A stretch of 64,000 bases of DNA, taken from Nitrospira sp. CR1.1 (GTDB lineage: Bacteria; Nitrospirota; Nitrospiria; Nitrospirales; Nitrospiraceae). The notes below the pieces were generated by a model, which saw nothing but the letters and a program-made list of their open reading frames with translations, did not search any database and was not told the origin of the DNA. Made by a program: the position numbers and the translations under genes. The stretch lies in NCBI GenBank assembly GCA_014055465.1, contig WIAF01000005.1:186001-250000 (forward strand), read 5' to 3'. Positions 1 to 64,000 of the stretch are shown one piece after another. Every line of letters starts with the position of its first letter. Position 1 is the first letter of the stretch.

Positions 1-300
1 CAGCACCAGCACCGGCTGGTCCAACACGTTGGTTTCGAACAGGCTGAGCAGGCCCCAGTTGTTCCGCCTGGTATTCGGCCGGACAACACCCTCGACGAGT
101 TTGGGACCTTGCGCACGGAAAATCGATCGGATCAGGTCGCGGTCTCGACGAGGGCCAGATTGATCCATTTTCTCGATCTCGGCTGACAAACGCGCTTCGA
201 CGAACTGCAGATAGGCATCCATCGTCGGATTGGTCACCGCCAACCAGACTGCCAGCATCAAACTTCCGACCAATCCGGCCAAGGTCACAGTACTCATCAT
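1..300 (-). CDS. DUF4359-like small exported or anchored protein (3' part lies outside the window)
   Basis: The reverse strand stays open from an ATG at 300 to the window edge, giving 100 residues without a stop. Residues 4-22 form one hydrophobic segment (signal anchor or signal peptide). After it come a charged helix-like stretch and the motif RPNTRRNNWGLLSLFET. This order (hydrophobic start, TNPTMDAYLQF, a charged middle, NT-R-N-GL-S-F) resembles DUF4359 proteins known mainly from cyanobacteria, whose function is unknown. The assignment is by motif memory only. A second ATG follows directly at 297, so the start may be one codon later. Confidence 0.55.
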   Translation of the reverse strand, partial: MMSTVTLAGLVGSLMLAVWLAVTNPTMDAYLQFVEARLSAEIEKMDQSGPRRDRDLIRSIFRAQGPKLVEGVVRPNTRRNNWGLLSLFETNVLDQPVLVL

Positions 301-458
301 GTACTTTCTTCGAGCATCCGCGGCACATTCAGAAGCGGGTGGCAGGCGTCCGACGGTTTGACAAATGCACCCCGTCTGTTTAGCTTACGCCCGATTTCCA
401 CGGAATGGAATACGAAGGCGCGTGACCGTGCCGGTTCGAGAGATACGGAGGAGCCACT

Positions 459-749
459 ATGTTCGTTTGGAGTAAACGCCTCGTCGCCGGCCTGCTGGCG
501 GGTTTCGTCCTGCTTATTGGAATATTCCTGGTTCAGGGAGAGCCTGAATCGATCAGCGGCTTGAAGATCCATACCACCCGCTGGATCACGGTGAACTATA
601 TCGGTCTGCTGATATGGCTGTTTGTGTGGATGTTCGATCAAGCGCGGGTGCGCGGAAAAAATGTGCTGTTGTGGCTGGTGCCATTCGCCTTGGCGCCGCT
701 GCCGACCCTGATGCTGTTTATTTTGTTTTTACAGAAGAAGATGAAGTAG
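459..749 (+). CDS. Small three-helix membrane protein, unknown function
   Basis: The 96-residue product is almost entirely hydrophobic, with predicted membrane spans near residues 8-26, 46-60 and 69-91, and a basic C-terminus ending KKMK. A GGAGG ribosome site lies about 7 bases before the ATG, which supports translation. It stands alone between the partial gene on the left and the BrnTA cassette on the right. I do not recognise a family. The arginine- and lysine-rich loops suggest an inner-membrane location. Confidence 0.6.
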   Translation: MFVWSKRLVAGLLAGFVLLIGIFLVQGEPESISGLKIHTTRWITVNYIGLLIWLFVWMFDQARVRGKNVLLWLVPFALAPLPTLMLFILFLQKKMK

Positions 750-851
750 GCTACTGCAGAGCCCGCCGGAATATGGAGGGGATGGCGACCAGCCCGATGG
801 TGGACGTTGCGTACTCATCAATCCGCCTAGCGAGCTCGCTTATCGTCTACG

Positions 852-1070
852 CTACGAAGCCCACCTCATATCAAGCTTCTTCTGATTGAGCGCGCAATCA
901 CGCAGGTACAAATTAATCAGATTCTGATACGGCATCCCGATTTCATCAGCCAACCCTTTGAAATAGGCCACGGTCGTTTTATCCAATCGAATCGTAATGG
1001 GTTGCTTCAACCGCCCGCGGTACGGATTGCGCTGCCCCTTCATCTTTGAGAAATCATATTCCGCCCTCAT
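852..1070 (-). CDS. brnA: BrnA-type ribbon-helix-helix antitoxin
   Basis: This 72-aa protein has a basic N-terminus and a compact ribbon-helix-helix core: PITIRLDKTTVAYFKGLA is the strand and first helix, and GMPYQNLINLYLRDCA is the second helix. In BrnTA type II systems the BrnA antitoxin binds BrnT and, with it, the operon promoter. The gene begins 3 bases after the stop of the upstream toxin gene, in the toxin-first order typical of brnTA. A CopG-like antitoxin of another family is the main alternative, but the BrnT partner makes BrnA most likely. Confidence 0.82.
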   Translation of the reverse strand: MRAEYDFSKMKGQRNPYRGRLKQPITIRLDKTTVAYFKGLADEIGMPYQNLINLYLRDCALNQKKLDMRWAS

Positions 1071-1073
1071 ATG

Positions 1074-1355
1074 TCACCTCTCATAATGCTTCCCCTCCTG
1101 CCGTGTCGCTTTTCTGGCCGAGATGATGCGAATAACGTCGTCTCGTTCACGATAGCAGTGACACACGACCAGGATTCGTAGCGTGAAACTCAGGCCCAGC
1201 ATAAGAAATCGATCCTCCTCCGAATGATCCGGATCGTAGAACCGCTTCGCGTGGTCGTCGAGAAATACCGACTGCGCCTCCTCGAACGAGACACCGTGCT
1301 TCCGAATATTTTGCCGATTCTTTTTTTCATCCCACTCAAACCGAATATCACCCAT
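1074..1355 (-). CDS. brnT: BrnT-type ribonuclease toxin
   Basis: The 93-residue protein starts MGDIRFEWDEKKNRQNIRKH and continues with GVSFEEAQSVF, D-HSEEDRF-MLG, LVVCHCYRERDDVIRIISARKAT. These are the hallmark segments of the BrnT family (a RelE-like fold mRNA interferase). Family length is about 90-95 aa. An in-frame ATG lies five codons upstream at 1370, but it falls inside a good promoter, so 1355 is preferred. The gene is directly followed by brnA, forming a two-gene cassette. BrnT normally inhibits translation under stress, and its activity here is inferred only. Confidence 0.85.
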   Translation of the reverse strand: MGDIRFEWDEKKNRQNIRKHGVSFEEAQSVFLDDHAKRFYDPDHSEEDRFLMLGLSFTLRILVVCHCYRERDDVIRIISARKATRQEGKHYER

Positions 1356-1361
1356 GCATAC

Positions 1362-1390
1362 AGTGTACATATGTTAAGTCCCGGGTTCAA
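1362..1390 (-). promoter_or_regulatory. Sigma70-like promoter of brnTA, probably giving a leaderless mRNA
   Basis: On the reverse strand TTGAAC (1390-1385) and TACACT (1367-1362) are separated by 17 bases. The predicted transcription start falls at or within two bases of the brnT ATG at 1355, so the message would be leaderless. The perfect 8-bp palindrome ACATATGT (1367-1374) sits across the -10/spacer junction and could be the BrnA operator. Inferred from sequence only. Confidence 0.5.
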
Positions 1391-1439
1391 TTGCACCCGG
1401 CGGACCATCGGATGTGGAGTGCCCGATATTCGCCAACAT

Positions 1440-2705
1440 TTAGCAGGAAGTCTCGGCCTCTCCCCTTTCCGCATTCACCTCTGTATGCTCTGCGACAGGC
1501 TTGCGAAGAATCCACAGCAACCATAGACCCGGTAATGCAGCGAGGAAGGTCACAAAGAAAAACGGGCCCCACCCGGCCAACCCCACCAGTTTCGCCGCCG
1601 GCCAGCCGAGAAACACGCGGCCGAGCGCTTCAACGGACGAGAGCAGCGCAAACTGAGTCGCCGTGTAGCGGTGGTTGCAGAGCGACATGACCAGCGCCAC
1701 GAAGGCAGCGGTGCCCATTCCTCCAGTAAGGTTTTCCACTCCGACCGCCAGGGCCATCACCGCATAACTCTTCCCGGCCCAGGCCAGCCACATGAATGTC
1801 AGGTTCGAGAGCGCCTGCAGTATCCCAAACACAAAGAGTGAACGGAACAGCCCCAGCCGCGGCATCAAGCTGCCGCCGATAAACGCGCCCAGAATGGTCG
1901 CTCCCATCCCGAACGCGCGAACCACGCCGATATCCTCCGACGAAAACTGCACGCCTCGCAGCAGAAACGACGTCGTTAAGGCGCCGGCAAAGGCGTCGCC
2001 CAGTTTATAGAGCACGATCAGTCCCAGTAACGCTAGCGCCATCGGGCGTGCAAGAAATTCCGTCAACGGACCCCACACCGCTTCCGCCATCGAGTGCGGC
2101 GCCGCCTGCGCGTTCTCCGGTTCGGGACTCATGAAGATGGTGAGGATGCCCAAGGCCATCAAGCCTGCCATGCAGAGATAGGCCGCCGGCCAGTTCAAGC
2201 GAGACGCCAGAATCAGCGCCAAGGATCCGGACGCGATCATGGCGATGCGATATCCCATCACCCAGGTCGCCGCCCCCAGGCCTCGTTCCTCCGGTTTCAG
2301 GACATCGGTCCGATAGGCATCAAAGACAATGTCTTGCGAGGCGGAAAGGAAGGCGACCGCCAGAGCCAAGGCCGCGAACACCTGCGCGCCTTCTGCGGGT
2401 CCGATCAAGGCCATAAGCGTCAGCGCGACTGCGAGACCGGTTTGAGTCACGATCATCCAGCCGCGCCTGCGCCCGAGCCAGGGGGGAACGATCCGATCCA
2501 TCACCGGAGCCCAGAGAAATTTCAGCGTATAGGGCAGACCGACGTAGGCGAACAATCCAATCGTCGTCAGGTCCAGCCCCGCTTCGGTCAGCCAGGCTTG
2601 CAACGTCCCGCCCGTGAGGGCCAGCGGCAACCCGGAAGCAAAACCCAGGGGCAGCATGATGCCGAGGCGTGGAGTCAGATAGGCGCGAATGGATGAATGA
2701 TTCAT
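1440..2705 (-). CDS. ampG: AmpG-like MFS muropeptide permease
   Basis: The 421-aa protein has about 12 hydrophobic segments. Its N-terminus contains GFASGLPLALTGGTLQAWL, then GL-AYVGLPYTLKFLWAPVMDR and LGRRRGW, the characteristic start of AmpG-family major facilitator transporters. AmpG imports anhydro-muropeptides from the periplasm for cell-wall recycling. A further motif, SASQDIVFDAYRTDVL, near residue 120 also fits. The gene is monocistronic here and no ampC/ampR genes are adjacent, so the exact substrate (muropeptide or another solute) is inferred from family. An ATG with no competing upstream start supports the N-terminus. Confidence 0.78.
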   Translation of the reverse strand: MNHSSIRAYLTPRLGIMLPLGFASGLPLALTGGTLQAWLTEAGLDLTTIGLFAYVGLPYTLKFLWAPVMDRIVPPWLGRRRGWMIVTQTGLAVALTLMALIGPAEGAQVFAALALAVAFLSASQDIVFDAYRTDVLKPEERGLGAATWVMGYRIAMIASGSLALILASRLNWPAAYLCMAGLMALGILTIFMSPEPENAQAAPHSMAEAVWGPLTEFLARPMALALLGLIVLYKLGDAFAGALTTSFLLRGVQFSSEDIGVVRAFGMGATILGAFIGGSLMPRLGLFRSLFVFGILQALSNLTFMWLAWAGKSYAVMALAVGVENLTGGMGTAAFVALVMSLCNHRYTATQFALLSSVEALGRVFLGWPAAKLVGLAGWGPFFFVTFLAALPGLWLLWILRKPVAEHTEVNAERGEAETSC

Positions 2706-2945
2706 GCGGTCAAAAAGCCGGGTCGTTTACGAGGTGCAGCATACCATTGCCCAATGCGTTGACGGCATCAGAATCGTGAATCTCTCTGTGCCGGTCGGGA
2801 ACATTCCGGTGTGCCGCTGTCCTGAGCGGAGGCTGGAATCGCGCGGCGCATAACTGTCCTTCACCGGCGAACTTCCATCAGCATGAATCAGGGGAGGCTT
2901 TTGTAAAGCTGACCTGGTATAAGTAGCCAAAGGGAGAGGGATCAG

Positions 2946-3350
2946 ATGAACGTGACAAACCTAGGCCTCACGTGGAATTCCCGGTACCTCGAACTGTCGC
3001 CGACGGAAATGGGGATAGCCATCGTGGCGGCACTCCTGGTGGGTGGAGCGGCCCTGTATATTCTCCTCAAGGTATTGCGCAGCAAACCGGTCAAGCTGCT
3101 CGGCATGACGTTATTGGTAGCCGGGATCGCATTGGTCGGCTGGCTGGCGCTCGATCAGCATCAGCAGGATGAACGCACGCGCGTCTCCGAGATCTGGAGC
3201 CGTACCTTCGAAAACAGCGCTATCAAGGACTTCGAATCCTGCGTCGCCAACAGGGCGCCACGGAGCCCCGGCCCGCAATACCGCGTCGAAGTCGTGACGG
3301 AATGCGGTGACGTCGCAAAGGCCATCAAAGAAGGATTGGACGCCCGTTGA
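2946..3350 (+). CDS. Hypothetical inner-membrane protein with periplasmic C-terminal domain
   Basis: The 134-residue product has two hydrophobic helices (about residues 23-43 and 50-67) joined by a short basic loop (KVLRSKPVK). A soluble tail of about 65 residues follows, containing two cysteines (ESCVANR and VTECGDV). A GGGAGAGG ribosome site lies just before the ATG. Neither neighbour is functionally related: the AmpG-like gene diverges on the left and the FNT channel converges on the right. I do not recognise a family. Confidence 0.55.
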   Translation: MNVTNLGLTWNSRYLELSPTEMGIAIVAALLVGGAALYILLKVLRSKPVKLLGMTLLVAGIALVGWLALDQHQQDERTRVSEIWSRTFENSAIKDFESCVANRAPRSPGPQYRVEVVTECGDVAKAIKEGLDAR

Positions 3351-3398
3351 GCTATCGCGGCCTGCGCAAATACTGCGCCGGTTATCCCAGTACTCCAG

Positions 3399-4244
3399 TC
3401 ATTGAGATTGGGAACCGGTCCTCAGGTAGATGAACCAGTAGACAAGCGCCACCAGGACCGTCCCGCCGATGATATTGCCCAGGGTGACCAGCAGGAGATT
3501 GCCCGCCGCGCCGGCCAGTGACAGCGGCGCCGCGCTTCCAGCCGCCAAGGCCATTCCTAGCGGTAGAAAGAACATATTCGCCACGGAATGTTCGAAGCCA
3601 CAGGCGACGAAGGCGCTGATGGGAAACACAATCGCAAGAATTTTGTCCGCCACGCTCCTCGCGCCCATACACAACCAGACCGCGAGACACACGAGGACAT
3701 TGCACAAAATGCCGCGGGCAAACGCGGACAGCGGATCGAGGGCAATCTTGCCGCGCGCGATGCGCACCATTGTCTCGCCGACCACCCCATCCCCCAGCGT
3801 GTGTACTCCGGCGAGGAGCACCAATACCGCCGTTCCGCCGGCCCCGAGCAGGTTCCCGAGATAGACCCAGATCCAATTCCTCACCACCTGGCGCGTCTGC
3901 ACACAGCCGGCAGCCCAGGCCATCGCAATCAAATTGTTTCCGGTGAAGAGTTCCGCCCCGCCGACGACCACCAAGACCAGTCCCAAACTAAACGTCATCC
4001 CCCCGGCCAGGCGTGACAATCCGAACGGCAATGTGGGGCCATCTTTTCCCTCCGTGATCGTGACGGTGTAAAACAAGGCGCCCAACGAAATAAACGCGCC
4101 GGCCAACACGGCCAAGGCCACCAGCGTCGGCACTGCCGTGTTCACCTTGGCCAAGCCAACCTTGCACACACGCGCCGCGATCTCCGGCGGCGGATAGGCA
4201 TCGGCAACGGAAGCGGTTGCAGGATTGGACGGATCGGCCGTCAT
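3399..4244 (-). CDS. Formate/nitrite transporter (FNT family) channel
   Basis: This 281-aa membrane protein carries the FNT signatures: GAELFTGNN after the third helix, a GNLLGAGG segment and CGFEHSVANMFFLPLGM, whose histidine corresponds to the conserved pore histidine of FocA/NirC. Six helices are predicted. FNT channels move formate, nitrite or hydrosulfide together with protons. Its ATG overlaps the stop of fdsA by four bases (ATGA), indicating translational coupling with formate dehydrogenase, so formate is the likely substrate. Nitrite is a serious alternative if the host is a nitrite oxidiser. The last cytoplasmic tail is short. Confidence 0.88.
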   Translation of the reverse strand: MTADPSNPATASVADAYPPPEIAARVCKVGLAKVNTAVPTLVALAVLAGAFISLGALFYTVTITEGKDGPTLPFGLSRLAGGMTFSLGLVLVVVGGAELFTGNNLIAMAWAAGCVQTRQVVRNWIWVYLGNLLGAGGTAVLVLLAGVHTLGDGVVGETMVRIARGKIALDPLSAFARGILCNVLVCLAVWLCMGARSVADKILAIVFPISAFVACGFEHSVANMFFLPLGMALAAGSAAPLSLAGAAGNLLLVTLGNIIGGTVLVALVYWFIYLRTGSQSQ

Positions 4245-6964
4245 GTGATCAACATCACGTGCATGGAGGGACTCGGCGTCGCGGTTGTCAGCACTTTTTC
4301 AATCCGCACCGTTGAAACCTTATACTCAGGGCACTTGGAACTTTCATCGGCACTGGAGGACAGCAACACGTTCAGGTCCGTATCGGGGAAGTGAAAACTT
4401 GTGAACAACTCTCCCGGTTGGACACGCTCGCTGATCATCACGGGAAGCCTGGCCTCCCCGCGCGCGCTGATCAGCTTCACCAAGTCGCCATCACGAAGCT
4501 CCAGCCTGCCCGCATCAATGGCATGGATTTCCAAGACATCGGTATCAACCACCTGCATGATCTCCGTTCGCCTGGTCTGCGCGCCACAATTGTAATGCTG
4601 CAAGACACGGCCGGTGATCAACACCAGCGGGTAGGCCTCGCTCGGCGCCTCGCCCGGGGGCAAATAATCCACCGCCACAAACCTCGCCTTTCCTTTTGGA
4701 AACGACTCTGCGTGCATCAACGATGTGCCCGGGTGTTCATGGGAAGGCACCGGCCACTGCAAACCCTCCGGCGCATCCAGTCGATCAAACGACACTCCGG
4801 CAAATAGCGGCGCCAGCTGGGCAATCTCATCCATGATCGCCGAGGGGTGGGAATACTGCATCGGGTAGCCCATCCGCGCTGACACCTCACACACCACCTG
4901 CCAATCCGGCAATACTCCGTCGGGCGGTTCCACCGCCTTTCTGATGCGTTGGAGGCGGCGCTCGAGGTTCGTGAACGTCCCGTCCTTTTCCAGAAATGAA
5001 GCCCCGGGAATGACGAGACGCGCCAGCTTGGCCGTTTCGCTGAGGAAGAGATCCTGGACGATGAGGAAATCCAGACTCTTGAGCGCCGCGCGGACTTTTT
5101 TCAGGTTGGGATCGGTCTGGGCCACGTCATACCCGATGATCCACAGACTCTTGAGCGTTCCCGCCAGTGCGGCCTCCCACATGTCCGGCGTCTTCATGCC
5201 CCGTGCCGTCGGTAAAGGCCGCCCTGTGACCGCCAAGTGCGCCGCGGCAAGTCCCGGATCGGTGAGGGGCTGATATCCGGCAAAGAAGGTGGGCAGGCAG
5301 CCGACATCGGACGCACCTTGTACATTGTTCTGCCCGCGCAGGGGATTGATACCGGCGCCCGGTTTGCCGATGTTGCCGGTCGCCAACGCCAGATTCACCA
5401 GCGCCATCACCCCGTGACTGCCCCAACGATGTTCGGTCATGCCCAGACCATGCACCGCCATAGAACCGCCGCTGGTAGCATACCGGCGCGCGGCTTCAGC
5501 AATAAGATGAGCCGGCACGCCGGTCAGCTTGGACGTCCTCGCGGGAGTACAATCCTCGACCACGTTCAGCCATTCCTCGAAGCCTTCCGTCCGGTCACGC
5601 ACGAAGGCCGCATCGGTCAGATGTTCCTTGGCGATGACATGCCCCATGCCATTCAACAGGGCCACGTTGGTCCCCGGGTGCAGCTGGAGATGAAGGTCGG
5701 CCAGGCGGGCAAGTTCGGTACGCCGCGGATCAACCACGATCAACGGCACCCCGCGACGCACGGCCTGCTTAATACGCGCGCCGAGCACCGGATGGGATTC
5801 GGTGGGATTGGCTCCAACCACCAGGATCAGCTTTGCCAGGGCCAAATCACGAATCGAGTTGGTCGCCGCCGATGCGCCGAGTGTCTCCATCATGCCGGTC
5901 ACGGTGGCGCTGTGGCACACCCGCGCGCAGTTGTCGATATGGTTGCTGCCGATCACGCAACGCATGAATTTGCCGAAGAGGTAATTTTCTTCATTGGTGC
6001 CGCGGCTGGAGGAGATCGTCGCCAGGGCATCCGGTCCGTGAGTCTCCTTGACCCGGCTCCATTCCTCGGCAACCCGATCGAGGGCTCTGGACCAGGAGAT
6101 TTCCACCCACCTGTCGCCCTGCCTGAGCAACGGCGCGCGGAGCCGATCCGGCGCATAGTTGTATGTCCACCCGAAGCGTCCCTTCATGCAGGCGTGGCCG
6201 TGATTCGAAGGCCCATCGTCAGACGGCAGCATCCGGACCACCCGCCCGTTCCGCACACCGGCGTCAAAGGTGCAACCGACGCCGCAATAGGCGCAGGTGG
6301 TACGGACAGCCTGAACCGGCGCCCCCTCTTCAAGCACCGTGTTTTCGATGAGGGCGCCCGTCGGACATTCCTTCACGCAGGCCCCGCAGGAGACACAGTT
6401 CGACGAGGCAAACCCCGCCGCCTCTCCGGTCAACGCCGCCGCCCCTGCCGTCGGCCGGCTGGCGAAGCCGCGATATACCATCGTCAGGGCATGCGTGCCT
6501 TGAATCTCATCGCAAGCCCGCACGCAACGGGCACATGAAATACAGCCGGCATTATCAAACACAAAAAACGGATTGGATCGATCGACGATGTTCGCTCTTC
6601 CGGCAGGCTGCGGATAACGGATCTGATTCAATCCCACCGACTCGGCCAAACGCTGCAAGGCCTCCGGTACTCGATCCCCTGCCGGCTGCTCGGATAGATA
6701 CAGTTCAACAAGGTGTTTCCTCAAACGAGTGAGCCGCTCGCTCTCCGTGCGGACCACCATGCCCTCCCGCACCGGAGTCGTGCAGGACGCAGGCAAGCCA
6801 TTCTGGCCATCAACCTCGCAGAGGCAGAGGCGACAGGCGCCGAACGGAGCCAAATGGTCCGACGAACAGAGCCCGGGAATGGCAATCCCGGCCTTTTTCG
6901 CCGCGCCGTAAATCGTGTCGCCCGGCGACGCCAGCACCAGACGCCCATTAATTTCCAGCTTCAC
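4241..6964 (-). CDS. fdsA: NAD-dependent formate dehydrogenase, molybdenum/tungsten catalytic subunit (FdsA-like)
   Basis: The 907-aa subunit oxidises formate to CO2. In order it has an N-terminal [2Fe-2S] ferredoxin domain (CSSDHLAPFGACRLCLCEV), a double [4Fe-4S] ferredoxin domain (CISCARCVRACDEIQG and CVSCGACVKECPTG), the [4Fe-4S] of the molybdopterin domain (CAYCGVGCTFDAG) and the bis-MGD catalytic part. The active-site residue appears to be cysteine in NCARVCHSATVTG, not selenocysteine. The GTG at 6964 is preferred over the ATG at 7033: GGAG lies eight bases upstream and the protein then begins directly with the ferredoxin strand. The NuoG-type His-Cys3 cluster seems absent: HLVELYLSEQPAGDR lacks the cysteines. 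It is the third subunit gene of the fds cluster. Confidence 0.92.
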   Translation of the reverse strand: MKLEINGRLVLASPGDTIYGAAKKAGIAIPGLCSSDHLAPFGACRLCLCEVDGQNGLPASCTTPVREGMVVRTESERLTRLRKHLVELYLSEQPAGDRVPEALQRLAESVGLNQIRYPQPAGRANIVDRSNPFFVFDNAGCISCARCVRACDEIQGTHALTMVYRGFASRPTAGAAALTGEAAGFASSNCVSCGACVKECPTGALIENTVLEEGAPVQAVRTTCAYCGVGCTFDAGVRNGRVVRMLPSDDGPSNHGHACMKGRFGWTYNYAPDRLRAPLLRQGDRWVEISWSRALDRVAEEWSRVKETHGPDALATISSSRGTNEENYLFGKFMRCVIGSNHIDNCARVCHSATVTGMMETLGASAATNSIRDLALAKLILVVGANPTESHPVLGARIKQAVRRGVPLIVVDPRRTELARLADLHLQLHPGTNVALLNGMGHVIAKEHLTDAAFVRDRTEGFEEWLNVVEDCTPARTSKLTGVPAHLIAEAARRYATSGGSMAVHGLGMTEHRWGSHGVMALVNLALATGNIGKPGAGINPLRGQNNVQGASDVGCLPTFFAGYQPLTDPGLAAAHLAVTGRPLPTARGMKTPDMWEAALAGTLKSLWIIGYDVAQTDPNLKKVRAALKSLDFLIVQDLFLSETAKLARLVIPGASFLEKDGTFTNLERRLQRIRKAVEPPDGVLPDWQVVCEVSARMGYPMQYSHPSAIMDEIAQLAPLFAGVSFDRLDAPEGLQWPVPSHEHPGTSLMHAESFPKGKARFVAVDYLPPGEAPSEAYPLVLITGRVLQHYNCGAQTRRTEIMQVVDTDVLEIHAIDAGRLELRDGDLVKLISARGEARLPVMISERVQPGELFTSFHFPDTDLNVLLSSSADESSKCPEYKVSTVRIEKVLTTATPSPSMHVMLIT

Positions 6965-6982
6965 CTGGGTAGCTCCATATCT

Positions 6983-7048
6983 CGTTGTTCGTCTCTCGTA
7001 TCTCTTGCGCAGCGATTCACAGATACGTTTCACATTTCACGAACAACG
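6983..7048. repeat. Inverted repeat in the fdsB-fdsA spacer
   Basis: CGTTGTTCGT (6983-6992) and ACGAACAACG (7039-7048) are a perfect 10-bp inverted pair enclosing 46 bases that include ACGTTTCACATTTCAC. This fills the only sizeable gap (86 bp) inside the fds cluster. It resembles the short GAAC/GTGAAAC-type intergenic repeats seen again near 31.3 kb. It could fold in the mRNA and tune fdsA expression relative to fdsB; that role is inferred. Confidence 0.6.
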
Positions 7049-7050
7049 CC

Positions 7051-8547
7051 TCACATCCTCAGCTTGTTTCGAAACTCGCCAGAGAAATGTTCGATCGCCG
7101 TGAGCACCGGATAGGGTGCGCGCCCGCCGAGGGCGCAGAGGCTGGTGAGTTTCATGGTTTCGCCCAAGTCATCCAGCAGCCGGAGGTCATCCATCGTGCC
7201 ACTGCCCGCCTGGATTCGTTCGAGAATCTCGCGCCCCCGCACCGACCCGATACGGCAGGGCGTGCACTTGCCGCAGGATTCATCGGCGGTGAAGGCCATG
7301 AAGTGCCGCGCCAGGTCCACCATGTCGGTTTCATGGTCGTAGACCACAATCCCGCCATGCCCCAGGACCGCGCCAGCCTTGGCAAATGCGTCGTAACAAA
7401 TCGGCAGATCCAGCCCGGTGGCGGGAAAAAGACTGCCGAGCGGCCCGCCGACCTGCACCGCCTTGAACCGCGAACCTGGTGCCATCCCGCCGCCGAACTG
7501 GTCCAACACCTGACGCAGACTCAGCCCGAACGGCACCTCCACCAATCCCGGATGTTTCACCCGCCCGCCCAACTGCAAGGCGATCGTGCCGCGCGACTGT
7601 TCCGTGCCGAGTGAGGCATGCCAGGCACCGCCACGAGACACAATATTCGGAATCGTTGCAAAGGTCAGCACATTGCTCACGATAGTCGGCCGCCCGTACA
7701 ACCCGGCCTGTGCCGGATACGGAGGCCTGGCGCGTACGACGCCCCGCTTGCCCTCCAGAGATTCCAGGAGCGCCGTCTCTTCTCCGCAAACATAGGACCC
7801 GGCCCCCTCCACCACCTCGATCGGAAACGGTTCGCCGTCCAATTCCAATAACTCCGCTTCATCGGCTTTTTGGATAGCGGCGCGCAAAGTGGCCGCTGCC
7901 GCCGGATATTCCTGCCGGCAATACACATAGCCGCGGCTCGCGCCGATGGCTCGGGCGCAGATCAACATGCCTTCCAGCAGTCGAAACGGATCCCCTTCCA
8001 GAATCATCCGGTCGCAGTAGGTTCCGGCATCGCCTTCATCGGCGTTGGCCACGACATATTTTTCTAGGGCCTTAGTCTGTTGCGCCACCTTCCATTTGTT
8101 CCAGACGGGAAAAGCCGCCCCGCCGCGGCCTCGCAACTGCGAGACGCGCAGCTCTTCGATAATCGCATCGGGAGTAAGCCGGAACGCCGCCTCCAGCCCG
8201 GCCAGGCCGCCGTGCGCCTGGTATTCATCTAGGGCCAAGGGCTCTGTCTCCCCGAAATTGGCAAAGGTATAGCGGGTCTGATTGGCGAGGAAGGGAATGG
8301 ACCTGACCGGTACGCCGCCGATACCGGAGAGGATGGACGGCAGATCGTCCGGCGTGACATTGAACCAGGCCATCCGCCCATCGGGACCGTCGCGTTCCAC
8401 CATCGGTTCGAGAAAAAACGCTCCTCGCGAGGAGAGGCGGATGAGTTGTACCTCGGGACGGTCGGCCCAAGCGTCCGCTAGCAAGCCGGCTCCGGCTGCC
8501 CTGGCGGACGTGTCGTTGGAAAGATACAATCGCGTCGCGCTGCTCAT
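7051..8547 (-). CDS. fdsB: Formate dehydrogenase NADH/FMN subunit (FdsB/NuoF-like)
   Basis: The 498-aa diaphorase subunit passes electrons from the FdsA iron-sulfur chain through FMN to NAD+. Visible motifs: GRGGAAFPVWNKWK and NADEGDAGTYCDRMILEGDP (FMN and NADH site), EGAGSYVCGEETALLESLEG, and the [4Fe-4S] ligands ESCGKCTPCR with the distal cysteine in TSLCALG. The first 100 residues are a degenerate thioredoxin-like region without cysteines. The ATG at 8547 lies one base after the fdsG stop. An upstream in-frame ATG at 8595 would overlap fdsG and adds no family-like sequence, so it is rejected. Confidence 0.92.
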   Translation of the reverse strand: MSSATRLYLSNDTSARAAGAGLLADAWADRPEVQLIRLSSRGAFFLEPMVERDGPDGRMAWFNVTPDDLPSILSGIGGVPVRSIPFLANQTRYTFANFGETEPLALDEYQAHGGLAGLEAAFRLTPDAIIEELRVSQLRGRGGAAFPVWNKWKVAQQTKALEKYVVANADEGDAGTYCDRMILEGDPFRLLEGMLICARAIGASRGYVYCRQEYPAAAATLRAAIQKADEAELLELDGEPFPIEVVEGAGSYVCGEETALLESLEGKRGVVRARPPYPAQAGLYGRPTIVSNVLTFATIPNIVSRGGAWHASLGTEQSRGTIALQLGGRVKHPGLVEVPFGLSLRQVLDQFGGGMAPGSRFKAVQVGGPLGSLFPATGLDLPICYDAFAKAGAVLGHGGIVVYDHETDMVDLARHFMAFTADESCGKCTPCRIGSVRGREILERIQAGSGTMDDLRLLDDLGETMKLTSLCALGGRAPYPVLTAIEHFSGEFRNKLRM

Positions 8548-8548
8548 G

Positions 8549-9037
8549 TTACCGGTATCGTTCCAGCATGCTCTCCACCTGGGACGGCAACACACGACCG
8601 TAGAGGTCCCGGCCGATCAGCACCGTCGGAGAGACGGCGCAGTTCCCGGCGCATGACATGGTAGCGAGCGTAAATTTCGCTCCCGGCGTCGTTTCGCCCA
8701 CGTCGGCGCGAAGATAATTCTGTAGTTCCCGCAAGACACGGCTACACCCGTTCGCATAACAGGATTCTCCCATGCAGATGCGGATGAGATGGCGGCCCGG
8801 AGCGCTCACCCGCAACTCGGGATAATAGGACAGCACTCCGGCGATCTGTGCGGTGCTTGTGCGCAGACTGTGCGCGATGTCGGGAATGGCGTCTACGGGC
8901 ACATGTCCGACCTGGTCCTGAATGGCTAGCAGGGTCTTCAGAATATTGGGCGGCTCATTCCTGACCTGCCGGAGAATCTGCTCGACCTGCTCATGCAGAG
9001 CAAGATCGTCTTCCGTCTCTCGTTGATCGTCGCTCAT
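8549..9037 (-). CDS. fdsG: Formate dehydrogenase [2Fe-2S] subunit (FdsG/NuoE-like)
   Basis: The 162-aa protein has a thioredoxin-like [2Fe-2S] fold with ligands in CMGESC (C-x4-C) and CAGNC (C-x3-C), exactly the NuoE/FdsG spacing. The N-terminal helical part includes LLAIQDQVGHVPVDAIPDIA, also typical of NuoE. It forms the electron entry/exit module with FdsB. It is the first fds gene of the cluster and lies 15 bases after the stop of the 456-aa unknown gene, so it is very likely cotranscribed with the upstream stress-protein genes. Confidence 0.92.
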   Translation of the reverse strand: MSDDQRETEDDLALHEQVEQILRQVRNEPPNILKTLLAIQDQVGHVPVDAIPDIAHSLRTSTAQIAGVLSYYPELRVSAPGRHLIRICMGESCYANGCSRVLRELQNYLRADVGETTPGAKFTLATMSCAGNCAVSPTVLIGRDLYGRVLPSQVESMLERYR

Positions 9038-9052
9038 CGTTCACGCCTGACA

Positions 9053-10423
9053 TCAGCAGAGGCCGACATGCGCTCGCAAGGTGTTGTACTCGAAGGCGGC
9101 CAGGCCGCCGCGCAGGAGGCCGAAATCACACCGTTCCATCTCATCGATGAGACCGGCCACCCGATCGCGTCCGGCCGGAGTCCTGGCGGCATGCCGTGGA
9201 GTTTCCCCGCCCAGAGCCGGAGACTCCCGGTCTGCCCATTCCAGATAGACGGTTTGCAGGAACGCCTTCAGCAAGGCTCGATCTTCTTCACCGGTCACCA
9301 CCACCGTCAGCGGTTCGCTCCCGGACAACTGGTCCTTCGTGACCTGCCGTGCCGGCGGCTGTACGATTTCTCCCCGAAAATGCAGCGAATACCCGAAGGT
9401 TGCCGCCAGGCTATGCTTGATCCCGTCCAATCGCGCCTGAGAATCACACTCCAGGAACAGTTCCGTCGCCGTCACCGTCACCCGTGCCCGGGCTTCATCT
9501 GCCGATGTCTCCGTTTTCGCGCGTTGGATGAAGCGACGACGTTTCCCCGATCCGGTGGTTCCCTCCGGTTGCGGCAGCACATCCTCCGTCCAGCCTTCCA
9601 ACTCCGTCATTCCCCCGGCAATGAAGGTGAATTCGTGATGTTCGTACAGGGCCATGACGTAGAAATACGGCGCACCCGCTGCGGTCCGATAGCGAATTTC
9701 GCTCACCGCCTCCAACAGAGCGCCCAACCGCATACGTGCAAAATTCTTCAGCAGGAGATGCCCGAACCGCTTGGCAAATTCCGGCCAGTCGCCGAGTTCA
9801 AACGATCCTCCGACCACTTCCATCTCGCGCCGTTCTTCAGCAGTCGTCTCATAAAGCGCCTGCGCATCCCGGCTCGTCAGCACCAACATCGGCCCTGCCG
9901 GTACCGCCAGGGTGCTTTCCGGATCGCCCGGTTCGCGCACCAGACGCGTGAACAGCACCTGCCCGGTTTCAGCGTCCAGGTCCAGACTCTCCGCCGGTAT
10001 GTCGTACAACCGGCCGTTGCCCATCGACCGCAGCCTTCGCCGCGCCGCCCCGGACTGAAGCGGGAGGACCTCAACCAGATCCAGATAGGAATGTTTGAGC
10101 GGATCAAGCCACGCCCGCTCCTCTTCCGAGATGTGTTCCGTGATCACGTCGCGCAATTGTTCGATGAGGGTCAGTTGCCCGTCTTCCGGATAAAAGTCGG
10201 CATAGAGCAGGAGATCCGCCAATTCGACCTCTTCCCGCAAGGGGGGCAACGGCGACTGGCTTCCCAGTTCGGCATACACTTGCAACGCCCGTTCGAAGGC
10301 GATCCGGCGCTGCAGCGCGAAGCCCGGCGAGACGGACAACCGATCGAGCCGCGACAGGAGATGAGCAAGATCCTTGTTGACCAACGCCGAACGCCCGGCG
10401 ACCCGTTCATTCGCGAGCTTCAT
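9053..10423 (-). CDS. Unrecognised 456-aa cytosolic protein of the formate dehydrogenase operon
   Basis: The gene has an excellent ribosome site (GGAGGAGG four bases before the ATG at 10423) and overlaps the upstream DUF2934 gene by 17 bases, so it is genuinely translated. The product is soluble, acidic, rich in Arg, Glu and Leu, and lacks signal peptide, membrane span and cysteine clusters. Landmarks include EVELADLLLYADFYPEDGQL (residues about 65-85), EHISEEERAWLDPLKHSYLD, and near residue 250 FYVMALYEHHEFTFIAGG. I recognise no catalytic motif. Placement between stress genes and fdsG suggests a maturation, chaperone or regulatory role in formate metabolism, which is inference from context only. 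Confidence 0.8.
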   Translation of the reverse strand: MKLANERVAGRSALVNKDLAHLLSRLDRLSVSPGFALQRRIAFERALQVYAELGSQSPLPPLREEVELADLLLYADFYPEDGQLTLIEQLRDVITEHISEEERAWLDPLKHSYLDLVEVLPLQSGAARRRLRSMGNGRLYDIPAESLDLDAETGQVLFTRLVREPGDPESTLAVPAGPMLVLTSRDAQALYETTAEERREMEVVGGSFELGDWPEFAKRFGHLLLKNFARMRLGALLEAVSEIRYRTAAGAPYFYVMALYEHHEFTFIAGGMTELEGWTEDVLPQPEGTTGSGKRRRFIQRAKTETSADEARARVTVTATELFLECDSQARLDGIKHSLAATFGYSLHFRGEIVQPPARQVTKDQLSGSEPLTVVVTGEEDRALLKAFLQTVYLEWADRESPALGGETPRHAARTPAGRDRVAGLIDEMERCDFGLLRGGLAAFEYNTLRAHVGLC

Positions 10424-10631
10424 GAACCTCCTCCATGACGGCCACTTCCGCATCCAGCCAATCCTGCAACGCGTACCCGTCGCGTGATCCCCGCTCCTTC
10501 CACAGCTCGTACGCCTTCTGTGAAATGCGGTCCCACATCCCGTCAGGCAGCTCGATCGCATTGGCGGGAGGCCGGCCTGTTCTCGGGGAAGTCGCGGTGA
10601 CAGCCGACGATAGCTTCATCTTGGGCTTCAT
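10407..10631 (-). CDS. DUF2934 family small protein
   Basis: The 74-aa product ends with the DUF2934 pattern: WDRISQKAYELWKERGSRDG followed by YALQDWLDAEV, a short helix-turn-helix-like pair of amphipathic helices. The function of DUF2934 is unknown. The N-terminal 30 residues are basic and Ala/Pro-rich. A strong AAGGAG sits seven bases before the ATG and is itself part of a small palindrome (AGGAGTCCTCCT). The gene overlaps the next one and follows the tandem uspA gene by 30 bases, within one transcription unit. Confidence 0.8.
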   Translation of the reverse strand: MKPKMKLSSAVTATSPRTGRPPANAIELPDGMWDRISQKAYELWKERGSRDGYALQDWLDAEVAVMEEVHEARE

Positions 10632-10661
10632 AGGAGGACTCCTTCCGGAAAGGTGGACGTA

Positions 10662-11600
10662 TCACGCGTTTCCCAGCGGCACGACACGCTCATGGGTCGC
10701 GCCGAAATTGAACTGGCGGACCGTCAGGACCGGACAGGGCGCATGCCGCAACATGGCGCCGGCAATACTGCCGAGCAGCACGTGGGAGATGCCCCGCCGT
10801 CCATGCGTGCCCATGATCATCAAATCGAACCCCTGCTGTGTGGCATAGGAGGCGATCGAATCCGCCGGCAGCCCCGGTTTGAGCACATGATCGGCCTGGA
10901 TACCGTGGGCTGTCACGCAGGCGGACAACAAATTCAAACGCTTCTCCAGATAGTCCCGCTGCTCCTTCCACTCCTTCGCGTGGCTTAAGCTGAAATCCAA
11001 CCCGTAGGCAACTGGTTCCATCGCATGGAGAATGGTCAGCGCCGCCCCGAGCGGTTTCGCAAATTGCACGGCATACTCCAACGCGTCCAGCGAACAGGTC
11101 GAGAGATCAATCGGAACCACGATCCGCTTGATGGCCGTCGTCGCCACCGCCCCGGCCCCGTCCTTGTCTGCCTTGACCGCCAAGACCGGACAGGGGGACA
11201 CGCGTACGACCCGCTCCGCAGTGCTGCCGATCAACACATGGTCCAATCCCGTGCGGCCGTGGGTGCCTACCACCAGGAGGTCCGCGTTGATGGTCTGGGC
11301 GACGGTTTGAAGCGCCTGGCTGGGAATGCCGACTTCGATCCGCGTCGTGATCGGTTGACCGGCCGCCTTGGCTCGCGCCTGGACGGCGACCAGGTGACGA
11401 TTCGCCTCGGCCCGCAAATGGTCCAGATACATTTTATTGACCGTGTAGTCCGGATCCATCCCCGGATAAAGTTCCAGCACGGTCACCACCGCGAGTTCGG
11501 CCTTCCAAGCCCCGGCCAGGGCCAGGGCATAACCCATGGCTCGATCGGCGCAGGCCGAAAAATCGGTGGCGAATAGCACCTGCTTCATCAGAGGCGCCAT
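10662..11600 (-). CDS. Tandem universal stress protein (two UspA domains)
   Basis: The 312-aa protein holds two UspA domains, residues about 5-150 and 160-305. Each retains the ATP-binding G-2x-G-9x-G-S/T signature: GTHGRTGLDHVLIGSTAE in the first and GTHGRRGISHVLLGS in the second. UspA domains bind ATP/AMP and help cells survive starvation, oxygen or redox stress. The start is uncertain: the ATG at 11600 lies three bases after the upstream stop, and a second ATG at 11588 gives the usual MKQVLFATDFS start. The gene sits between the cupredoxin and DUF2934 genes. Confidence 0.9.
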   Translation of the reverse strand: MAPLMKQVLFATDFSACADRAMGYALALAGAWKAELAVVTVLELYPGMDPDYTVNKMYLDHLRAEANRHLVAVQARAKAAGQPITTRIEVGIPSQALQTVAQTINADLLVVGTHGRTGLDHVLIGSTAERVVRVSPCPVLAVKADKDGAGAVATTAIKRIVVPIDLSTCSLDALEYAVQFAKPLGAALTILHAMEPVAYGLDFSLSHAKEWKEQRDYLEKRLNLLSACVTAHGIQADHVLKPGLPADSIASYATQQGFDLMIMGTHGRRGISHVLLGSIAGAMLRHAPCPVLTVRQFNFGATHERVVPLGNA

Positions 11601-11603
11601 GGC

Positions 11604-12032
11604 TTACGCCGCCTCCACATTCAAGAGCAACAATTCTCCCTTCATGTTCTGATGGATCGAACAACGGAATTCGTGCCGCCCCGGCCGCTCCATGACAAAT
11701 CGAATGACCGCCGATTTTTTTCCGTCCAGAAACAGCCCGCCGATGCCCCTGCCATAGGACACAATGCCGCCGGACTCGACCCGCGTCGGGAGGCCTTCGA
11801 ACATGGTCGAACCGAAATCATGGCGTTCCTGATCCTCATTGGTGATGGTAATCACTGTGGCCACCCCCAGCCGGAGGGGCAGCTGTTTCGTGACAAAGGC
11901 AAAATCCTTGATCGCCACCTCAATTCGTTGCTCCGCCTGAGCTCCCCCCTGCGAACACAGCGCCAGAACAAAACAGCATGCCAACCAGACCCGCCCTCCG
12001 CTCAGAACCGCCGGCCTCTGCTTCAAACCCAT
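11604..12032 (-). CDS. Exported cupredoxin-like copper protein
   Basis: The 142-aa protein has a signal peptide (hydrophobic core WLACCFVLALCSQGG, cleavage probably after AQA near residue 33) and a plastocyanin/EfeO-type cupredoxin domain. A full type-1 copper ligand set can be read: His in NEDQERHDF, then Cys, His and Met in FRCSIHQNMKGEL. It would carry electrons or bind copper in the periplasm. AAGGAGG precedes the ATG. It lies between two uspA genes, with gaps of 24 and 3 bases. A copper-binding role is well supported by the ligands; its partner is unknown. Confidence 0.82.
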   Translation of the reverse strand: MGLKQRPAVLSGGRVWLACCFVLALCSQGGAQAEQRIEVAIKDFAFVTKQLPLRLGVATVITITNEDQERHDFGSTMFEGLPTRVESGGIVSYGRGIGGLFLDGKKSAVIRFVMERPGRHEFRCSIHQNMKGELLLLNVEAA

Positions 12033-12056
12033 AACGATGCCTCCTTATGAAGAACA

Positions 12057-12560
12057 TTATGATGAACTTTTCCCTGTTCGTGCCTTCACCCGCTTGACAG
12101 GCAGCGGAACCGTCAAGACCGGACAACCGGCCGTCCGGACGACCTTCTCCGCCGTTGTGCCGAAAAAAATCTTTTCGACACCGCCCACCGCTCCTCCATA
12201 ACTGCCCATGACGACCAAATCAACTCCCTCCACCCGCGCCATCCTCGCAATTTCCTCAAAGGGACAGCCGTCGGCCAGCAGCCGTTTGATCGTCACTCCC
12301 TTCGCCTCATCCCAAGCTAGTAATTGGCGGGCTTTCAATCGAGCATAGTGGTGCAGCTGCTTTTTCTGCTTCGCGGCCTCGATGGCAGGCGCCAACCCGA
12401 GACGGTTCAGGGCATCCAGACTCTTAGTATCGACGACATGGAGCAACAGCACCTCCGCCTGATACGACCGCGCGAATGACAAGGCAATCCGGAAGGCTTC
12501 TTCGGAGCAGGCTGAGAAATCCACCGGGACAAGAATTTTTGTGAATAACCGGTCGGCCAT
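12057..12560 (-). CDS. Universal stress protein (single UspA domain)
   Basis: The 167-aa protein begins MADRLFTKILVPVDFSACSE and has an UspA fold. Its nucleotide loop is lengthened (GSYGGAVGGVEKIFFGTT) relative to the usual G-2x-G-9x-G, so ATP binding may be altered. The tail is basic (VKRVKARTGKSSS). The ATG at 12560 follows GAGGG. The longer open frame to 12749 has no family match. This is the first gene of the cluster leading into formate dehydrogenase, and the region upstream to 12914 is the shared divergent control region. Confidence 0.85.
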   Translation of the reverse strand: MADRLFTKILVPVDFSACSEEAFRIALSFARSYQAEVLLLHVVDTKSLDALNRLGLAPAIEAAKQKKQLHHYARLKARQLLAWDEAKGVTIKRLLADGCPFEEIARMARVEGVDLVVMGSYGGAVGGVEKIFFGTTAEKVVRTAGCPVLTVPLPVKRVKARTGKSSS

Positions 12561-12914
12561 CAACCCTCTACCATCCCTTCCTGCCAGGACATCAGCAAGC
12601 CCGATGCCATCAACAAGAACGCGCAAGCTTAGCGAAATCATCAAGATTACCCGTGAATTCTGCGCCCTCAGGGGAACCCCATCAGTGCCGGTACCCGCGC
12701 GGTGGTGTCCTGCTACAGGCTCCCCCTCCTCCCTGTAGCGGAACGCCACAGATTACAGAATGGTGATCTTTGATGAAAGATCGGCCGGGAATCAACGCTC
12801 GCCGTTTCCGCCCTGGACAGGACGACGCCAGGTCCGCCGGTACGCAGAACCGACACGCCTGCGCCACTGCAATGGCATTCCTCTTGCTCAACCACTCTTC
12901 GAAAGGAAGGCATC
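12561..12914. promoter_or_regulatory. Divergent control region with palindrome GATCTTT-N4-AAAGATC
   Basis: This 354-bp gap separates the minus-strand uspA-fds cluster from the plus-strand peptide/hydrolase/uspA genes. The clearest element is the inverted repeat GATCTTT-GATG-AAAGATC at 12765-12782 (7-bp arms, 4-bp centre), the size of a dimeric regulator operator. I looked for an FNR/CRP box (TTGAT-N4-ATCAA) and saw none. No protein-coding frame here looks real. Confidence 0.45.
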
Positions 12915-13010
12915 ATGTCGCGCGCGTCGTGGCTGTTGGTTGGGGCGTTGCTTCTCGGCACGGCCGTCGCAGTGTATTTGATTTTCTTCTGTCCGACGGA
13001 ATGCCATTGA
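12915..13010 (+). CDS. 31-aa single-span membrane peptide
   Basis: A very short reading frame codes for M-S-R-A, a 20-residue hydrophobic helix (WLLVGALLLGTAVAVYLIFF) and the tail CPTECH. A strong AGGAAGG ribosome site lies four bases upstream of the ATG, and the gene precedes a hydrolase and tandem uspA gene on the same strand. A cysteine/cysteine/histidine tail could bind metal or anchor a partner at the membrane. It matches no family I know, and its short length keeps the call moderate. Confidence 0.5.
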   Translation: MSRASWLLVGALLLGTAVAVYLIFFCPTECH

Positions 13011-13046
13011 CCCTTCGAAAGAACCTGAGAACGTCATTCGACACGT

Positions 13047-13718
13047 GTGAGGATGGAGCACATTTTTCAGATCACGATCACCGGGGATGGAGTCGCACTC
13101 GACGGGCTCCTTGGACTCCCCGAACAGCCGAAGGGTGTCATTGCCTTTGCCCATGGCAGCGGCAGCGGACGCTTCAGCCCGCGCAACCAATTCGTGGCTC
13201 GCGTCTTGGAAACAGGCGGCTTTGCAACATTGCTGTTAGATCTGCTGTCGCCCGACGAGGCGGACGACCGGCGGAAGGTCTTCGACATCGATCTCCTGGC
13301 GGATCGGTTGCTCCTTGCCCGGAGCTGGTTACAGACGCATGCCCGCACCAAGGGACTCCCCGGAGGATATTTCGGCGCCAGCACCGGAGCCGGGGCCGCC
13401 TTGCAAGCGGCGGCTCGTCAACCTCAGGCGGTCGGGGCCGTCGTGTCGCGCGGCGGTCGTCCCGATCTCGCCGGCCCCTACCTGAGCCGCGTCACGGCGC
13501 CGACCCTGTTGCTCGTCGGCGGCGACGATGGCCCGGTCGTCGGCATGAACGAAGAGGCGCTCGCAAAGCTCACCTGTCCGAAACAACTCACGATCATCCC
13601 CGGAGCCACGCATCTCTTCGAGGAACCGGGCGCCCTGGAGCACGTCGCTCAAGCAGCGCTCGACTGGTTTCTTCGGTATCTCCATCCGACACCGCACCGA
13701 ACAAAGGAGTTTCTGTAA
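13047..13718 (+). CDS. Alpha/beta hydrolase (dienelactone hydrolase-like)
   Basis: The 223-aa protein has an alpha/beta hydrolase order: oxyanion strand IAFAHGSGSGRFSPRNQ, nucleophile elbow GASTGAGAAL (Ser), acid-bearing LLLVGGDDGPVVG (Asp) and catalytic GATHLFEEPGAL (His). Such proteins cleave esters or act as acyl hydrolases; the substrate is unknown. Similar hydrolases often lie with uspA and phosphoribosyltransferase genes in stress regions. The start is GTG at 13047 or ATG at 13053, neither with an ideal ribosome site. Its stop overlaps the uspA ATG by one base (TAATG). Confidence 0.82.
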   Translation: MRMEHIFQITITGDGVALDGLLGLPEQPKGVIAFAHGSGSGRFSPRNQFVARVLETGGFATLLLDLLSPDEADDRRKVFDIDLLADRLLLARSWLQTHARTKGLPGGYFGASTGAGAALQAAARQPQAVGAVVSRGGRPDLAGPYLSRVTAPTLLLVGGDDGPVVGMNEEALAKLTCPKQLTIIPGATHLFEEPGALEHVAQAALDWFLRYLHPTPHRTKEFL

Positions 13719-14581
13719 TGAACACGCTCCTCGCAGTCGATGGGTCCGATCAATCCTATGAAGCCGTGCGGGCGCTCAAGTATCTCCGCCGTGCGGATGA
13801 GCTGACACTCCTCCATGTGGTTGATGCGCCGCGCCCGGCCTACCCCATGATGATTCCCGAGGTGGCCCAAGAACTGTACGCACAATTGGAACGCAGCATG
13901 AAAGAAGACGGCGAGCAGCTGCTGACGCGGATTCAATCGCTCCTCCCTCTTCACAGCGGGCCCGTCACCAAGCTGCTGAAAGTGGGGTCACCGGCGGAGC
14001 ATATTGTGGCTGCGGCTCACACGTGCCATGCGGATCTGATCATCATGGGAGCCAGAGGCCTGGGACCGGTAAAGGAACGGCTGCTCGGCAGCGTCTCCCA
14101 TCGCGTGTTGAGCATGGCTCCCTGCGCCAAATTAGTCCTCCACGGGTCGCTCCGCCAGTTGAAGCATATCCTTCTGCCGCTGCAGGGGCCGTCCGACGCC
14201 GAGGCGGCGCTGCGTTTTCTCGCAAAACAACCCTTTCAGGAGCCGGTGAATGTGAACCTCCTCGCCGTGCTCCCGCCCACGCGTCCACCCTGGCCTGTGG
14301 ACGATTCCGCCGCCGAAAAACTGGAGGCGCAAGCGCTTCGTCATGCCAGGGAATTCGTGGAGGATGTGGGGGGCACCCTGCGCACACAGGGTTATACGAC
14401 CCGCTGTGCGAGTGTGCTAGGGACGCCCCTCACTATGATTCTGCATGAAGCGGAAAAATTGGGTGTGGATCTGATCATGGTCGGGTCGCGTGCCAGGCAG
14501 GGCGTGACTCGGTTCGTCCTGGGAAGTGTCTCCCATGCCGTACTCCACCGCGCGCCATGCCAAGTGCTGGTGTTTGAATGA
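13718..14581 (+). CDS. Tandem universal stress protein (two UspA domains)
   Basis: The 287-aa protein begins MNTLLAVDGSDQSYEA and has two UspA domains (about 1-140 and 147-287). Nucleotide loops: GARGLGPVKERLLGSVSHR is canonical, and GSRARQGVTRFVLGSVSH lacks the second glycine. AAGGAG lies nine bases before the ATG. The upstream frame stays open to 12770, but that extension covers two other genes and has no stress-protein sequence. It is coupled to the hydrolase by a one-base overlap and ends the divergent stress group facing the formate dehydrogenase cluster. Confidence 0.9.
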   Translation: MNTLLAVDGSDQSYEAVRALKYLRRADELTLLHVVDAPRPAYPMMIPEVAQELYAQLERSMKEDGEQLLTRIQSLLPLHSGPVTKLLKVGSPAEHIVAAAHTCHADLIIMGARGLGPVKERLLGSVSHRVLSMAPCAKLVLHGSLRQLKHILLPLQGPSDAEAALRFLAKQPFQEPVNVNLLAVLPPTRPPWPVDDSAAEKLEAQALRHAREFVEDVGGTLRTQGYTTRCASVLGTPLTMILHEAEKLGVDLIMVGSRARQGVTRFVLGSVSHAVLHRAPCQVLVFE

Positions 14582-14653
14582 TCGGACGAGACTTGAGACA
14601 CGTGGAGTACTTACAAGGCGAGCAAGAATCGGAAAATGAAAGTCATCAGCGCG

Positions 14654-14778
14654 CCAGGCGGTTCAGAAAAGCCGTCCAGCAAGGCCGCAGCGAGTGGAGG
14701 GCCTAGGCGTACCCCTGTGGTACGTTGAGGATCTGCACGTAGCGAGAACGCCGTTGGCGGGTTTTCTGAACCGTCTGG
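14654..14778. repeat. Palindromic intergenic repeat, copy 1 (125 bp)
   Basis: The element has 17-bp terminal inverted repeats with one mismatch (CCAGGCGGTTCAGAAAA at 14654-14670 versus TTTTCTGAACCGTCTGG at 14762-14778) and a central hairpin CGTACC-CCTGT-GGTACG. It fills the gap between two convergent genes and ends two bases from a stop codon, so it could end transcription in both directions. It shares internal blocks (GCCGTCCAGCA-GGCCGCAGCGAG, GTTCTCGC, CTCAACGTA) with the copy at 36889-37076. It has no coding capacity and is probably a REP/MITE-like family. Confidence 0.8.
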
Positions 14779-14779
14779 G

Positions 14780-15187
14780 CTAGCAGGGTTGGCCGTTGAA
14801 CACACAGGGCTTATACCGCGCAATGTCGAACTCGACGTCTTCCTGGTAGACCCGCTCGTTCCCGTTCACCCCGTCCTGATCCGGGTCGTTGAACATCGTG
14901 TGGTTCCACCAATAAAACAGGGGAAATTGCTCGGTATAATACACCGGATTGCCGTAATTGCTCCGCGTATATTCCTGCACCAAGCGCCCCGTCACGTAGT
15001 CGACCTTTCCGTCACCATGCAATGAATAGAGCATGATGAACATTCTCGACTCATGATCGTAGAGTTCATCGAGACGGCTGTTCAGATCCGGCTCAAGCGG
15101 AAGGGGTTCCATGGACCAACCGGGAGCAGTCGGAAGCAGAACAGACAGGAGCACAATCACACTCGCGGCTATGCGGAAGTTCGTCAT
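14780..15187 (-). CDS. Secreted protein of unknown function
   Basis: The 135-aa product has a clear signal peptide (hydrophobic stretch VIVLLSVLLPTAPGWS, cleavage near residue 25). An aromatic, acidic mature domain follows with NSRLDELYDHESRMFIM, YWWNHTMFNDPDQDG and a C-terminal pair of cysteines (KPCVFNGQPC) that could form a disulfide. DPDQDGVNGNE looks like a calcium-binding loop. No family is recognised. The stop abuts a palindromic repeat on the downstream side. Confidence 0.65.
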   Translation of the reverse strand: MTNFRIAASVIVLLSVLLPTAPGWSMEPLPLEPDLNSRLDELYDHESRMFIMLYSLHGDGKVDYVTGRLVQEYTRSNYGNPVYYTEQFPLFYWWNHTMFNDPDQDGVNGNERVYQEDVEFDIARYKPCVFNGQPC

Positions 15188-15296
15188 AGTCCATAAAATC
15201 CGATTGACACCACAGCCTACACAACGGGTGAGTTATGCTACCACCCGTGTCCAGACCGTTCAAGCGCTCGCCTGACTTTTTCGCGCCACTGTCACC

Positions 15297-15326
15297 TTGC
15301 TGATCTCATGCGCCTCCTCTTATAAT
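15297..15326 (+). promoter_or_regulatory. Sigma70 promoter of mtaB-miaB
   Basis: TTGCTG (15297-15302) and a perfect TATAAT (15321-15326) are separated by 18 bases. The expected start point (about 15333) is two bases before the mtaB ATG, so translation would be leaderless, unless the second ATG at 15347 is used. Confidence 0.6.
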
Positions 15327-15334
15327 CGCGGACG

Positions 15335-16678
15335 ATGTCTTCCACCATGCCGCGCGCATCACTCCATACATTGGGCTGCCGCCTGAGCCAGTCGGAAACC
15401 GCCATGTTGGGCGATCGCCTGACACGCCAAGGGTACCGGTTGGTCGAGTATGGCGAGGAAACAGACCTGCTCGTGCTCAATACGTGCTCAGTGACGGAAA
15501 ATGCCGAAAAAGATTGCCGCTACGCCGTCCGTAAAACGTTGCGCCACTCGCCCCACGCCTTTGTGGCGGTCACGGGCTGCTATGCCCAGACTGGCGCTGC
15601 GCAATTACAGACGGTGCCAGGCATCGACCTGATCGTCGGCACACAGTTCAAGATGAACCTGCCGGACTACCTCCCGTCCCCGACTCAACTGCGAAAACAG
15701 CCGGAGCCGGAACTCCGCCATAGCCGCACCATCGACCGTGAAGACTTCGTCCTGCCTGGTACCGCCTATTCCGACTCCACCAGGGCGCTGCTCAAGGTTC
15801 AGGATGGATGCGACTTCATGTGCAGCTTCTGTCTCATTCCCTTTGCCCGCGGGCGCGAGCGAAGCCGGGTCGCCACGGATGTCTTACGGGAAGCGCGCGA
15901 ACTTGCCGCCCGCGGTTATCGCGAACTGGTGCTCACCGGCGTGAACATCGGCCAGTATTCCCATCAAGGGATGGACCTGGTTGATCTGCTACAAGAGCTT
16001 GAAACTATTCCCGAGGTCGTCCGGATCAGGATTTCCTCTATTGAACCGACCACGCTGCCCATCCGGCTCTTGCAGCACATGACCGCCTCGACCAAGCTCT
16101 GCCATTACCTGCACCTCCCGCTACAGAGCGGCGACGACGGAATCCTACAGGCCATGAACCGGCGGTATGGCGCGCAGGAGTATGAGACATTGGTCGAGCA
16201 GGCGATGGCGCTTATGCCGGATCTCGGCTTGGGAACCGATCTCATGGTCGGGTTTCCCGGCGAGGATGAGCAGGCATTCACGAACACGATGCGTATTGCC
16301 GGGCGGCTCCCCTTCTCCTATTTCCATGTGTTCAGTTATTCGTCCCGTCCGGGGACAGCGGCGGCTCGCCTCGAATCCCACATCCCGCCTGCTGTGATCC
16401 GGGAACGGAGCAAGGTCCTCGCGGAGTTGTCTCGAATCAAGACGCTCGCGTTTTATCAACGGCACATCGGCCGCACCGTCCCGGTGCTGTTCGAACAGGG
16501 AGAACGCAACGGCTTCCGTACGGGCACAACGGCGAACTTCACCCGAGTAGCTGTCCAGGCCGATACGGTCGCAGCCGGCTCTATTCACCCTGTCACCATT
16601 ACCGGCATTATGGACGGGTTGGCCTATGGTCACCTGGACTCTCCTCCCGTCGCGCCCGCACGTAAGCCACTGCTATGA
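15335..16678 (+). CDS. mtaB: tRNA (N6-threonylcarbamoyladenosine37-C2)-methylthiotransferase MtaB
   Basis: MtaB uses radical SAM chemistry to convert t6A37 into ms2t6A37 in tRNAs reading ANN codons. The 447-aa protein has the three N-terminal cluster cysteines (GCRLSQSE, NTCSVT, GCYAQ), the radical SAM motif CDFMCSFC followed by IPFARGRERSR, and a C-terminal TRAM-like domain (VPVLFEQGERNGF onward). The QSGDDGIL--MNRRY segment is also typical. It overlaps miaB by four bases, so two sister methylthiotransferases are coexpressed, an uncommon pairing. Confidence 0.92.
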   Translation: MSSTMPRASLHTLGCRLSQSETAMLGDRLTRQGYRLVEYGEETDLLVLNTCSVTENAEKDCRYAVRKTLRHSPHAFVAVTGCYAQTGAAQLQTVPGIDLIVGTQFKMNLPDYLPSPTQLRKQPEPELRHSRTIDREDFVLPGTAYSDSTRALLKVQDGCDFMCSFCLIPFARGRERSRVATDVLREARELAARGYRELVLTGVNIGQYSHQGMDLVDLLQELETIPEVVRIRISSIEPTTLPIRLLQHMTASTKLCHYLHLPLQSGDDGILQAMNRRYGAQEYETLVEQAMALMPDLGLGTDLMVGFPGEDEQAFTNTMRIAGRLPFSYFHVFSYSSRPGTAAARLESHIPPAVIRERSKVLAELSRIKTLAFYQRHIGRTVPVLFEQGERNGFRTGTTANFTRVAVQADTVAAGSIHPVTITGIMDGLAYGHLDSPPVAPARKPLL

Positions 16679-18033
16679 CACAACCCAACAAGCCCCATAC
16701 CGTACATATCGAAACCTTCGGCTGCCAGATGAACGAGTACGATTCCGAACTCGTCAGGACCTTGCTCCGCAAAGCGGGGTTCGAATTCACCGAAGATCGC
16801 GAGCGCGCCGACGTCATGCTGATGAACACCTGCGCCATTCGCGAAAACGCCCACAATAAGGTCTATGGGCATCTGGCGGAACTCAAGGCGGTGAAGGAAC
16901 AACGGCCGCTGGTCGTCGGTGTGCTGGGGTGCATGGCGCAAAATCTCAAAGAAGAACTGACGGAGAAACAGCCGCTCGTGGACGTGCTGGTAGGACCGGA
17001 CGGATACCGGCAGTTGCCGGGGCTCCTGACCAACGCGTTGAATGCCGAAGAACAGGGATTGACGCGCCGGGGGCTGGCCGTCGACCTGTCGGAATACGAA
17101 ACCTACGACGACATTCTTCCCGAACGCGACGGCGGCTGCAATGCCTGGATCGCCATCATGCGGGGCTGCGACAATTTCTGCAGTTTTTGCGTGGTCCCCT
17201 ACACGCGCGGCCGCGAGCGCTCACGGGATCCCGAGGGTATCCTGCGCGAAGTGGAGGTATCGGTGGACGCCGGCCATACCCAGATCACGCTGCTCGGCCA
17301 AAACGTGAACTCCTACCGGTATGACGGCTGGGACTTCGCCCGCCTGATCCTTGCGGTGGCCGAAGTGCCGGGCGTTCAGCGGGTCCGGTTCACATCCCCG
17401 CATCCCAAAGATTTTCCCGCAGCCCTCCTGGATGCCGTGGCCGGCCATCCGCATATCTGCAAGCACATTCACCTGCCCTTGCAGTCCGGCAACGACCGCA
17501 TTCTGGAACTGATGAATCGGACCTACAGCCGGAAAGAATACCTCGACCTGGCCGCAACCATCCGCCGCCGGCATCCCGGAATCGCCCTCACCACCGATAT
17601 TATCTGCGGCTTCTGTTCTGAAAGCGAAGAAGAGTTTCTGGACACCTATCGTGTCGTCGAGGAAGTGCAGTATCACTCCGCCTACGTCTTCAAATATTCG
17701 GAGCGCAAAAATACCATCGCGGCGCGAAAGTTCCCGGACGATGTGCCGGAGACCGTCAAAGGTGAACGAGTCAGCCGCCTCGTGGACCTGCAACGCCCGG
17801 TGACGGCGCGTCTCAATCGGGAATTGATCGGCGAGACCCTCCCTGTCATGGTGGAAGGCGACTCCAAACGCTCCGCAGATCAATGGATGGGGCGAACTGA
17901 TACAGGGATCTACGTCATTTGGAACAAAAGCGACGCGCCAGCCTTGCTGGGAAGCATTCAACCGGTCGCCATTCTCGATGGAAGCGCCGCCGTGCTCATA
18001 GGACGGCGCGAGCCCGGTGCCACCCTCCCGTGA
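16675..18033 (+). CDS. miaB: tRNA-2-methylthio-N6-isopentenyladenosine synthase MiaB
   Basis: MiaB methylthiolates i6A37 in tRNAs reading UNN codons. The 452-aa protein shows FGCQMNEYDSE, NTCAIRENAH and GCMAQ for the auxiliary cluster, CDNFCSFCVVPYTRGRERSR for the radical SAM cluster, LLGQNVNSY, PHPKDFP and LPLQSGNDRIL--MNR, then a TRAM domain near the C-terminus (LPVMVEGDSKRS). It overlaps mtaB (ATGA) and is followed by a 477-bp gap without genes. Confidence 0.95.
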   Translation: MTQPNKPHTVHIETFGCQMNEYDSELVRTLLRKAGFEFTEDRERADVMLMNTCAIRENAHNKVYGHLAELKAVKEQRPLVVGVLGCMAQNLKEELTEKQPLVDVLVGPDGYRQLPGLLTNALNAEEQGLTRRGLAVDLSEYETYDDILPERDGGCNAWIAIMRGCDNFCSFCVVPYTRGRERSRDPEGILREVEVSVDAGHTQITLLGQNVNSYRYDGWDFARLILAVAEVPGVQRVRFTSPHPKDFPAALLDAVAGHPHICKHIHLPLQSGNDRILELMNRTYSRKEYLDLAATIRRRHPGIALTTDIICGFCSESEEEFLDTYRVVEEVQYHSAYVFKYSERKNTIAARKFPDDVPETVKGERVSRLVDLQRPVTARLNRELIGETLPVMVEGDSKRSADQWMGRTDTGIYVIWNKSDAPALLGSIQPVAILDGSAAVLIGRREPGATLP

Positions 18034-18510
18034 ATCGTTTCCGAGTCGTTCACCATCGAATGGCAGGTTTCGTTTGGCCGCCACGCGCGACGACGGGCGC
18101 TCGTCGCAGAGAAGAAAGACCGCCTTTTGCCGAGTGGAGCGAACATTGTTGCCCGCTCCTGAACATTCGTTGCCAAATTTTAGACGCTCGCCTTCGTCAG
18201 ACTGACAAAAGCAAGAAGCTTTTGCAGCTATCGAATGTGCGTGCCTTTCAGTCCCTCTCATCGGCACACCACCTCGTGCCTTTCAACGGAGCCTATTCAC
18301 TGCCTTGAAACATCAATAGCTTAGGCTTTCCTATTCGGCGCGTGGCGCCACACCGCCCGACAACATCGGTCGCACGCAGCGATTGAATGGAAGCGGGACA
18401 ACCGGCTTCCGAAGTCTATGGAAACAGGGCATAGCCTTTGCTTGGTCCACTCTGGCAACCACAAACACCCGGGATCATCCACCACCGACCGCGCCAGAGG
18501 ACGTCGCATC
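18034..18510. other. Intergenic region without recognisable gene
   Basis: No credible coding frame or RNA gene is seen. The only structure is a short hairpin, CAAAAGC-AAGAA-GCTTTTG, at 18206-18224, about 170 bp after miaB and lacking a T tract, so it is a weak terminator candidate. The right part must hold the promoter for the 43-aa membrane protein. Confidence 0.4.
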
Positions 18511-18642
18511 ATGAAGAAAGACATCAGCCAGACCCACGTAGAAGAAGCCCCTAAGGGGATCAGCCTGGAAACCATCATCGCGGTCGGAGTCTTCGGATGG
18601 ATGGCTCTCGGGGTGGTGATGATGGGCCTGGGCCTCTGGTAA
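18511..18642 (+). CDS. 43-aa single-span membrane protein
   Basis: MKKDISQTHVEEAPKG leads into a 25-residue hydrophobic helix (LETIIAVGVFGWMALGVVMM) ending GLGLW. GAGG lies ten bases before the ATG. The long frame from 18418 has an unlikely N-terminus, so the start at 18511 is preferred. It precedes a lipoprotein gene by 85 bp on the same strand. Small proteins of this shape often modulate larger membrane complexes; no family is recognised. Confidence 0.55.
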   Translation: MKKDISQTHVEEAPKGISLETIIAVGVFGWMALGVVMMGLGLW

Positions 18643-18727
18643 TCCCGATCTGTCGCTTCGCGTTCTCTCTGAAAAGCCGCGCCGCCCCGTTCGTGACCGC
18701 CTCGACCAGCCGAGAAGGAAGACCGCC

Positions 18728-19768
18728 ATGCTGATTCACGGCTCCCGCTTCTCCCTGACACAAACCCTGAACTCCGGACTCCTCGGATTAACCCTGATGG
18801 GATCTTTGGCCGCCGGTTGTTCTACGACCGCCGCCTCCGTTCAGCAACAAGCCGCCGCGCAGCTGCAAGGCTCGGTCCGGCTCGAAGAAGTTGCCGATTG
18901 GGAATTTGAAGCCTCCCATCCGAGCTCCATAGATGTCGCCACGCTCGACAGCCTGTTGCGGGCCGTCGTGATCGCGGAGGCGCAGACAGATTTGTCGAAT
19001 CTGCCCGTGGATGGCAGCAAGCCGATGACAGTGTTCAGCGATGAGGACGTGCGTTATCTTGCTCCCCTGCTAGCCCAAGCGTTGTCCCAAGCGCAACCCG
19101 AATACGTGGTCGCTTTCCGGCTCTCCTCATCGGCAGGGTCAGGCTCTGAACCCACCGCGGGCACCCTTTATGTCAAGAACGACCGGATGTATCTCACGCT
19201 CACCGAGCATAAGGGCTCGCTGGCCAAAACCGGGCCGACGTGGTTTGGGAGCGGCCGGCCGGCTCGTATCGTGAGCATCAATCCGGCCTCCGCCGGGCAG
19301 ATTGAACAGGCGTTGCCCGCCGTTGTCCAGGGCCGGCAGCAGATGAAGTCTCTTGCGGTCGACTATAGCCAGTTTGCCAAAAATCCTGGACCGGCCCCGA
19401 TGACGGCAACAACCGCTGCCCAGGCTCCTCAGCCGGTCCAGGCCACGGGCGCGCGACCTGTGACGGCCGTCACACCCGAACCATCGATCAAGATCCAGCC
19501 GGCCGCGCCGGCATCATCCATGGAAAAGGTGGCGGCAAACCTGTCTCCCGCGGAAGACGAACGATTGAACGACACGCTTCAGGAATTGCAGGACACGAAG
19601 GACGCCATGGCCCGCAAGGACGCCAAGATCAGCGCGCTGCGAAGAGATTTAGAATCTATGCGGATGCAGTTGGAAACGAAGGATAAGGAACTCCGGGCAG
19701 TGAAAAGCACTCAGCAGACACAACCCAAACGCGAGACCCGCAACAAGGCTGAGCTCACGGTCCGCTGA
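18728..19768 (+). CDS. Lipoprotein with C-terminal coiled coil, unknown function
   Basis: The 346-aa product has a lipoprotein signal with lipobox GSLAAGC (Cys about residue 31). A globular domain of about 200 residues follows (SHPSSIDVATLDSLLRAVVI, VFSDEDVRYLAPLLAQALS, EYVVAFRLSS, GTLYVKNDRMYLTLTEHKG), then a Pro/Ala/Thr-rich linker and a coiled coil near 275-330 (LNDTLQELQDTKDAMARKDA). It could tether an outer-membrane complex to the periplasm. Homology is unknown. AGAAGGAAGACC upstream acts as the ribosome site. Confidence 0.7.
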   Translation: MLIHGSRFSLTQTLNSGLLGLTLMGSLAAGCSTTAASVQQQAAAQLQGSVRLEEVADWEFEASHPSSIDVATLDSLLRAVVIAEAQTDLSNLPVDGSKPMTVFSDEDVRYLAPLLAQALSQAQPEYVVAFRLSSSAGSGSEPTAGTLYVKNDRMYLTLTEHKGSLAKTGPTWFGSGRPARIVSINPASAGQIEQALPAVVQGRQQMKSLAVDYSQFAKNPGPAPMTATTAAQAPQPVQATGARPVTAVTPEPSIKIQPAAPASSMEKVAANLSPAEDERLNDTLQELQDTKDAMARKDAKISALRRDLESMRMQLETKDKELRAVKSTQQTQPKRETRNKAELTVR

Positions 19769-19783
19769 CCGCGCGGACCCAAC

Positions 19784-20500
19784 TCAGCCCACATCAATCA
19801 GCTCCGGTTTCAGCAACACAATCTCTCTCGATATCGGCGGCCGGAAATTCATCCGGCAGTAACACCCATAGGTCACATAGGTATCCTGCAGGCAATAGAG
19901 GGCGATCTCCCGCCCCTGCCCGTCCGCCCACATTTGCGCCACCTGCGACCCGCTCCCCGATTTGCTCTCCACATTCAGCGCCCGCGCGAGCACATCCAGC
20001 TTGACCCATCCGCGATTGTCCCAATTGCTCCAGATGGCCATGGTGTCGTAGACCGGTTCCACCCGAAACTTGGCCAGATTGATCTCCATGGTGGGCTTGA
20101 CCTGATGGATGATCGAGCGTTTCTTGATGAAGGGCAGGTCGAAATTGAGTCCGTTGTGGGTGATGAACAGCGACGGACGCGACTGGGCAAGATGGCTCCA
20201 GAACGCGCGCAGGAGCGCCTGTTCATTCGCGCCATACCAGGAGGTGGCGCCGCGGGGTTCCAAGGTATCCGTGAACTCCAGCAGGCCGATGCAGACGATT
20301 TTGCTGAATGTGCCGTCGAAGGAAGACTTTTCGTACAGTTCCTCATCCAGCCGATGCTGTGCCTGTGCTTCCCCGACTGCGAATAAATCGCCGCCGCTTT
20401 CGTCGAAGGTGGCGGCTCCCGACGCGAGCTGCCGTCCTGCGATGCGCGCCCACTCTTCCCTGGGAGCCTGCACCGTTTCGATATCCAGCACGACTTTCAT
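19784..20500 (-). CDS. Predicted DEDDy 3'-5' exonuclease (PolB-like)
   Basis: The 238-aa protein begins MKVVLDIETV (Asp and Glu of motif I), continues with ITHNGLNFDLPFI (Asp, motif II) and ends with YCLQDTYVTY, the Tyr-x3-Asp of DEDDy exonucleases. It corresponds to the 'predicted 3'-5' exonuclease related to the exonuclease domain of PolB' family. It would degrade single-stranded DNA 3' ends. It lies six bases after mutT in a mutY-mutT-exonuclease run, suggesting a shared role in oxidised-DNA repair. Confidence 0.85.
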   Translation of the reverse strand: MKVVLDIETVQAPREEWARIAGRQLASGAATFDESGGDLFAVGEAQAQHRLDEELYEKSSFDGTFSKIVCIGLLEFTDTLEPRGATSWYGANEQALLRAFWSHLAQSRPSLFITHNGLNFDLPFIKKRSIIHQVKPTMEINLAKFRVEPVYDTMAIWSNWDNRGWVKLDVLARALNVESKSGSGSQVAQMWADGQGREIALYCLQDTYVTYGCYCRMNFRPPISREIVLLKPELIDVG

Positions 20501-20506
20501 ACGCCG

Positions 20507-20899
20507 TTACACCGTCCCCTGCTGAAGCGCCGCGATAACGGGCTGGTCGGCCGGAGGAAACTCGAAGGAGGCCATTTCATGAGGATAGACCCATCGAAGT
20601 TCCGCACAGTCCAAGGCGATCGCAATCCCCGCCTCGATCCGACAGCAAAAGAAATGCAATTCCACAATCTTCTCGGGATATTCATGCCGTACGATCTGAA
20701 ACGGAGTCGGGGCGCCGATTCGAACACGCAATTCCTCCCACAACTCCCGATGCAGACACTCCTCCAACGTTTCGCCCGGTTCACGTTTTCCACCCGGAAA
20801 CTCCCACAATCCGCCCAGGTGGGCGCCGGTTTTTCGGCGCGCGATCAGATACCGTCCTTCGTGGGTGATGATTCCTGCCGCAACCTCGATCACCTGCAT
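20507..20899 (-). CDS. mutT: MutT-like Nudix hydrolase (8-oxo-dGTP diphosphatase)
   Basis: The 130-aa protein has the Nudix box GGKREPGETLEECLHRELWE-EL, preceded by ARRKTGAHLGGLWEFPGG, the classic MutT arrangement. It sanitises 8-oxo-dGTP. The domain could also stand in for the missing 8-oxoG-recognising C-terminal domain of the adjacent MutY, since both share the Nudix fold; that is inference. It is six bases from the exonuclease gene and 85 bp after mutY. Confidence 0.9.
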   Translation of the reverse strand: MQVIEVAAGIITHEGRYLIARRKTGAHLGGLWEFPGGKREPGETLEECLHRELWEELRVRIGAPTPFQIVRHEYPEKIVELHFFCCRIEAGIAIALDCAELRWVYPHEMASFEFPPADQPVIAALQQGTV

Positions 20900-20984
20900 T
20901 GCGACCTTCCTGGCATCGAATCATGACACCATCAGCTCTCTTCGCACTCTGCGATCCATGGTGCAACCACCCGTTCGTCGATAA

Positions 20985-21704
20985 TTACTTCGCCTCGAAG
21001 GGATAGGTTTTGCACAGCGGCTTCATCGGACAGAGGAGACAATACGGATTCCTCGCCGTGCAAATCGTGGCGCCGAAATCCATGATCGCTTGATTGAAAT
21101 CATACCCCTTCCCGCGCGGGATCAGGGCTTCGGAGAGTTCCCACAACGCCCCCTTTTGCGATTTCGGATCACCCTCGGCGATGAACACGCGGTGCAACAC
21201 ACGGATCACGTTCGTATCCAGAATCGGCGCATCCTCGTTGAATGCAAATGAACGAATCGCCCCCGCGGTGTACCGCCCGATACCTTTGAAGGATAATAAT
21301 TCTTCCGCGTCATTCGGCAACTGCCCGCCATATCGGGTGACGGTCTCACGAGCGATGCTGTGTAATCGCTCGGGGCGAATGTTGTATCCCAGCGGGTACC
21401 AGGTCTGCTTGACCTCCGCGACCGGAGCCTCGGCCAAGTCAGAGAACGACGGATAGCGCTCCAAAAACTCATGGTATTTGGGAATCACCCGATCCACCTG
21501 AGTCTGTTGGAGCATGACCTCCGAAACCAGGATGTGGTAGGGGTCCGAGGTTTTGCGCCAAGGCAGGTCGCGGCCATGCTCCTTGTACCACTTCAACAGC
21601 CGATTCTGAAAACGCTGCTTCTGCCCGCGCGCAAGCGGGATGGCGGACGCCGGCGACTGCTTCTTCCGCCGGGGAGATTTCTGATCGCGAGACTTTCTAG
21701 GCAT
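20985..21704 (-). CDS. mutY: MutY-like A/G-specific adenine glycosylase lacking the C-terminal Nudix-fold domain
   Basis: The 239-aa protein has a basic N-terminal tail (KSRDQKSPRRKKQSP) and the HhH-GPD glycosylase core. Motifs: SEVMLQQTQV (catalytic Glu), FKGIGRYTAGAI hairpin, ILDTNVIRVLHR (catalytic Asp) and the iron-sulfur cluster CTARNPYCLLCPMKPLC (C-x6-C-x2-C-x5-C). Canonical MutY is about 350 aa; the C-terminal domain recognising 8-oxoG is absent. The GLGYY motif is replaced by YPLGYNIRPERL, so substrate preference (A:8-oxoG versus another mismatch) is uncertain. It heads the mutY-mutT-exonuclease operon. Confidence 0.88.
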   Translation of the reverse strand: MPRKSRDQKSPRRKKQSPASAIPLARGQKQRFQNRLLKWYKEHGRDLPWRKTSDPYHILVSEVMLQQTQVDRVIPKYHEFLERYPSFSDLAEAPVAEVKQTWYPLGYNIRPERLHSIARETVTRYGGQLPNDAEELLSFKGIGRYTAGAIRSFAFNEDAPILDTNVIRVLHRVFIAEGDPKSQKGALWELSEALIPRGKGYDFNQAIMDFGATICTARNPYCLLCPMKPLCKTYPFEAK

Positions 21705-21857
21705 AACGGTCCGTGAGGCGTGGCGGCATTCTAAAAGGCGGGGGGTCGAAAATCAAACCAGCCCGTAAGGAAGCGGAGACGGCCGCAGGACAGGGTCTCC
21801 CGCCCGGAGTACTCCCCGCCCTGCGGCGGTTCATGCCGGGTAGCCCGGCCGATTGTA

Positions 21858-22223
21858 CTACTGCGGCGAGGCCTGCACCCTCGTGCCTTCCTTCACCGGC
21901 GGATCGATCACAATCTGCGGCCCTTGCACCTTCGGCAAAATCCCGGCCCCCGGTTTTTCAAGGAGCCGTTTATTCTGCTCATTGATCGAAAGCTGTTGAG
22001 ACACATGACCATTATCGAAAGCCGCCGCGTTGTTGAGCGCGGACGCCCCGACCGCATTGTCACGGCCCGGATCGTTGGCAAGGGACTGGCCACGGACGGG
22101 ATCAACCGACTTACCCATGGGATACCCGGGATGCTGCGGCAACATTGAAGGATTACCGAACGCCATGGCAGTCACCAGGACTCCGCTCATCGCAAGTGGA
22201 TATATGAGTAATGAGGCTTTCAT
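21858..22223 (-). CDS. Small secreted protein, unknown function
   Basis: The 121-aa product has a signal peptide (IYPLAMSGVLVTAMAFG). A low-complexity polar mature part follows with PQHPGYPMGKSVDPV, RDNAVGASALNNAAAFDNG and a proline-rich end. GGAGG lies five bases before the ATG at 22223. No family is recognised. Its 5' leader carries a terminator-like hairpin only about 30 bases upstream, suggesting expression control by read-through. Confidence 0.65.
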   Translation of the reverse strand: MKASLLIYPLAMSGVLVTAMAFGNPSMLPQHPGYPMGKSVDPVRGQSLANDPGRDNAVGASALNNAAAFDNGHVSQQLSINEQNKRLLEKPGAGILPKVQGPQIVIDPPVKEGTRVQASPQ

Positions 22224-22251
22224 AGCAACCTCCGTTTCAGGGGGTGAAATG

Positions 22252-22285
22252 AAAACGCCCTCCTGACAGGGCGATCAGGAGGGCG
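22252..22285 (-). terminator. Intrinsic terminator inside the leader of the secreted-protein gene
   Basis: On the reverse strand the 11-bp perfect stem CGCCCTCCTGA/TCAGGAGGGCG (22256-22285, 8-base loop) is followed at once by TTTTC. No minus-strand gene lies upstream, and the next start codon is only 29 bases downstream, so this is either an attenuator or the 3' end of a small RNA. A four-codon frame (M-K-P-G-stop, 22353-22339) with a GGAGG site lies 55 bases upstream. Confidence 0.7.
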
Positions 22286-22716
22286 CAGGAAGAGATCGAT
22301 GAAACGACCGGGAACGGACGAGCATCGGTGGATCGAGGTTACCCCGGCTTCATGGTCGCCTCCAAGGCTACTATATTCAGCTTGCACCCGTTAAGGCCAA
22401 CAATCAAGCCCGCCCAACCTCGTAACAACATCCACAATGCGGGGGCCAATCCAAGTAGGGGAGCCCCTCCATGCCCTAGGGTTTTTCCCAACTCCAAATG
22501 GTCGGAGACATTATCCTGATCGCGCCCACCATGAGGGACATGCTATGTCCTTCTGAGGAAACACGTGATCCGCGATCGTCGCTCGCCTCCCATTATAGAG
22601 ATCACGAGGCCGGTTTCCGATGCTGGAGGCGCGGCTCTACACATCGCCTCCCCCGGACGACTGAGATTCCACAGGTCGGGCGGTAGTTCAAGTCACCTGA
22701 GGATGCAGACCGGCAC
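22286..22716. other. Intergenic region, possible small RNA or leader on the minus strand
   Basis: 431 bp without a convincing protein gene. On the minus strand it feeds into the terminator at 22252-22285 and holds a tiny M-K-P-G frame with a good ribosome site. On the plus strand it must carry the PilZ gene promoter. No known riboswitch core was recognised by eye. Confidence 0.35.
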
Positions 22717-23040
22717 GTGACCATGAAAGTCCACTATCAAGTGTCTCTCTCAGCGGAATCGGCCATGAGCGGAGAGGGACGGCTACTGGATCTTTCGGTG
22801 GAAGGGTGCCGTATGGAGGGTGCGCACCATTTGCCCATCAACACCTATCTATCGCTCCGGCTGACCATTTCACCGAAGGAAGCGCCCGTCCTCATAGATC
22901 TTGCCGCCGTACGATGGACCCGTGGAACCGTCTGCGGCATACACTTTCTCTTCCTCCGGCCCTCCCAAACCGCCAGGCTGCAGACCTTTCTCGCCTCCGC
23001 CGCGCCGCCTAAGCAATCGAACACACCCGACCAAGGCTAA
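22717..23040 (+). CDS. PilZ-domain-like protein, incomplete c-di-GMP motif
   Basis: The 107-aa protein has the PilZ second motif LLDLSVEGCRMEG (D/N-x-S-x2-G) and the following beta strands (LSLRLTISPKEAPVLIDLAAVRWT, VCGIHFLFL). The N-terminal R-x3-R motif that grips c-di-GMP is not seen; the protein begins MTMKVHYQVSLSAES. It may be a non-binding PilZ adaptor. The start is GTG 22717 or ATG 22723, and no further in-frame start exists upstream of the stop at 22684, so the missing motif is not a start-site error. Confidence 0.7.
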   Translation: MTMKVHYQVSLSAESAMSGEGRLLDLSVEGCRMEGAHHLPINTYLSLRLTISPKEAPVLIDLAAVRWTRGTVCGIHFLFLRPSQTARLQTFLASAAPPKQSNTPDQG

Positions 23041-23176
23041 CTCGCCGGTCTTCTTCCCCTATCTACCATGGGATATTCCCTTGCCTTTTTTCTTCCGCTC
23101 TTGCATCCTTGCGGCGACCCTAGGGATATACCCAGGTCCCGAGAAGACTCATGGGTCACACAAGAGGGACAATGTC

Positions 23177-23794
23177 ATGAACGAAGAGAATCAAACCCGG
23201 CGCATAGACGTGCTGGCAATCGGCCTATTCGGTCTGGCGGTGGGCGCACTCACCCTGGGAGTCGCCCAACTCGGATGGATTCAGCATAAGAACATGGTGG
23301 GAGCCCTGGTGATTGCCCTGATCTTCGGCGGAATCGTTCAACTGCTGGCCGGCATCACCGATATTCGCTATAACGAGCAGCTAGGCGGAACCGCTCTGAC
23401 AATGTACGGGTTCCTTTGGATCACCCTCTGCACCGTGAAACTCGTGAGCACAAGCACCACGTTTCAGTTCGATGCGGTGCTGTACGCCCCCATCAACCTG
23501 GTCTATGCGGTCTTTTCCGGCGTCATGATTTTTCTCACGGCCTACCGGAACCTGACCCTCAGTGCGCTGCATGTGGTGATTACCCTGACATTTCTGGCCA
23601 CCACCTTTGCCCGGCTTGACTTCATCAGCGAATTGCTGCCCGGCTGGGGGCACCTCATTGTCGGCCTCATGGCCTTTTACCATGCGGTCGGCAGTCTGAC
23701 GCAGGCCTTCACTGGGAAATCCATCCTCCCGCTCGGCCCGCCGCTCCTGTTTCACACACAGAAACACGTACACTCGATTGCCAAGGTGGTGTAG
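23177..23794 (+). CDS. satP: Acetate uptake transporter family protein (SatP/YaaH, GPR1/FUN34)
   Basis: The 205-aa membrane protein has six predicted helices. The first carries AIGLFGLAVGALTLGVAQLGW and the second FGGIVQLLAGITDIR, matching the SatP/YaaH fold for acetate/succinate-proton transport. Canonical NPAPLGL is changed here to FGLAVGALTL, so the substrate is uncertain. The ATG at 23177 is preceded by AAGAGGGA. Its 3' end faces the convergent SDR gene seven bases away. Confidence 0.75.
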   Translation: MNEENQTRRIDVLAIGLFGLAVGALTLGVAQLGWIQHKNMVGALVIALIFGGIVQLLAGITDIRYNEQLGGTALTMYGFLWITLCTVKLVSTSTTFQFDAVLYAPINLVYAVFSGVMIFLTAYRNLTLSALHVVITLTFLATTFARLDFISELLPGWGHLIVGLMAFYHAVGSLTQAFTGKSILPLGPPLLFHTQKHVHSIAKVV

Positions 23795-23801
23795 TGCCTC
23801 T

Positions 23802-24521
23802 TTACCAGTCCGCGCCGATGCGGTCCACGACAACCTGATGCACGACGGCCTGCGGGCCAAGGCACGTTAGATACACCGCGGTCTCGGCAATATCAAAGGG
23901 ATCGATTTTTTCGCTCTGGGCGCGTTCCTCCGCCGTTCCATCCACCAGTTCATCGGCGACACCGCCAGGACAGATGGCGCTGACTTTGATCCGGTACGCC
24001 CGGCCTTCGTCCGCCAGCGACTTCGTCAGCGCCATGATGGCATGTTTGGAGGCGCTGTACGTGCCCGTTCCGCTCCAGGCCTGCACGCCCGCCACGCTGG
24101 ACATGTTGATTATCGTGCCGCCCCCCTGCCGCTTCATACGCACAAACGCCGCGCGACAACAGAAGAACGTCCCGCGCACGTTGGTGTTCATCACATGGTC
24201 GAAGGTGTCGGTTCCGGTCTCGGCGATCTGTCCTCCGCCAAACACCCCGGCATTATTCACCAGAATGTCGAGGCGCTGGAAACGAGTGAGGGTCTCGGCC
24301 ATCAATCGCTCCACCTGCGACTCATCCGCCACATCGGTCTGCCACGGCAGCGCAGTTCCACCCGCCGAACGAATCCGCGCGACGGTGAGTTCGCATTGCG
24401 GCAGGCGTCGGGCCGCAACCACAACGGTTGCGCCTTCCTCTGCGAACCGGATAGCAATCGCTTTGCCGATCCCGCTGCTGCTGCCGGTGACAATCGCAAT
24501 CTTGTCCTTCAACCGTTGCAT
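23802..24521 (-). CDS. Short-chain dehydrogenase/reductase (SDR)
   Basis: The 239-aa protein shows the classical SDR set: nucleotide loop VTGSSSGIGKAI, ILVNNAGVFGGG, catalytic Ser in INMSSVAG, and YSASK (Tyr-x3-Lys), then the ICPGGV loop. R-R at the end of strand 2 (VAARRL) favours NADP. The substrate cannot be told from sequence. It is followed on the same strand by the convergent gap, so it is probably monocistronic. Confidence 0.88.
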   Translation of the reverse strand: MQRLKDKIAIVTGSSSGIGKAIAIRFAEEGATVVVAARRLPQCELTVARIRSAGGTALPWQTDVADESQVERLMAETLTRFQRLDILVNNAGVFGGGQIAETGTDTFDHVMNTNVRGTFFCCRAAFVRMKRQGGGTIINMSSVAGVQAWSGTGTYSASKHAIMALTKSLADEGRAYRIKVSAICPGGVADELVDGTAEERAQSEKIDPFDIAETAVYLTCLGPQAVVHQVVVDRIGADW

Positions 24522-24601
24522 CCTCGCTCCTCCCTCATCGGCAACAATTCATGCGGGTCTCGCGGTCGTACTCAACCCGGCCCGCCAACGGCCATTCACC
24601 G

Positions 24602-27600
24602 TTACAACGTATGAGCCACAAACGCGTGCGCTCCGATGGCTTCACGGGCGACCTCCAGCAGATGGCGATGGTGGGTAAAGATCAGCACCTGGTTGCTTTC
24701 GGCGAACGTCGCCAAGGCCCGCAGGATGTGGGCGGCCCGTCGGTCATCCGAGGTGATGAGCGCATCATCGAGCACCAGCGGGATCTGTGGGTGCGCCGAA
24801 CGCCGCACATCGAGAGCCGCCAGCCTGAGCGAGAGGTACAACTGGTCTGCTGTCCCCTCGCTCATCTCATCGATCGTGACGCGCGCGCCGCCAGCCCGCA
24901 CCGCGCACAACAGCGGGTGGGCCTCGCTCTCGTCGGTCATGACCCGTTCATAGTCGCCACCGGTGACCAGTGAAAAGTACGCGGAGGCCTTCGTCATCAT
25001 GGGGGCCTGCGCCCGTTCACGGAAACGCCGCACCGCCTGCTGAAGTAATGCGCGAGCCAGTTTCAGCCTCGCCCAAGGCCTGATGGCTGAACGGTACCGC
25101 GCCGCGGCGGACTCCATGGCTTCCCGCGCCAATGCGGCGCGATCGGACGCATCGATGGCTTCCAGTGCCCGGCGAGTCTGCTCCTCGGTCCGCCGGGCAG
25201 CAGCCAGCTCTTCTTCGCTCGTGTTGATGTCAGTGCGACAACGCTCTCGCTCGCTCTCGATGGTCACGGCATCACGATCGGCCAGGCATCGACGCAGTTC
25301 CTCTTCTGAGCGGGAAGAGGCTTGCGCCAACTGCTGCCGCGCCTGAGCCAGCAACCTGGCCGCCTCACGTTTGCGCCACGCCGCCTCCTCAATCTGTGAC
25401 AAGAATTCGGCGGATGTGACGCCGGCGGCGGCGCAGAGTCTCGTTAACGTGGCCCGCTGTGCAGCCTGCTCCGATGCCGCGCGCCGACGCAGATCCTGTG
25501 CCTTTCGCTGATCGCGCGCGAGCGTCACGCGCTCCTGTTCTGCGGCCCGGGCCGCAATGATCCTGGTCCGTAAACGATCTGCAAAGTCATCGACCATCTG
25601 AGGCGCCGGTTCCCCCAACAAGACAGCAACCTGATTGGCTTGAGCCGCCACATCATCGAGGAGAACCTGCGCTTGCGCCTGCCGCTGCCGCGCCTCACCC
25701 AACGCCGCCGCCTGACGCGCCAGGCTATCCAACTCATCAAGCCGTACCTTGAAGGCATCTGGTACCGTCTCAGGCGAGAGACAGAGCCGCGTATGCCACT
25801 GCCGCAGCGCCGCTTGATGACGCTGTACGGCAGTCTCTGTCTCGGCAATCGACCGGATCACCTGTTCACGCTCGACTCTTTGAGCCTCCGCCGCCTGCTT
25901 CTTGGCACTTCTCGCCGCATCCGCTTCGACGGCCTGCCGTTCCCATCGCGACGCCTCTTCGATCAGCGAGGGGAGGGCTTGTACGGCTGACCCATTCACC
26001 TCGGCAAACGCATGGCCAAGCGCAGAGAACGCGCTCGTGAGTTTCGACACAGCGGCGCTCGTCTCTTCTCGCACTCGCTCGCGATCAGCCTGTAACAAGC
26101 TCACCCGCTCCGCCAGGCGCAGGGCATCGATCCTCCGCCCTTGCCATTCTCGTAACGGCTCGGGAGCGAGGTCGGGAAGCCCCGCGTTTTTCAAGCGGCT
26201 GGCCCATGCCATCAGGATGGTTCCACGATCGGCCAACAACCCGGCGATCCGGCGTTCGATTTCCGCGCCACGCGCTTCCATCAACTCGATCCGCCCCGAA
26301 CATTCTTCAAGACCGGCTGCGCGTTTCGCGTCAACGCGCAGCAGATCGGCCTGCCGGTCCGCCTCACCCACCGCCGCCTCGAAGGCCTCTGGAGCAACCC
26401 TGGTGGTATCGAAGCCCAGCGCCAGTTGATCCCGCTCCCGCGCCTGGTCGATGTAGGCCCGTCGGATTGCCGCCCAACTGTCGTCACGTCTGGTGCGGGC
26501 CTGGCGCAGGGTTTCGGCTGTCACCACTTCCCCCTCGGCAGCCAGTTGCCTGAGTCGCACGCGTTGCCCTTCCAGATCACGCTCCAGCAACTTCCGCTCT
26601 TCCTGCAGCTTGCTGACGGCCTCATCCGCGTCCGCTAGGTCCTTCCTCGTCTCGGCAATCTGCGCATCCAGAAGCGGCTGGGTCGCCCGCAACGCCCGGT
26701 CGGAGGCGAGGCCGACATCAGCCAGCGCCTGTTCCAGCGTCGGCTCCAGTTCACGGAGCTGTCGGTCCACCTCACTCTGCCGCCGGACCACATCGCCTAG
26801 CGACTGCGCCTCTCGAAGGGCAGAGGCAAGGCGCTGTCTGGCAGCAGAATCACCGACTGGGGCGATGATCTCCCGATCGGCTTGCATCGCTTCATCAAGC
26901 CCAGCGGCACGCTCTCGATACTGTTCAAGTCGGTCGGTCAATCGACTCATCTGGGCCATATGCTCGTCCAGCGCAAGCCGATCAGCGGCAGCCGGCACGG
27001 CTTCCAGCACCTGCCGTAACTCGCGTCCTGGCGCCATCCGCGCGAGGGACAAGGCAAGCTCGGTTTCAAGCTTCGTCATCACCGCACGCCCCTGGTGCAT
27101 CTCGGTCCGATGACCAGCCACGGCAGCCGCCGCCGTCACCACACGTTCGATGGCGCCCGCATGTTCAATCAGCAATGGCTCCACCACCAGGTCCTTGAGC
27201 GCAGCCGTGCACCGTTCCTCCTCGCTCTCCGCTTCTCTGAGATTCCGTTGCGCATGATCGAGCGCCTGCAACGCCGCCAACCGTTCTTCCCTGGCCTGCT
27301 CGGGCAAATCAGGAACCTCGGCCAGTGAGACCAACAAGGTCGACACCGCAGCAGCCTCCCGCAACAGGGGCTCGACCGTTCGCAGTTCGGTCAACTCATG
27401 CTCCCGCCGACGCAGCGTCTCCAACGCTCGACTGACCTCGGCCACCGCCGCCACAGCGGCTTCGTGCGCGCGATTCACGGACTGCCATTCCGCCGGTTTC
27501 GTCTGTGCGTCACGCCAGACCTGCCGTTGCTCATCCAGGCGGCGGCGCGCGTCATTGATCACCGCGTTCTGCGCCCGGCCATGCGAGCTATAGAGTTTTT

Positions 27601-28132
27601 TCGCGTCGACCTCCAACGATTCCAACAAGGCTGCGATTCCGCTCGTTCCTGCGCTGGCTTCGAACAGAGCCACTCCCACGTCCCCCTCGCCGCGCAGCAG
27701 GATTTTCCCCCCTTCGCGCAACCGGGCGTGGTTGAGTCCGAACATGGCTTCGAATTCACCCCGCTCCATCCCGCCGGTCAACTCCTGTTCAAGCCCGGCT
27801 GCGAGGGGAAGCGCCGCGTCCGGCTGCTCCGTTTCGACGTTGAGCCGCGAGAGTGTGACCCCCTTGCCCTTGCGCCGCACGCACCCGATCTGTTCCCCTG
27901 CATGCGTGAGGAAGATCCCGCCGATGCGTAGTTCGTTCGCCGCGTGGAGAAAATCATCGGGGCTGCGCAAAGGAATGCCGAATCGCAGGTCCATCATGGC
28001 GCGTAATGCCGACGACTTGCCCGCTTCGTTGGAACCGTAAATCAGATGCAGATCGGCGCCACCGCCAGACAAGTCCAGCGTCTTCCCGGTGAAGGGGCCG
28101 AAGGCCTGGAGCAGGAGCTTGAGCAGCTTCAT
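24602..28132 (-). CDS. Large SMC/RecF-type ATPase, YhaN-like (SbcC analogue)
   Basis: The 1176-aa protein has an N-terminal ABC half with Walker A YGSNEAGKSSALRAMM, then some 900 residues of coiled coil rich in Arg, Glu, Ala and Gln, and a C-terminal half with signature MSEGTADQLYLSLRLAAL and Walker B IPLVLDDALITSDD. The opening LLLQAFGPFTGKTLDLS and DLHLIYG fit YhaN rather than classical SbcC. It should partner the adjacent nuclease to process DNA ends or hairpins. Its ATG overlaps the nuclease stop by four bases. Confidence 0.88.
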   Translation of the reverse strand: MKLLKLLLQAFGPFTGKTLDLSGGGADLHLIYGSNEAGKSSALRAMMDLRFGIPLRSPDDFLHAANELRIGGIFLTHAGEQIGCVRRKGKGVTLSRLNVETEQPDAALPLAAGLEQELTGGMERGEFEAMFGLNHARLREGGKILLRGEGDVGVALFEASAGTSGIAALLESLEVDAKKLYSSHGRAQNAVINDARRRLDEQRQVWRDAQTKPAEWQSVNRAHEAAVAAVAEVSRALETLRRREHELTELRTVEPLLREAAAVSTLLVSLAEVPDLPEQAREERLAALQALDHAQRNLREAESEEERCTAALKDLVVEPLLIEHAGAIERVVTAAAAVAGHRTEMHQGRAVMTKLETELALSLARMAPGRELRQVLEAVPAAADRLALDEHMAQMSRLTDRLEQYRERAAGLDEAMQADREIIAPVGDSAARQRLASALREAQSLGDVVRRQSEVDRQLRELEPTLEQALADVGLASDRALRATQPLLDAQIAETRKDLADADEAVSKLQEERKLLERDLEGQRVRLRQLAAEGEVVTAETLRQARTRRDDSWAAIRRAYIDQARERDQLALGFDTTRVAPEAFEAAVGEADRQADLLRVDAKRAAGLEECSGRIELMEARGAEIERRIAGLLADRGTILMAWASRLKNAGLPDLAPEPLREWQGRRIDALRLAERVSLLQADRERVREETSAAVSKLTSAFSALGHAFAEVNGSAVQALPSLIEEASRWERQAVEADAARSAKKQAAEAQRVEREQVIRSIAETETAVQRHQAALRQWHTRLCLSPETVPDAFKVRLDELDSLARQAAALGEARQRQAQAQVLLDDVAAQANQVAVLLGEPAPQMVDDFADRLRTRIIAARAAEQERVTLARDQRKAQDLRRRAASEQAAQRATLTRLCAAAGVTSAEFLSQIEEAAWRKREAARLLAQARQQLAQASSRSEEELRRCLADRDAVTIESERERCRTDINTSEEELAAARRTEEQTRRALEAIDASDRAALAREAMESAAARYRSAIRPWARLKLARALLQQAVRRFRERAQAPMMTKASAYFSLVTGGDYERVMTDESEAHPLLCAVRAGGARVTIDEMSEGTADQLYLSLRLAALDVRRSAHPQIPLVLDDALITSDDRRAAHILRALATFAESNQVLIFTHHRHLLEVAREAIGAHAFVAHTL

Positions 28133-29388
28133 GGCCCTGCTCCGGAATCGGTCAGGCGCGCCAAGACGGTCGCTTCGGCGTCCATGACAAGGGCCTTCAA
28201 CTCGGTCAGGTCGTCGAGCCTCGCCACATCGCCAGCCGCTACCTCCTGCGGAACAGAACCCAGCAAATCCCCGATTTCATCCTGTGCCAGCCGAAGCAAC
28301 TCCGCCTCGTCCCCGACGATCGAATCCACGAGGCGGACGAGTTCACCCACAGCATCCTGGCGTTCCGCGGTTCTGGCGCGATCCAGCGGCGCCGCCAGTT
28401 CCAGCCGCACTTGCTCAATCCATATCTCCGCCTCACCGATATCCTGCGCCGCGCCATACATGGCCGCAGCCAGGGTACCGGGTTGGTTCGCTTCCACCCG
28501 GTGCAACTCCGTGGTGCCCGTCAGCGTCACACGCACCGCATGCAAACGATCTCCAGCACCAGCGAGCGCTGGTTCGAGCGCGCGCCGAAACACATCGCTT
28601 AACGCATCGAGCTTGTGAATGCCATCCAGCGGCACGACCACTTGACTCCAGCGCACAACATCCAGCGCCAGGAACTCGCTCTCGATCCGCCCCGCTTCAA
28701 CCGTCACCAACTCACAGCCCTTCGCACCGGTTTCCTTCACATGCCGGCCTTGCAGGTTCCCCGGAAACAGGACACGCGGCCGTTCGCACACGAGTTCCCG
28801 CGCGTGCACATGTCCAAGGGCCCAATAGTCGTATTCCTTGTTCAGCAACGTCGGCAGATCCGTCGGCGCATAGGTATCATGGCCGGCCCGCCCGGTCAGA
28901 CTCGTGTGCAGCAAGCCGATATTAAAGAAGCCCGGCACGGGAGCGGGATAGGACGGCACGAGATCCTCATCGACCGCCCGATCCGGGAAACTGCGCCCGT
29001 GAATTGCCGTTGAAAGGTGGTCGAGCCGGACCGTCTGGGCAGTGCGGCTGGAAAACACGGTGACATTCGGCGGCAGGATGAGCTGTTTGGAGATGACCCC
29101 CTGCGCATCATGATTGCCTTGAACGATGAAAACCCGAATCCCTTCTCGCTCCAACCGAACCATCTGCCCGCGAAAAAAGAGGCCGGTGTGGAAGTCCTGC
29201 CAATCGCAGTCGTAGATATCCCCGGCGAACAAGATGAAATCCACCCGTTCGGCCAGCGCCCGGTCCACCAACCGTTCGAACGCACTCCGTGTCGCGGTCC
29301 GCAGCCGCGCAACGGGCGCGCCGTCGTAGCGATCGAGCCCACGCAAGGGACTATCGATATGCAGGTCTGCGGCGTGGATGAAGCGCAT
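28129..29388 (-). CDS. SbcD/YhaO-like DNA repair metallophosphoesterase
   Basis: The 419-aa nuclease has the calcineurin-like motifs FIHAADLHID (D-x-H), LFAGDIYD (GD), VQGNHDAQG (GNHD), GLLHTSL and ALGHVHARE (GHxH), which ligate two Mn ions. The C-terminal 150 residues are helical and acidic and probably bind the coiled-coil ATPase. It is followed without a gap by the YhaN-like gene, making an Mre11-Rad50-type unit. Upstream is a strong 16-bp inverted repeat and the metallothionein gene on the same strand. Confidence 0.9.
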   Translation of the reverse strand: MRFIHAADLHIDSPLRGLDRYDGAPVARLRTATRSAFERLVDRALAERVDFILFAGDIYDCDWQDFHTGLFFRGQMVRLEREGIRVFIVQGNHDAQGVISKQLILPPNVTVFSSRTAQTVRLDHLSTAIHGRSFPDRAVDEDLVPSYPAPVPGFFNIGLLHTSLTGRAGHDTYAPTDLPTLLNKEYDYWALGHVHARELVCERPRVLFPGNLQGRHVKETGAKGCELVTVEAGRIESEFLALDVVRWSQVVVPLDGIHKLDALSDVFRRALEPALAGAGDRLHAVRVTLTGTTELHRVEANQPGTLAAAMYGAAQDIGEAEIWIEQVRLELAAPLDRARTAERQDAVGELVRLVDSIVGDEAELLRLAQDEIGDLLGSVPQEVAAGDVARLDDLTELKALVMDAEATVLARLTDSGAGP

Positions 29389-29426
29389 GAAGCACTGGAT
29401 TCCTGGATTGCCTGATCACCGTCACG

Positions 29427-29461
29427 TCGTGCGGCCCATGAGTCTCTCATGGGCCGCACGA
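29427..29461. terminator. Perfect 16-bp inverted repeat between metallothionein and nuclease genes
   Basis: TCGTGCGGCCCATGAG and CTCATGGGCCGCACGA are exact complements separated by only three bases (TCT). This very stable hairpin lies 122 bp after the metallothionein stop and 38 bp before the nuclease start. No T tract follows on either strand, so it may be a factor-assisted terminator, an mRNA stabiliser or an operator. Confidence 0.6.
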
Positions 29462-29583
29462 GAGCGGCGCGATCACGCATGATACGCGAGTGGCGAAGTC
29501 CTCACAATGCCGGCGCAGATGGATGTGTCAGTGACAATCCGCGTCCCGGCCCGCCACAATCCGGCGGGCGAGGCACAACCGCC

Positions 29584-29745
29584 CTACCGACCGGCCGTTT
29601 GCTTGCGGCAACCACATTGGCAATTGGTTTGCTCGCAGCGACAGGCGTTGGCCTGGCATCCACAGGAACAGGATGCGCATTCGCAGGTTCCGCAACAGCT
29701 TGTCTTGGCAATCTTCTGCACGGGGGTTCTTTTCATGTCGGCCAT
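29584..29745 (-). CDS. Metallothionein-like cysteine-rich protein (53 aa)
   Basis: This short gene encodes 53 residues with 12 cysteines: MADMKRTPVQKIAKTS, then CC-x2-CxC-x2-CxCxC-x4-CxC-x4-CxCxC (residues 17-46), ending RKQTAGR. It has no histidine, aromatic residue or membrane span, as in metal-thiolate cluster proteins; the spacing differs from the histidine-containing SmtA type. A strong AAAGGAG lies eight bases before the ATG. It is divergent from an ECF sigma gene with a cysteine-rich tail, suggesting metal-induced expression. Expected role: cytoplasmic binding of Cu(I), Zn or Cd. The metal cannot be told from sequence. Confidence 0.82.
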   Translation of the reverse strand: MADMKRTPVQKIAKTSCCGTCECASCSCGCQANACRCEQTNCQCGCRKQTAGR

Positions 29746-29795
29746 GGCGGGTCTCCTTTGAGATGCCGACGCGTGATTGCGTCGTCACAAAGGCT

Positions 29796-29821
29796 GACGT
29801 ATGCCTCCCGGAAACCTTACA
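29796..29821 (-). promoter_or_regulatory. Candidate ECF-type promoter of the metallothionein gene
   Basis: On the reverse strand TGTAAGG (29821-29815) and CGTC (29799-29796) are 15 bases apart, resembling ECF promoters that combine a TGTAA-type -35 with a CGTC -10. The predicted leader would be about 45 bases. It lies in the 106-bp gap shared with the sigma factor gene, which could itself be autoregulated. Sequence-based guess only. Confidence 0.35.
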
Positions 29822-29851
29822 GTTCTACACACAGTTTGGTAAGCTGCTCCC

Positions 29852-30439
29852 ATGAGCCTCGAATCAAATACCTCGACAGCTCTCTCGCCGGAGGCCATTG
29901 CGCAACTGGTGAAGGGACACCGTGAGTTCCTGGCCTTCTTGGAACGGCGTGTGGAATCTCGCGCCGTGGCAGAAGATATTTTACAGACGGCCTTTACCCG
30001 TGGATTGGAGCGCGGGGCCGGCGTGCAGGACGAAAAGGTCGTCGCCTGGTTCTATCGGGTGCTCCGCAACGCCGTAATCGATCACTACCGGCAGCGCTCC
30101 ACCACCGCGCGAGCGATGGAAGCCTGGGGGCGAGAATTTCCGGATGTGCAGGAGCCGGAAGCGGAGCTGCGGCAGGAGATCTGCCGGTGCGTCTCGGGCC
30201 TGTTGGAGACGCTCAAGCCGGAATATCGCGAGGCCCTGCGGATCGTGGATCTGGAAGAAGGCAAGCTGAAAGATCTCGCTCAACAGTCAGGCATCACCGC
30301 CGAAAATGCGGCGGTTCGCGTGCATCGAGCCAGGGCGGCGCTGCGTCGCCAAATCGAAAAGGCCTGCGGTACCTGTTCCATTCACGGCTGTTTGGATTGT
30401 TCCTGTGAGTCATCCGGCGGATCGACTTGCGGAACATGA
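29852..30439 (+). CDS. ECF sigma factor with cysteine-rich C-terminal domain (CorE/ECF44-like)
   Basis: The 195-aa protein has sigma region 2 (residues about 20-90, DILQTAFTRGLERG, VVAWFYRVLRNAVIDHYRQ) and region 4 (about 115-170, LKPEYREALRIVDLEEGKL, ENAAVRVHRARAALRRQIE). A tail of about 25 residues follows: CGTCSIHGCLDCSCESSGG, then CGT. It has six cysteines and a histidine. CorE of Myxococcus xanthus, founder of ECF44, is switched by metal binding to such a tail and needs no anti-sigma factor. None is encoded nearby here. Divergence from the metallothionein gene supports a metal-responsive role. Confidence 0.88.
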   Translation: MSLESNTSTALSPEAIAQLVKGHREFLAFLERRVESRAVAEDILQTAFTRGLERGAGVQDEKVVAWFYRVLRNAVIDHYRQRSTTARAMEAWGREFPDVQEPEAELRQEICRCVSGLLETLKPEYREALRIVDLEEGKLKDLAQQSGITAENAAVRVHRARAALRRQIEKACGTCSIHGCLDCSCESSGGSTCGT

Positions 30440-30473
30440 GGGACACGCAGCAGCTGACACCCGGACGCTATTC

Positions 30474-30503
30474 TTGCATTTGGCGCGACTGGCCCCGTAT
30501 GCT
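30474..30503 (+). promoter_or_regulatory. Sigma70-like promoter of the toxin-antitoxin/HesB-like genes
   Basis: TTGCAT (30474-30479) and TATGCT (30498-30503) are 18 bases apart. The expected start lies within about three bases of the antitoxin ATG at 30513 and there is no ribosome site, so the mRNA is probably leaderless. Confidence 0.45.
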
Positions 30504-30512
30504 CGAAACATC

Positions 30513-30731
30513 ATGACCCAACCGACTATCACCATATCCAATTTAAGCCTGACGGAACTCAAGAACCTGGTCGAAGGGATCGTGGACGACCGATTACGCA
30601 CGCTGCTGGGTGACCCGGATCTCGGCGCGCCCCTCGGCGAGTCGGTTCGCGATCGCCTCAAGCAATCCCTGGCTTCGACGGAACGCATCACCGGTGACGA
30701 AGTAGCCGACAAACTCGGCCTGCGGTGGTGA
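30513..30731 (+). CDS. Antitoxin of a RelE/ParE-type pair
   Basis: The 72-aa protein reads MTQPTITISNLSLTELKNLV, EGIVDDRLRTLLGDPDLG, then a helical tail with ITGDEVADKLGL. It is acidic and helix-rich like antitoxins, and lies one base before a RelE-like toxin gene. The DNA-binding family is not clear. The pair forms a cassette with the following HesB-like gene only five bases further on. The start was chosen because a good promoter ends just before it. Confidence 0.7.
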   Translation: MTQPTITISNLSLTELKNLVEGIVDDRLRTLLGDPDLGAPLGESVRDRLKQSLASTERITGDEVADKLGLRW

Positions 30732-30732
30732 T

Positions 30733-31008
30733 ATGCCCTGGTTTCGCTTAGCCTTCCGGCCTGATGTGATTACCGACTTGAGCGCTGCCGACCCAACCAT
30801 GGCGCAACGGTTGTTCGACAAGACGAAGTGGCTGGCCTCCAATGTGGATAATCTGCGCCATGAGCCGGTCGCTGCCGACCTGCCCGGGATCCATAAATAT
30901 GCGGTGGGCGACTGGCGGATTTTCTATTCGATCGACCGGACCGAACAACTTGTAGACATTCACCACATCCAGCACGCGGCGTCGACTCAACGGGCTAGAC
31001 CAGCCTGA
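30733..31008 (+). CDS. RelE/ParE superfamily toxin
   Basis: The 91-aa protein carries the RelE-type pattern: an early helix (DPTMAQRLFDKTKWLASN), then LPGIHKYAVGDWRIFYSID and EQLVDIHHIQH. This is the core beta sheet with the G-D-W-R-I-F-Y strand of plasmid-stabilisation/RelE toxins. They usually cleave mRNA at the ribosome or inhibit gyrase. It is translationally linked to the antitoxin (one-base gap). Confidence 0.82.
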   Translation: MPWFRLAFRPDVITDLSAADPTMAQRLFDKTKWLASNVDNLRHEPVAADLPGIHKYAVGDWRIFYSIDRTEQLVDIHHIQHAASTQRARPA

Positions 31009-31013
31009 CCACG

Positions 31014-31319
31014 ATGAATCTCACCTGGACCGCCATCGAACGGTTGCGCAAGTTGATCGAGGAACATCCGGACGATCCGGTCGTACGGATTACGTTACGC
31101 GACGTGGATGCGCAACGCCTGTCCCTCTCGATTACTCTGGAACCTGCAGCGCAGGAAGAGGATGAGGTGCAGCACATTGAAGGCCTCACCGTGGCGCTGG
31201 ATCGGGCGAGCGTGCACCGCACAAACGGAATGACCGTGGACTTTCAGACGGACAAGGGATTCACCTTCGTGCATCCGCCGGCTGAGGAATTAGGGCTCAT
31301 CATGCCCAGCCGCAACTAA
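31014..31319 (+). CDS. HesB/IscA-like protein without cysteines
   Basis: The 101-aa protein has the A-type carrier outline: MNLTWTAIERLRKLIEEHPD, VRITLRDVDAQRLSLSITLE, GLTVALDRASVHRTNG, MTVDFQTDKGFTFVHPP. It corresponds to IscA-like proteins, but all three iron-sulfur cysteines are absent. Cluster binding is therefore unlikely and the protein may be a structural or regulatory relative. It starts five bases after the toxin stop, so it belongs to the toxin-antitoxin transcript. Family call is by pattern. Confidence 0.7.
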   Translation: MNLTWTAIERLRKLIEEHPDDPVVRITLRDVDAQRLSLSITLEPAAQEEDEVQHIEGLTVALDRASVHRTNGMTVDFQTDKGFTFVHPPAEELGLIMPSRN

Positions 31320-31426
31320 AGGCGTGAGACGTGAAAGGTGAAACGTAATAGGCGCCGGATGGGGAAAGCAGGAAACGCGAAACGTAAGGAGTCGTTTCAC
31401 GTTTTACTTTTCACGTTTCACGCCTC
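31320..31426. repeat. GTGAAAC-type inverted repeat between convergent genes
   Basis: AGGCGTGAGACGTGAAAGGT (from 31320, continuing GAAACGTAA) is mirrored by the stretch ending TTTTCACGTTTCACGCCT (about 31394-31425), with further internal copies of GAAACG. The arms of about 29 bp pair with a few mismatches. The block lies exactly between two stop codons and may serve as a bidirectional terminator. Confidence 0.7.
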
Positions 31427-31969
31427 TTACGATTTCATTCGAGGGAAGACGCTGCCGAAATGCATGGTGAAGGCGCCACGGGCCACGTCGGCGACGTAGC
31501 GTTCGAGGGCTTCGGTGATCACGGGAAAGGCCAGATCGTCCCACGGGATGGCGTCCAGCGAGAACAGTTGCACATCGAGACTTTCCGTGCCGGGTTTGAA
31601 TTCCGGCTTGCGCATGGAGCCGCGAAAGATCATGTGCACCTGGCTGATACGGGGCAGGCTCAGGACGGCATACAAGGACGTGATGTCCACTTCGGCATGG
31701 GCTTCTTCAAACGTTTCGCGAACCGCGGCCTGCTCAGTGCTTTCCCCGATTTCCATGAAACCGGCCGGGAACGTCCAGTGACCGATGCGAGGCTCGATCG
31801 CCCGGCGGCAGAGCAGAATTTTATCTTCCCACTCAGGAATACAGCCGGCGACGATTTTTGGATTGATGTAATGGACGACCTGGCAGGTTTCGCAGACGAA
31901 CCGCGGCAGGTTATCGCCGGGAGGAATTTTTTTCGACAGCCCGGCCCCACACTCGCTGCAGAATTTCAT
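31427..31969 (-). CDS. Nudix hydrolase with N-terminal zinc ribbon
   Basis: The 180-aa protein starts MKFCSECGAGLSKK and has CxxC pairs at residues 4-7 and about 26-29 (VCETCQ), the small zinc ribbon found in many Nudix proteins. The Nudix core is GFMEIGESTEQAAVRETFEE. It probably hydrolyses a nucleotide or NAD-type diphosphate; the exact substrate is open. It diverges from the RlmL-like gene with 34 bases between starts. Confidence 0.88.
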   Translation of the reverse strand: MKFCSECGAGLSKKIPPGDNLPRFVCETCQVVHYINPKIVAGCIPEWEDKILLCRRAIEPRIGHWTFPAGFMEIGESTEQAAVRETFEEAHAEVDITSLYAVLSLPRISQVHMIFRGSMRKPEFKPGTESLDVQLFSLDAIPWDDLAFPVITEALERYVADVARGAFTMHFGSVFPRMKS

Positions 31970-32003
31970 TGCGGCTCCCGATCACGACGAGAAAACGACA
32001 GAA

Positions 32004-33197
32004 ATGGATAGCACAATTCACGACTTTTTTGCACCCTGCCCCCGCGGACTCGAAACGGTCCTCGCCGACGAACTCACCGACCTGGGCGCCGCCGGCGTCA
32101 AGGCCACGGCCGGAGGCGTGGCCTTTCGCGGCGCCCTCGCCCTTTGTTATCGGGTGAATCTGCAGAGCCGCATCGCCAGCCGCATCCTCCTGCGGATTGC
32201 GGAAGGAGCCTATCGCGATGAACACGATGTGTACGGCGCGGCGCACGCCATCCGCTGGCAGGATTGGTTTACCCCGCAACAACGCATCAAAGTGAAGGTG
32301 AGCGCGCACCGATGCCCGCTGAAGAGCCTGGATTTTGTGACGCTCCAGGTCAAGGATGCGGTCTGCGATCGCTTTCAGTATGCCAGAGGGAAACGCCCTT
32401 CCGTGGATACCCATGCACCGGACATCCTGATCGCCGTCTACTTAGACGGGACCACTTGCACATTGTATCTGGATACCTCCGGTGATCCGCTGTTCAAGCG
32501 GGGTTGGCGAAAGTCCGCCGGCGAAGCGCCCATCAGGGAAAATCTCGCAGCCGGCATCCTGCGTCTGTCCAAGTGGACGCCGGACATCCTGCTGTACGAC
32601 CCCATGTGCGGCAGCGGAACCTTTGTCGTCGAGGCGGCCTTGATGGCCCGCCGTATCGCGCCGGGCATCGGCCGACATTTTGCGTTCGAAAAACTGCTCT
32701 CGTTCGATCCCCAGACCTTGAACGACCTCCGCGGACAACTCCAGGCCGCGGAGATCGGCGCGAAGCCTGGTTTGATCCACGCTGCCGACCAGAGCGCGCA
32801 GGCTCTCACCTCGATCAAGGCCAATCTCGCTCTTGCCGGGCTCACGGAGGCGGTGACGCTGCAACAGGGCGATGTGCTGCAGCTGCCCGCTCCGGCGGAA
32901 GCCGGCCTCCTGATCACCAATCCTCCCTATGGTCACCGCATGGGGGAAGGTGAGGCCCTGAAGACCTTTTATCCGCAATTCGGCGACCATCTCAAACAGC
33001 ACTTCTGCGGGTGGACCATCCAGATTGTAACCGCCGACATGAAACTGCCCGGCCTGTTGCGTCTGGCGCCCTCCCGGAGGATACCCTTGTTTAACGGGGC
33101 CATCGAGTGCCGCCTGTTCGAATTCCGCATGGTGGCCGGCAGTCTCAGAAAACCAAAACCGCAAGGCCAGCCTTCTCACGGCCACGGTCACCATTGA
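32004..33197 (+). CDS. rlmL: RlmL-like 23S rRNA guanine methyltransferase
   Basis: The 397-aa protein has an N-terminal ferredoxin-like/THUMP region (FFAPCPRGLETVLADEL, then LYLDTSGDPLFKRGWRK) and a Rossmann SAM domain with DPMCGSGTFVVEAALMA and NPPYGHRMGEG, the motifs of N2-guanine RNA methyltransferases. It matches the N-terminal half of E. coli RlmL (m2G2445); the second methyltransferase half (RlmK) is absent, which is common outside Gammaproteobacteria. The C-terminus ends in a histidine-rich tail (SHGHGHH). Confidence 0.88.
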   Translation: MDSTIHDFFAPCPRGLETVLADELTDLGAAGVKATAGGVAFRGALALCYRVNLQSRIASRILLRIAEGAYRDEHDVYGAAHAIRWQDWFTPQQRIKVKVSAHRCPLKSLDFVTLQVKDAVCDRFQYARGKRPSVDTHAPDILIAVYLDGTTCTLYLDTSGDPLFKRGWRKSAGEAPIRENLAAGILRLSKWTPDILLYDPMCGSGTFVVEAALMARRIAPGIGRHFAFEKLLSFDPQTLNDLRGQLQAAEIGAKPGLIHAADQSAQALTSIKANLALAGLTEAVTLQQGDVLQLPAPAEAGLLITNPPYGHRMGEGEALKTFYPQFGDHLKQHFCGWTIQIVTADMKLPGLLRLAPSRRIPLFNGAIECRLFEFRMVAGSLRKPKPQGQPSHGHGHH

Positions 33198-33225
33198 CCA
33201 TTCGCCCCGGCAGCCAACGTGCCGC

Positions 33226-33254
33226 TTGACAGAAGAGCCTAAGCCTCCTATTTT
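33226..33254 (+). promoter_or_regulatory. Sigma70 promoter upstream of the GT20 gene
   Basis: A consensus TTGACA (33226-33231) and TATTTT (33249-33254) are separated by exactly 17 bases. The predicted leader is about 50 bases. It drives the trehalose-phosphate synthase-like gene and the overlapping repeat lipoprotein. Confidence 0.6.
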
Positions 33255-33311
33255 CAATCTAACTCATTCTGAATCGCCGCCGTTTCTGTCGCACACAAGC
33301 TGCGGAACTCT

Positions 33312-34838
33312 ATGAACGCGTCTCACGCGCCCCTCGAAACCCCGCAACAGGAACAGGAGCTGTCCCTCTCACGCCTGATCGTGGTTTCGAACCGCGAGCC
33401 CTACGAACATCGGCTGGTGAAGAATCACCTGATCTGGGAACGCACCTCGGGTGGGCTCATTTCGGCGCTCGACCCGATGATGCGGCGGCTCGGCGGGACC
33501 TGGATCGCCTGGGGAAGCGGCAAGGCGGATCGCGATGTGGTGAACGAGGATATGGTCGTCGAAGTGCCCCCCGACGCCCCGACCTACCGCCTGCGCCGCG
33601 TGTGGCTGGAGAACGGCGAGGTGAAAGGCGGGTACCAGGGGTATGCCAACCAGGTGCTCTGGCCTCTCTGCCACCTCACCCTCGACCGCGTTTCCTACCG
33701 GAAGGCCTTTTGGTATGCCTACCAGGCCATGAACGCGCGCTTCGCAGAGGTGGTCCTTCAGGAATTAGGTGAAAAACCGGGGTTCGTCTGGATTCACGAT
33801 TTTCATCTCGCCCTGCTCCCCGGCCTGATCAAAGCCTCCCTCCCCGCCCAGCCGGTCGCAATCTTCTGGCACACTCCCTGGCCCGGGCCCGATGCCTTTC
33901 GCATTCTGCCCGAACGCCGCGAACTGCTCGAATCCCTGCTGGGCGCCGATCTGGTGATGTTCCAGACTCAAAGCTTTCTTCACTGCTTTCTTGAGTGCGT
34001 CAAGGAATTCCTGGGACCCGATGCCCTGACCGGCGACCGCCACATCGAATACAAAGGCCGTCACACCAAGCTGGCTGCCCACCCCATCAGCATCAGTTAC
34101 CGGTCGTGGGCCGAACGGGCGCAATCGCCACACGTCACGCGAGCCATGGACGTCCTGCGCAATCTGCACATTTTTCAGCCGGCGGTGCGCATCGGGCTCG
34201 GTGTCGATCGACTTGATTACACGAAAGGACTCCTCAAACGGTTGTGGGCCATCGATGCCTTCTTCCAGCAATTTCCCCAGTACCGCGGCCATTTCACCTT
34301 TATTCAGATTGCGGTGCCGACGCGAGGCGACGTCGAAACCTATCGCAGCTATCGGGAACTGATCCGCGAAACCGTCAATGAGATCAACCTGCAATACGGC
34401 ACGATCTCTCACCCGGGCAGCCCGCAAGCCTCGCGCTGGCGGCCGATCGAGTTCCGCGAAGGGCGCATCGGGATGGATACCCTGGCGGCCTATTACCGCA
34501 TGGCCGACCTGGCGTTGGTCAGTTCAGTCTATGACGGCATGAACCTGGTAGCGAAGGAATATGTCGCCAGCCAGGTCGAAGAAAAAGGCGTGTTGCTCGT
34601 CAGCCATCTGGCCGGCGCGGCAGAAGAAATGACCGATGCGTTGGTCATCAATCCCTACGATCCGGAAGGTGTCGCCGACGCCATTCGCCAGGCCTTGGAA
34701 ATGCCGTTCGGAGAACGCCGGGATCGTATGCGACGCATGCGCAGCTATTTGGAGGCGCACGACATTCGCGCCTGGTCCGATGAGTGCCTGCGCGACGCAG
34801 GCATTCTCCCACCTCAAGACAGTCCCGCCCTTGGATAA
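33312..34838 (+). CDS. otsA: Trehalose-6-phosphate synthase-like glycosyltransferase (GT20)
   Basis: The 508-aa enzyme has GT20 landmarks: LIVVSNREPY, RTSGGLISALDPMM, WIAWGSG, VWIHDFHLALLPGLI, FWHTPWPGPDAFRILPERRE, GVDRLDYTKGL, VPTRGDVE and SSVYDGMNLVAKEYVA. It joins a nucleotide-sugar glucose to glucose-6-phosphate (trehalose route) or to glycerol-3-phosphate (glucosylglycerol route); sequence alone does not decide. No OtsB phosphatase is adjacent. The next lipoprotein gene overlaps its end, so the two are probably coregulated, perhaps by osmotic stress. Confidence 0.85.
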   Translation: MNASHAPLETPQQEQELSLSRLIVVSNREPYEHRLVKNHLIWERTSGGLISALDPMMRRLGGTWIAWGSGKADRDVVNEDMVVEVPPDAPTYRLRRVWLENGEVKGGYQGYANQVLWPLCHLTLDRVSYRKAFWYAYQAMNARFAEVVLQELGEKPGFVWIHDFHLALLPGLIKASLPAQPVAIFWHTPWPGPDAFRILPERRELLESLLGADLVMFQTQSFLHCFLECVKEFLGPDALTGDRHIEYKGRHTKLAAHPISISYRSWAERAQSPHVTRAMDVLRNLHIFQPAVRIGLGVDRLDYTKGLLKRLWAIDAFFQQFPQYRGHFTFIQIAVPTRGDVETYRSYRELIRETVNEINLQYGTISHPGSPQASRWRPIEFREGRIGMDTLAAYYRMADLALVSSVYDGMNLVAKEYVASQVEEKGVLLVSHLAGAAEEMTDALVINPYDPEGVADAIRQALEMPFGERRDRMRRMRSYLEAHDIRAWSDECLRDAGILPPQDSPALG

Positions 34839-36888
34839 TCGACGCCGGCTCGCCATCATCGATCCGCAGTGCGCATTACGCCGGCGGCTCCCGCTCTTCG
34901 TCATCCTCAGCCTCTGGACCTTCCTTGGCGGCTGCGCACCGCTGTCCAAACTGTTCGCGGTCACCCCGTCACCGGACCAGCAGGTGGACCGTCAACAGCA
35001 GGCGATGGTGGCCCGGCTCGCTCCGCTCATCGAGGCTGAACTGCACGACAATCTCAACGCGATGCTCCCGGCGGTGCGCAAGAATCTAGCCGACCAGACG
35101 AACAAGGCGGCAAAGTTCAAGCGCGATCTGGTGATACGCACGCTGGCTGATCCCTGGACAGGCCTCAGCACGATTGAACAGACCAGCCTGTTGGCGGCGA
35201 CCGCTGCCGAATCGGGAATTGAGGAACTGCCGGCCATCATCGAAATCCTCGAAGAAGGGATGGATCGAACCGGCGCCCCTTTTGCGCCGCTCACCTTCCC
35301 GGTGACGTTGGCCCCGGAGGATCTTCTGACCTTTCTGACCGACGTCCTCGAACATGCCTATCAAGACCGGGAACATGCCCTTCGGCACCTGTCTCCTCAG
35401 GATCGGGACTTTCTCTTCACCCAGGCCCGTCCGCTGGCCGAACAATTCATCCCGCAAATTACCCCGCCGGCCAGGCTTGCGGAAGCCGACTCCGCCGCCC
35501 GCTACGCCACGTTACTCATGCAGCAGGTGGATTATGCGTCGCTCATTGCCGCTGCGCAGCGTTTGACTCGGCTCGGCAACCGAAAATTTTTGCAACAATT
35601 GGACATCGCGCTCCACCACCGGAAACCTGTCACCCAGGCGATTCCCGGCATTACCGGTGATCTGCTCCTGGTTCAGCAGACCTCCTACGGCTTGCTAGTC
35701 ATAGGCGGTCATGGCCCGAATACGTATGACCTGGACAAGGGCGCCGCGCTCATCATCGACCTGGGGGGCAACGACACCTATCGCGGGCTCATCGGCGCGA
35801 GCCCGAACAGCGACCTGGGCAACAGCGTGGTGATCGACCTCAGCGGCAACGATCTGTATCAGCCCGCGGCGCTCGGCCTGGCCACGGGGCGCGCCGGCAT
35901 CGGGATTGTCATCGACCTTAGCGGAGACGATACCTACCGGCTCGCGCCGGGGTCGGGAGGGGCCGGCTTCGCGGGGCTGGGGATCCTATATGATGGCGAA
36001 GGACAGGACGTGTATGAAGGAAGCCGGTTTACCCAAGGCGCGGCCTTCGGCGGATTCGGCCTCCTGGTGGATCGCGCCGGCAACGATCGTTATACGAGTT
36101 TCGGGTATGCGCTGGGCTTCGGCGGACCGTTGGGCGTAGGCGCCCTCATCGATGTCTCCGGAAATGATTCCTACGAATGCGGTGGAAAATACCCGAGCGC
36201 CTACAATGAAACGGACGCGCCGAATGCCAGCCCGCACGATCCCGGCTTTCAATACGATTGTTTCGGGCTCGGCGCCGGCGCGGGGCTGCGCATCTTCAGC
36301 AAGCAGCCGGCACAGCGCGCGCAGAGTCTCGCCGGGGGGTGGGGCTTGCTCATCGATCTGTCCGGGCGGGACCGCTATCGCAGCGCAAACTTTTCACAAG
36401 GTCACGGCTATTTTTTCGGCCTGGGCGTGAAGCTCGATGTTTCCGGCGACGATGAACATCAGGCGGCTCGCTACGGACTGGGGACCGCCGCCCATTTTGG
36501 CGTGGGCCTGAGCCTCGATTATCAGGGCAAGGACCGGTACGGTTCGAAAGGACCGTTCTATGCCGGCGGCACGGCCTGGGATGGCAGCGTCGCGCTGGCT
36601 GTAGACGGCGGCCCGGAGAGTGATTTTTATGACCTGCCAACCTCGACCGGCTTAGGCATGGCCGATCTCGGCGGCTGGGGCCTCTTCATCGAAGAAGGCG
36701 GGGCTGATCAGTATTTTGTCGGTCGCGGACTGGGACAGGGAGCCGACACGAGTATCGGCGCATTTTTTGACCTGGAAGGCAGGGACGACTATTCTTCCGT
36801 TCCGCTCCCTCACGGAGCAGCGCGACCGGAACGGCTGAATCGAAAAACGTATATCGAAAATGCGGGCAGCCTCTTCATCGACCGGTAA
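34831..36888 (+). CDS. Large lipoprotein with twelve G-x-G-x3-D-x2-G-x-D-x-Y repeats
   Basis: The product of about 685 aa has a basic start, a hydrophobic helix and lipobox FLGGC (Cys about 36). A helical domain spans about 50-290, then the rest is repeats such as IIDLGGNDTYRG, VVIDLSGNDLYQ, IVIDLSGDDTYR, LLIDLSGRDRYR, LFIEEGGADQY. I count twelve repeats spaced 30-45 residues, suggesting a calcium-binding or beta-solenoid surface structure. The start is uncertain: TTG 34831 overlaps the GT20 stop, and ATG 34780 is an alternative. No family is recognised. Confidence 0.75.
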   Translation: MDNRRRLAIIDPQCALRRRLPLFVILSLWTFLGGCAPLSKLFAVTPSPDQQVDRQQQAMVARLAPLIEAELHDNLNAMLPAVRKNLADQTNKAAKFKRDLVIRTLADPWTGLSTIEQTSLLAATAAESGIEELPAIIEILEEGMDRTGAPFAPLTFPVTLAPEDLLTFLTDVLEHAYQDREHALRHLSPQDRDFLFTQARPLAEQFIPQITPPARLAEADSAARYATLLMQQVDYASLIAAAQRLTRLGNRKFLQQLDIALHHRKPVTQAIPGITGDLLLVQQTSYGLLVIGGHGPNTYDLDKGAALIIDLGGNDTYRGLIGASPNSDLGNSVVIDLSGNDLYQPAALGLATGRAGIGIVIDLSGDDTYRLAPGSGGAGFAGLGILYDGEGQDVYEGSRFTQGAAFGGFGLLVDRAGNDRYTSFGYALGFGGPLGVGALIDVSGNDSYECGGKYPSAYNETDAPNASPHDPGFQYDCFGLGAGAGLRIFSKQPAQRAQSLAGGWGLLIDLSGRDRYRSANFSQGHGYFFGLGVKLDVSGDDEHQAARYGLGTAAHFGVGLSLDYQGKDRYGSKGPFYAGGTAWDGSVALAVDGGPESDFYDLPTSTGLGMADLGGWGLFIEEGGADQYFVGRGLGQGADTSIGAFFDLEGRDDYSSVPLPHGAARPERLNRKTYIENAGSLFIDR

Positions 36889-37076
36889 CAGGGTGGTGAA
36901 AATTTCCGCCAGTTTTGTTCTCGCATCGTCAAGAGTCTCAACGTATTCTGAGGGTACGTCTCGCCTCAAGACACCGCCGGCTCACCAACTCGCCGGCGTC
37001 CACAAACGTGGCGCTCAGTATTCATCGCGCCGTGGACCTCGCTGCGGCCTGCTGGACGGCCATTTTGACCATCCTG
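36889..37076. repeat. Palindromic intergenic repeat, copy 2 (188 bp, with internal insertion)
   Basis: Ends CAGGGTGGTGAAAAT and ATTTTGACCATCCTG are near-complementary. Inside, GTTCTCGC, CTCAACGTA, GGGTACG and CTCGCTGCGGCC-GCTGGACGGC match the copy at 14654-14778 in inverted orientation. About 75 bp (around 36970-37045) has no counterpart in copy 1, so this copy carries an insertion or copy 1 a deletion. It begins just after a stop codon. The remaining 216 bp to lon (37077-37292) has no gene and must hold the lon promoter. Confidence 0.75.
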
Positions 37077-37292
37077 CAAGCCTACGCATCGTTGACTTGG
37101 ACTCTTACTTCTCGAATTAACCCCATCTCCGAACGCCATGGCGCTCAAGCATTCGAACTCCCGTCCCGACCGGCGCTTGACTCCCCCGCCCCCGTGGCTA
37201 TCTCAAAGAACGGCGATCAACAGGAACGAACAACATTCCTCGTAGCCGATTCATCTTTCTTGTGAGGACACCTCAGAACCTGGAGGGACGAT

Positions 37293-39689
37293 ATGACCGA
37301 TTCGAACGGCCCCATACTCACCAACCTGCCGATACTCCCGTTGAAACGGACGGTGTTGTTCCCCGGCACGATGATGCCGTTGACGGTCGGCCGCGACCGT
37401 TCCATCGCCGCCGTCGAAGCCGCCCTCAAGACAGAAGAGAAGACCCTGCTTGTCGTGGCGCAACGGGATGCCCAGATCGATCAGCCAACGCTCGAAGACC
37501 TCTACACCATCGGAACCAAAGCCGTCATCAAGCAGACGGCCCGATCCCCGGAAGGTCACTATAATATTTTGATCCAGGGATTGGAGCGGTTCGTGCTGTT
37601 GAAGCTCGACCAGGTTGATCCCTATCTACAGGCGCGGGTGAAGCAGTTGCCGGCACCGAGCGAACGGAGTACGGAGGTCGAAGCGCTGCATCGGGCGATC
37701 CTCGACATTATCACCGAGCTGCCGAAGCTGATCCAGACTCCGGGCGTGCATGAAGCCGTCACGGCGCTGGGAACTGAAGAAGACCCTGTTGTGCTGGCCT
37801 ACCGCATCGCCTCATTGTTGAACCTCACGCTGGACGGCGAACAACAGTTGCTGGAAACCTCCACCCGCGCGGATCTCTTGCGTGGACTCTACGCGGCGCT
37901 GTCGCGGGAGGTTCAGATTCTTCAATTGCGTGACAAGATCACCAGCGAAGCTAGGGAGAAGCTCGGCAAAACCCAGCGGGAATATCTCCTGCGCGAACAA
38001 TTGAAGACGATTCAGCAGGAGTTAGGCGAGACCAACGGCGAAGAAGACGAGGTGGCCGCACTGAGAAAGAAGGTGCAGGAGGCCGATCTTCCCGAGCCTG
38101 TGAGAAAAGAGACCGATCGAGAACTGACCAGGCTGGCGAAAACGCCCAGCGCCTCGCCGGAGCATCAAGTCATCCGCAGTTATCTGGAACTGGTGCTCGA
38201 ATTGCCGTGGAACACATCTTCGGAAGAAGGCCTGGACCTCGCACAGGTGCGGAAGGTCTTGAACGAGGATCACTACGGCATCAAGGAAGTAAAAGAACGG
38301 ATTGTGGAACACCTGGCCGTCTTGAAATTGAACCCTTCGGCCAAGGCGCCGATTCTCTGCCTCGTCGGCCCTCCCGGCGTGGGCAAAACCAGTTTGGGGC
38401 AATCCATTGCCAAGTCCATGGGGCGGACCTTCGAGCGCTTCAGCCTCGGCGGGTTGCATGACGAAGGCGAACTGCGCGGCCACCGCCGGACCTATGTCGG
38501 CGCCCTGCCAGGACGCATTATCCAGGCGGTACGGCGGGCCGGAGTGAACAATCCCGTCATCATGCTGGACGAGGTCGATAAGCTGGGACGCGACTTCCGC
38601 GGGGACCCGGCGGCGGCATTGCTGGAGATTCTGGATCCCGCGCAGAACCACACGTTCCGCGACCATTATCTCGATCTGCCGTTCGATCTGTCGAAGGTGT
38701 TTTTCATCACGACGGCCAATACGCTGGAGACCCTTTCGCAGCCGTTGCTGGATCGCATGGAAATCATCCGGGTGAACGGGTATAGCGAGCGGGAGAAGCG
38801 GGAAATCGCCCTGCGCTACCTCTGGCCGAGACGGCTGACGGAAGCCGGCCTGCGGGCTGAAGAGGTGAAGTTGCCCGATACCGTGCTCGACCATATTATC
38901 GGCCGGTACACCAGGGAATCCGGCGTGCGGCAATTGGAGCAGATGTTGGGCCGCATTACGCGAAAAGTGGCGGTGACCTTTGCCGATCGGCCTGCCGATT
39001 CTCCGGCCGCGCCGGTCGAGATCACACAACCGCTTCTGGACGAATGGCTCGGGCAGGAACGATTCCAGCCGGAAGAGGCGCGAAAGAATCTGCCGGCGGG
39101 TGTCGCCACAGGTATGGCCTGGACGCCGACGGGCGGTGACGTGCTCTATATCGAAACGACCCTGCTGCCCGGCAGTCACGAGTTGACGCTCACCGGGCAA
39201 TTGGGAGACGTGATGCAGGAATCGGCTCGCGCGGCGCGCAGCTACCTGTGGTCGCACGCCGAAAGCATGGGGCTGGACATTTCGCGTTTTAAACGTAACG
39301 GCGTGCATATTCATGTGCCTTCAGGCGCCATTCCCAAAGACGGCCCCTCGGCCGGTATTACGATGGCGACCGCGCTGGCCTCGGCCTATGTCGGCAAACC
39401 GGTGCGAAGCGACACGGCCATGACCGGCGAGATCAGCCTGACCGGTCTGGTGCTGCCGGTCGGCGGCATCAAGGAGAAGGTGCTGGCCGCCCATCGCGCC
39501 GGCATCAGGCGGATCATTCTGCCGAAGGCCAATGAAAAGGACCTAAAAGAAGTGCCGCAAGAAGTTCGCGATGAACTGACGGTCATTCCGGTCGAGCGCA
39601 TCGAAGAGGTTCTGCCGGCGGCCTTCAATCAGGATGCGGCCTCGTCGGCGGAAAAACACGATCCCGTTGCGACGTCCACCGCATCGTAA
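37293..39689 (+). CDS. lon: ATP-dependent protease Lon
   Basis: The 798-aa LonA protease has an N-terminal substrate domain (from LPILPLKRTVLFPG), AAA+ ATPase with Walker A GPPGVGKT (about 359-366) and Walker B VIMLDEVDKLG, and a C-terminal Ser-Lys protease: PKDGPSAG with Ser686 and GGIKEK with Lys729. It degrades misfolded and regulatory proteins, including antitoxins such as BrnA and RelB types, so it is functionally linked to the toxin-antitoxin pairs in this window. GGAGG precedes the ATG. A strong hairpin follows the stop. Confidence 0.96.
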   Translation: MTDSNGPILTNLPILPLKRTVLFPGTMMPLTVGRDRSIAAVEAALKTEEKTLLVVAQRDAQIDQPTLEDLYTIGTKAVIKQTARSPEGHYNILIQGLERFVLLKLDQVDPYLQARVKQLPAPSERSTEVEALHRAILDIITELPKLIQTPGVHEAVTALGTEEDPVVLAYRIASLLNLTLDGEQQLLETSTRADLLRGLYAALSREVQILQLRDKITSEAREKLGKTQREYLLREQLKTIQQELGETNGEEDEVAALRKKVQEADLPEPVRKETDRELTRLAKTPSASPEHQVIRSYLELVLELPWNTSSEEGLDLAQVRKVLNEDHYGIKEVKERIVEHLAVLKLNPSAKAPILCLVGPPGVGKTSLGQSIAKSMGRTFERFSLGGLHDEGELRGHRRTYVGALPGRIIQAVRRAGVNNPVIMLDEVDKLGRDFRGDPAAALLEILDPAQNHTFRDHYLDLPFDLSKVFFITTANTLETLSQPLLDRMEIIRVNGYSEREKREIALRYLWPRRLTEAGLRAEEVKLPDTVLDHIIGRYTRESGVRQLEQMLGRITRKVAVTFADRPADSPAAPVEITQPLLDEWLGQERFQPEEARKNLPAGVATGMAWTPTGGDVLYIETTLLPGSHELTLTGQLGDVMQESARAARSYLWSHAESMGLDISRFKRNGVHIHVPSGAIPKDGPSAGITMATALASAYVGKPVRSDTAMTGEISLTGLVLPVGGIKEKVLAAHRAGIRRIILPKANEKDLKEVPQEVRDELTVIPVERIEEVLPAAFNQDAASSAEKHDPVATSTAS

Positions 39690-39692
39690 TCT

Positions 39693-39722
39693 GCGGGCCC
39701 CGGCTGAAAAGCCGGGGCCCGC
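39693..39722 (+). terminator. Terminator hairpin after lon
   Basis: GCGGGCCCCGGCT and AGCCGGGGCCCGC form a perfect 13-bp stem closed by a GAAA tetraloop, three bases after the lon stop. No T tract follows, so it may act with Rho or as a 3' stabiliser. Confidence 0.7.
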
Positions 39723-39877
39723 TCACCAACCAGTCGCTCTCGCCCCACAGTTCCGCGCGGTTTCAAGGCCACGACTCACCCATCCAATCGCCTTGCCCTT
39801 CCGTAAAGACATATGTAAGGATGAAAAAGTCGTTTGTACGATGCGCGCCTCATACGAACCGGCAAAGGAGATGATCC

Positions 39878-40297
39878 ATGCCATCGAATAAAGACATCGG
39901 ACCGATCGTGAAGGTATCCAAGCCCGACGAGGAGTGGAAAAAGCTGCTGTCCTCCGCCGCGTATCGGGTGTTGCGGCACGAAGATACCGAACGGGCGTTT
40001 ACCAGTCCGCTGCATGACAATCACCAGGCCGGCATCTATTATTGCGCCGGCTGTGACCTCCCGGCCTATGACTCGGAGCATAAGTTCGACAGCGGCACCG
40101 GCTGGCCCAGTTTCTGGCAGCCTATCGACGCAAAGGCCGTCGAGACGCGCACCGATACCAAATTTTTCATGACGCGGGTCGAAGTACACTGCGCTCGCTG
40201 CGGCGGCCATCAGGGACATATTTTTGAAGACGGCCCGAAACCGACGGGATTACGATACTGCATCAATGGCGTCTCATTGAAATTCATTCCTTCCTGA
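39878..40297 (+). CDS. msrB: Peptide methionine-R-sulfoxide reductase MsrB
   Basis: MsrB reduces the R form of methionine sulfoxide in proteins. The 139-aa protein has zinc-binding CxxC pairs (YYCAGCDLP and CARCGGHQGH), the FDSGTGWPSFW substrate segment and the catalytic end RYCINGVSLKF. The protein is cytosolic, without a signal peptide. A strong AAAGGAG precedes the ATG. It fits the local set of stress-repair genes (Lon, UspA, peroxiredoxin). Confidence 0.95.
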   Translation: MPSNKDIGPIVKVSKPDEEWKKLLSSAAYRVLRHEDTERAFTSPLHDNHQAGIYYCAGCDLPAYDSEHKFDSGTGWPSFWQPIDAKAVETRTDTKFFMTRVEVHCARCGGHQGHIFEDGPKPTGLRYCINGVSLKFIPS

Positions 40298-40424
40298 AGG
40301 GCACCGGTACGTCGGCGGGATACCGCGACGCCATCGCTGTTCCTCTGATGCTCGCACTTGTCCCACCGAGCGTCTAACGGCGCCTTGCAATTTGTCGCTC
40401 AACACTCCTAGACTGACATATTCC

Positions 40425-41591
40425 ATGGCTGCTCTCCCCTTACTACGCCCTGCGTTCGCCGCCCTCTTGATTGGGGGCACGTTGCTCGGCTGTTCCCAAT
40501 CCAACGACGTCATTTCGACCAATTTGAACGCCTGCCTCATCGTGACCGAAGCCGAGGTAGAATTCGCCATCGGTACGCCGGTCACCCCGGGTCTGCGCCA
40601 GAATGACCGGCAATGTCTCTATCAGGCAAAACGCAATCCGCAAGAGACGGTCATGGTAGAACTCAATGCGGGACCGGAGGGGGACCAGAAGACAGTCTTT
40701 CAAGATCAACGCTCAAAAGCCGGCCACCAGCCGGTCCCCGGCGTCGGGGATGGAGCCTTCACGATCCGTTCTCCCATCGGAGGTATCCAGCTGACATTTT
40801 TAAAGTCGGATGCGCTGGTGACGCTGTCACTCACATCGCCGAAACAAGCCAATCCACAGGCAGCGGTCACGAACCTGGCGAAGGTCGCTGCCACCAGACT
40901 CGGCGCGCCCATTCGTGCAACTCCCGCGACCGCGGCGGAACCTGGAATCACAGGAACACCTTCACTGTGGGCCGGCGAGTGGTACGGCTGTATGCCTGTC
41001 GGCATGATGTACGGCAAGGGCCATCTCACACTGAACGAACGCGGCACGTGGACCATGACGACCGCCGTAGTGATGCCGGGCACGATCATCGCGGACCGGG
41101 GCCGTTGGGAAGCGGAATCCTACCAAGAGATTCTGCATGGCACCTATCAAGTCGCCGGCAGCGACCGGTTTTCCACCACCGGCATTTTAAGCGTAACCTG
41201 GGACAAGCTCGCGAAGAATCAAGGGCCAAGTAAATTCGATCCGCTCCTCTGGCAATCGTTCACCGCCATTCCACGGAAAGTGGCCGTCAAACGCCTTCCG
41301 GCGGTGGAGCCAACCCTGGTGGGCACATGGGAGGCTTCTTCCAAATTTGTTGATCGGGAGGAAGCATTTGTTTGGACGATTACCGCGGCCAACGTCTCCG
41401 AATTCTTTAAAGCGACGACGCAGACCGGCCGCATCGAGCAGGAACAGGACCGGTTTCGACTGGTGGTCCCGCAAAGCAAAACGCCGCCGCTCTCCATTCG
41501 GGTCTTATCACGGGATACAATGGAACTTACGGATGCGAGCAGCACGGTGTCTCAATGGAACCGGAACGAGAAACTGCTGTCGCGCTGTTAG
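40425..41591 (+). CDS. Lipoprotein of unknown function
   Basis: The 388-aa product has a lipoprotein signal ending LIGGTLLGC (Cys about 23). A first domain has NACLIVTEAEVEFAIGTPV and the pair N-A-C/Q-C-L that may form a disulfide. Further on are WAGEWYGCMPVGMMYGKGHLTL and a repeat-like GTWEASSKF segment, ending LLSRC. Paired cysteines and tryptophan-rich strands suggest an extracytoplasmic beta domain. ATG 40425 is preferred over the upstream TTG at 40392 because the signal peptide starts there. Confidence 0.7.
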   Translation: MAALPLLRPAFAALLIGGTLLGCSQSNDVISTNLNACLIVTEAEVEFAIGTPVTPGLRQNDRQCLYQAKRNPQETVMVELNAGPEGDQKTVFQDQRSKAGHQPVPGVGDGAFTIRSPIGGIQLTFLKSDALVTLSLTSPKQANPQAAVTNLAKVAATRLGAPIRATPATAAEPGITGTPSLWAGEWYGCMPVGMMYGKGHLTLNERGTWTMTTAVVMPGTIIADRGRWEAESYQEILHGTYQVAGSDRFSTTGILSVTWDKLAKNQGPSKFDPLLWQSFTAIPRKVAVKRLPAVEPTLVGTWEASSKFVDREEAFVWTITAANVSEFFKATTQTGRIEQEQDRFRLVVPQSKTPPLSIRVLSRDTMELTDASSTVSQWNRNEKLLSRC

Positions 41592-41673
41592 CCGAAACGG
41601 TCCGCTCATCTCATAGCGGACAGATCGTCTGCACAACTTGACCTGCTTTTCCCGCCTCCGATAGACTGACACC

Positions 41674-42081
41674 ATGCGGACATGGATCATCATCACGATC
41701 TTCTCGGCTCTACCGCTCCTGCTGACGACGGAGGTCCGGGTCGCAGCGGCCGCAGACCGCCCCGCCCCTGAAGCGAACGAGTTACTCGAACAGGTCGTCC
41801 CGAACGGCCTCTTTCGCGACCTCTATAACCAAGCCCTCTCCACGTTGCAGGAGTACGTCGAATTGGAGGGTCACCTGCCCGGCGAGGGTTCGTCACGGCA
41901 ACAGGCTGGAGAATTTCGACTTAAGCTTTTTCCGCAGGGCAAATCCCGGTCACAAGAACACGTGAGCGCCGAGGGCTCGTATCGTCTTGCACCGGAGGAC
42001 GGTCAACGGGAGTTCACGCTACGATTCAAATCCTCCGGAAATTCCCGGCATCCCTCCCTCCCGAATGACGACGTGATCTGA
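41674..42081 (+). CDS. Small secreted protein, unknown function
   Basis: The 135-aa product has a signal peptide (IIITIFSALPLLLTTEVRVAAA) and a polar mature domain: ANELLEQVVPNGLFRDLYNQ, LEGHLPGEGSSRQQAGEF, then basic/acidic strands ending SLPNDDVI. I recognise no family. The preceding gene on the same strand ends 82 bp upstream. Confidence 0.6.
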   Translation: MRTWIIITIFSALPLLLTTEVRVAAAADRPAPEANELLEQVVPNGLFRDLYNQALSTLQEYVELEGHLPGEGSSRQQAGEFRLKLFPQGKSRSQEHVSAEGSYRLAPEDGQREFTLRFKSSGNSRHPSLPNDDVI

Positions 42082-42193
42082 AGCTCTCTCAGTCATCCGT
42101 TGATCTTTGTCGCTCTTGCCCTTGACCAGGTTTGCCGGGGGGCATAGAATATTTTTCTGGGCCACGATCCGCCTCAAGCTGGAGGTCGGAATC

Positions 42194-42418
42194 ATGTTCT
42201 TCCTTCGGACACAGATCCAACGGGATGAACAGGTCGGGTGTGCCCCACTCCTCACACGAACCTCTCCTATCCAAACCGCCGAGTTGCAAGCATCCAATAA
42301 TCGCATCCTTGCGCGCGCGCTCACCCTCACCGGTACGGCGGCGCGTGAACAAAAGGACCCGTGCAGCACACAGGCGCGGGAGCGTGGCCTATGTCAGGAG
42401 TCTATTGGGGAATCGTGA
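42194..42418 (+). CDS. Possible 74-aa protein (weak)
   Basis: MFFLRTQIQRDEQVG starts eight bases after a perfect GGAGG (42181-42185), and the frame runs to 42418, overlapping the next small gene by 28 bases. Composition is unremarkable, with two cysteines near the end and no domain. It is listed because of the ribosome site; the rest of 42082-42390 shows nothing else. Confidence 0.3.
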   Translation: MFFLRTQIQRDEQVGCAPLLTRTSPIQTAELQASNNRILARALTLTGTAAREQKDPCSTQARERGLCQESIGES

Positions 42419-42570
42419 CAGGACTCGTGGCGATGGTGGCGATCCTCTTCGTATGCATAGACATTCTGTACGGCGCACCAGAGGGATCGTCCAAGGCGCC
42501 AGCAGACGGGATCGGTGAGTCGAGCCAGGCGGTCGGATCCGCCTCGACCGGCTCACGCCAGGCAGCGTAG
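42391..42570 (+). CDS. 59-aa single-span membrane protein
   Basis: MSGVYWGIVTGLVAMVAILF continues into VCIDILYG and a small polar, Ser/Ala-rich tail. One membrane helix spans residues 5-25. A GGGAG site lies before ATG 42391. It precedes another small membrane protein by 116 bp. Confidence 0.55.
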   Translation: MSGVYWGIVTGLVAMVAILFVCIDILYGAPEGSSKAPADGIGESSQAVGSASTGSRQAA

Positions 42571-42686
42571 GACCGTTGTTGTCCGACAGCCTGACAGATG
42601 AGAGAGGCCAGGGAAGCCGCATCCAAGAGGCGGCTGGTATCGGCGTCCTGGCAAACAATCTGTTGCGCAATCAACGGAGGTGCAAC

Positions 42687-42857
42687 ATGGAGGTCGAGAT
42701 CATCGGTGTCGGAACAATGATCGCGCTGGTCTGGCTGATTGCCTGGTCAATGGCAGGCGAGAGCGAGTCCGAGAGACGACGGATCGCCTCGTTGCCTGAC
42801 AGCGGCCACTCCTTCGAAACCGCTTCCGGCGAAACACGGGTCAGGCACGCGGCCTGA
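42687..42857 (+). CDS. 56-aa single-span membrane protein
   Basis: MEVEIIGVGTMIALVWLIAW is a single helix followed by an acidic/basic soluble tail (SESERRRIASLPDSGHS). ACGGAGG lies six bases before the ATG. The longer frame from 42576 has no family-like sequence. It may form a set with the preceding 59-aa protein. Function unknown. Confidence 0.6.
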   Translation: MEVEIIGVGTMIALVWLIAWSMAGESESERRRIASLPDSGHSFETASGETRVRHAA

Positions 42858-42981
42858 GGCTGAATCCGCTGGCCACAGGAGATGCTGGGCGCGCCTTTCC
42901 GATCGGCGAAACGGCACAGAGGAGAGGTTTGTCGTCGTCTGGAGGGACACTCAACACCCGATGATGTTCTTCGTGTGTCTG

Positions 42982-44265
42982 TCAGGCGAGAATCTTCGGC
43001 TGCCCGATTCCGGCAATGACCTCTTCGGTAATCACGACGGACTTGACCCCGCTCAGTGCGGGCACGTCATACATCAAGTCCAGCATGACCTCCTCGAGAA
43101 TCGTGCGAAGCGCGCGAGCGCCGGTTTTCATTACCGCTGCCCGACGAGCCACGGCTTTGACGGCGGCATCGGTAAATTGAAGGTCGATCCCTTCGATCTC
43201 GAACAGGGCCTGATATTGTTTAATCAACGCGTTTCTTGGTTCGCTGAGAACACGAATGAGCGCGGGCACGTCGAGGTCCGCGAGGGTTGTCAAGACAGGG
43301 AATCGACCCACAAATTCCGGAATGAGCCCGAATTTCAGGAGGTCTTCAGATTGCACGCATCGGAGCACTTCGCTGTGTCCATTGAGTTCCCCGGCGGGAA
43401 TGAGCGCGCCGAACCCCAACCGTTTGGGTGTCGTCCGCTGAGCGATCAGGGCATCTAATCCGACGAATGCCCCGCCGGCAATGAACAGAATGTTCGTCGT
43501 ATCCACCCGAATATAATCTTGCTCCGGATGCTTGCGTCCGCCTTTGGGCGGCACATTACAGACCGTTCCTTCGACCAACTTCAAGAGCGCCTGCTGCACG
43601 CCTTCGCCGGAAACATCCCTGGTCAGCGATGGATTCTCGGACTTGCGGCTGATCTTATCGATCTCGTCGATATAGATGATGCCGGTTTCGGCGCGGGCCA
43701 CGTCGTACTCGCAACTCTGGAGCAGCTTGAGCACAACGTTCTCAACATCTTCCCCCACATATCCGGCCTCGGTCAGCGCCGTCGCATCGGCAATGGTAAA
43801 CGGCACGTGAAGGATACGCGCCAGCGTCTGAGACAGCAGCGTCTTTCCCGTCCCGGTCGATCCGATCATGAGGATGTTGCCCTTTTCGAGATCGACGTGT
43901 TTGAGCCGTTCCCGGTTCACAATCCGCTTGTAATGATTGTGGACGGCGACGGAGAGGACCTTCTTGGCGCGATCCTGCCCGATCACATACTCATCGAGCT
44001 GCGCTTTAATGTCCGTGGGCTTGGGGATGACCAGCGGGAGGGGCGAAGGCGCTTCCTGCGATCCATGCGGCTTGTTTTTGGCGAGGGACAGGGAGCAGCG
44101 CTGAATACATTCTTCGCAAATAGAGACTGCGGCCGGGTTTCGGCAAGAAGAACAGGTGAACGGCTCAGAGTTGGTGACAAGCGTCCGGCCCGCATCCTGA
44201 GGCTTGCCGCAAAACGAACAGCGCCGGTCTGGTTTCTGCGTAGAATGCCGCGTGTCCCAGAACAC
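42982..44265 (-). CDS. clpX: ClpX-type AAA+ unfoldase with expanded N-terminal zinc finger
   Basis: The 427-aa protein has Walker A GSTGTGKT, the pore segment [10 protein letters not shown], Walker [10 protein letters not shown], sensor [11 protein letters not shown] and the LGF tripeptide (KRLGFGAL) that docks on ClpP. Canonical ClpX zinc fingers use four cysteines; here residues 16, 19, 38, 41, 50 and 53 are cysteine in CxxC pairs, with Cys57 beyond. No clpP or tig is adjacent, so this is probably a second ClpX paralogue with different adaptor or substrate choice. Confidence 0.88.
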
Positions 44266-44414
44266 AGCTTTTCCTCCAGGTCAGGAGATGCGCGCGTTTG
44301 AGATACCTCATCTTATGCCTCTGTGATGCCGACCTGCAAGCAAGGATGGGCCACTATCTCAGCTCCTAAGCGCCGCGAACAGCTAGCCTGAGGAAGGCCG
44401 GTTGTAACAGTCCG

Positions 44415-45164
44415 CTAAAACGTCACGCCAAGACCGCCGGCGATGAGATGGGTGCGATAGTTCAACGTGAAGGATGGCCCACGGGACCCATTGGGAACTT
44501 CGCTCTCCCATTGGTAGTTCGCCACGAAATATTTGTACTCCGTGAAGAGAAAGACGCGGTCCGTGACATTGGCCCGGACTCCGCCCAGAAACTGATAGGC
44601 AAACGCGCCGTCAGCGGCATTTTCATGCACGGCGCCGATCGTGCTGTGCTGAAGATTCAAATCCCGGGCAAATCCTCCCGACAACCCGGCTCCGATGCCA
44701 ACATATGGCTGAATCATTTCGCCGGGATACCGCAGCAAGAGGTTCGCCATCGCGTTAATCGATTGCAAACGGAAATTCGCCGATCTCGTCACGCCTCCAC
44801 TCGTCGCCGCGGGCGCGTTTGCCTTTCCGTCAAGACCGGACAATTCGGCTTCCAGCCCCAGATACCGCCCGGCAAATGCCGGGAACAATCCGACTTTTAA
44901 TCCGCCGCCCAACCCGCCCTGAACATCCGTATTCGTGAACGGGTCTTCCTGCAAACGGACCGGCCGATTCAAGGGCCGACTCCCCTGCATGTAGAGGCTG
45001 ATGTACATTTCCGTCTTCGCTTCTTCCGGTTTGACCCCGGCCGATGCGGCCGGAGACTGTGCGGCATTCGATGCAGAATCGGCTGCCAGCGACAGAGCGG
45101 GATAGGCCTGCGCCACTACACCGATGACAAAGACGGCTGCCAGAGAGCAAGAGACTGCTTTCAT
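44415..45164 (-). CDS. Outer-membrane beta-barrel protein
   Basis: The 249-aa product has a signal peptide (VFVIGVVAQAYPALSLAA), then alternating hydrophobic strands such as YISLYMQGSRP, GLKVGLFPAFA, FAYQFLGGVRANVTDRVF and a C-terminal GLGVTF ending in Phe, the usual BAM signal. It resembles OmpW/OMP_b-brl proteins (eight strands), which pass or bind small hydrophobic molecules. Function is not predicted further. Confidence 0.78.
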   Translation of the reverse strand: MKAVSCSLAAVFVIGVVAQAYPALSLAADSASNAAQSPAASAGVKPEEAKTEMYISLYMQGSRPLNRPVRLQEDPFTNTDVQGGLGGGLKVGLFPAFAGRYLGLEAELSGLDGKANAPAATSGGVTRSANFRLQSINAMANLLLRYPGEMIQPYVGIGAGLSGGFARDLNLQHSTIGAVHENAADGAFAYQFLGGVRANVTDRVFLFTEYKYFVANYQWESEVPNGSRGPSFTLNYRTHLIAGGLGVTF

Positions 45165-45352
45165 GATTCACCCCTGTGAGTGTGTGTCAAGACGGGACCG
45201 GAACGGCCTACGATAGGCCACTCATATCATGAGGGGGGTGCAGGGCAAACTGATTCGACAGTTTTCGCAAGGCGGGACACTGCCGGCAAGCAGGATTCCC
45301 GGACGAGACGTGCAAGGATGATCGTTCTCTGCGCGCGTATCGAGGGCGGTGG

Positions 45353-45943
45353 TTACCCGCCGGTGAGAAAATGGGTGAGGGTTTCAGATGGAACCAGACC
45401 GACCAGCACCTGTTTGTCCGACCGTTGAAGCAGCGGCACGCCCTGATGTTCCGTCTCCTCCCACAGGTCGCTCCATCTGCTGAGCACCTGATCTACCGCC
45501 GGCGCGGCCGATCCGACAAGTTCTGTTCCGGCAAACCCATGGCGTTTCGCTTCCAGTTGCAACAATCCTTCATCGGAAAGGTCCAGCCCCTTCACCCAGA
45601 ACAACCGATACAACGAGCGGATGAACTCACCGGCTCGCAGAGGATCCGTGCGCAGGGCGCGGGCCGCCGCAGTAATGGCCAATTTGGTATTCGGCTTTCC
45701 CGTCGGCACTGAGATCGCTAGTTCAGGCGCGAGCCGGCGGACCATCTCCACTTCCTGCTTCAATTCCGCGCTCAAATGTCCGGCCCATGCGGCCATGGGT
45801 TTGGGCAAATGCGGGGCGTGCTGCACCCCATGCCAGGAGATCCGTTCCATACAACCGAGCGCATACAGCCGTTCATGCATGGCATAACAGAACGGGCAGT
45901 TGAAGTCGCTATACAATCGGCACCGGGCGGTATCGTTCATCAT
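45353..45943 (-). CDS. DsbA-family (FrnE/2-hydroxychromene isomerase-like) protein
   Basis: The 196-aa protein has a thioredoxin fold with active-site CPFC (SDFNCPFCYAMHE), helical inserts and a C-terminal GVPLLQRSDKQVLVGLVP with the cis-proline region. No signal peptide, so it is cytosolic. Its ATG overlaps the upstream cyclase stop by four bases, linking it to metabolism rather than to disulfide formation. GST-kappa-like isomerases share this fold. Confidence 0.8.
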   Translation of the reverse strand: MMNDTARCRLYSDFNCPFCYAMHERLYALGCMERISWHGVQHAPHLPKPMAAWAGHLSAELKQEVEMVRRLAPELAISVPTGKPNTKLAITAAARALRTDPLRAGEFIRSLYRLFWVKGLDLSDEGLLQLEAKRHGFAGTELVGSAAPAVDQVLSRWSDLWEETEHQGVPLLQRSDKQVLVGLVPSETLTHFLTGG

Positions 45944-46767
45944 TGACCATCCCGAGGCGGAAGGAGAGCGATAATGCGCACGGGTGCGCCTGTGCCCCCC
46001 GCGATTTTCATGGGTAACGCCACCAGGGTAGCGCCCGACGAGGGAACCTCCGCAAGGCCCGCGACGTTCTCAAGCCCGTAGAGTCCGGCAGCATTGACGA
46101 TCCGATGCACAACAAAATCCTGGGACGGGCCGTAATCGATACTGGGCGTATCAATCCCAATTCCGGAAATGTGTCGCTCGGCGACGAGAAGCTCGGCGAC
46201 TTCTTTTGAGAAGCCGGGAAAATGAAGCGTTGCGGGAGCCTCCGGCGTCGCGCTGCCGAAATATCGTTCGCGATCGTTCCAATATGCGCCCCAGCCGGTC
46301 AGCATCATGACGATGGCGCCTGTCGGGATGGTTCCATGGCTGGCCTCCCAACGCTGGATGTCCGTCATGGAAAGGCGATAGTCCCGATCATCAGCCGCCG
46401 CCGCGCGCACATCGATGACGACCGCAGGCCCTATCAAATGCCCGACCGGAATTCCGTCGATCCCCGCCTGGCCCTGCGCAAAATGAACGGGAGCATCCAT
46501 GTGTGTTCCCGCATGTTCCGACAGCGCCACCTGCCCGGTGGCATACCAGGCTTCGTTGGCCGTGCCGCCCCGTTGCGTGGAATCGCGACGAAACGGAGGG
46601 TTGCTCGGCCACACGTGGGTCGTTTCATCGAACGGGTATGTCAGGTCAAGCACTCGTGGTCCCGGCTCGGCGGCATGCGACCAGCTCGCAACCGCCAGCT
46701 GCATCAACACACAGGCGCTCAGAGCCGTCCGCCTGAGCCGGCCAGGATGCCTTGCCCGTGGAACCAA
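45940..46767 (-). CDS. Exported cyclase-family metallohydrolase (kynurenine formamidase-like)
   Basis: The 275-aa protein has a signal peptide (ALSACVLMQLAVASWSHA) and the cyclase motif EHAGTHMDAPVHF, whose His and Asp residues bind metal. Other segments: LDLTYPFDETTHVWP, GIGIDTPSIDYG. The family contains kynurenine formamidase and polyketide or hydroxy-acid cyclases, so the reaction is unknown. It is divergent from the RuBisCO-like gene and coupled to the DsbA-like gene. Confidence 0.82.
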   Translation of the reverse strand: MVPRARHPGRLRRTALSACVLMQLAVASWSHAAEPGPRVLDLTYPFDETTHVWPSNPPFRRDSTQRGGTANEAWYATGQVALSEHAGTHMDAPVHFAQGQAGIDGIPVGHLIGPAVVIDVRAAAADDRDYRLSMTDIQRWEASHGTIPTGAIVMMLTGWGAYWNDRERYFGSATPEAPATLHFPGFSKEVAELLVAERHISGIGIDTPSIDYGPSQDFVVHRIVNAAGLYGLENVAGLAEVPSSGATLVALPMKIAGGTGAPVRIIALLPPRDGQ

Positions 46768-46867
46768 GTCCCCCCCGCAACGTAAGTGATTGTATGCCGG
46801 CGCTTCCGTGCCGGGCGCGATTACGGTACTCTCTCACGCCCCGGAGTGCAACGGGCAAGGAACCGAC

Positions 46868-48016
46868 ATGTCTGATCACCACCTTCAATTTTCCGGAGAA
46901 CGTTTCTCCGTGGACTATCACATTCACGGGTCGAGAGAAGAGGCGCGCCGGCGGGCCGACCTACTGTGCATCGAGCAGACCGTTGAAGCCGCGGACCATG
47001 TGATTCCGTCAGGCCTGATTCGCGATCAGCTTCTAGGCCGATTGGTTCGCGTTGAGGCGCTGAGAACCGGAGTCCAACGCGTGGTGCTGACATTTCCGGT
47101 TGAACTCCTCGATGGGACCATGAGCACCCTCCTGCATATGACGTTTGGCATGGCAGGATTACACGGCCGGATCCGCCTTGCGGATGTGTCGCTTCCGGAT
47201 GAGGCTATCGCCCGTCTGGCCGGTCCGCGCCTCGGAGCACCGGGACTTCGCGCACTCCTGGAAGTGCCTGCGCGTCCCTTAGTCTGCGCCGTGCTGAAAC
47301 CACTCGGCCTGTCTTCGCACGCGCTGGCTGAACTGGCTTACGAATTTGCACTCGGCGAAGTGGATCTCATCAAGGATGATCAAGGTCTGGGCGATCATTC
47401 CTTCTGTCCGTTCGGGGAGCGTGTACCCCGATGCGCCGAGGCGATTGCGAAAGCGTCCCGACAAACCGGCAAACGCTGTCTCTATGCCCCTCACGTGTCC
47501 GGTCCCTGGCCAACGCTCCTCGCTCGGGCTTCTCTGGCGCAGAACGTCGGCGCGGGCGCGCTTCTGCTGTGCCCTGGGCTGATAGGCTTTGACGCGTTAA
47601 GCTCTTTGGCCCGCCTTCCGTCCCTGTCACTCCCCCTGATCGCGCACCCGGACTTCCTCGGCAGTCACTTCGTCAATCCAGCCAGCGGCATCGCCCCTGC
47701 GGTTCTCTTCGGTCTTTTTCCCCGGTTGGCCGGCGCCGATGTGACGATCTATCCCACCTTCGGATTGGATTACCCGGTCTCGCAAGAAGATTGTCGCAAC
47801 ATTGCGGCCTCCTGCCGAAGCAGGCTCGGCGCCTGTGCCCCCATCTTTCCGACGGCCGCCGGGAGGATGGACGCATCACGAATCCGCGAGATGAGCGGAC
47901 TGTACGGAAGGGATGTGGTCTTTGTCCTCGGCAGCGACCTCCGTCGTGACCCCACTCGCATTCGAGCGGCCTGCCGGGAGTTTATCCGACTTCTCAAGGA
48001 GCACGTCCTCCCATAA
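46868..48016 (+). CDS. RuBisCO-like protein (form IV)
   Basis: The 382-aa protein has the RuBisCO large-chain fold: VLKPLGLS with Lys144 (equals K175) and DLIKDDQG with Lys169 (carbamylation site, K201), Asp170-Asp171, and Gln172 where active RuBisCO has metal-binding Glu204. HPDFLGSHF and PTFGLDYP further on fit RuBisCO-like proteins. It cannot be assumed to fix CO2; related proteins act as enolases or isomerases in sulfur metabolism. AAGGA precedes ATG 46868; the frame upstream to 46790 lacks homology. Confidence 0.88.
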   Translation: MSDHHLQFSGERFSVDYHIHGSREEARRRADLLCIEQTVEAADHVIPSGLIRDQLLGRLVRVEALRTGVQRVVLTFPVELLDGTMSTLLHMTFGMAGLHGRIRLADVSLPDEAIARLAGPRLGAPGLRALLEVPARPLVCAVLKPLGLSSHALAELAYEFALGEVDLIKDDQGLGDHSFCPFGERVPRCAEAIAKASRQTGKRCLYAPHVSGPWPTLLARASLAQNVGAGALLLCPGLIGFDALSSLARLPSLSLPLIAHPDFLGSHFVNPASGIAPAVLFGLFPRLAGADVTIYPTFGLDYPVSQEDCRNIAASCRSRLGACAPIFPTAAGRMDASRIREMSGLYGRDVVFVLGSDLRRDPTRIRAACREFIRLLKEHVLP

Positions 48017-48047
48017 TGGGTGACTTCAACAAACAGTCAATGTATTG

Positions 48048-48076
48048 ATTATATGCAATTGCAATATAACGATAAA
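48048..48076 (-). promoter_or_regulatory. Sigma70-like promoter antisense to the RuBisCO-like gene
   Basis: On the reverse strand TTTATC (48076-48071) and a perfect TATAAT (48053-48048) lie 17 bases apart in a small AT-rich island. The spacer contains the palindrome TGCAATTGCA (48054-48063). Transcription would run antisense into the 3' end of the RuBisCO-like gene; no minus-strand protein gene follows. The AT-rich island could equally serve the plus strand. Confidence 0.35.
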
Positions 48077-48215
48077 TTAATAATCCGTACGCCCTGATAA
48101 CCTTCGACACCTCCTTACGGCCCTCGTCGGCTGCGAGAGATCTCCGTGCGGTAAACCGACGATATTCCATCGTTTTGTCAAGTTTCCTCTGCCACCCGCC
48201 GATACAGGCCATAAC

Positions 48216-48238
48216 CGAAAGTACGTAGGTACGTTTCG
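48216..48238 (+). promoter_or_regulatory. Imperfect inverted repeat before the HD-GYP gene
   Basis: CGAAAGTACGTA-GGTACG-TTTCG: the outer 5-bp arms CGAAA/TTTCG are perfect and the inner GTAC repeats nearly so. It lies 23 bases before the ATG at 48262, suitable for a repressor operator or a leader hairpin. Sequence observation only. Confidence 0.35.
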
Positions 48239-48261
48239 AATCTGTTTACGCCAACCCCATT

Positions 48262-49602
48262 ATGGCTCCAGCCAACACCTCACACGATTCCAGGAAGCTC
48301 GATACGTCCGACTCGCTTGCGCTCAGCCCGGAGTACCTTCGTGTGGGGATGTATGTCGACCTGAATTGCTCCTGGTTCAAACACCCGTTTCCGAGACGAT
48401 CGTTCAAACTGACGTCCGCAAGCCAGATCGTGACGATTAAGGGACTCGGTCTGAGCACCGTCCTGGTCTACCCGCGAGAGTCCGACCCGGACCCCAATGA
48501 AGGTGGAAGTCCCGCCGAAGCTGCTCCGACTTTGACAGCCGTTCCGGACCCGGAACCGGCGCCTCCGCTGGAAGCGTCCGGCACTGATGCGGAGGCTTCC
48601 CCCGTGGATCTCGAGCTTCCCACACATGGCGACTATCATCAGGCCGTAGAATTGGCATCCGAAGCCTACCGTCAGATGCTCGGAACCAGCACGCAAATGA
48701 TGGACGATCTCACGAACGGATCCGAGGAGGGAATGCGCACGGCGGCAGCCATGATCGGCGGCATCAGCGCGCTCTTGACCAACACCGAGGCCGCCGGCAC
48801 CGTGGCCAGCGCTTTCGACCCCGAAGATATCGGCAATACGAGCGTCCTCCATTCCCTCAACGTGGCGACCCTGTCCATGATGGTCGCCCAACAATTTGAC
48901 ATTGATCCGGAAGCGTTGCAGATGATCGGCATGGCGGGCCTCTTACTCGACATCGGCGAACGGCGCATCCCGCGCCATATTCTAGAGACGCGCGCGCGCC
49001 GCTCCGAGACGGAACATGTCAAGTACCAGCTCCACCCCTACCTCGGGGTGGAAATGCTGCGAAGATTTCCCGGAGTTCCCGAGGAGGTGTTGGACGTCAT
49101 CCGAAGCCACCACGAACGCCTGGATGGTTCCGGATACCCGGAGAAACTTAAGGAAGACCAGATTTCATTGCCCACGAGAATCGTCAGCGCCGTCGATCAT
49201 TACGATACCCTGGTCAACAGCCTCTATGCGGAAGAAGCGCTTTCTCCGGCCGAGGCGCTGGCCACCATGTACATACATCGGAAACAGCTGTTTTCAACCG
49301 AGGTCGTGGTGGCCTTGATCCAGACACTGGGCGTGTACCCTCCTGGAACCGTCGTCTCTCTGTCTGACGGCTCATTCGGCCTCGTGCTGAACATCAACTT
49401 CAAGAATCGCTTGAAGCCGCTGGTGTTGATTTACCAGATGGTGGCAGCCGAACAACCGCACACTGTCGATCTCCTGGCCGAGCCGGAGCTCACCATCCTC
49501 CGCGCCATGCCACGCGAAGAACTGCCTCGCCCGATCGTGGACTATTTCCGCCTGAAACGGTGGACAGGATATTTCATCCAATCCACCATGCGCACCGCCT
49601 GA
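48262..49602 (+). CDS. DUF3391/HD-GYP protein with degenerate catalytic HD motif
   Basis: The 446-aa protein starts with DUF3391 (LSPEYLRVGMYVDLNCSWFKHPF), has a Pro/Ala-rich linker (about 75-115) and an HD-GYP domain from about 185. Retained: HSLNVATLSM, HPYLGVEMLRRF and SHHERLDGSGYP. The key HD pair is changed: AGLLLDIGERRIP where functional proteins have LLHDIGK. Loss of the metal-binding His and the Lys suggests it no longer cleaves c-di-GMP and may act as a sensor or scaffold. Confidence 0.88.
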   Translation: MAPANTSHDSRKLDTSDSLALSPEYLRVGMYVDLNCSWFKHPFPRRSFKLTSASQIVTIKGLGLSTVLVYPRESDPDPNEGGSPAEAAPTLTAVPDPEPAPPLEASGTDAEASPVDLELPTHGDYHQAVELASEAYRQMLGTSTQMMDDLTNGSEEGMRTAAAMIGGISALLTNTEAAGTVASAFDPEDIGNTSVLHSLNVATLSMMVAQQFDIDPEALQMIGMAGLLLDIGERRIPRHILETRARRSETEHVKYQLHPYLGVEMLRRFPGVPEEVLDVIRSHHERLDGSGYPEKLKEDQISLPTRIVSAVDHYDTLVNSLYAEEALSPAEALATMYIHRKQLFSTEVVVALIQTLGVYPPGTVVSLSDGSFGLVLNINFKNRLKPLVLIYQMVAAEQPHTVDLLAEPELTILRAMPREELPRPIVDYFRLKRWTGYFIQSTMRTA

Positions 49603-49667
49603 CGCCATGTCTCGCATGGCTGCCCGGTCACTGGCAGCGCTGCCCTGCAGTATGGTATCTCCCAGGG

Positions 49668-51860
49668 ATGGCCCTGCCCCGTGTGCTCCTCATCATTCCC
49701 CCGCTCACGCAATTAAACACGCCCTATCCTGCGACGGCCTATCTCACAGGTTTCCTTCGATCCAGAGGGTATGAGACGGAACAGGCGGATCTCGGCCTCG
49801 ACATGATTCTGCGTCTCTTCTCACGAGCCGGACTGCAGGAGGCGTTTCGCCGGATCAAAGCAACGGGGAGGCCCTGGCGCGGAGAAGTCCAGCAATTCCT
49901 GGCGCTCGAAGGCAGCTACCTGGCGACCATCGAACCGGTCATCGCCTTCCTTCAGGGGAAGGACCCCATGCTGGCCCCCCATCTCGCCCGCCCGGGATTT
50001 CTTCCGGAAGGCCCCCGCTTTGCCGCCGACGGGCGACCGGGACCAGGACCGTTCCCCACGTCCGCGACCGACAGCGCCCGTCACCGCGCCACGCTGTATA
50101 TCGAAGATTTGACGGACCTCCTCCACGAAACCATTGCGCCCCACTTGTCCCTGAATCGGTATGCCGAACAGATCCTGCAGGCCGCCTCCTCCTTTGACCG
50201 GATTGAAAAGGCGTTGGCTAAGCCCCTCAGCTTCACCGACGAACTTCTCATCGAGGCGCTCGACCCTCTCCTCGCCAGCAGTGCGCCCGATGTCGTGGGT
50301 CTCACCGTGCCGTTTCCCGGTAATCTCTTTGGCGCCTTGCGCATTGCTCAAGCAGTCAAGGCACGACGCCCTGCTGCTGCCGTCGTTCTGGGCGGGGGGT
50401 ATGTGAACACAGAACTTCGGCGTCTGAAGGATCCGCGCCTCTTCCGATATGTGGACTACGTCACGCTCGATGACGGCGAACGCCCCATTCTATGCCTGCT
50501 GGACGTCCTGGCCGGAAGCAGGCCGCAAGCCCAGCTCTCCCGGACGTTTCTGCTGGAGGATGAGCAGGTTGTCTATCGAGACGGCAGCACCGAGCAGGAC
50601 TTCCCCATGCACGAACTCGGTACCCCGACTTACAGGGGCCTCCCGCTGGGCCGTTACCTCTCGATCCTCGACAGCTTCAACCCGATGCACCGGCTCTGGT
50701 CGGAGGGCCACTGGAACAAACTGACCGTGGCACACGGCTGCTATTGGAAACAATGCACCTTCTGCGATGTCGGGCTGAGCTACATTGCGCGATATGAGAT
50801 GACGCCAACGGATGTCTTACTCGGTCAGATCGAGGCCCTCATCCATGAGACCGGCCAACGGGGGTTCCACTTCGTCGATGAAGCTGCCCCGCCCGCCGCG
50901 TTAAAAGCTCTGGCGCTTCGATTGCTGGAAACGGAACAGACCATTTCCTGGTGGGGAAATATCCGTTTCGAAGAGGCTTTTTCACCGGATCTGGCAAGGC
51001 TCCTGGCGGCATCAGGCTGCATTGCCCTCACGGCCGGACTTGAAGCGGCATCTGACCGGTTACTCAGGCAGATGAAGAAGGGAATTACCGTTAACCAAAC
51101 CGCCAGAGTGGCCGCGGCGTTCCGCCATGCCGGCATTCTGGTCCATGCCTACCTCATGTACGGATTGCCGGGCGAGACCATCGCCGACACGGTGGATTCT
51201 CTGGAACGCGTGCGCCAATTGTTTGCGAGCAATCTGCTCCAGTCGGCATTCTGGCATCGCTTCACCGCCACCGCTCACAGTCCCGTGGGACTCAATCCCG
51301 CCGCGGAAGGCATTGCCATTCTCGGCCCTGGATTCGAGGGGTTTGCCGAAAACGACCTCCGTCATGTCGATCTCAACGCCACCTGCCCGCCCTGGCTTGG
51401 CGAAGGGCTCCGCACGGCAATCCTCAATTACATTGAACAGGCAGGACTCACGGTGCCGGTCCACCAATGGTTTTCGCAGCCGGTGCAACCCGCTCGCGTG
51501 GCAAAAACCTGGCTGACACGGGCTCTGGCCGACGCCGTCTCCGACCCGCTTACCGCCGAACGGCGGTGCGTGTGGATCGGTGGACGCCCGGTCGTGGCGG
51601 CCGAGAGCGCGATGCGCGCCAGGATCATCCTGCCGACCCGCATGGAGGATTTCTCGATCAACGTCTCTTCGACTCAAGCCGAATGGCTGATCGACCTGCT
51701 GCAGAACTCAACGCCCTCACCGCACCGGGCCGGTCGCGACTATCCACGCTTCGCCGAAGCTCGCGAGCGTTTTCCCCGCACCGGCACGCGCGGATTCGAT
51801 CGATTTGCCAAAACCGCTGCCTGGCACAACGCCCGCCAAGCGGGGTTGCTGCTCGTCTGA
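49668..51860 (+). CDS. B12-binding-domain radical SAM protein
   Basis: The 730-aa protein begins MALPRVLLIIPPLTQLNTPY, a typical start of B12-domain radical SAM enzymes. VVGLTVPFPGNLFGALRIA and VVLGGGYVNTELRR follow in the cobalamin-type Rossmann domain, then the radical SAM core with GCYWKQCTFCDVG, where the three cysteines follow C-x4-C-x2-C instead of C-x3-C-x2-C. YLMYGLPGETI is the usual later motif. The reaction is unknown. ATG 49668 is preferred; the frame upstream to 49560 has no such sequence. Confidence 0.85.
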   Translation: MALPRVLLIIPPLTQLNTPYPATAYLTGFLRSRGYETEQADLGLDMILRLFSRAGLQEAFRRIKATGRPWRGEVQQFLALEGSYLATIEPVIAFLQGKDPMLAPHLARPGFLPEGPRFAADGRPGPGPFPTSATDSARHRATLYIEDLTDLLHETIAPHLSLNRYAEQILQAASSFDRIEKALAKPLSFTDELLIEALDPLLASSAPDVVGLTVPFPGNLFGALRIAQAVKARRPAAAVVLGGGYVNTELRRLKDPRLFRYVDYVTLDDGERPILCLLDVLAGSRPQAQLSRTFLLEDEQVVYRDGSTEQDFPMHELGTPTYRGLPLGRYLSILDSFNPMHRLWSEGHWNKLTVAHGCYWKQCTFCDVGLSYIARYEMTPTDVLLGQIEALIHETGQRGFHFVDEAAPPAALKALALRLLETEQTISWWGNIRFEEAFSPDLARLLAASGCIALTAGLEAASDRLLRQMKKGITVNQTARVAAAFRHAGILVHAYLMYGLPGETIADTVDSLERVRQLFASNLLQSAFWHRFTATAHSPVGLNPAAEGIAILGPGFEGFAENDLRHVDLNATCPPWLGEGLRTAILNYIEQAGLTVPVHQWFSQPVQPARVAKTWLTRALADAVSDPLTAERRCVWIGGRPVVAAESAMRARIILPTRMEDFSINVSSTQAEWLIDLLQNSTPSPHRAGRDYPRFAEARERFPRTGTRGFDRFAKTAAWHNARQAGLLLV

Positions 51861-51941
51861 GCGTTTCGCCTGCATGCCCCCGTACTCCCTCACGCCCGTA
51901 GCTGCCGCGCAGTCGGTTCGCGTCGGCCAGCCCCCAGACGA

Positions 51942-51975
51942 CAAGAGGAGTCGACCCACCGGCCGACTCCTCTTG
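51942..51975. terminator. Bidirectional terminator hairpin between convergent genes
   Basis: CAAGAGGAGTCG and CGACTCCTCTTG form a perfect 12-bp stem with a 10-base loop. It lies between the radical SAM stop (51860) and the peroxiredoxin stop (52002), the right place to end both transcripts. Confidence 0.65.
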
Positions 51976-52001
51976 CTGTGCGTGAGCAGTGGCAGCTGCC
52001 G

Positions 52002-52637
52002 CTACTTATTGGGTTGCGGTGTCAGGCGCAGGTACGGCTTCACTGACTTAAACCCCTTCGGGAACAAGGTTTTGGCTTCGGCATCGTTCACCGCCGGGGT
52101 GATGATGCAATCCTGACCATCCTTCCAATTCACCGGGGTCGCTACTTTATACTTGGCGGTCAATTGCAGAGAATCCACCACCCGCAGCAGTTCGTCGAAA
52201 TTTCTCCCGCAAGACGCCGGATAGGTGAGCATCAACTTGATCTTTTTGTCAGGTCCGATCACAAACACCGATCGCACTGTCATGCTGTCCAGCGAGTTCG
52301 GATGGATCATATCGTACAAGTTGGCGACCTTCTTCTCGGGGTCCGCGATGATCGGGTAGGTCACCGTGCAGTTCTGCGTCTCATTGATGTCCTTCATCCA
52401 GCCACGATGAGAATCCAGCGGATCTACACTGATGGCCAGAATTTTCACGCCGCGCTTGTCGAATTCGCCCTTGATTCTGGCCATGTAGCCCAATTCCGTC
52501 GTGCACACCGGGGTGTAGTCCTTAGGGTGTGAAAATAAAATCCCCCACCCGTTCCCCAGCCACTCATGGAAATGAATCGTCCCGTCGGTCGTGTCCGCTG
52601 TAAAGTTGGGGGCATCGTCGCCCAATCGTAATCCCAT
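52002..52637 (-). CDS. 1-Cys peroxiredoxin (Prx6 type)
   Basis: The 211-aa peroxidase starts MGLRLGDDAPNFTADTTDG, with HPKDYTPVCTTELG holding the peroxidatic cysteine and a Prx6-like C-terminal extension (TPVNWKDGQDCIITPAV). It reduces H2O2 and organic peroxides. AAGGAGGG precedes ATG 52637. The longer frame to 52964 is rejected because that part has no family match and lies over the promoter. Confidence 0.93.
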   Translation of the reverse strand: MGLRLGDDAPNFTADTTDGTIHFHEWLGNGWGILFSHPKDYTPVCTTELGYMARIKGEFDKRGVKILAISVDPLDSHRGWMKDINETQNCTVTYPIIADPEKKVANLYDMIHPNSLDSMTVRSVFVIGPDKKIKLMLTYPASCGRNFDELLRVVDSLQLTAKYKVATPVNWKDGQDCIITPAVNDAEAKTLFPKGFKSVKPYLRLTPQPNK

Positions 52638-52836
52638 GATTTCCCTCCTTGAATATCCGGTGGAACGTGATGACATCTCTGGCACATGAGAGCCGACAAT
52701 CGGGTAAGAGTACCGTGTCTGAGCAGCGGGGCGCAAGCAGGAAGGGGCCTTGGGCAAGCATGGGAAGAACAACCACCCTTCACTCAAGTTTTCATTCCTA
52801 CATCCGATAAGATACACAGGCGCCAAAGGAGCTCGC

Positions 52837-53205
52837 ATGGACAACCAGCGACAAACCGCAACCGGACTCAAGATCGCCAACGATCCCATGTACCGTTTAC
52901 TCCGCGAGGGGTGCATCAAGGAATTTAATGTCAAACGTGCGGCAGGCGAACCGGTCAACCTCACGCGTTGCGATCTGCGCGGCTTGGATTTGCGCGGGTT
53001 GGAAGCCGATGGCTTAGATTTCAGCGACTGTTATTTCCGGCAGGCGGATCTTCGAGGCATCGATTTTCGCAAAGCCAAACTGGACGGCGCCAGCATCAAT
53101 GCCGCAAAGATTTCCGGTGCGTACTTCCCGATCGAGTTAACCCCCAGTGAAATCGAACTGTCTCTTCTGCACGGCACACGAATGCGGTACCAGCCTACGC
53201 CCTAG
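52837..53205 (+). CDS. Pentapeptide-repeat protein
   Basis: The 122-aa protein has about eight A(D/N)LXX-type pentapeptides: CDLRG-LDLRG-LEADG-LDFSD-CYFRQ-ADLRG-IDFRK-AKLDG, forming a short right-handed quadrilateral helix, then a small C-terminal tail. The N-terminal 40 residues are helical. AAAGGAG precedes the ATG. Function unknown; some relatives mimic DNA and bind gyrase. Confidence 0.85.
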   Translation: MDNQRQTATGLKIANDPMYRLLREGCIKEFNVKRAAGEPVNLTRCDLRGLDLRGLEADGLDFSDCYFRQADLRGIDFRKAKLDGASINAAKISGAYFPIELTPSEIELSLLHGTRMRYQPTP

Positions 53206-53220
53206 CCTCCAAGAGGCTGG

Positions 53221-56163
53221 TTAGCTCCCGGTCAAATTCAAGCGGACTCGAATCTGCGGCTTGTCCGATGCCGCCAATTCGGCCTCGACCAGAAATACCC
53301 GCTCATCCGACAAGTGGCCCTGCTCGATCAAATGTTCACGAATAGTTTTCGCGCGCTCTTGCGCCAGTGACCGCAGTTCCGAGTCTTCCACGGTCATGGC
53401 CGGAAACAGTTGCTGCCGCAGCTCCTCGGCCGTCAAGACCCGCTCAACGGATTTCCCTCCGGGAAGGTCTTCCCGCTTCATCGGCTGCTTGCCCAACTTC
53501 TCCGCGTACAGGTCGCTCAGCAACTCGAATTCACGTGAAGGAGAGGGCGCGGCTTCCAGGTTTTTGGTCCCCCCCTGGGTAAACCGCCGCTGCACTTCGG
53601 CCGCAATTTTTCGCAGGGCGAGGGCCTGGCGATCCCGCGCCGGATCGGCAATTCCCGCCACCTCCACTCGTAGCGCCGGCCGCTCTTGTAATGCCTTGGC
53701 AATCGACTCCAGCTTGTGTTGCTCCGCCGGCTCAAGCCCCTCGCTTCCAGCCTGAAATTCCACGAACTGCAGTTCCTCCCCACCACCGCCAACGAGCCCC
53801 CCCAGGGCGGAGAATGGAGACGTGGCCACTTTGGTGAGCAGGTTCACCAGGGCATTCAGAACCACCCGGCCGTAGCGAAAATCCGGGTCGGCCAAATCTC
53901 CCCGTACCGGCATATCGATATCAATTCGACCGCGTCGGTCTTTCAGAAGGCCCACTGCCAGGCGAACCGGCAGAGTCGTGGCATCCGGACTGTCGGTCTT
54001 CTCTCCGAACATCAACTGATCGACCAGCACTTTGTTCTCCCCGACCAATCGATTTTTGGAGAGCTGATACGTGAGATCAAGCGATAGTTTTCCCTTGGTG
54101 ATCGGATAGCCGACAAACTTGCCCGCATAGGGCGACACCGACGTCAAATCCACCCCCTGGAACAAAAACGTCAAGTGCGTAAAGGCCTCTTCACTCAACG
54201 GATTGATCTGGCCTTGAATCTTTAACGGCGCAACCTCATCCACCTTTCCGGTCAAGGCCACATCAGCCTTCGCCACTTGCCGGGAGGACAGTCCCTTGAT
54301 GGTGCCGGTCAGATTGGTAATCCCGGTGCTGACGCTGGGTACGATCGATTCATCGACGAACGTCGCGGACAAATTCGTCAACTGGACGACCGCAACCTCA
54401 ACGGGCGTGGGAGTTGTGGCCTTCCTGGACGCATCCTGCTCGACCCGCTTCGACGCAGGAGCCGACGCGGTATCAGGTGGATGCAGCACGCGCGAGAGAT
54501 TCGTGATCCCGTCTTTGCCGGTCACCAGATGCACCGCCGGATCTCGCAATGCGATTTCGCCAATCTTCACTGTCGTGGGGGTCACATCCAGCGCCATCTT
54601 GTTCAGGCTTAGGGCTGTCCAGCCAAGAAACTCCTTGTTCGAACCTCGCTCGGCCAAGTGAAGATTATTGAGCCCTGCCTGGCCCCGATACTGCAACATC
54701 GGCTCCGATTCTGTGCGGCTTCGATAGGTGACCTCTCCATCCAGCGCCAGTTCGCCGTCCTTGATCGTGAGCTGAACCATGTGGTCGAGATAGGGCTGGA
54801 AGGGTCGGAGCCCGATATGATTCAGCTTGAGCGCGAGCTCAGTTTGGAGCGGATCGAGACGCAGCGTTCCCTTGGTCTCCAATGTGCCCTGCTGATTTAG
54901 ATGGAACCTGGCCGTCACTGGGACGGGCCCCTTGAACGGCACGTTCACGTCGTTCAATGTCATATGCAGATCATCGAACGCCAGTTCGACCGGCGACCCG
55001 AGACGTCGGTCCTCAAATTCCACCTGAGTTTTGGCCACCTCAATCGCCTGGACGTCCACCTTCCAGGGCTCCTCCGGTTCTGAATCGGAAGGCTTCGGCC
55101 GTGTCGCGGTTTCCGGCGTTGCAGCAACCGGGGCAAAGAGCGGTGTAAAGTTGAGCACCCCGTCCTGCCCCAGCCAGGCGCGAATCTTTGCATCGGTTAA
55201 AGACACAGTGCCGATTCCAAGCTCACGCTTCGACAGGTGCATGCTGATTCCATCCATCCCGAAAGATGGCACCGTCAGCACCGGATCACGACTTCCCGCT
55301 TCCGACAGTCGGAAATCCGCCAACTGAACCTTCCCCTCTGTCACCCGCAGATTGAGCGGAGCACGATGCGTGTCGAAGTGATAGTGGGCCTCGGCCGACA
55401 CCCTCCCGCTCAGGATGTCGAATCGGAACTGATCGCGGACGCTGGGCCAGAAGGTATTCAAACCGACATGCGACAATGACACATGGCCGTCGGATTCCAG
55501 GGGATCGAGGTCAAATGTGCCTTTCCATGACAAGACTTCTTTCTCCCCGAACTCCGCCGTGAACGCATAGGCGCTTTCGCCCCCTCCCCGGCTGCTGAAG
55601 TTGCGGACCGAAATTTCAATGGGGACCACATCGATCGTTACCGGTTTGTGCTTGGTATCGTCCCGATATTCGAGTACGCCGCGTTGGATGCTCAGAAGAC
55701 GAATGTCCACAGCAGGCATCGATCTCTTGTCCGTTTTTTCTTCTGGCGGCGGCGCAGGCCGGTCCGCCTCGTCGGGAGCCCGAGGCATCAGGCCGAGTAG
55801 ATTCAGCGTCCCGTCCGCCTGCAGATGCACGACTCCAAAGGGGAGAGTCAGACGGATCTCCTCGAAGAGGTATGCGGACCGCACCAGCGAGGTTGCGTCA
55901 AAATCTAGAAACAGCTCCTGGAACCCCAGCATAGGCGTGTGGTCAAGCTCTTGAATCTCAAACCGGGTGAGCTCCACGGAAAAGGTAAACGGATTCACCC
56001 GGATCTCTTCAAGCAGGACCGGATGCCCCAACCGGTCGGACAAGGCAGGAATGCCATAAGTCTTCACTGCGTAGGGAACGCCGACAAAACCTGAGAGCGC
56101 ATACAACGCCACCAGGCCACCGAGCACTAAGAGGAGAATTCGATACCGGGAAAGAAACGTCAT
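53221..56163 (-). CDS. DUF748 (AsmA-like) very large membrane-anchored protein
   Basis: The 980-aa protein has one N-terminal membrane helix (ILLLVLGGLVALYALSGFVG) and a long periplasmic region of repeated beta strands typical of AsmA/DUF748 proteins, which bridge inner and outer membranes and carry lipids. The C-terminus resembles an OmpA-like portion (AEQHKLESIAKALQERPALR, RTIREHLIEQGHL-DERVFL is close to the real end). The ATG at 56163 lies 20 bases from a tRNA-derived repeat, so its native promoter may have been displaced by the island insertion. Confidence 0.85.
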   Translation of the reverse strand: MTFLSRYRILLLVLGGLVALYALSGFVGVPYAVKTYGIPALSDRLGHPVLLEEIRVNPFTFSVELTRFEIQELDHTPMLGFQELFLDFDATSLVRSAYLFEEIRLTLPFGVVHLQADGTLNLLGLMPRAPDEADRPAPPPEEKTDKRSMPAVDIRLLSIQRGVLEYRDDTKHKPVTIDVVPIEISVRNFSSRGGGESAYAFTAEFGEKEVLSWKGTFDLDPLESDGHVSLSHVGLNTFWPSVRDQFRFDILSGRVSAEAHYHFDTHRAPLNLRVTEGKVQLADFRLSEAGSRDPVLTVPSFGMDGISMHLSKRELGIGTVSLTDAKIRAWLGQDGVLNFTPLFAPVAATPETATRPKPSDSEPEEPWKVDVQAIEVAKTQVEFEDRRLGSPVELAFDDLHMTLNDVNVPFKGPVPVTARFHLNQQGTLETKGTLRLDPLQTELALKLNHIGLRPFQPYLDHMVQLTIKDGELALDGEVTYRSRTESEPMLQYRGQAGLNNLHLAERGSNKEFLGWTALSLNKMALDVTPTTVKIGEIALRDPAVHLVTGKDGITNLSRVLHPPDTASAPASKRVEQDASRKATTPTPVEVAVVQLTNLSATFVDESIVPSVSTGITNLTGTIKGLSSRQVAKADVALTGKVDEVAPLKIQGQINPLSEEAFTHLTFLFQGVDLTSVSPYAGKFVGYPITKGKLSLDLTYQLSKNRLVGENKVLVDQLMFGEKTDSPDATTLPVRLAVGLLKDRRGRIDIDMPVRGDLADPDFRYGRVVLNALVNLLTKVATSPFSALGGLVGGGGEELQFVEFQAGSEGLEPAEQHKLESIAKALQERPALRVEVAGIADPARDRQALALRKIAAEVQRRFTQGGTKNLEAAPSPSREFELLSDLYAEKLGKQPMKREDLPGGKSVERVLTAEELRQQLFPAMTVEDSELRSLAQERAKTIREHLIEQGHLSDERVFLVEAELAASDKPQIRVRLNLTGS

Positions 56164-56182
56164 GTCAGGAACACATTGGGGA

Positions 56183-56228
56183 GGTGGTGCGCCAGGCTGG
56201 CATCGAACCAGCGACCTCAGCTTAGAAG
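56183..56228 (-). pseudogene. Copy of the 3' half of tRNA-Arg(UCU): island end (attR-like)
   Basis: 46 bases match the anticodon loop to CCA part of the intact tRNA-Arg at 60055-60101 with two substitutions and one missing base. Sequence beyond 56228 is only vaguely tRNA-like. The orientation equals the intact gene. This is the layout left by an integrase that recombined at a tRNA 3' end: intact tRNA, element, duplicated 3' end. Confidence 0.85.
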
Positions 56229-56289
56229 ACCCATCGGACAGCCTCGTGATGAAGAACCATCGAGTGCGAAGAATAGCTACTACCATCAC

Positions 56290-57196
56290 CTAGAACAAGG
56301 AGAAAATGTCTCGCGGGTTACATCTCCCGGTGGATGACGTTCACTGGCCATCGATATCAGAAGTGGAAGTCAACCCGGAGTGAAATCGGGAGTTAAATAG
56401 GATTGCTTCATGGGAATGACCAGCTATGAGTGGAGCACCTGGTGCGGCTTGGAGCAGACGGCTTTAATGCGAGAAGGCTACTGTTCGGGAGAAGCACACT
56501 CATTGTTCCGCATGGCGTGCACCCTACCGATTTCAGGGCGGGGCAACGACTGATCGGTGATGGTTGGAGAGTAGAATAAATGAGAACTCGTAGGCGATTC
56601 TAGGTTTTTGTGTTCCCGGAGCCCATCAGTTGATACGAAGCCGACGCCACGGAGGCGGCGCGGGTTCCGCAAAGACGGTTCCCGATTCATCCGTTGTCGC
56701 GGCACAGACGGCATCGCGGGAATATCGCTCCGGCAAGAAAGGAGATGTGCTGCCGGCCGAGTTTCATGTGATGGGAATTCCCTGCCTCGAACTCAATGGT
56801 TGACAAGCCTTCCGAGCATAACCAGGCATTCTCATTACACTCGAGCGATTCCGCACAAGATGAACGTGCGAAATCGCTCTCTAACTTCCTGCCCACCAAT
56901 TCGCTCCTAATAATTCCGGTCTTTTCTTCTCTGTCGCCTGGCAATTAATTTGCAGTCCTTTTTCGTCTCGTCAGAACAGTATTTGCCTGCATCAACTGGT
57001 GTCCCGATTCAATACAGGTGGGGTGTCTCGAGAGAACCCACTGGTTCACAGAACCGAATGGGCAAACTATGCGGACCTATTCGTTAGGTTGCCAACAGCG
57101 CACCCCCTCTGAATACCCGCTCGCACAACTGAGAAATAGATAGTTATCCGGCACAACCTCGTATTGTGCATTCGGGAACCTTGGGGAAGGATAGGC
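56290..57196. other. Gene-poor part of the island
   Basis: About 900 bp with only short unconvincing frames (the longest under 100 codons, on both strands and without domains). The AT content is raised and remnants such as a 47-codon frame at 56409 suggest decay. No RNA gene or repeat was recognised. Confidence 0.4.
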
Positions 57197-57397
57197 ATGG
57201 AACGAACGATGACCTCGCTGAGCTATTGCCGGTCTTGCTTTGAACGTCTACTGGTCGCCGGATCATCATCGGATACGTTGCGCTTAAAGGAGCTGATAGG
57301 TTTGTGGAGCCCCGCGGGACCTGTCGGCTTTAAAAATGGCTTGTGCGCACGCTGTGGGCGCGAGGGCGAAGTCCTGCAATATGAAATCATCCCCTGA
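57197..57397 (+). CDS. Possible small zinc-ribbon protein (66 aa)
   Basis: MERTMTSLSYCRSCFERLLV contains a CxxC, and near the end LCARCGREGEVLQYE contains another, the layout of a short zinc ribbon. GGAAGGAT lies about five bases before the ATG at 57197. It stands alone in the island. The metal-binding reading is a guess from the cysteine spacing. Confidence 0.5.
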   Translation: MERTMTSLSYCRSCFERLLVAGSSSDTLRLKELIGLWSPAGPVGFKNGLCARCGREGEVLQYEIIP

Positions 57398-57522
57398 CGG
57401 TCCGGTGCGCCAGGATAGTCATAGCCACGTAGTCTCCACACACGGAAGAGTTGAGTTATCGGCGGGCTCGTTGTGAACGGAGCGATCAGAGACTTCCGCG
57501 GCGGGAGTTGTTGCTGCTACCT

Positions 57523-58560
57523 TTACTTAGGCACAAAGCCTTCGTGCCGGCTGAGATCACCTGCGCGATGGCCGGCAAAGGTTGGCGAGTGTGCGAAATA
57601 GTCGCGGTACCATCGAACCGTCCGTTCGAGTCCCTGACTGAACCCCCGCGCAGGTTTCCAATCCAACCGCATACGTGCCTTCTCGGAACAGAGCTGCATA
57701 TGGGGAATTTCAGGAGTGGAATTCTCATTCACGAGCGGGGAAAACGGCGAGTCCAACAGTCGAGAAATCCGATGCACAATATCCAAGACCTCTATCCGTT
57801 CACCATAGGAAAAGTTGAACGCTTCGCCATACAGTGTCGGATCCTCCGAGAGCCGCTGTGCCAAGAGGAGTTGTACGTCGACGGCGTCGTCAATATGTAG
57901 AAAGTCGCGGCTGAATCGTCCGTTGGAACGAAGAGTGGGCGCCTTACCCTGCATAATGCTGCGAACCACACCGGGTATGAGGCGCGTAAAATTAAAGTCG
58001 TAGCCGCCAAAATAATTCCCGCAACGTGTGACCGCGACAGGACACTTAAAAACTTTGCCATAGGTCTGTGCGGCAAAGTCCTGCGAGGCCTTCGCGGTTT
58101 CATACGGGTGCAATGGCTGGAGAGGCTTGTCTTCCCGATACGGGATCGGCTGTCGGCCATACACTTTATCGGTCGAACTAATGACCGAAATGCACTGTGG
58201 CCATGTTTTTCTGAGGTATTCAAGAATCTGCCAGGTGCTGAGGGCGGACGACCGGAAGCAATCCAATGGTTCTTCGAGAACCCGGTTGACATCAGCCCCA
58301 TACGCAACGTGAAAAAAGACTTCAATGGGATGCCGTTGGAAGATGCGTTCAATCGCACCCTGATCGGCAATGTCCCCCCATTCAACGGTCGTACGCTTGT
58401 CCAATGATGTGAGGAAGTACTGGGATTCTGGCCTTGGGGAACGCACAAGCGTCACAACATGTGCGCCGTATTCGACAAGTCGGCGTACCAACCACCCGCC
58501 TAAGAAGCCTGTAGCTCCCGCGACAAAAACTGTTTTTTGAAACCAAAATGTTGTAGCCAT
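57523..58560 (-). CDS. NAD-dependent epimerase/dehydratase (nucleotide-sugar type)
   Basis: The 345-aa protein has the Rossmann loop VAGATGFLGGWLVRRLVE, an ISSTDKVYG segment, catalytic YETAK (Tyr-x3-Lys) and GNYFGGYDFNFTRLIPG, closest in style to CDP-glucose/GDP-mannose 4,6-dehydratases. It would modify a nucleotide sugar for surface polysaccharide. Upstream glycosyltransferase DUF5672 is divergent. Gene and neighbours belong to the island. Confidence 0.88.
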   Translation of the reverse strand: MATTFWFQKTVFVAGATGFLGGWLVRRLVEYGAHVVTLVRSPRPESQYFLTSLDKRTTVEWGDIADQGAIERIFQRHPIEVFFHVAYGADVNRVLEEPLDCFRSSALSTWQILEYLRKTWPQCISVISSTDKVYGRQPIPYREDKPLQPLHPYETAKASQDFAAQTYGKVFKCPVAVTRCGNYFGGYDFNFTRLIPGVVRSIMQGKAPTLRSNGRFSRDFLHIDDAVDVQLLLAQRLSEDPTLYGEAFNFSYGERIEVLDIVHRISRLLDSPFSPLVNENSTPEIPHMQLCSEKARMRLDWKPARGFSQGLERTVRWYRDYFAHSPTFAGHRAGDLSRHEGFVPK

Positions 58561-58702
58561 ACGTCAACCTAGGCTAACGTGCGGTTTAATTGCAACCATT
58601 TATTTCCTGAACCTTTCATGAGCAGAAATGATGTGTGAATCGGCGCTTCGGCCGTCGAGGACAGATTTACAACCAGTTGCGATGTCGTAAGGAGCCACAA
58701 GA

Positions 58703-59566
58703 GTGATGGAGTTGCACGCAAATCAACCTGACGCAAAAAGGGTCGCGGTGGTTGTGCCGGGATACCAGCGGGCGCAGTTTACTTCGGATGAAGAAATTTC
58801 ATTCCGACATCTGGAACATTTTCTCGGTCGATATGACAAGTTTCTTGTCGTGCCGCAAAGTTTAGAGATCGAGCGACCTGGATTCCACGTACAACGGTTC
58901 GCCGACACATACTTTGGAAGTGCGGCCGCCAATAATAAGCTGATGTTGTCGAGCAGTTTTTATCGGACATTTCAGAACTATGACTATCTTCTTATCTATC
59001 ACCTCGACGCATTGGTGTTTTCAGATCGCTTGCTAGAATGGTGCGCTGCGGATTGGGACTATATTGGCGCCCCTTGGCTGCAGAGTCCGGACAGTCCCTG
59101 GGTCGGCACGTCGCGCGTGGGAAATGGCGGGTTGTCGCTCAGGAAGGTCGAGAGCTTCTTGCGAGTGTTATCATCTGACAAGTATTGGATTGATCCTGAA
59201 CACTACTGGCAACGCATATCTTCGGGTCAGCCCTGGTACACGGGCGGCGTCCGGCGCCTCAAAAAGTGGTTCAAACACATTCATCGATTCAATGGTGTAC
59301 GGCGCGAGGTGGAGCTTTGGCCCCTGTGTCACGACGGAACCAAGAACGAGGACCATTTCTGGTCTGACCGGGCCATTCATTATGACCCTCAGTTCAAGGT
59401 GGCGCCGTTCGAGGTAGGACTGGGTTTCGCATTTGAAGTCGCACCCCGATACTGTTTTCAACTCAACAAGCAGAGTCTTCCATTCGGTTGTCATGCGTGG
59501 CCGCGGTACGACCGTTCTTTTTGGGAACCTTATCTTCTTAAACCTTTTGATGCAGCCAGGGCTTGA
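58703..59566 (+). CDS. DUF5672 glycosyltransferase-like protein
   Basis: The 287-aa protein has the DUF5672 signature: YDYLLIYHLDALVFSDRL, EWCAADWDYIGAPWL and SRVGNGGLSLRKVESFL, followed by KNEDHFWSDRA. The D-x-L-V-F and GNGG motifs suggest a GT-A type transferase acting on polysaccharide. A GTG at 58703 with GGAG eight bases upstream is preferred; ATG at 58706 is next. Confidence 0.85.
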   Translation: MMELHANQPDAKRVAVVVPGYQRAQFTSDEEISFRHLEHFLGRYDKFLVVPQSLEIERPGFHVQRFADTYFGSAAANNKLMLSSSFYRTFQNYDYLLIYHLDALVFSDRLLEWCAADWDYIGAPWLQSPDSPWVGTSRVGNGGLSLRKVESFLRVLSSDKYWIDPEHYWQRISSGQPWYTGGVRRLKKWFKHIHRFNGVRREVELWPLCHDGTKNEDHFWSDRAIHYDPQFKVAPFEVGLGFAFEVAPRYCFQLNKQSLPFGCHAWPRYDRSFWEPYLLKPFDAARA

Positions 59567-60056
59567 AGCAGGAATTGTAGCCGCCCCCCATAGATACTAT
59601 CCATGCCGAGGGCATCAGGTATCACCAAAGTCCGTTGAATGGTGGCGGACCAATCGACGGAATGCATAGGTGGTCAGTATCATGAAGAGCAAGACGGCGG
59701 TGGCTGAAGCCGCTCGTCCGCATGACCCGCCCGTGGAGGCCTGGCAGGACAAGTTTCGATTCGGCGGGAGAAGGCGCTCCGGAGCCGACCGCGAGACGAA
59801 GAGGCCTTGAAGTACGTGGGGATCAGGTAGCTCAAACAAAAGATGGGCGACCTCGCGCTCGGCAACGATATGGTACGTGGGGCATCGAAGCCCCTACTCG
59901 TTGAACCAGAAGACATCCGACGCGTGAGACTAAGAAGCTTGATAAAGAGGGTTGAATGCGGGAAGAGAAAAAAAATGGTCCGGGATTTGCCCTAGACTGA
60001 ACTGATTCGACACGGACCTTTTCTGGAAGCGCCTGAACTCTCACTGGATTGGTTGG
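59567..60056. other. Non-coding end of the island with tRNA terminator
   Basis: No convincing gene. The part next to the tRNA holds its likely terminator (59968-60018). The remaining bases have a raised AT content and show nothing recognisable. Confidence 0.4.
59968..60018 (-). terminator. Terminator of the tRNA-Arg gene
   Basis: On the reverse strand GGTCCG and CGGACC (6-bp stem, about 30-base loop) are followed by A and eight T residues (59975-59968), 39 bases after the tRNA 3' end. The T tract is the best one in the window. Confidence 0.55.
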
Positions 60057-60133
<77 letters not shown>

Positions 60134-60765
60134 GCGTTGTTTCACTCACGTATAGGATATGTGCTCAACAGCACTGGTGCCTAGCGTTCTCTGTGCATTT
60201 GACTCGAACGGCTGGCTAACACCTGGAGTGGTCGGCCCTTATACGTGAAAACTTGCCTCATGGCAAGATTACGTGCGCAACTACGCCATTGCAACGGCAT
60301 TCTCACATTCGGAGTCAGAGGGAAGGCTCTCCGGCCACAAGGATGCGCCATTGTGAAAATGACAGCTCCAATAAACCTCAGAGCAGTATGTTGCGGTTTG
60401 GATAATTACAGGGGCCGATTGGAGAGCCTGTCTGTCCATTCGCCACCGAGTCGCACTCAAGACGATCATACGCCTCGACCGTCACCCGACATCCACACCC
60501 ATAATGTACGCAGGCGCGGCCGATTAGACCGACTGCGTTCGTGGTGATCATGCTCCTGCCTCCTCAGAATGAACGGGCCACCACGGCTTGTTCGGCCAAT
60601 CGTTCTCATGGAGGGTGCAATCATGGAGACAGATGCGGCAAGGAGAACGTGGGCCTGTAACGCCGTTGGCCAGCGATTTGAGCACCGCGCATCGACAAGT
60701 ACAATGATCCAACCGGAGGCGAGGATCTTCTTCACCTGCAGACGTTGCATAGGTTATGGTACAGC
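60134..60765. other. Intergenic region without recognised gene
   Basis: 632 bp with only short, low-quality frames. It lies upstream of the tRNA gene and must hold its promoter, as well as that of the Nudix gene. No repeat or RNA was recognised. Confidence 0.4.
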
Positions 60766-61170
60766 ATGGCTGTGCGGAATGTGTCTCTCTTCATTCTCTA
60801 TACCTCCTCGGGACAACTGCTCCTTCAGCATCGAACCCACGATGCGTGGCGACTGCCCAATCACTGGGCGTTCTTCGGAGGCGGGATTGAACCGGGAGAA
60901 AGTCCGGCGGAAGCCCTGAAGCGCGAGGTGATAGAGGAATTGTCGTATCACGTACAAGACCCGCACTTTCTCATGACACAACTATTTAGAGAGGGAGAGG
61001 ACGAGAATACGAAATATGTGTTCGTTGAACGGTACGAGGGCCAACCTCTTCAATTGGGAGAAGGACAGGCAATGGGCTGGTTCTCCCCTGATGAAACGCA
61101 TGAGCTGAAAATGATCGATCACGACCGGGCCATTGTCGAGCGAATCCGGCAGTATTTGAATGGACGGTGA
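60766..61170 (+). CDS. Nudix hydrolase
   Basis: The 134-aa protein carries the Nudix box GGGIEPGESPAEALKREVIE-ELSY and has NHWAFFGGGI just before. It is a compact house-cleaning type hydrolase; the substrate is unknown. ATG 60766 is preferred over TTG 60745 because MAVRNVSLFILYTSSGQLLL begins the first strand of the Nudix fold. Confidence 0.88.
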   Translation: MAVRNVSLFILYTSSGQLLLQHRTHDAWRLPNHWAFFGGGIEPGESPAEALKREVIEELSYHVQDPHFLMTQLFREGEDENTKYVFVERYEGQPLQLGEGQAMGWFSPDETHELKMIDHDRAIVERIRQYLNGR

Positions 61171-61444
61171 GCGCGGCTGCAAGGGAATTGCTCAAGGCTC
61201 ATCCACTGAAGTTTGCCCTCTTGCCGTGAGCAACAAACCTCCTCTGCCCAACGCTTCTTTTGAACGCTGGCCCCTCCTAGCCGTGTGAGATTCCAAGCCT
61301 TCGCTCTTGAGGCAATGATCCCATCGAACCCGCACCAGATCGCCTCGAGTGCCGTATACTGCCCCTTCTCGAGAACTGGTCGCCATGTGTTCACCCTTGT
61401 GGCAATGAGCAATTCCTAGCCGGACCGTCACCCAGGAGACCATC

Positions 61445-62284
61445 ATGTCACCACGCAAACGCGCCGCTGCCCCTGCCCGACAAACCCAAGCAAAAGACGC
61501 GGTTCTCGATTATCCCGGATACGCCCTCAAAGCCGGGGTCAAAGCCCCGTCAACCATTCGAGCCGTCCAACAGCGACTGAACCAGGTCGGATGCGGACCG
61601 ATCGCCGTAAGCGGGATCTTTGATCGCGAGACACAGGAAGCCGTACGGCTCCTGCAGGCACGCTCCGTCGACGGGCAGGGGCAATCTCTCAAAATCGACG
61701 GCGTGATCGGGCCACTCACCTGGGCCGCGCTCTTCGGGGCGCACAGGGTACCTTCGATTGCAAACACCCCTATCTCAGCCTTGATGAAAGCCACGCTCAG
61801 CGTCGCATCTTCACAGGTCGGCGTGATGGAAGACCCGCCCGGATCAAACCGCGGTCTCCAAGTGGATCAGTATCTGAACTCGGTGGGAATCGATCCTTCG
61901 ACCGGGAGTTACGCCTGGTGTGCCGCTTTCGTCTATTGGTCGTTCGGCCAGGCGGCGACTCGACTGGGAGCCGGTAATCCCGTTATCCGTACAGCAGGCG
62001 TGCTGGATCACTGGAAAAAAACCGGACGGGCTGGCATCACCCGTTTGCTGGCAGCAGAAATTTTAGACGATCTCTCGCTCCTGAAGCCGGGATTGGTCTT
62101 TGTCATCAACACCGGCGGGGGCCGGGGTCATATGGGTTTGGTGGAAGATTTTCGCGACGATCGCCTGATCACCATCGAAGGGAATACCAACCTCCCAGGC
62201 GACCGCGAAGGCGTCGGTGTCTTCCGTCGCAGCGGCCGCACCATATCGGAAATCAACCAGGGCTTCCTGAGTTACGAGTCGTAG
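61445..62284 (+). CDS. Peptidoglycan-binding and CHAP-domain protein
   Basis: The 279-aa protein has a basic N-terminus, a PG_binding_1 domain (about 35-100, VQQRLNQVGCGPIAVSGIFD, DGVIGPLTWAALFG) and a CHAP/NlpC-like domain with catalytic Cys in YAWCAAFVYWSF, His in GHMGLVEDF and an EGNTN loop. It probably cleaves or remodels peptidoglycan, or is phage-derived. No signal peptide was recognised. Confidence 0.82.
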   Translation: MSPRKRAAAPARQTQAKDAVLDYPGYALKAGVKAPSTIRAVQQRLNQVGCGPIAVSGIFDRETQEAVRLLQARSVDGQGQSLKIDGVIGPLTWAALFGAHRVPSIANTPISALMKATLSVASSQVGVMEDPPGSNRGLQVDQYLNSVGIDPSTGSYAWCAAFVYWSFGQAATRLGAGNPVIRTAGVLDHWKKTGRAGITRLLAAEILDDLSLLKPGLVFVINTGGGRGHMGLVEDFRDDRLITIEGNTNLPGDREGVGVFRRSGRTISEINQGFLSYES

Positions 62285-62505
62285 TCCCCTGGCAAATCAG
62301 TATCAAGAATCGGTCTTGGCCAGAGGCCAGGTCCCTGTCATTCAGGTCCCATCGGCCCTACCATTCTCCGTACCAAGTTTGTACTATGCCCGAGCCTGGC
62401 GAGATGTTTATGTATTGCTGCAATGAACCCTTACCCATCTCGAAGGAGAGGTAGGCGCGGGTTTCCTCACTACCCGCCTACCACGACCGGCGCCTTCCCT
62501 CGCTC

Positions 62506-63891
62506 ATGCAGGATGTTGCATCGAATTCATCGTTCACGCTGATTGATGTGCCCGGCGGTTTACCCTGGCTTGGCCACCTCCGCGCATTCAAGCATCACCC
62601 GCTAACCACGATGTCGGAATGGTGGCATCGGCACGGTGATGCGCTGCGCTTCCGGCTCGGCCCAAAGACAATCCATCTCTTCAGTCATCCCGCTTTGGCC
62701 GAAGAGGTGCTGCTGTTGCAATCCGAGCGGTTTGGGAAAGTATACGAGCAACGGCGTCCCACCGGCCTCGGGTTGGTCCTGGGCAACGGGTTGGTGACCG
62801 GTTCCGGCGAGGTGTGGAAGCGGCACCGTCGCATCATCCAGCCCGTGTTCCACCGCTCTCGTATGGCGGCGATGGCGGATCGAATGACCCAGATCGGAGA
62901 GCAACGGCTCGCCGGTTGGGCGGCTCATGGCGGACAGCCGGTGGACATCGCCGACGAAATGATGCAATTGACGCTGGAAGTCATTTCCCAAACGATGTTT
63001 CACACCAGCGTCGCCGAGCACATCGACCAGATCAGCCATTCGCTCCGCGTGAGCCTGAAGTATGCCTTCGACTCATTTCATAACCCGGTGCGCCTGCCCG
63101 CCTGGGTGCCGACCGCTCGCAACCGTGAGTTCAGCCGGGCCCTGCGATTCATGGATCGGCTGATCTACGAGTTGGTCGCGGCCCGGCGGCAGAGCGGAGC
63201 ACAGTATGACGACCTCCTCAACCTGCTCCTCCAAGCTCGGGATGAGGAGACCGGCATGGGGTTGAGCGATCAAGAAGTCCGCGATGAAGCCCTGACCATC
63301 TTTGCGGCCGGACATGAAACCACCGCCAATGCGCTTGCCTGGACATGGTATTTGCTCGCCACCCACCAAGAGGTGAGGGCGCGGTTTCACGCGGAGGTGG
63401 ACCGGATTCTCCAAGGTCGGATCCCGACTGCCGACGATCTGCACCACCTTCCCTACACCCGTGCCATCTTCGATGAATCACTTCGCCTGTATCCTCCGGT
63501 GCCGGCCATCCAGAGAAAAACCCTGACTCAGACGACCCTGGGAGGATTGACCCTTCCAGCCAATGCCATCGTCCTCGTCGGCCTGTACAACCTGCACCGG
63601 CACCCGGCATTTTGGCCAGATCCGGAACGGTTCCGGCCGGAGCGCTGGCTGGATGGTGAACGACCGCCTGCCCGCTGCGCGTATTTGCCGTTCGGCGCAG
63701 GACCGCGAGCCTGCGTCGGGACGCATTTCGCGACAGTGGAAGGGCCACTGCTTCTAGCACAGATCGGCCGGCGCTACGATCCGCAACTGGCGCAGGAACG
63801 CGTCGAGCCGGAAATCATGGTGACCTTGCGGCCGAAGCATGGCATCCGCATGAAGCTTCAACGGCGGCATCGGCCAGTCGGCTCTGGGTAA
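62506..63891 (+). CDS. Cytochrome P450
   Basis: The 461-aa protein has the P450 landmarks: I-helix AAGHETTANAL (oxygen activation), K-helix ESLR (E-x2-R), a PERF segment, and the heme loop FGAGPRACVG with the proximal cysteine. There is no N-terminal membrane anchor. It resembles CYP102/CYP110-like monooxygenases; the substrate and redox partner are unknown. The 109 bases to the window end show no further gene. Confidence 0.93.
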   Translation: MQDVASNSSFTLIDVPGGLPWLGHLRAFKHHPLTTMSEWWHRHGDALRFRLGPKTIHLFSHPALAEEVLLLQSERFGKVYEQRRPTGLGLVLGNGLVTGSGEVWKRHRRIIQPVFHRSRMAAMADRMTQIGEQRLAGWAAHGGQPVDIADEMMQLTLEVISQTMFHTSVAEHIDQISHSLRVSLKYAFDSFHNPVRLPAWVPTARNREFSRALRFMDRLIYELVAARRQSGAQYDDLLNLLLQARDEETGMGLSDQEVRDEALTIFAAGHETTANALAWTWYLLATHQEVRARFHAEVDRILQGRIPTADDLHHLPYTRAIFDESLRLYPPVPAIQRKTLTQTTLGGLTLPANAIVLVGLYNLHRHPAFWPDPERFRPERWLDGERPPARCAYLPFGAGPRACVGTHFATVEGPLLLAQIGRRYDPQLAQERVEPEIMVTLRPKHGIRMKLQRRHRPVGSG

Positions 63892-64000
63892 AGCCGGTGG
63901 ACGTTTCTCGGAAGCTCGCTGAGTGGCAATGAAGTCTGGCGCAGATTGGAATCGGAAGAAACGGAAGGAATCCAAACCGAGAGAAGGGTTTTGGTCGGGG

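Follow-up and report, generated by a model that had tools for sequence, protein, structure and literature searches.

Results

A metallothionein-like gene and a CorE-like sigma factor gene share an intergenic region

The window analysed here is a 64,000-nt stretch of contig WIAF01000005.1 from Nitrospira sp. CR1.1, a member of a nitrite-oxidising genus. Within it, two genes diverge from an intergenic region of 106 bp (29746-29851), one encoding a short cysteine-rich peptide and the other an ECF sigma factor. The features of the locus are as follows.

29745..29584, minus strand: metallothionein-like ORF with an ATG start; 53 aa, 12 Cys, no His, Phe, Trp or Tyr
29759..29753, minus strand: ribosome site of the metallothionein gene (AAAGGAG), separated by 7 nt from its ATG
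29767..29784, minus strand: CGACGC-AATCAC-GCGTCG, a stem-loop of the predicted 5' UTR that lies between the promoter and the ribosome site
29796..29821, minus strand: predicted metallothionein promoter for the CorE-like sigma factor, TGTAAGGTTT (29821-29812), N12, CGTC (29799-29796)
29817..29845, plus strand: conserved promoter-like pair TTACAG-N17-TAAGCT of the sigma gene, 6 nt before its ATG
29852..30439, plus strand: CorE-like ECF sigma factor with a C-terminal cysteine-rich domain (CRD), 195 aa
30182..30190, plus strand: CXC motif (Cys111, Cys113) in the sigma2-sigma4 linker
30365..30430, plus strand: cysteine-rich domain C172-x2-C175-x4-C180-x2-C183-x-C185-x7-C193, with the spacing of the CorE copper type

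The pair is flanked by an SbcCD-like gene on the left and by ParE-like toxin and Fe-S biosynthesis-like genes on the right. No copper gene was found among the examined neighbours of the Nitrospira pair. Directly 3' of the sigma gene, a small ORF and the ParE-like toxin gene (30495-31008, plus strand) resemble a toxin-antitoxin pair.

The peptide gene is conserved and linked to the sigma gene

The 53-aa frame is present in 19 of the 29 genomes of the genus Nitrospira. In all 19, the peptide is exactly 53 residues long and its 12 cysteines, arranged as CC-x2-C-x-C-x2-C-x-C-x-C-x4-C-x-C-x4-C-x-C-x-C, are invariant. The pooled dN/dS of the gene is 0.21 overall, 0.095 in the cysteine core and 0.37 at the N-terminus. 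Because the frame and length are conserved, the cysteines invariant and dN/dS low, the ORF is more than a chance reading frame; it is a real gene. Across a phylum sample of 396 genomes, the peptide occurs in only one of 169 genera. Searches against Pfam and NCBIfam, including their metallothionein models, gave no match up to E=1, and none of the solved structures searched matched the peptide. A plasmid search for the metallothionein found none. The peptide does meet the broad criteria for a metallothionein (a short chain in which Cys makes up some 20% or more, in C-x-C or C-x-x-C arrangement, without aromatics), with 12 cysteines among 53 residues. Since no family model or structure matches, the label rests on composition and context.

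An orthologous sigma gene (84% or more) is found in the same 19 genomes and in one further genome, G030, where the contig ends inside the peptide gene and leaves a truncated copy. The two genes are divergent in all 20 of these genomes, with a spacing of 105-107 bp where it could be measured, and the remaining nine genomes have neither gene. Linkage of the pair in the genus is thus constant. Candidatus Nitrospira defluvii (FP929003.1) is among the relatives of the window. A first description of the locus, made before any database search (the sequence-only reading), had reported a 53-codon gene with 12 cysteines, no histidine or aromatics and a ribosome site, lying 106 bp from a divergent sigma gene whose product ends in six cysteines and a histidine; all of this held. 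It had proposed conservation of the frame in related genomes and of the linkage as tests, and both were met, the first in 19 of 29 genus genomes and the second in 20 of 20, with recurrence in Acidobacteriota (see below).

The sigma factor carries the cysteine pattern of CorE

The sigma factor shows the expected ECF architecture, with Sigma70_r2 and Sigma70_r4_2 above the Pfam cut-off and only the sigma2 and sigma4 domains. Its sole cysteines are Cys111 and Cys113 of the linker and six in the tail (172, 175, 180, 183, 185 and 193); the tail, CGTCSIHGCLDCSCESSGGSTC, also holds one histidine. In CorE of Myxococcus xanthus, the CRD cysteines are 181, 184, 189, 192, 194 and 206 (PMC3107203). C172, C175, C183 and C185 correspond to the invariant CRD cysteines 181, 184, 192 and 194 of CorE with identical spacing, and these four together with the CXC are invariant across 20 aligned CRD-ECFs. 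The linker CXC, the second hallmark of CorE-like factors (PMC8999054), is kept in all intact orthologs as well as in the 20 aligned relatives. Cys189, the main residue for copper activation of CorE (PMC3107203), corresponds to C180 here; this position is Cys in the Nitrospirota and Acidobacteriota members and Phe or Arg in five alphaproteobacterial plasmid copies. In this alignment of 20 sequences, the tail of one locus (L121) is poorly aligned.

By its CXC and CRD spacing, the sigma factor belongs to the CorE-like CRD-ECF class, while metal-dependent DNA binding and transcription are inferred. The gene has a pooled dN/dS of 0.125, and no anti-sigma domain was detected by Pfam in the genes adjacent to it. 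SigZ (TIGR02959) was rejected as its identity, with a score of 101.6 bits against a curated cut-off of 168.65. In genome G035 (L007/L103), the sigma gene is frameshifted after codon 151, so that either the copy has decayed or the assembly is wrong at this point. A 2011 list of CRD-ECFs already included NIDE1902 of N. defluvii (PMC3107203). This protein is very likely the ortholog of the window's sigma factor, as the latter has a sole strong match in the N. defluvii genome, although the locus-tag match itself is inferred.

Two overlapping promoter-like elements and a stem-loop lie between the genes

The motif TGTAAGGTTT-N12-CGTC faces the peptide gene and is kept at a fixed place in 19 of 19 Nitrospira loci, in one of them as TGTAATGTTT. 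With one mismatch allowed, the window's genome has no second copy of it; with two, the number of sites equals that of the control. A relaxed form, TGTAAGGNTT-N11-14-CGTCNG, has 21 matches in the 29 genomes, 19 at the metallothionein locus and two elsewhere. Conservation of this promoter-like motif and its near-uniqueness are direct results. They give the picture of a regulon with the metallothionein as its single target, an inference rather than a proof, and weaker sites could still be minor targets.

The sigma gene is preceded by TTACAG-N17-TAAGCT, which scored below threshold in a sigma70 consensus scan, so no standard sigma70 promoter is confirmed for this gene. Because the pair ends 6 nt before the ATG, the sigma transcript is predicted to be leaderless. 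Two Acidobacteriota loci have a TACGCT or TAGGCT version ahead of a GTG start, and in one of these the sigma and peptide genes are not divergent; the TTACAG-N17-TAnGCT pair is absent in several other loci of that phylum. The TTACAG on the sigma side lies opposite CTGTAA, the -35 element of the peptide promoter. From this overlap, we infer that the two promoters should exclude each other, which might act as a brake on sigma synthesis.

The stem-loop in the predicted 5' UTR is conserved by pairing. In an alignment of 23 sequences, 97.1% of stem cells are paired and 14 cells have changed on both sides; with 25 sequences, eight of them from Acidobacteriota, the values are 90.7% and 17. When the partner is slid as a control in the larger set, only 20-41% of cells pair. 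Since the sequence varies while pairing is kept, with many G-U intermediates, an RNA stem is favoured over a DNA operator. Located near the 5' end, the stem-loop may protect and stabilise the mRNA or tune it, a plausible guess rather than a result.

The pair recurs in Acidobacteriota

Scanning contigs beyond the genus revealed the pair in two Terriglobia MAGs (L114 and L115). A class-wide search found it in eight of 399 Terriglobia genomes, in one of these on what is very probably a misbinned Nitrospira contig. Beside each Terriglobia peptide lies a CorE-like sigma gene (66-81% identity), and before each lies the promoter motif, as TGTAATGTTT in L140. The 5'-UTR hairpin recurs there together with the pair and its promoter. 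Some Terriglobia pairs are tandem rather than divergent. Two loci (L115 and L136) keep the motif before the metallothionein gene without a divergent sigma gene. In L115, the sigma gene is followed by a variant motif, next comes an operon that includes a multicopper oxidase gene, and the peptide gene, with a motif of its own, stands last. One locus, L102 (JADZCI010000367.1), filed under a Bryobacterales MAG, is the same contig as the G844 match and was not counted as independent. Because it shows the Nitrospira sbcCD-metallothionein-sigma arrangement, it is very probably a misbinned Nitrospira contig.

In the sigma tree, drawn with a midpoint root, the metallothionein-linked factors form one clade (support 99/99) with Nitrospira inside the Acidobacteriota branch. 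This nesting makes transfer of the module between the phyla likely. An origin restricted to Nitrospirota is rejected by the Terriglobia pairs and the sigma tree.

The promoter motif extends to the wider CRD-ECF family

All nine Terriglobia sigma genes at least 67% identical to that of L114 adjoin a small cysteine-rich ORF, one of the nine being the misbinned contig already mentioned. Unrelated small cysteine-rich ORFs lie beside several more distant sigma genes (L157, L159, L164, L168, L169 and L170). As a control, 118,871 bases yielded one such ORF by chance. The motif TGTAA[GCT]-N15-17-CGT[CT] occurs in 17 of 21 wider Acidobacteriota CRD-ECF loci, where 1.6 are expected and one is found with the motif reversed. 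In distant Nitrospiraceae it occurs directly 3' of the sigma gene in eight of ten loci (0.69 expected). The loci of the first motif control had been chosen by near-match to the motif and were therefore biased upward, so the reversed motif, the base-composition expectation and unselected flanks were used instead; the unselected flanks hold the motif twice in 126 kb.

The distant Nitrospiraceae factors neighbour genes for HMA domains, E1-E2 (P-type) ATPases, an outer-membrane efflux protein and DUF4396. In addition, a CorE-like copy on a Manganitrophus plasmid is followed within a few genes by one for a copper-translocating ATPase.

Several neighbours of unassigned function are worth recording. 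DUF4396-type genes lie beside CorE-like sigma genes in four Nitrospiraceae loci (L043, L044, L049 and L050); as such genes adjoin the sigma gene, some right behind a TGTAATAAT-CGTC site, a copper role is suggested for them. L133 (1501-3028), L114 (6226-7441) and L115 (3128-3535) encode a protein that looks secreted and a small membrane protein, neither with a Pfam family. Proteins of this kind recur beside Acidobacteriota CorE-like sigma genes and are candidate new copper proteins; one such pair has TGTAAGGTTT-N12-CGTC in front. Near a CorE-like sigma gene in L154, an ORF at about 3404 (minus strand) has DUF326-like cysteine motifs that resemble those of four-helix copper storage proteins, with a Pfam score just under the cut-off.

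Discussion

The two genes very likely form a compact, self-contained sensor-effector module for copper stress, in which the identity of the metal, activation through the tail, transcription of the target and metal binding by the peptide are inferred. In the mechanism we propose, the cell would keep a low level of the sigma factor at all times, expressed from the gene's own leaderless promoter. By analogy to CorE, the factor would stay inactive in the absence of copper and would be switched on when the metal, most likely as Cu(II), binds the C-terminal cysteines together with the linker CXC. The activated factor would then direct RNA polymerase to TGTAAGGTTT-N12-CGTC, with the metallothionein gene as its main and perhaps only target. 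The 12-cysteine peptide would bind excess cytosolic Cu(I), the signal would fall, and the loop would thereby limit itself. As inferred from CorE, switching on would need no anti-sigma factor.

The CorE comparison made in the sequence-only reading holds at the level of residues, in the linker CXC and the CRD spacing (PMC3107203, PMC9023288). Its inference that the sigma factor drives the metallothionein is well supported by the conserved ECF-type promoter, while metal-induced expression and metal binding are inferred. Three points are corrected: the metal, left unspecified, is most likely copper; the pair reaches beyond Nitrospirota; and 'ECF44' is an old label, because the 2021 ECF scheme leaves CorE unclassified (PMC8999054). 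The case for copper is itself an inference, made without expression, binding or metal data. It is favoured because of the CorE-type cysteine spacing and the copper genes that neighbour relatives of the sigma factor.

The same wiring could instead serve zinc, cadmium or silver. Metallothioneins bind zinc and cadmium too, and the close relative CorE2 answers to Cd(II) and Zn(II) (PMC8999054). However, the cysteines of the tail are spaced C-x4-C-x2-C-x-C, without the two adjacent cysteines on which CorE2 specificity depends (PMC9023288), and relatives of the factor adjoin HMA and P-type ATPase genes or, in L115, a multicopper oxidase. We consider this alternative unlikely. Still less probable is that the sigma factor controls other genes, with a housekeeping sigma factor, or a repressor at the CGACGC-N6-GCGTCG palindrome, governing the metallothionein gene. 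The palindrome does lie 3' of the predicted promoter, a position suited to an operator, and the TTACAG-N17-TAAGCT of the sigma side overlaps the -35 element and may explain part of its conservation. Against this, the motif accompanies the metallothionein gene where the locus is rearranged and is found again next to most CRD-ECFs in both phyla, no other strong site exists in the window's genome, and the palindrome changes in sequence while keeping its pairing, as an RNA stem would and a fixed protein site would not.

The main role of the 53-aa protein could also be to buffer redox state or sulfur, or to store or chaperone metal, with the sigma factor sensing thiol stress. Cysteine-rich tails might respond to oxidation, and the redox state of copper switches CorE itself (PMC3107203). 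The exact metal-sensor spacing of the cysteines and the copper-gene neighbourhood of the relatives speak against this reading, to which we give very little weight. The copper-responsive module is our preferred interpretation.

A bolder reading can be drawn for the whole family. The CorE-like sigma factors of Nitrospirota and Acidobacteriota would recognise a single promoter code (TGTAA-N15/17-CGTC), and their targets in many lineages would be dedicated metallothionein-like peptides that come in several unrelated sequences; by drawing copper from the sigma tail, the peptide would be the off-switch that replaces the missing anti-sigma factor. This view is compatible with the evidence, but we consider it less likely than not.

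The sigma class was already known. The novelty lies in the family of metallothionein-like peptides, the promoter code, the stem-loop and the module found in two phyla. Experimental work on CRD sigma factors is confined to CorE and CorE2 (PMC8103513). In the literature we searched, no CorE-like sigma factor is described as controlling a metallothionein, which is weak evidence, as subscription papers mostly fell outside the search. The pair provides a minimal two-gene, cross-phylum module whose promoter, sensor residues and effector can be named at the level of bases and residues. With it, two questions become open to direct test: how such a sigma factor reads metal, and how it is turned off when no anti-sigma factor is present. 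Both nitrite-oxidising Nitrospira and Acidobacteriota gain a new family of metallothionein-like proteins, and the promoter code could assign copper functions to unknown genes beside such sigma factors, DUF4396 being one example.

Compared with known systems, the factor resembles CorE and the CRD-ECFs (formerly ECF44, partly ECF238) in the linker CXC, the spacing of the first five CRD cysteines and the absence of an adjacent anti-sigma gene. The targets of CorE, however, are a multicopper oxidase, P-type ATPases and related genes, whereas this clade adjoins, and apparently drives, a small dedicated metallothionein, perhaps as the only target in Nitrospira. CorE2 of M. xanthus has the same architecture but a C-C-x3-C-x2-C-x-C tail and a response to cadmium and zinc (PMC9023288); the tail here is of the CorE type. 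The smtB-smtA locus of Synechococcus, like ours, places a divergent metal sensor and a metallothionein on a shared intergenic region. SmtB is a repressor of the ArsR family, whereas the sensor here is an activating sigma factor, and the peptide has no match to the Pfam metallothionein models. MymT of Mycobacterium tuberculosis is likewise a small copper metallothionein, part of a RicR-controlled copper regulon with a multicopper oxidase (PMC10141476), but RicR is a CsoR-type regulator and works by another regulatory principle.
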